A DNA stretch of 8,201 nucleotides from Deltaproteobacteria bacterium. GTDB taxonomy: Bacteria; Desulfobacterota_B; Binatia; UBA9968. Shown piece by piece: positions 1 to 8,201 of the stretch (positions are counted from its first letter, which is position 1; each line of letters opens with the position of its first letter). Where the stretch lies: positions 1-8,201 of the forward strand of contig JAUXIP010000073.1 of the NCBI GenBank assembly GCA_030620935.1, read 5' to 3'. Made by a program: the position numbers and the translations under genes. The notes under the pieces were generated by a model that made no database searches, was not told the DNA's origin, and was given only the letters and a program-made list of their open reading frames with translations.

Positions 1-211
1 CACCGCCGGTGGTAAAAACAAAATCGAATTGTTGGGAAAAGGCGAACGCTTCTTTGCCGATCAATTCAATTTCATCCGGGATGACCGAGATGCGTCGCAC
101 ATCAACACCCAATGCACGGAGTTCGCGGCAGAGAAACCGGGAATTAGTATCATCCGTTTTCCCTGAAAGGACCTCATTGCCGATAATGATGATGCCTGCG
201 GTTTTAGACAT
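1..211 (-). CDS. CinA/MoaB-like molybdopterin-binding-fold protein, N-terminal part
   Basis: Seventy codons are visible from ATG at 211 leftward; the rest lies outside the window. The protein begins with a hydrophobic beta strand (GIIIIGNEVLSGKT, residues 6-19), then N23, a helix with LRALGV (31-36), VIPDE (43-47) and DFVFTTGG (63-70). This order (GxEvLsG, N, ELrxlG, v.D, D.vftTGG) is the signature of the MoCF_biosynth fold shared by MoaB/MogA and the N-terminal domain of CinA (COG1058). Family members bind molybdopterin or ADP-ribose/FAD-type nucleotides; the exact reaction cannot be told from this fragment, nor whether a C-terminal nicotinamide-nucleotide amidase domain follows. ATG 211 sits directly before the fold and has a weak GCAGG ahead of it. 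An in-frame ATG at 268 would add 19 residues (starting MESSVYTSK), which fit no part of the domain, so I prefer 211. It probably shares a transcript with the two leftward genes upstream. Confidence 0.8.
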   Translation of the reverse strand, partial: MSKTAGIIIIGNEVLSGKTDDTNSRFLCRELRALGVDVRRISVIPDEIELIGKEAFAFSQQFDFVFTTGG

Positions 212-335
212 GAGCAGCCTGCAAGCGGAGTTTTCCAGCACTTTGCTAGTGTATACCGAACTCTCCATCCCTCGCCACCAACTAGGGGAGATCGACGAAG
301 CCTGCTATTTTATAGGTGTCGAATTCGCTACAGAT
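212..335 (-). other. Gap holding an open tail in frame with the zinc-ribbon gene
   Basis: After the TAA of the zinc-ribbon gene (336-338), its frame stays open for 17 more codons to a TAG at 282-284. The reading begins Ile-Cys-Ser-Glu-Phe-Asp-Thr-Tyr. Cys-Ser followed by an acidic and an aromatic residue just after a Tyr-Phe is what I recall at the C-terminus of small zinc-ribbon proteins of this type, so this may be the lost or read-through end of that gene. The remaining 70 bases, up to the CinA-like start, contain no clear promoter; a TATACA-like hexamer is present without a well-spaced -35 box. Confidence 0.4.
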
Positions 336-476
336 TTAAAAGTAATGGCATTTGGGGTTGGAGCAGATGAGGCTACACTTCTGATCAACGAGCTTCGAGC
401 CGCACACAGGACAGAATTCCCACCAGTTCTCTTGTTGCCCTTGGGGTGTTTCAGATTGCGTCCTCAATGTTTTCAT
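336..476 (-). CDS. Small zinc-ribbon protein (46 aa)
   Basis: The ATG at 476-474 overlaps the TGA of the amidohydrolase (475-473) as ATGA, the classic arrangement for coupled translation. The 46-residue product has a polar N-terminus (MKTLRTQSETPQGQQEN), a WWEF patch (18-21), then C22-P-V-C25-G, KC at 34, C38 and C43-H-Y-F. Two knuckles, C22-x2-C25 and C38-x4-C43, separated by 12 residues, form a plausible four-cysteine zinc site, with C34 as an extra cysteine. The role is unknown; small proteins of this kind are often encoded beside metabolic enzymes and may act as metal-binding accessory factors, but this is inference. The frame continues after the TAA with a sequence resembling the family's usual tail, so the gene may be truncated by a nonsense change. 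The start is supported by the overlap and the reading frame by the cysteine spacing. Confidence 0.72.
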   Translation of the reverse strand: MKTLRTQSETPQGQQENWWEFCPVCGSKLVDQKCSLICSNPKCHYF

Positions 477-1444
477 TTAAAGAGTCTGCTGGCATTTGCT
501 CCCAGAAGTTTTTTCTTGACCTGGGCGGTGGTCCTCGCCTTTCGGATAATCCCGACCGAGTTTTTAAGCAGATCGATTGTCGGAAAGTCGCTTCCCATGA
601 GGACTTGGTTTTCTCCCATCATATGGACGGCAAAGCGAATCTCTTCCGGTTTCCAAAATGGAGGGGCGGTGTCGATGAAGATGCGTTTCTTGTACTTGTC
701 AAAAAATCCCTTGGGGCGCTTATCCCAAAAAGAGGGATTGAGGCGGTTCTTCAGGGCGAAGAAAGCGCCTCCCATGTGGGAGAAGACAAAGCGGAGCTTG
801 GGAAAGCGATCCAAAGTGCCGCTCAACATCAAACGGGCTATGTTGATGGTAGTATCGAAGGCGCGCCCCAGGTTTCTTGTCAGGTTATATTCTTCCATGC
901 CGTGCGGATGGATCAGGGGGATCTCCGAGGCAGGATGGACCACGATCGGGATGTCGAGATCGCAGACGGTTTTATAGAAAGGGTGAAACAGCTCGTCGTC
1001 CAGGAGGACGCCCTGTACATGAGTGTTGATAGCTGCCCCTTTAAATCCGAGATTTGAAACTGCGCGTCTAAGCTCTTTGAGCCCCTCGGCTTCAAGCGGA
1101 GGGACATGGGCGAGCGGGATGATGCGTCCCGAGTATCGCGCCGCAACCTCCGCCATCCGGTCGTTGATGAAGCGAGTGGTCTTAAGATCCATCCAGTCGA
1201 GCCAGACTCCGACATGGAGGACCGCCTGATCCACCCCGGCTTTGTCCATGGCTTTGATCTGATCCTCGATGCGCGAGGTCATCTTCGGGGGAGCAAAGAG
1301 TTGAACCCCGGCACGCCGGATGCGAAAGCGGTCCGGCTCATGGACCACCTCTTCATCCTGGCGCACGTAAAGTTCCGGACGGAGGTAGTGCTCTTCCGGC
1401 ATCCAGTGGTGATGCACGTCGATAATGGGACTCTTTCCCTTCAT
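473..1444 (-). CDS. Amidohydrolase-family (COG2159, ACMSD-like) metal-dependent hydrolase or decarboxylase
   Basis: A 323-residue cytosolic TIM-barrel enzyme of the Amidohydro_2 type. Visible metal-site elements, in order: D9-V-H11-H-H13 at the end of strand 1, H170 in IPIVVHPA, H223 in LRFVFSHMGG, and D286 in MGSDFP near the end of strand 8. Length and spacing match the group containing aminocarboxymuconate-semialdehyde decarboxylase, gamma-resorcylate decarboxylase and many uncharacterised relatives. The substrate cannot be deduced; a small aromatic or carboxylated compound is the usual guess for the family. The ATG at 1444 stands before the MKGKSPIIDVHHH motif and is preceded by a modest AGAAGAG. 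The gene is divergent from the ABC transporter and forms a leftward unit with the zinc-ribbon gene, whose start overlaps its stop. No key metal ligand appears to be missing. Confidence 0.9.
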   Translation of the reverse strand: MKGKSPIIDVHHHWMPEEHYLRPELYVRQDEEVVHEPDRFRIRRAGVQLFAPPKMTSRIEDQIKAMDKAGVDQAVLHVGVWLDWMDLKTTRFINDRMAEVAARYSGRIIPLAHVPPLEAEGLKELRRAVSNLGFKGAAINTHVQGVLLDDELFHPFYKTVCDLDIPIVVHPASEIPLIHPHGMEEYNLTRNLGRAFDTTINIARLMLSGTLDRFPKLRFVFSHMGGAFFALKNRLNPSFWDKRPKGFFDKYKKRIFIDTAPPFWKPEEIRFAVHMMGENQVLMGSDFPTIDLLKNSVGIIRKARTTAQVKKKLLGANASRLFK

Positions 1445-1546
1445 GCCAACTCTTCTATTCGAAATCCCTTAAGTTAACAAGGAGTTTTTTCACTATTCGC
1501 GGCCATTGGACTTCCAAAAATTCCCGTACTATAGACTTGGAGAGAC
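1445..1546. promoter_or_regulatory. Divergent promoter region between amidohydrolase and ABC transporter
   Basis: A 102-bp gap between divergent genes must carry signals for both directions. Rightward, TTGGAC (1506-1511) lies 18 bp before TATAGA (1530-1535). That would place the transcription start almost on the GGAG (1539-1542) before the ATG at 1547, giving a very short leader, so the match is uncertain. Leftward, TTGTTA (complement of 1478-1483) is a possible -35 box with only a poor -10 behind it. No operator-like palindrome of note was seen. Confidence 0.35.
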
Positions 1547-2527
1547 ATGTCTGAAGTTGTTATCCGTATCGAGAATTTAAAAAAGAGCTACGGCGCTATC
1601 GTCGCGCTCGACGGCATCTCTCTAGAAGTCGAGAGAGGAAAGATATTCGGTCTTTTGGGGCCCAATGGAGCGGGCAAAACGACCGCAGTGAAAATCATGA
1701 CCACCCTGGTCCGGCCTGATCAAGGAAAGATCGAGATTGCAGGAGCCGACCTCTTGACCGATCCCGATAAAGTGCGTGGTCTCATCGGCTATGTTCCGCA
1801 GGAGCTCACGGTGGATCCTTATCTCACTGCGAGAGTACACATATGCTACTATGCCGACCTTTTTCATCTTCCCGCTGCTATCCGAGAGTCAAGGATGCGG
1901 GAGCTCCTGACTTTGGTAGGCTTGGCGGGGCATGAGGATCGTCGAGTCAAACATTTTTCCGGCGGCATGAAGAAAAAGCTCGATCTCATTTGCGGCCTTA
2001 TCCATCGACCGCCCGTGATCTTTTTCGATGAACCCTCTCTGGGGTTGGATGTTCAGGTGCGCCGGGAAGTTTGGAATTACATTCTAAGACTCAAAGGACA
2101 GGGGACCACCATTTTTCTCTGCACCAATTATATGGATGAGGCGGAGCGCCTCTGCGATAGTGTCGCGATCATCGACCGGGGCAAGATCGCTGCGGTGGGA
2201 ACTCCGGAAGCGCTGAGAAGCCAACTCAAGAGAGATGTCATTTCAGTGCAGTTTGCCGGTCCCAACGAACGTCACCGCGAATGGCTGGAGGCGCTTGAAA
2301 ACGCCGTTGCTCAGTTGGGAATGGTTCGGGGAACCTCGAAGGAGGGCACACAAATCAAAGTCTACGTCGACAGCAACGAGACCGCCCTGCCGCGGATTCT
2401 TCAATCCGCCACCAGCTTGTCCATCCCCATTCACTCGATTACTTACAGCCGGCCTGGCCTCGACGAGGTGTTTCTCCACCATACGGGACACCCCCTCGCT
2501 GAAGAAGAGGAAAGCAACATTGCTTGA
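1547..2527 (+). CDS. ABC exporter ATPase, DrrA/NodI-like
   Basis: A 326-residue nucleotide-binding subunit of an ABC-2 exporter. Walker A is GPNGAGKTT (38-46), the Q-loop is YVPQ (Q85), the signature is FSGGMKKKL (137-145), Walker B is VIFFDEP (157-163) with catalytic E162, and the D-loop is SLGLD (164-168). The switch (H-loop) histidine, normally THYMEEAE, is replaced by asparagine (CTNYMDEAE, N194); DrrA-type drug-export ATPases often carry Gln here, so this is unusual but not necessarily inactivating. About 100 residues follow as the C-terminal DrrA-type extension (DUF4162-like). GGAG at 1539-1542 precedes the ATG. The downstream permease starts inside its last codons, so the two are probably translated together as an export complex at the inner membrane. 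The substrate cannot be told; drugs, lipids or polysaccharides are family precedents. Confidence 0.93.
   Translation: MSEVVIRIENLKKSYGAIVALDGISLEVERGKIFGLLGPNGAGKTTAVKIMTTLVRPDQGKIEIAGADLLTDPDKVRGLIGYVPQELTVDPYLTARVHICYYADLFHLPAAIRESRMRELLTLVGLAGHEDRRVKHFSGGMKKKLDLICGLIHRPPVIFFDEPSLGLDVQVRREVWNYILRLKGQGTTIFLCTNYMDEAERLCDSVAIIDRGKIAAVGTPEALRSQLKRDVISVQFAGPNERHREWLEALENAVAQLGMVRGTSKEGTQIKVYVDSNETALPRILQSATSLSIPIHSITYSRPGLDEVFLHHTGHPLAEEEESNIA
2506..2511 (+). promoter_or_regulatory. Ribosome binding site for the ABC permease
   Basis: AGAGGA inside the last codons of the ATPase gene lies 8 bases ahead of the TTG at 2520. It decides that start: the frame has no ATG between here and one inside the first membrane segment, while reading further upstream translates ATPase codons out of frame. 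Confidence 0.6.
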
Positions 2528-3284
2528 CTTTGCTCAGGAGACCAAGGCCCAACTGGTTCGTTGGTTGATCCACCTGGCGCGGGAGCCTTTCAATCTGGCC
2601 TTTAATTTGCTCAACCCGCTGATTCTTTTTATCTTCATGGGCAGTGCCTTTCAAAGTCTTGTTCGGGAGGCTGCCGGTGGCGATTATCGCACCTATCTTT
2701 TGCCTGGGATTTTGGCGCTCACGACTTTCGGCAACAGCATGGCCGGCGGTATCCCTCTTCTCTTCGATAAGGAGAATGGGTTTCTTCTGCGTCTGATGAC
2801 CGCGCCGATCTCGCGAGGTTCCATTCTCGTCGGACGCTTTCTCGCGGTCAACATCAGTACCATGGTCCAGTGTCTCATTATCTTGATCTTGGCTCTGCTC
2901 TTTGGCATTCGTATCGCAACCGGACTTGGCGGAGTGGTAACACTCCTCCTCATTAGCTTGCTATTGGGCTTCGGGGTGACGGTGATTTCGCTGGTTCTTG
3001 CCTTCGTGGTGAAAAATCACGGCGACTTTTTTGCGATTTTAGGCCTTACGGTCCTTCCTATCACTTTCCTTTCCACCGCCTTCGTTCCCCTGGATGCCCT
3101 GCCTGTTTGGATGCGTTATCTTGCCCAGGTCAACCCGATGACCTACGCCATTGATGGAATGCGGTCTTTGATATTTCCCGGGTGGGACGGATTGTTTCTC
3201 GTCCGGATGGCGGTGGTACTAGTGGTCTTTGACGGGGCTATGTTTTGGCTCGGAGGTAGAATTCTGAAACGGCACTTGGCTTGA
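2520..3284 (+). CDS. ABC-2 type exporter permease, DrrB-like
   Basis: A 254-residue integral membrane protein if read from TTG 2520, the usual length for a six-helix ABC-2 permease. After an amphipathic N-terminus (residues 1-22, ending LAREP) come membrane segments at roughly 26-45, 59-78, 100-127, 133-160, 168-190 and 225-245. The family's REPFNLAFNLLNPLI entry to helix 1 and the NPMTYAIDGMR motif after helix 5 are both present. It pairs with the ATPase upstream, with which it overlaps by 8 bases (2520-2527), to make a homodimeric-type exporter. The open frame extends upstream to 2235, but that part is a shadow of the ATPase. The start is inferred from the AGAGGA site and from family length. 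The MFS gene follows after 53 bp. Confidence 0.88.
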   Translation: MLDFAQETKAQLVRWLIHLAREPFNLAFNLLNPLILFIFMGSAFQSLVREAAGGDYRTYLLPGILALTTFGNSMAGGIPLLFDKENGFLLRLMTAPISRGSILVGRFLAVNISTMVQCLIILILALLFGIRIATGLGGVVTLLLISLLLGFGVTVISLVLAFVVKNHGDFFAILGLTVLPITFLSTAFVPLDALPVWMRYLAQVNPMTYAIDGMRSLIFPGWDGLFLVRMAVVLVVFDGAMFWLGGRILKRHLA

Positions 3285-3337
3285 TTCTTCCGTAGCTCCC
3301 ACCGAATGACGCCAAGAGAGAGGTTTAAGCTGCCTGC

Positions 3338-4540
3338 GTGAGAGTTCCCCCGGCATTACGCCACCGCGATTTTCGTCTGCTCGTCACTGGTTACGTCCCT
3401 GGCCACACTGGTGAATACATCCAGCAAGTGGTCCAGAATTGGCTCGTGTGGGAGTTGACGCACTCGGCCTTTTATCTCGGGTTGATCGGCTTTTGTCAAT
3501 TTGCTCCCCGATTTGTCTTCAGTCCTTTGGGCGGAGTCATCGCCGACCGCGTCGACCGCCGCAAGCTCCTGATTCTGACGCAGGTTTTGCAGGTCGTTCA
3601 AACCGGCATCTTCGCATTCTTGGTCTTCGCCGGGTGGATTCAGTTTTGGCACATCGCCCTTCTGGTTATTTTTCTCGCCATCGTAAACTCGGTCAACAGC
3701 ACAGCAACGCAGGTGCTGGTTTGTTCCACCGTACCGCAAGAATCGGTGATGAGCGCCTTAGCGCTCAATTCCGCGTCTCACAATCTCACGAAAATCGTCG
3801 GACCATCGCTTGGGGGAGTTTTGATTGCCCTGATCGGATCCGGGAACTGCTTACTCATCCACTTGTTCACTATCTTTTTCATGCTGGGGGCTCTTCTGTT
3901 GATGCGTGGGCCGTCCTTTACGCCTCCAGGGGTTCGAGGACAATGGTTAAAGGATGTTGCAGAGGGACTCTCATACGCGCGCCACAACCGGCGGCTTTTG
4001 AGCACTCTCCTCATTACCTACTCGAACGGTTTTTTTGGGATTTCCTATCTGCCGTTTCTGCCGTTCTTTGCCGAAGAGGTATTGCATGTAGGTGCCTCGG
4101 GGTACGGCTTTCTGATGGCAGCGCCGGGGGTCGGTGCGGTCATCATGAGCGTTTCCCTGTCGATTCACGCGCGGGTCCGGAGGATGAGATACCTCTTGGT
4201 TGCGAGCAGTTTGCTCTATGCCGCGTCAATATTTCTCTTTTCGATTTCCCGCATTATGGTTCTTTCCCTTATTCTCCTTGCTGTAGTGGGCTCCATGCAG
4301 ATGAGCTATCGGGTTTTGGCACGGGCTATCGTTCAGGAAGAATCCCCACCTGCTTTATTGGGCCGTATGATGAGCCTTTTCTTTTTGGATCGAGGTTTCG
4401 GCTCCTTGGGTTCGGTTGCAATTGGAACCCTGGCCGCGTTGATTACGGTCTCACCGGCAGTCGCCCTGAGCGCGGCCCTCTGCGGCGTGAGCGCATGGGT
4501 AGTCCCACGGCTCTATACTCGAAGAGACGCAGGCAGCTAA
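3338..4540 (+). CDS. MFS transporter, MFS_3/EntS-like exporter
   Basis: A 400-residue major facilitator of the type that includes the enterobactin exporter EntS and many uncharacterised proteins. It begins with the family's opening ALRHRDFRLL (6-15), has WLVWELTHSAFYLGL (35-49) and loop 2-3 motif A, GGVIADRVDRRKLL (65-78), followed by alternating hydrophobic stretches consistent with 12 helices to a short basic C-terminus (YTRRDAGS). The GTG at 3338 is the only reasonable start, because an in-frame TAA lies at 3326-3328; a purine-rich AAGAGAGAGG (3314-3323) precedes it at a long spacing of 14 bases, so translation may be weak or coupled to the permease. It is probably co-transcribed with the ABC pair, giving two different exporters in one unit. 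Substrate unknown; export driven by the proton gradient is inferred. Confidence 0.9.
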   Translation: MRVPPALRHRDFRLLVTGYVPGHTGEYIQQVVQNWLVWELTHSAFYLGLIGFCQFAPRFVFSPLGGVIADRVDRRKLLILTQVLQVVQTGIFAFLVFAGWIQFWHIALLVIFLAIVNSVNSTATQVLVCSTVPQESVMSALALNSASHNLTKIVGPSLGGVLIALIGSGNCLLIHLFTIFFMLGALLLMRGPSFTPPGVRGQWLKDVAEGLSYARHNRRLLSTLLITYSNGFFGISYLPFLPFFAEEVLHVGASGYGFLMAAPGVGAVIMSVSLSIHARVRRMRYLLVASSLLYAASIFLFSISRIMVLSLILLAVVGSMQMSYRVLARAIVQEESPPALLGRMMSLFFLDRGFGSLGSVAIGTLAALITVSPAVALSAALCGVSAWVVPRLYTRRDAGS

Positions 4541-4574
4541 AATTTCAACCGGCCTGCGGAGGCGTACTTTCCTA

Positions 4575-4601
4575 GTTTCGACTTTCACGTTAACTCGAAA
4601 C
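4575..4601. repeat. Short inverted repeat after the MFS gene
   Basis: GTTTCGA (4575-4581) and TCGAAAC (4595-4601) are perfect 7-bp arms around a 13-base loop, 35 bases after the MFS stop. There is no T-run behind the right arm, so this is not a standard intrinsic terminator; it could stabilise the 3' end of the transporter transcript. Confidence 0.4.
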
Positions 4602-4617
4602 CCAGAACTCCGAACCT

Positions 4618-4656
4618 CAAACTGCGAAAGCGCAGAAGGGCTTTTTCAACAGTTTG
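4618..4656 (+). terminator. Possible terminator between MFS gene and glmU
   Basis: CTGCG (4622-4626), AAAG, CGCAG (4631-4635) makes a compact hairpin closed by a stable G-AAA-type loop, and a GGGC-TTTTT run (4638-4645) follows shortly after. An outer repeat, CAAACTG (4618-4624) with CAGTTTG (4650-4656), encloses the whole. The stem is short and the T-run is not immediately behind it, so termination is plausible but not certain. It would separate the transporter unit from glmU, which has its own promoter. Confidence 0.35.
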
Positions 4657-4659
4657 CCT

Positions 4660-4687
4660 TTGATTGACCCCGAACTTACGTTATAAT
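4660..4687 (+). promoter_or_regulatory. Sigma70-type promoter for glmU
   Basis: A perfect TATAAT -10 box (4682-4687) is preceded at 16 bp by TTGATT (4660-4665), four of six matches to the -35 consensus. Transcription would begin near 4694, leaving about 25 bases of leader before the ATG at 4719. This is the best promoter match seen in the window and argues that glmU is transcribed independently of the transporter genes. Confidence 0.65.
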
Positions 4688-4718
4688 TTGCCCCAGTTTT
4701 TGGTGTGTGAGTCTAAGC

Positions 4719-6107
4719 ATGAGCGATCTTGCAATCATCGTGCTCGCGGCGGGTTTGGGAAAACGGATGAAGTCCGACCTGCCTAAGGTTCTTCACCCAT
4801 TGGGTGGGAAGCCGCTCCTTCTTCATGTTCTCTCAAAGGCTAAAAGTTTAGAGCCCAAAACCATATCCGTGGTTGTCGGTCATGGCGCCGAGAAGGCCAA
4901 GCGAGTTTGCGACATCGAGGGGATCAGCTGGGTCCTACAACCGGAGCAGCTTGGCACCGGCCACGCAGTAGCCTGTACGAAAGACCTGTTGCAGGATTTT
5001 TCCGGAGAGCTGCTGATTCTCAGCGGCGATGTTCCATTCATCTCGCAGAAAACTTTACGAGGTCTTTTGGGCTGCCACCGGGAATACGGTCTTGAGCTGA
5101 CCCTCTTAACGACCGTTGTCGATCAGCCTTCCGGTTATGGAAGAATCCTGCGCGATGGCAGCAAAGAGATTGTCGGCGTCGTGGAAGAGCGGGACGCTTC
5201 CAAGGCGCAAAAAAGAATCAAGGAAATCAACGCCGGGATCTATATGGTCAGGTCTGGTTTTTTGTTTCCCGCGCTGAACCGATTGACAAACCTCAACAAA
5301 CAGGGCGAGTATTACTTGCCCGACATTATCAAAGCGGCGTTGAAAGAAGGGAGAAAGATCGGAGCGTTTCAAGTAAAGGATGGACTGGAAATCTTGGGTG
5401 TGAATACGAGAGAGGAGCTTGCGATTATGGAAAAGACGCTGCAAGAAAGAATCAATCGGAAATGGATGGAGGCAGGGGTGACATTGAAAGATCCCCACAC
5501 GACCTACATTGAGGATGGAGTCGTGGTCGGAAAAGATACGATCATCGGGCCCAATACCCATCTCTTAGGACGAACGGTTGTCGGAGAACGTTGCCGCATC
5601 GACGGGAGCGCCTATGTGACGGATGGAGATTTGGGCGATGAAGTCCATCTAAGATTCTCGGTCGTGCTGACGAGTTGCCGGATCGATAGCGGTGCCATCG
5701 TAGGCCCCTTCGCGCATCTTCGGCCAGGGACCACGCTCGGCCGCAATGTCCATATCGGAAATTTCGTCGAGACCAAGGAGGCCAAGATCGGCGAGGGAAC
5801 GAAGGCCAACCATCTCACCTATCTGGGCGATGTGACGGTAGGGCGGGAGGCGAACATAGGCGCCGGCACCATCACCTGCAACTATGACGGCTTCAAAAAA
5901 TACCGAACCCGGATCGGCGACCGCGTCCAGGTGGGAAGCGACACGACGTTGGTTGCCCCTATTTCCCTTGCCGACGATGTGTATGTCGCTACCGCAACCA
6001 CGGTCCGACATGACGTGCCCGCCGGCGCGCTGGTTTACAACGAGCGGCAAGAGCGAGTCAGAGAAGGCTGGACCGAGCAAAAACGGAAGAAGATGAAACG
6101 CGAATGA
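4719..6107 (+). CDS. glmU: Bifunctional GlmU: GlcNAc-1-P uridyltransferase / GlcN-1-P acetyltransferase
   Basis: A 462-residue cytosolic enzyme (about 456 in E. coli) that acetylates glucosamine-1-phosphate with acetyl-CoA and then transfers UMP to give UDP-GlcNAc. The N-terminal nucleotidyltransferase shows LAAGLGKRMKSDLPKVLH (9-26, with R16 and K23), QPEQLGTGHAV (74-84), SGDVP (102-106, metal ligand D104), GYGR (139-142), EINAGIY (169-175) and GVNTREEL (227-234). From about 260 onward is the left-handed beta helix with R335, ETK (K353), NHLTYLGD with catalytic H365, and NIGAGTITCNYDG (379-391). Near the acetyl-CoA site the usual A-G-(S/T)-T reads T425-A426-T-T. ATG 4719 is chosen because the next four residues lead straight into the first strand; a GTG at 4707 is in frame but has no ribosome site. 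glmS follows after 295 bp. Confidence 0.96.
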   Translation: MSDLAIIVLAAGLGKRMKSDLPKVLHPLGGKPLLLHVLSKAKSLEPKTISVVVGHGAEKAKRVCDIEGISWVLQPEQLGTGHAVACTKDLLQDFSGELLILSGDVPFISQKTLRGLLGCHREYGLELTLLTTVVDQPSGYGRILRDGSKEIVGVVEERDASKAQKRIKEINAGIYMVRSGFLFPALNRLTNLNKQGEYYLPDIIKAALKEGRKIGAFQVKDGLEILGVNTREELAIMEKTLQERINRKWMEAGVTLKDPHTTYIEDGVVVGKDTIIGPNTHLLGRTVVGERCRIDGSAYVTDGDLGDEVHLRFSVVLTSCRIDSGAIVGPFAHLRPGTTLGRNVHIGNFVETKEAKIGEGTKANHLTYLGDVTVGREANIGAGTITCNYDGFKKYRTRIGDRVQVGSDTTLVAPISLADDVYVATATTVRHDVPAGALVYNERQERVREGWTEQKRKKMKRE

Positions 6108-6402
6108 GAGGCGAGGGGCGGCTTTCGGAGGAATGTTCATTATTTGAGGTCACAGTTGTGTGATGAAAGCCCCACCCGCTCTCCGAGCCCGCGCAATAGG
6201 TCGCTGCTTAATTCCACCGACGGAGTCGGATGCGCGGGCTCTTCGACCGGGCGGCGGCTTTCCTGTCGAGGTCGAGGGGTGCAAGTGTGAGGGTTGCGGA
6301 CGTCCGATTGGGGAGGTTCGACTCATGGTAGTGACCCATCGGCCGCAACCCGAAGGCTTGCGCCCTGAGGGCTCGCTTTGGAACGAATAACGAGCAACAA
6401 TC
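6108..6402 (+). other. glmU-glmS intergenic region, dense in inverted repeats
   Basis: This 295-bp gap has no convincing gene. Open frames on both strands (for example 6160-6390 rightward) lie exactly over the hairpin arms and show no domain. At the left end, GGCTTTC (6120-6126) can pair with GAAAGCC (6165-6171), enclosing a small TCACA-GTTG-TGTGA hairpin (6150-6163). The same GAAAGCC can instead pair with GGCTTTC at 6256-6262, so the two pairings exclude each other. The rest is the multi-hairpin element listed separately. No T-rich terminator and no clear sigma70 promoter was found, and the glmS ribosome site is weak. Confidence 0.6.
6185..6365 (+). ncRNA. Putative structured RNA or palindromic element upstream of glmS
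   Basis: Three consecutive helices can be read off directly. Helix 1: GAGCCCGCGCA (6185-6195) with TGCGCGGGCTC (6231-6241), 11 perfect pairs, enclosing CCGAC-GGA-GTCGG (6217-6229). Helix 2: TCGACC (6243-6248) with GGTCGA (6270-6275). Helix 3 is three-tiered: GGGTGCAAG (6277-6285) with CTTGCGCCC (6357-6365), one G-U type pair; GGGTTGCGG (6291-6299) with CCGCAACCC (6343-6351); and CCGATTGGG (6304-6312) with CCCATCGG (6335-6342), one bulged base, around a 22-base loop. The right arms of tiers 2 and 3 are directly adjacent. The element ends 37 bases before the glmS ATG. It could be a cis-acting leader of glmS, a separate small RNA, or one copy of a dispersed palindromic repeat; strand and ends are not fixed. 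I do not recognise the Firmicutes glmS ribozyme core in it. Confidence 0.5.
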
Positions 6403-8201
6403 ATGTGTGGGATTGTCGGATATATCGGTAACCGCGAAGCGGCTCCGCTGATCTTGGAGAGTCTAAAAAAGCTCGAGTATCGGGGCTACGACTCGGCGGG
6501 GATCGCCGTTGTGAGCGACGGTCGGGCGGTTATCCGACGTTGCGAAGGAAAGTTGAAAAATCTCGAAGAAGCGCTGTTCCAAAGCCCTGTAGATGGAAGA
6601 GTAGGGATCGGTCATACGCGTTGGGCGACGCACGGCCGGCCCTCCGAGACCAATGCCCATCCCCATCGCGTCGGAGACATCGTCGTGGTCCATAACGGCA
6701 TTATCGAAAACTATCTGGAGCTCAAAGAGCACCTGCGTAAGAGAGGGGCCCGGTTTGCCTCGGAGACGGACACGGAGATCGTAGCTCATCTTGTCGATGA
6801 GAAAATCCAAAAAGGAGCGGATTTTCTTGCCGCAGTGCGCCGGAGCCTTAGAGAGGTTCAGGGCTCTTATGCCTTGTTGTTTCTTCATCAACGAGACCCG
6901 GAGCGGTTGATAGTGGCGAAAAATTCCACCCCTATCGTGGTCGGATGGGGAAAGGGAGAGACCTTTGTGGCCTCCGATATTCCTGCCCTTCTGGATTACA
7001 CCCGCAAGATCACCTTTCTAGAGGACGGCGAGGTGGGTGAGGTGACGGCAAAAGGTGTTCGTATCATGAACGGAAAGGGAAAAACGATCAATCGGCCCTT
7101 CAAGGAGATCACTTGGGATGCCGTTGCCGCTCGCAAGGGCGGATACCGCCACTTTATGCTCAAAGAGATCCACGACCAACCTCGGGCCCTGGCCGATACT
7201 TTCCGGGGACGGATCTCGCTCAAAGAAGGCAATGTTTCTTTGGAGGGAGTCGAGCTGAAACCGAGTGAGGCAAAAAGGATCGAGCGGATTCATCTGGTGG
7301 CGTGCGGCACCGCTTGGCATGCCGCCCTGGTAGGAAAGTTCATGCTGGAAGAGATTGCCCACATTCCCGTGGAGGTGGACTATGGATCCGAGTTTCGCTA
7401 TCGAGCGCCTCTGATCAACGCTCGCTCCCTTCTCCTTCTCGTCAGCCAATCGGGCGAGACGGCGGACACCCTTGCAGCAATAGATGTGGCGCGAAGGAAA
7501 AAGACCAAAGTCATCTCAATCTGCAACGTGGTCGATTCCTCCTTGGCGCGCAAGTCGGACGGAGTCTTTTATACCCATGCCGGACCGGAGATCAGCGTGG
7601 CGAGCACCAAGGCTTTCACCACTCAGCTTACCGCCCTCTATCTTCTCTCCATCGGCCTGGGACGTCTGAACGGTCGCCTCAAGAAAGCCGAAGCCCAGAG
7701 GCTGTTAGAAGATTTGATGCATCGACCCCGCTGGGTGGAGCAAGCCTTGGAACTTGAGCCGGCCGTGGAAGAATTGGCCAAGGAACTGGGCGACGCTTCG
7801 GATTTTCTCTATCTGGGGAGAGGGATCAACTATCCGATTGCTCTTGAGGGGGCGCTCAAGCTGAAAGAAATCTCTTACATCCATGCCGAAGGATATCCTG
7901 CCGGCGAGATGAAGCATGGGCCGATAGCCTTAATCGACGAAAAAATGCCGGTGGTCGTCCTCCTGCCCAAAGATCGCTATTTTCAAAAGACGCTCGGAAA
8001 TCTAAAGGAAGTAGAGTCGAGAGATGGAAAGGTTATCGTCCTGACCGATCAGGAGAACAATCCCCGCGAATTATCCGCCTACCGTACGTTGACCGTTCCT
8101 CAAAGCTCCCATTTTCTCACACCTATCGTGCTAGCGATTCCGCTCCAGCTCCTTGCCTATTCCATTGCCGTACATCGCGGAACAGACGTGGATCAGCCGC
8201 G
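6403..8201 (+). CDS. glmS: Glutamine-fructose-6-phosphate aminotransferase (isomerising), C-terminus cut
   Basis: Catalyses fructose-6-phosphate + glutamine to glucosamine-6-phosphate + glutamate, the first committed step to UDP-GlcNAc. 599 of about 609 residues are inside the window. The Ntn-type glutaminase domain opens with MCGIVGYIG, C2 being the nucleophile after Met removal, then EYRGYDSAG (25-33), TRWATHG (72-78), HNGIIENY (97-104) and ETDTE (121-125). Two SIS sugar-isomerase domains follow: ACGTAWHA from 300, SQSGET (348-353), ASTKAFTTQ, then GRGINYPIALEGALKLKE (472-489) and YPAGEMKHGP (498-507, H505). The final visible residues are DVDQPR; the C-terminal NLAKSVTVE-type tail with the catalytic lysine lies beyond the edge. 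The ATG at 6403 is fixed by the obligatory MCGI start; no strong Shine-Dalgarno precedes it, so the hairpin-rich leader may influence its expression. Confidence 0.96.
   Translation, partial: MCGIVGYIGNREAAPLILESLKKLEYRGYDSAGIAVVSDGRAVIRRCEGKLKNLEEALFQSPVDGRVGIGHTRWATHGRPSETNAHPHRVGDIVVVHNGIIENYLELKEHLRKRGARFASETDTEIVAHLVDEKIQKGADFLAAVRRSLREVQGSYALLFLHQRDPERLIVAKNSTPIVVGWGKGETFVASDIPALLDYTRKITFLEDGEVGEVTAKGVRIMNGKGKTINRPFKEITWDAVAARKGGYRHFMLKEIHDQPRALADTFRGRISLKEGNVSLEGVELKPSEAKRIERIHLVACGTAWHAALVGKFMLEEIAHIPVEVDYGSEFRYRAPLINARSLLLLVSQSGETADTLAAIDVARRKKTKVISICNVVDSSLARKSDGVFYTHAGPEISVASTKAFTTQLTALYLLSIGLGRLNGRLKKAEAQRLLEDLMHRPRWVEQALELEPAVEELAKELGDASDFLYLGRGINYPIALEGALKLKEISYIHAEGYPAGEMKHGPIALIDEKMPVVVLLPKDRYFQKTLGNLKEVESRDGKVIVLTDQENNPRELSAYRTLTVPQSSHFLTPIVLAIPLQLLAYSIAVHRGTDVDQP

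What the first reader, a model, noticed from the sequence alone, without database searches (positions are those of the whole stretch)
6185..6365. Strong multi-hairpin element in front of glmS
Within 181 bases there are an 11-bp perfect stem, a 6-bp stem (8 with wobble) and a three-tier helix of 9, 9 and 8 pairs, arranged back to back with little unpaired sequence between them. That is far more pairing than expected by chance in a gap without a terminator. Its place, ending 37 bases before a glmS with a weak ribosome site, suggests control of glmS, which many bacteria regulate by RNA (the Firmicutes glmS ribozyme; GlmY/GlmZ in enterobacteria). The sequence does not show the known ribozyme core, so it would be a different class. 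The alternative is a dispersed palindromic repeat that happens to lie here.
Basis: partly seen in the sequence, partly recalled or inferred. Interest (0 to 1): 0.72.

Follow-up and report, generated by a model that had tools for sequence, protein, structure and literature searches.

The report
Dispersed two-hairpin repeat before glmS
The strongly folded stretch in front of glmS is one copy of a repeated, probably mobile DNA element scattered between many genes of these uncultured bacteria, so it is not a glmS switch, although the way it sits at ribosome-binding sites in the gene's own direction is unusual.

Summary
The pairing is real (z -4.69; whole element z -4.95), but it is not a glmS regulator. 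The gap holds one copy of a family of about 220-265 nt intergenic repeats made of two long hairpins, A (6165-6262) and B (6274-6371). Two related MAGs have over 40 placed copies each, beside varied genes. In 8 of 11 relatives glmU and glmS overlap by one base, leaving no room for it. Stems keep pairing through two-sided changes (20 of 32 pairs). Of 98 placed copies none lies inside a called gene; between co-directional genes 64 point with the genes, 16 against (p 6e-8). At one filled/empty site and one consistent site the insertion lies at the Shine-Dalgarno sequence, with a GGRGGA-like motif on both sides. Best reading: a MITE/REPIN-like non-autonomous mobile element, not described in the papers searched, that enters Shine-Dalgarno sites in the sense direction. 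No mobiliser was found; 21 of 89 Y1-transposase matches examined have no adjacent copy.

The parts
4719..6107 (+). glmU; stop codon at 6105-6107
   Evidence: TIGR01173 glmU 562 bits, cut-off 367; stop position
6108..6126 (+). GC-rich spacer ending CTTTC; resembles the right end of a B module, possibly the tail of an earlier copy (inferred)
   Evidence: by eye, compared with copy ends and tandem-looking copies L079, L082, L083
6127..6134 (+). GGAGGAAT, Shine-Dalgarno-like motif at the left boundary
   Evidence: left-boundary listings
6135..6164 (+). left arm of the repeat; family form about ATRTTCATNATC...GATCACCCTTGACGAT
   Evidence: left flanks of 99 copies read by eye
6165..6262 (+). hairpin A; outer stem 6165-6178 with 6248-6262, inner 11-bp stem 6185-6195 with 6231-6241
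   Evidence: R1 covariance model match 101.2 bits, E 1.9e-21 (this copy was in the training set); folds
6263..6273 (+). linker between hairpins
   Evidence: alignment of 14 full copies and the window
6274..6371 (+). hairpin B; arms 6277-6302 and 6340-6365
   Evidence: alignment A3 of 34 B modules, fold, inverted repeat I3
6372..6390 (+). right end, with CTTTGGAACGAATAA at 6376-6390, the diverged counterpart of the family end CTTTCGGRGGAAT
6403..8201 (+). glmS, cut by the window end
   Evidence: TIGR01135 glmS 811 bits, cut-off 418

Best explanation
The element is one copy of a dispersed, non-coding, two-hairpin repeat that behaves like a non-autonomous mobile element. SHOWN: homologous copies at many unrelated intergenic sites in relatives, absence in most relatives at the orthologous sites compared, kept pairing in both hairpins, no copy inside a called gene, strong sense orientation between co-directional genes. 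PARTLY SHOWN: entry at the Shine-Dalgarno region, with a GGRGGA-like motif on both sides, so that a ribosome site stays in front of the downstream gene (one filled/empty site, one consistent site, a weak statistical test). INFERRED: the folded single strand is what an unidentified transposase or recombinase recognises, and the asymmetric Shine-Dalgarno target fixes the orientation. In this genome the insertion broke the one-base glmU/glmS overlap seen in most relatives compared. Any effect on glmS would be a side effect of insertion, not ligand sensing. The confidence given is for the dispersed mobile repeat; the Shine-Dalgarno step alone is near 0.35-0.5.
For: Copies: best match 85% identity over 218 nt; 12 of 12 relatives match at the loose cut-off E<=10, 9 of 12 at E<=1e-7 (at most 40 candidates scored per genome). 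Model R1 gives 51 matches in G004 and 52 in G010 (rows on both strands counted, but only 53 candidates per genome were scored, so near the cap), 1-6 in six more genomes, 8 of 77 relatives in all, and the same 8 of 148 genomes of the class (27 scored per genome). Absence: one-base glmU/glmS overlap in 8 of 11 relatives; the L054 site is empty in all 5 of 14 genomes where its downstream gene was found. Pairing: 20 of 32 A pairs show two-sided change, shuffled mean 9.5, 0 of 500; slid controls pair 33-42% against 92.4%. Orientation: 64 sense, 16 antisense, 11 divergent, 3 convergent, 4 with one neighbour uncalled, 0 of 98 in genes; p 6e-8. Shine-Dalgarno on both sides: L054, L073 between nuoJ and nuoK; flank similarity within copies above shuffled partners p 0.013, 20 copies.
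Against: No mobilising gene was found. The window's own genome is not held, so copies in it could not be counted. Right and left motifs of the window copy differ (GGAGGAAT against GGAACGAA). Some copies sit at the same site in different genomes (L136/L078/L086, L148/L187, L061/L188, L146/L186), which could mean retention for a function. 30 of 99 rows gave a left anchor in the pattern search; of these 10 of 18 in sense context and 2 of 12 others were Shine-Dalgarno-like, so 8 of 18 sense ones were not. Only 24 of 64 sense copies showed the searched right-end motif, 9 of them 2-16 nt before the called start.
Confidence: 0.85

Rival explanations
1. A dispersed cis-acting RNA: the element works in the transcript, between genes of operons, to set mRNA processing, stability or translation of the downstream gene, and is kept by selection for that.
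For: Sense bias 64 to 16; paired stems with two-sided changes; copies at orthologous sites in diverged genomes, e.g. A core 96 of 100 identical in L078/L086 although the neighbouring genes are 72-78% identical; B stems show G-U more than A-C, 28 to 3 (my count, mostly two columns).
Against: A stems show the opposite, A-C 105 against G-U 29, which is not what sense-strand RNA selection predicts. Downstream genes share no theme by eye (whose output was cut, so not every copy was seen). At the sites compared (glmU-glmS, L054, L055, L073, L180) most relatives lack the element. B is deleted or replaced in many copies.
Confidence: 0.12
2. A REPIN mobilised by a REP-associated tyrosine transposase (RAYT, Y1_Tnp).
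For: Extragenic hairpin with compensatory changes and a GGAG-type motif at its foot (that REPs carry such a motif is recalled); Y1_Tnp matches in 20 of 20 genomes searched.
Against: Of 89 Y1_Tnp matches, 21 loci were examined, including all 8 of the copy-rich genomes G004 and G010 but only 7 of 17 in G001; none has a copy close by, and one B-type copy lies 1.7 kb away in L207. Flanks were cut by contig ends at several loci (e.g. L194, L201, L209, L212). In the REPIN paper each RAYT examined had a REP in its flanks (PMC3116915, passages).
Confidence: 0.12
3. A glmS-specific regulatory RNA of a new class.
For: Position 37 nt upstream of glmS; G008 also has a 38-nt B-like remnant in the same gap, same direction.
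Against: Dozens of copies at other genes; 8 of 11 relatives have no leader; no Rfam match in the gap.
Confidence: 0.02
4. A small gene: the open frame 6160-6390 (76 aa).
For: The frame runs without shift in 12 of 15 aligned copies, with stops only in the last few residues.
Against: Divergence by codon position 0.150, 0.159, 0.114, the third position being the most conserved; frameshifts in L058, L073, L074; no NCBIfam family.
Confidence: 0.01

Closest known systems
CIR repeats (Caulobacter and other alphaproteobacteria)
   Same: Two long hairpin arms joined by a linker, intergenic, not coding (PMC2229807 section 7, read). The window copy holds GANTC at 6223 and 6320, and 23 of 34 B modules contain GANTC.
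   Different: About 110 bp against 220-265; GANTC is absent from 11 of 34 B modules, all of the diverged subfamily; host group differs; CIR sequences were not compared.
REPINs / REP sequences
   Same: Extragenic hairpins, many copies per genome, compensatory changes (PMC3116915, passages).
   Different: No RAYT next to copies at the 21 loci examined; second hairpin B; strong orientation with genes.
ERIC / IRU
   Same: Hairpin repeats in transcribed gaps; effect on mRNA depends on orientation (PMC2229807, passages).
   Different: Different host group; two hairpins; no RNA data here; sequences not compared.
Correia/NEMIS
   Same: MITE-like hairpins mostly mapped immediately upstream of genes; RNase III processing (PMC10969869, passages).
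   Different: Correia have 24-bp terminal inverted repeats and TA ends (PMC2229807 table); by eye not seen in A-B copies.
BOX / RUP / SPRITE (pneumococcus)
   Same: Small repeats, BOX modular, that insert into one another (PMC3049150, passages).
   Different: Those are over-represented between convergent genes (table 1 there); here 3 of 94.

Membership tests
glmS ribozyme (Rfam) or any Rfam RNA | covariance-model match | tested here: not met
   cmscan of the window at E<=1: nothing in the gap; six stretches with copies: no match
MITE | short, non-coding, multi-copy, intergenic | tested here: met
MITE | terminal inverted repeats | tested here: inconclusive
   An A-only copy (L085) has a right arm that mirrors the family left arm; A-B copies end in a direct, not inverted, GGRGGAAT motif (by eye)
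MITE | target-site duplication | tested here: inconclusive
   GGAGGA on both sides of L054 with one copy in the empty site; flank similarity p 0.013 over 20 copies; the motif could also be partly the element's own
MITE | autonomous partner with the same ends | not tested
   only Y1_Tnp genes were examined; DDE or DEDD transposases were not searched
REPIN | extragenic, hairpin-forming, compensatory changes | tested here: met
REPIN | association with a RAYT gene | tested here: not met
   21 of 89 Y1_Tnp matches examined, all 8 of G004 and G010 among them; no nearby copy
CIR | two arms with linker | tested here: met
CIR | conserved GANTC near a loop | tested here: inconclusive
   GANTC in 23 of 34 B modules; loop position not scored
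CIR | sequence similarity to CIR1-CIR4 | not tested
   CIR sequences were not fetched

The most novel reading that the evidence does not exclude
A class of mobile palindromic element whose target is the Shine-Dalgarno sequence itself. Because that target is asymmetric, the element enters with the gene, and a Shine-Dalgarno copy is left in front of the downstream start codon, so that it can spread inside operons with little harm and even stack in tandem at the regenerated site. The folded two-hairpin strand, as DNA or as a guide-like RNA, is what its unknown enzyme reads.
Probability: 0.35. Interest if true: 0.62.

Novelty: new variant of a known kind. Interest (0 to 1): 0.42.

Why it matters
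It removes a false riboregulator candidate and explains a broken glmU/glmS overlap. If the Shine-Dalgarno targeting holds, it shows how a repeat can spread inside operons without silencing them, unlike the pneumococcal repeats that gather between convergent genes (PMC3049150), and it gives a simple test: junction sequences of new insertions. It also warns that strong folding plus covariation upstream of a gene is not enough to claim a regulatory RNA, because dispersed palindromes give both.

Tried and rejected
Coding frame 6160-6390: rejected on codon-position divergence and frameshifts. First ORF caller was misled by antisense open frames; its orientation picture was discarded and replaced by a codon-model caller. 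Replication-strand explanation of the orientation: copies on the same contig are on the same strand in 7 pairs and on opposite strands in 8 (counted by eye), so not supported. RAYT as mobiliser: no copy near the 21 loci examined, except one B-type copy 1.7 kb away. Virus or plasmid carriage: no match to 6121-6390 in the phage or plasmid collections and none for one 22-letter exact pattern in IMG/VR. Guide idea, that the A apical loop pairs with the left boundary: no copy-specific signal (partners shuffled within genome p 0.43), although rows exceed shuffled loop letters (0 of 200); one row of that test, the second copy of L058, was mis-cut by a negative index, is included in those figures and should be ignored. 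G-U against A-C test of which strand is selected: A and B point opposite ways, so undecided. L055 comparison: the 10 relatives shown lack the element after that gene, but are too diverged to place the junction. L180 comparison: no element in the 120 nt upstream in the 9 relatives readable there (L247 starts at a contig end), no clean junction. Papers: seven searches, listings seen, showed no account of this family or of an element that targets Shine-Dalgarno sites; the library holds open papers only.

Full report
What was asked. A reader saw a strongly paired stretch at 6185-6365 before glmS and thought it might be a new RNA class controlling glmS, or else a dispersed repeat.

The stretch folds at -97.9 kcal/mol with z -4.69 against shuffles. 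The genes are glmU (562 bits) and glmS (811 bits) by NCBIfam. The gap from the glmU stop (6107) to the glmS ATG (6403) is 295 nt. No Rfam family matches in it at E<=1, and the simple promoter scan of 6000-6500 found none. Folding 6127-6390 gives two long hairpins with RNA (z -4.95) and with DNA parameters (z -4.73). I call them A (6165-6262) and B (6274-6371).

It is not glmS-specific. The window's own genome is not held, so I found relatives through GlmU (21 loci). Eleven of the close ones (67-85% GlmU identity) have both genes readable. In 8 of these 11 (L003-L007, L010, L011, L020) the glmU stop and the glmS start overlap by one base; L001, L002 and L008 have gaps of 115, 121 and 34 nt. Three distant loci with both genes (L012, L013, L017) have 15-79 nt after the GlmU match and are not counted. 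The L001 and L002 spacers gave no alignment reaching the score threshold with the element queries used. The L008 gap holds a 38-nt remnant like the left half of B, in the same direction, and GlmU there runs into it, so this gap has been hit at least once more, or the window's copy is old.

Copies elsewhere. BLASTN of the gap against 12 relatives' genomes gave matches in 12 of 12 at E<=10, but G005, G011 and G012 only at E above 0.19; the other 9 reach E<=1e-7 (at most 40 candidates scored per genome). The 14 longest copies are 78-85% identical to the window over 213-302 nt with sharp edges. I fetched 120 stretches around matches; two of the first 60 (L096, L109) gave no match when searched again at a stricter cut-off. 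A covariance model of A (R1, 38 copies including the window) gives 51 matches in G004 and 52 in G010 (rows on both strands counted; only 53 candidates per genome were scored, so near the cap), 1-6 in six more, and none in the other 69 of 77 relatives. It hits the same 8 of 148 genomes of the class, with 27 candidates scored per genome and stricter filters. Five genomes (G001, G002, G006, G008, G009) carry a diverged version: a B module about 71-77% like the window's, preceded in 7 of 17 stretches by a hairpin with the same order of motifs as A (judged by eye).

Structure is kept. On 99 A modules 92.4% of pair cells are paired; 20 of 32 pairs have two-sided changes (shuffled mean 9.5, 0 of 500), and slid controls pair 33-42%. 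That alignment was fitted to the model; the independent alignment of 38 gives 9 of 33 pairs with two-sided changes, 4 of 500 shuffles as high. B has 5 of 13 predicted pairs with two-sided changes in 34 sequences. I cannot tell whether RNA or single-stranded DNA is the selected form. In A, A-C mismatches (105) exceed G-U (29) over 27 pairs, concentrated in a few columns; in B, G-U (28) exceed A-C (3) by my count. Palindromes can also be corrected by template switching without selection (recalled, not tested).

It is not coding. In the only long frame, differences per site are 0.150, 0.159 and 0.114 at codon positions 1, 2 and 3.

Where copies sit. With a home-made codon-model gene caller (score 15 or more), 98 copies of A were placed (45 in G004, 42 in G010, 11 elsewhere): 0 with their midpoint inside a called gene, 64 between genes that both run in the element's direction, 16 antisense to both, 11 divergent, 3 convergent, 4 with a neighbour uncalled. 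64 to 16 has p 6e-8; G004 alone 28 to 9, G010 alone 29 to 5. Counting orthologous sites once (L136/L078/L086, L148/L187, L061/L188) leaves 61 to 15. Copies are rarer between convergent genes than other gaps of 60 nt or more in the same stretches and the close loci (3 of 94 against 11 of 91, p 0.03). The 17 stretches of the diverged B set gave 10 sense, 3 antisense, 3 divergent and 1 with no upstream call (lower score limit; 10 to 3 has p 0.09). Same-contig pairs show no strand preference (7 same, 8 opposite, by eye), so gene direction, not replication strand, goes with orientation.

How it got there. For the G004 copy L054 the downstream gene was found in 5 of 14 other genomes, and all 5 sites are empty: stop codon, then GGAGG[AT]TTTGAT[AC], then ATG. 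The filled site has GGAGGA right after the stop, the whole element, then GGAGGA again 7 nt before the ATG. For L073, between nuoJ and nuoK of G006, GGGGGA lies on both sides; 11 of 12 other nuoK loci have short gaps, and L238 (G004) has another palindrome-rich spacer (gene names by reading the translation). Over 20 copies with both ends picked up, left and right flanks of the same copy resemble each other more than shuffled partners (104 against 94.5, sd 4.0, p 0.013); some right ends there were mis-assigned by the pattern. GGTGGA on both sides of L059 and GGGGGAAT on both sides of L162 are the clearest. A Shine-Dalgarno-like left boundary was seen in 10 of 18 sense copies and 2 of 12 others among the 30 of 99 rows with an anchor. 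A right-end motif was found in 24 of 64 sense copies and lay 2-16 nt before the start in 9. I read this as entry at the Shine-Dalgarno site, direction set by that asymmetric target. It would also explain tandem-looking copies (L079, L082, L083) and the window's CTTTCGGAGGAAT just before the left arm. This step is not proven.

Mobiliser. Y1_Tnp matches occur in 20 of 20 genomes, 89 in all. I examined 21 of these loci, including all 8 of G004 and G010; BLASTN with five element queries found no copy near them, apart from one B-type copy 1.7 kb from the domain in L207. Flanks were cut by contig ends at several. Other transposase kinds were not searched.

Comparison with the known. CIR repeats have the closest architecture, REPINs the closest behaviour, and Correia elements share the position upstream of genes (papers seen as passages or one section). 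None fits on all features tested. Searches (listings seen) showed no description of this family.

Verdict. A real feature, wrongly assigned by the preferred reading: a copy of a dispersed two-hairpin repeat, very likely mobile, with an unusual tie to Shine-Dalgarno sites and gene direction.

Noticed in passing
L008 1227-1307: In G008 the GlmU reading frame runs into a B-type remnant that supplies its last residues, and stops 34 nt before glmS.
   Followed up: partly
L078, L086, L136 (gap before a CoxM-like gene, name by reading): Three genomes carry A at the same site; A is 96 of 100 identical between L078 and L086 although the flanking genes are only 72-78% identical, while L136, whose upstream gene is 88% like that of L078, has A at 86%. 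Conversion between copies or repeated insertion is possible.
   Followed up: partly
L076, L078, L081, L083, L147, L172: Other palindromes are nested inside the repeat: a CCTGCCTGCCGGCAGGCAGG-type unit (L081, L083) and an AGATTTGAGATCTGAGATT-type unit (L076, L078, L147, L172), by eye.
   Followed up: no
L001 4135-4249, L002 2892-3012, L238: Relatives have unrelated inverted-repeat spacers with GCTCGTG/CACGAG-like motifs in the glmU-glmS and nuoJ-nuoK gaps, perhaps a second repeat family.
   Followed up: no
window 130-205: Weak fluoride riboswitch match, 17.2 bits against a gathering score of 34; probably chance.
   Followed up: no
L052, L063, L134, L160, L167, L179: Six copies precede genes that read like UbiD-type decarboxylases (by eye from the DNA, no family search).
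   Followed up: no
window 473-1444 (-): Gene that reads like an amidohydrolase (by eye) but matches no NCBIfam model at E 0.001.
   Followed up: no
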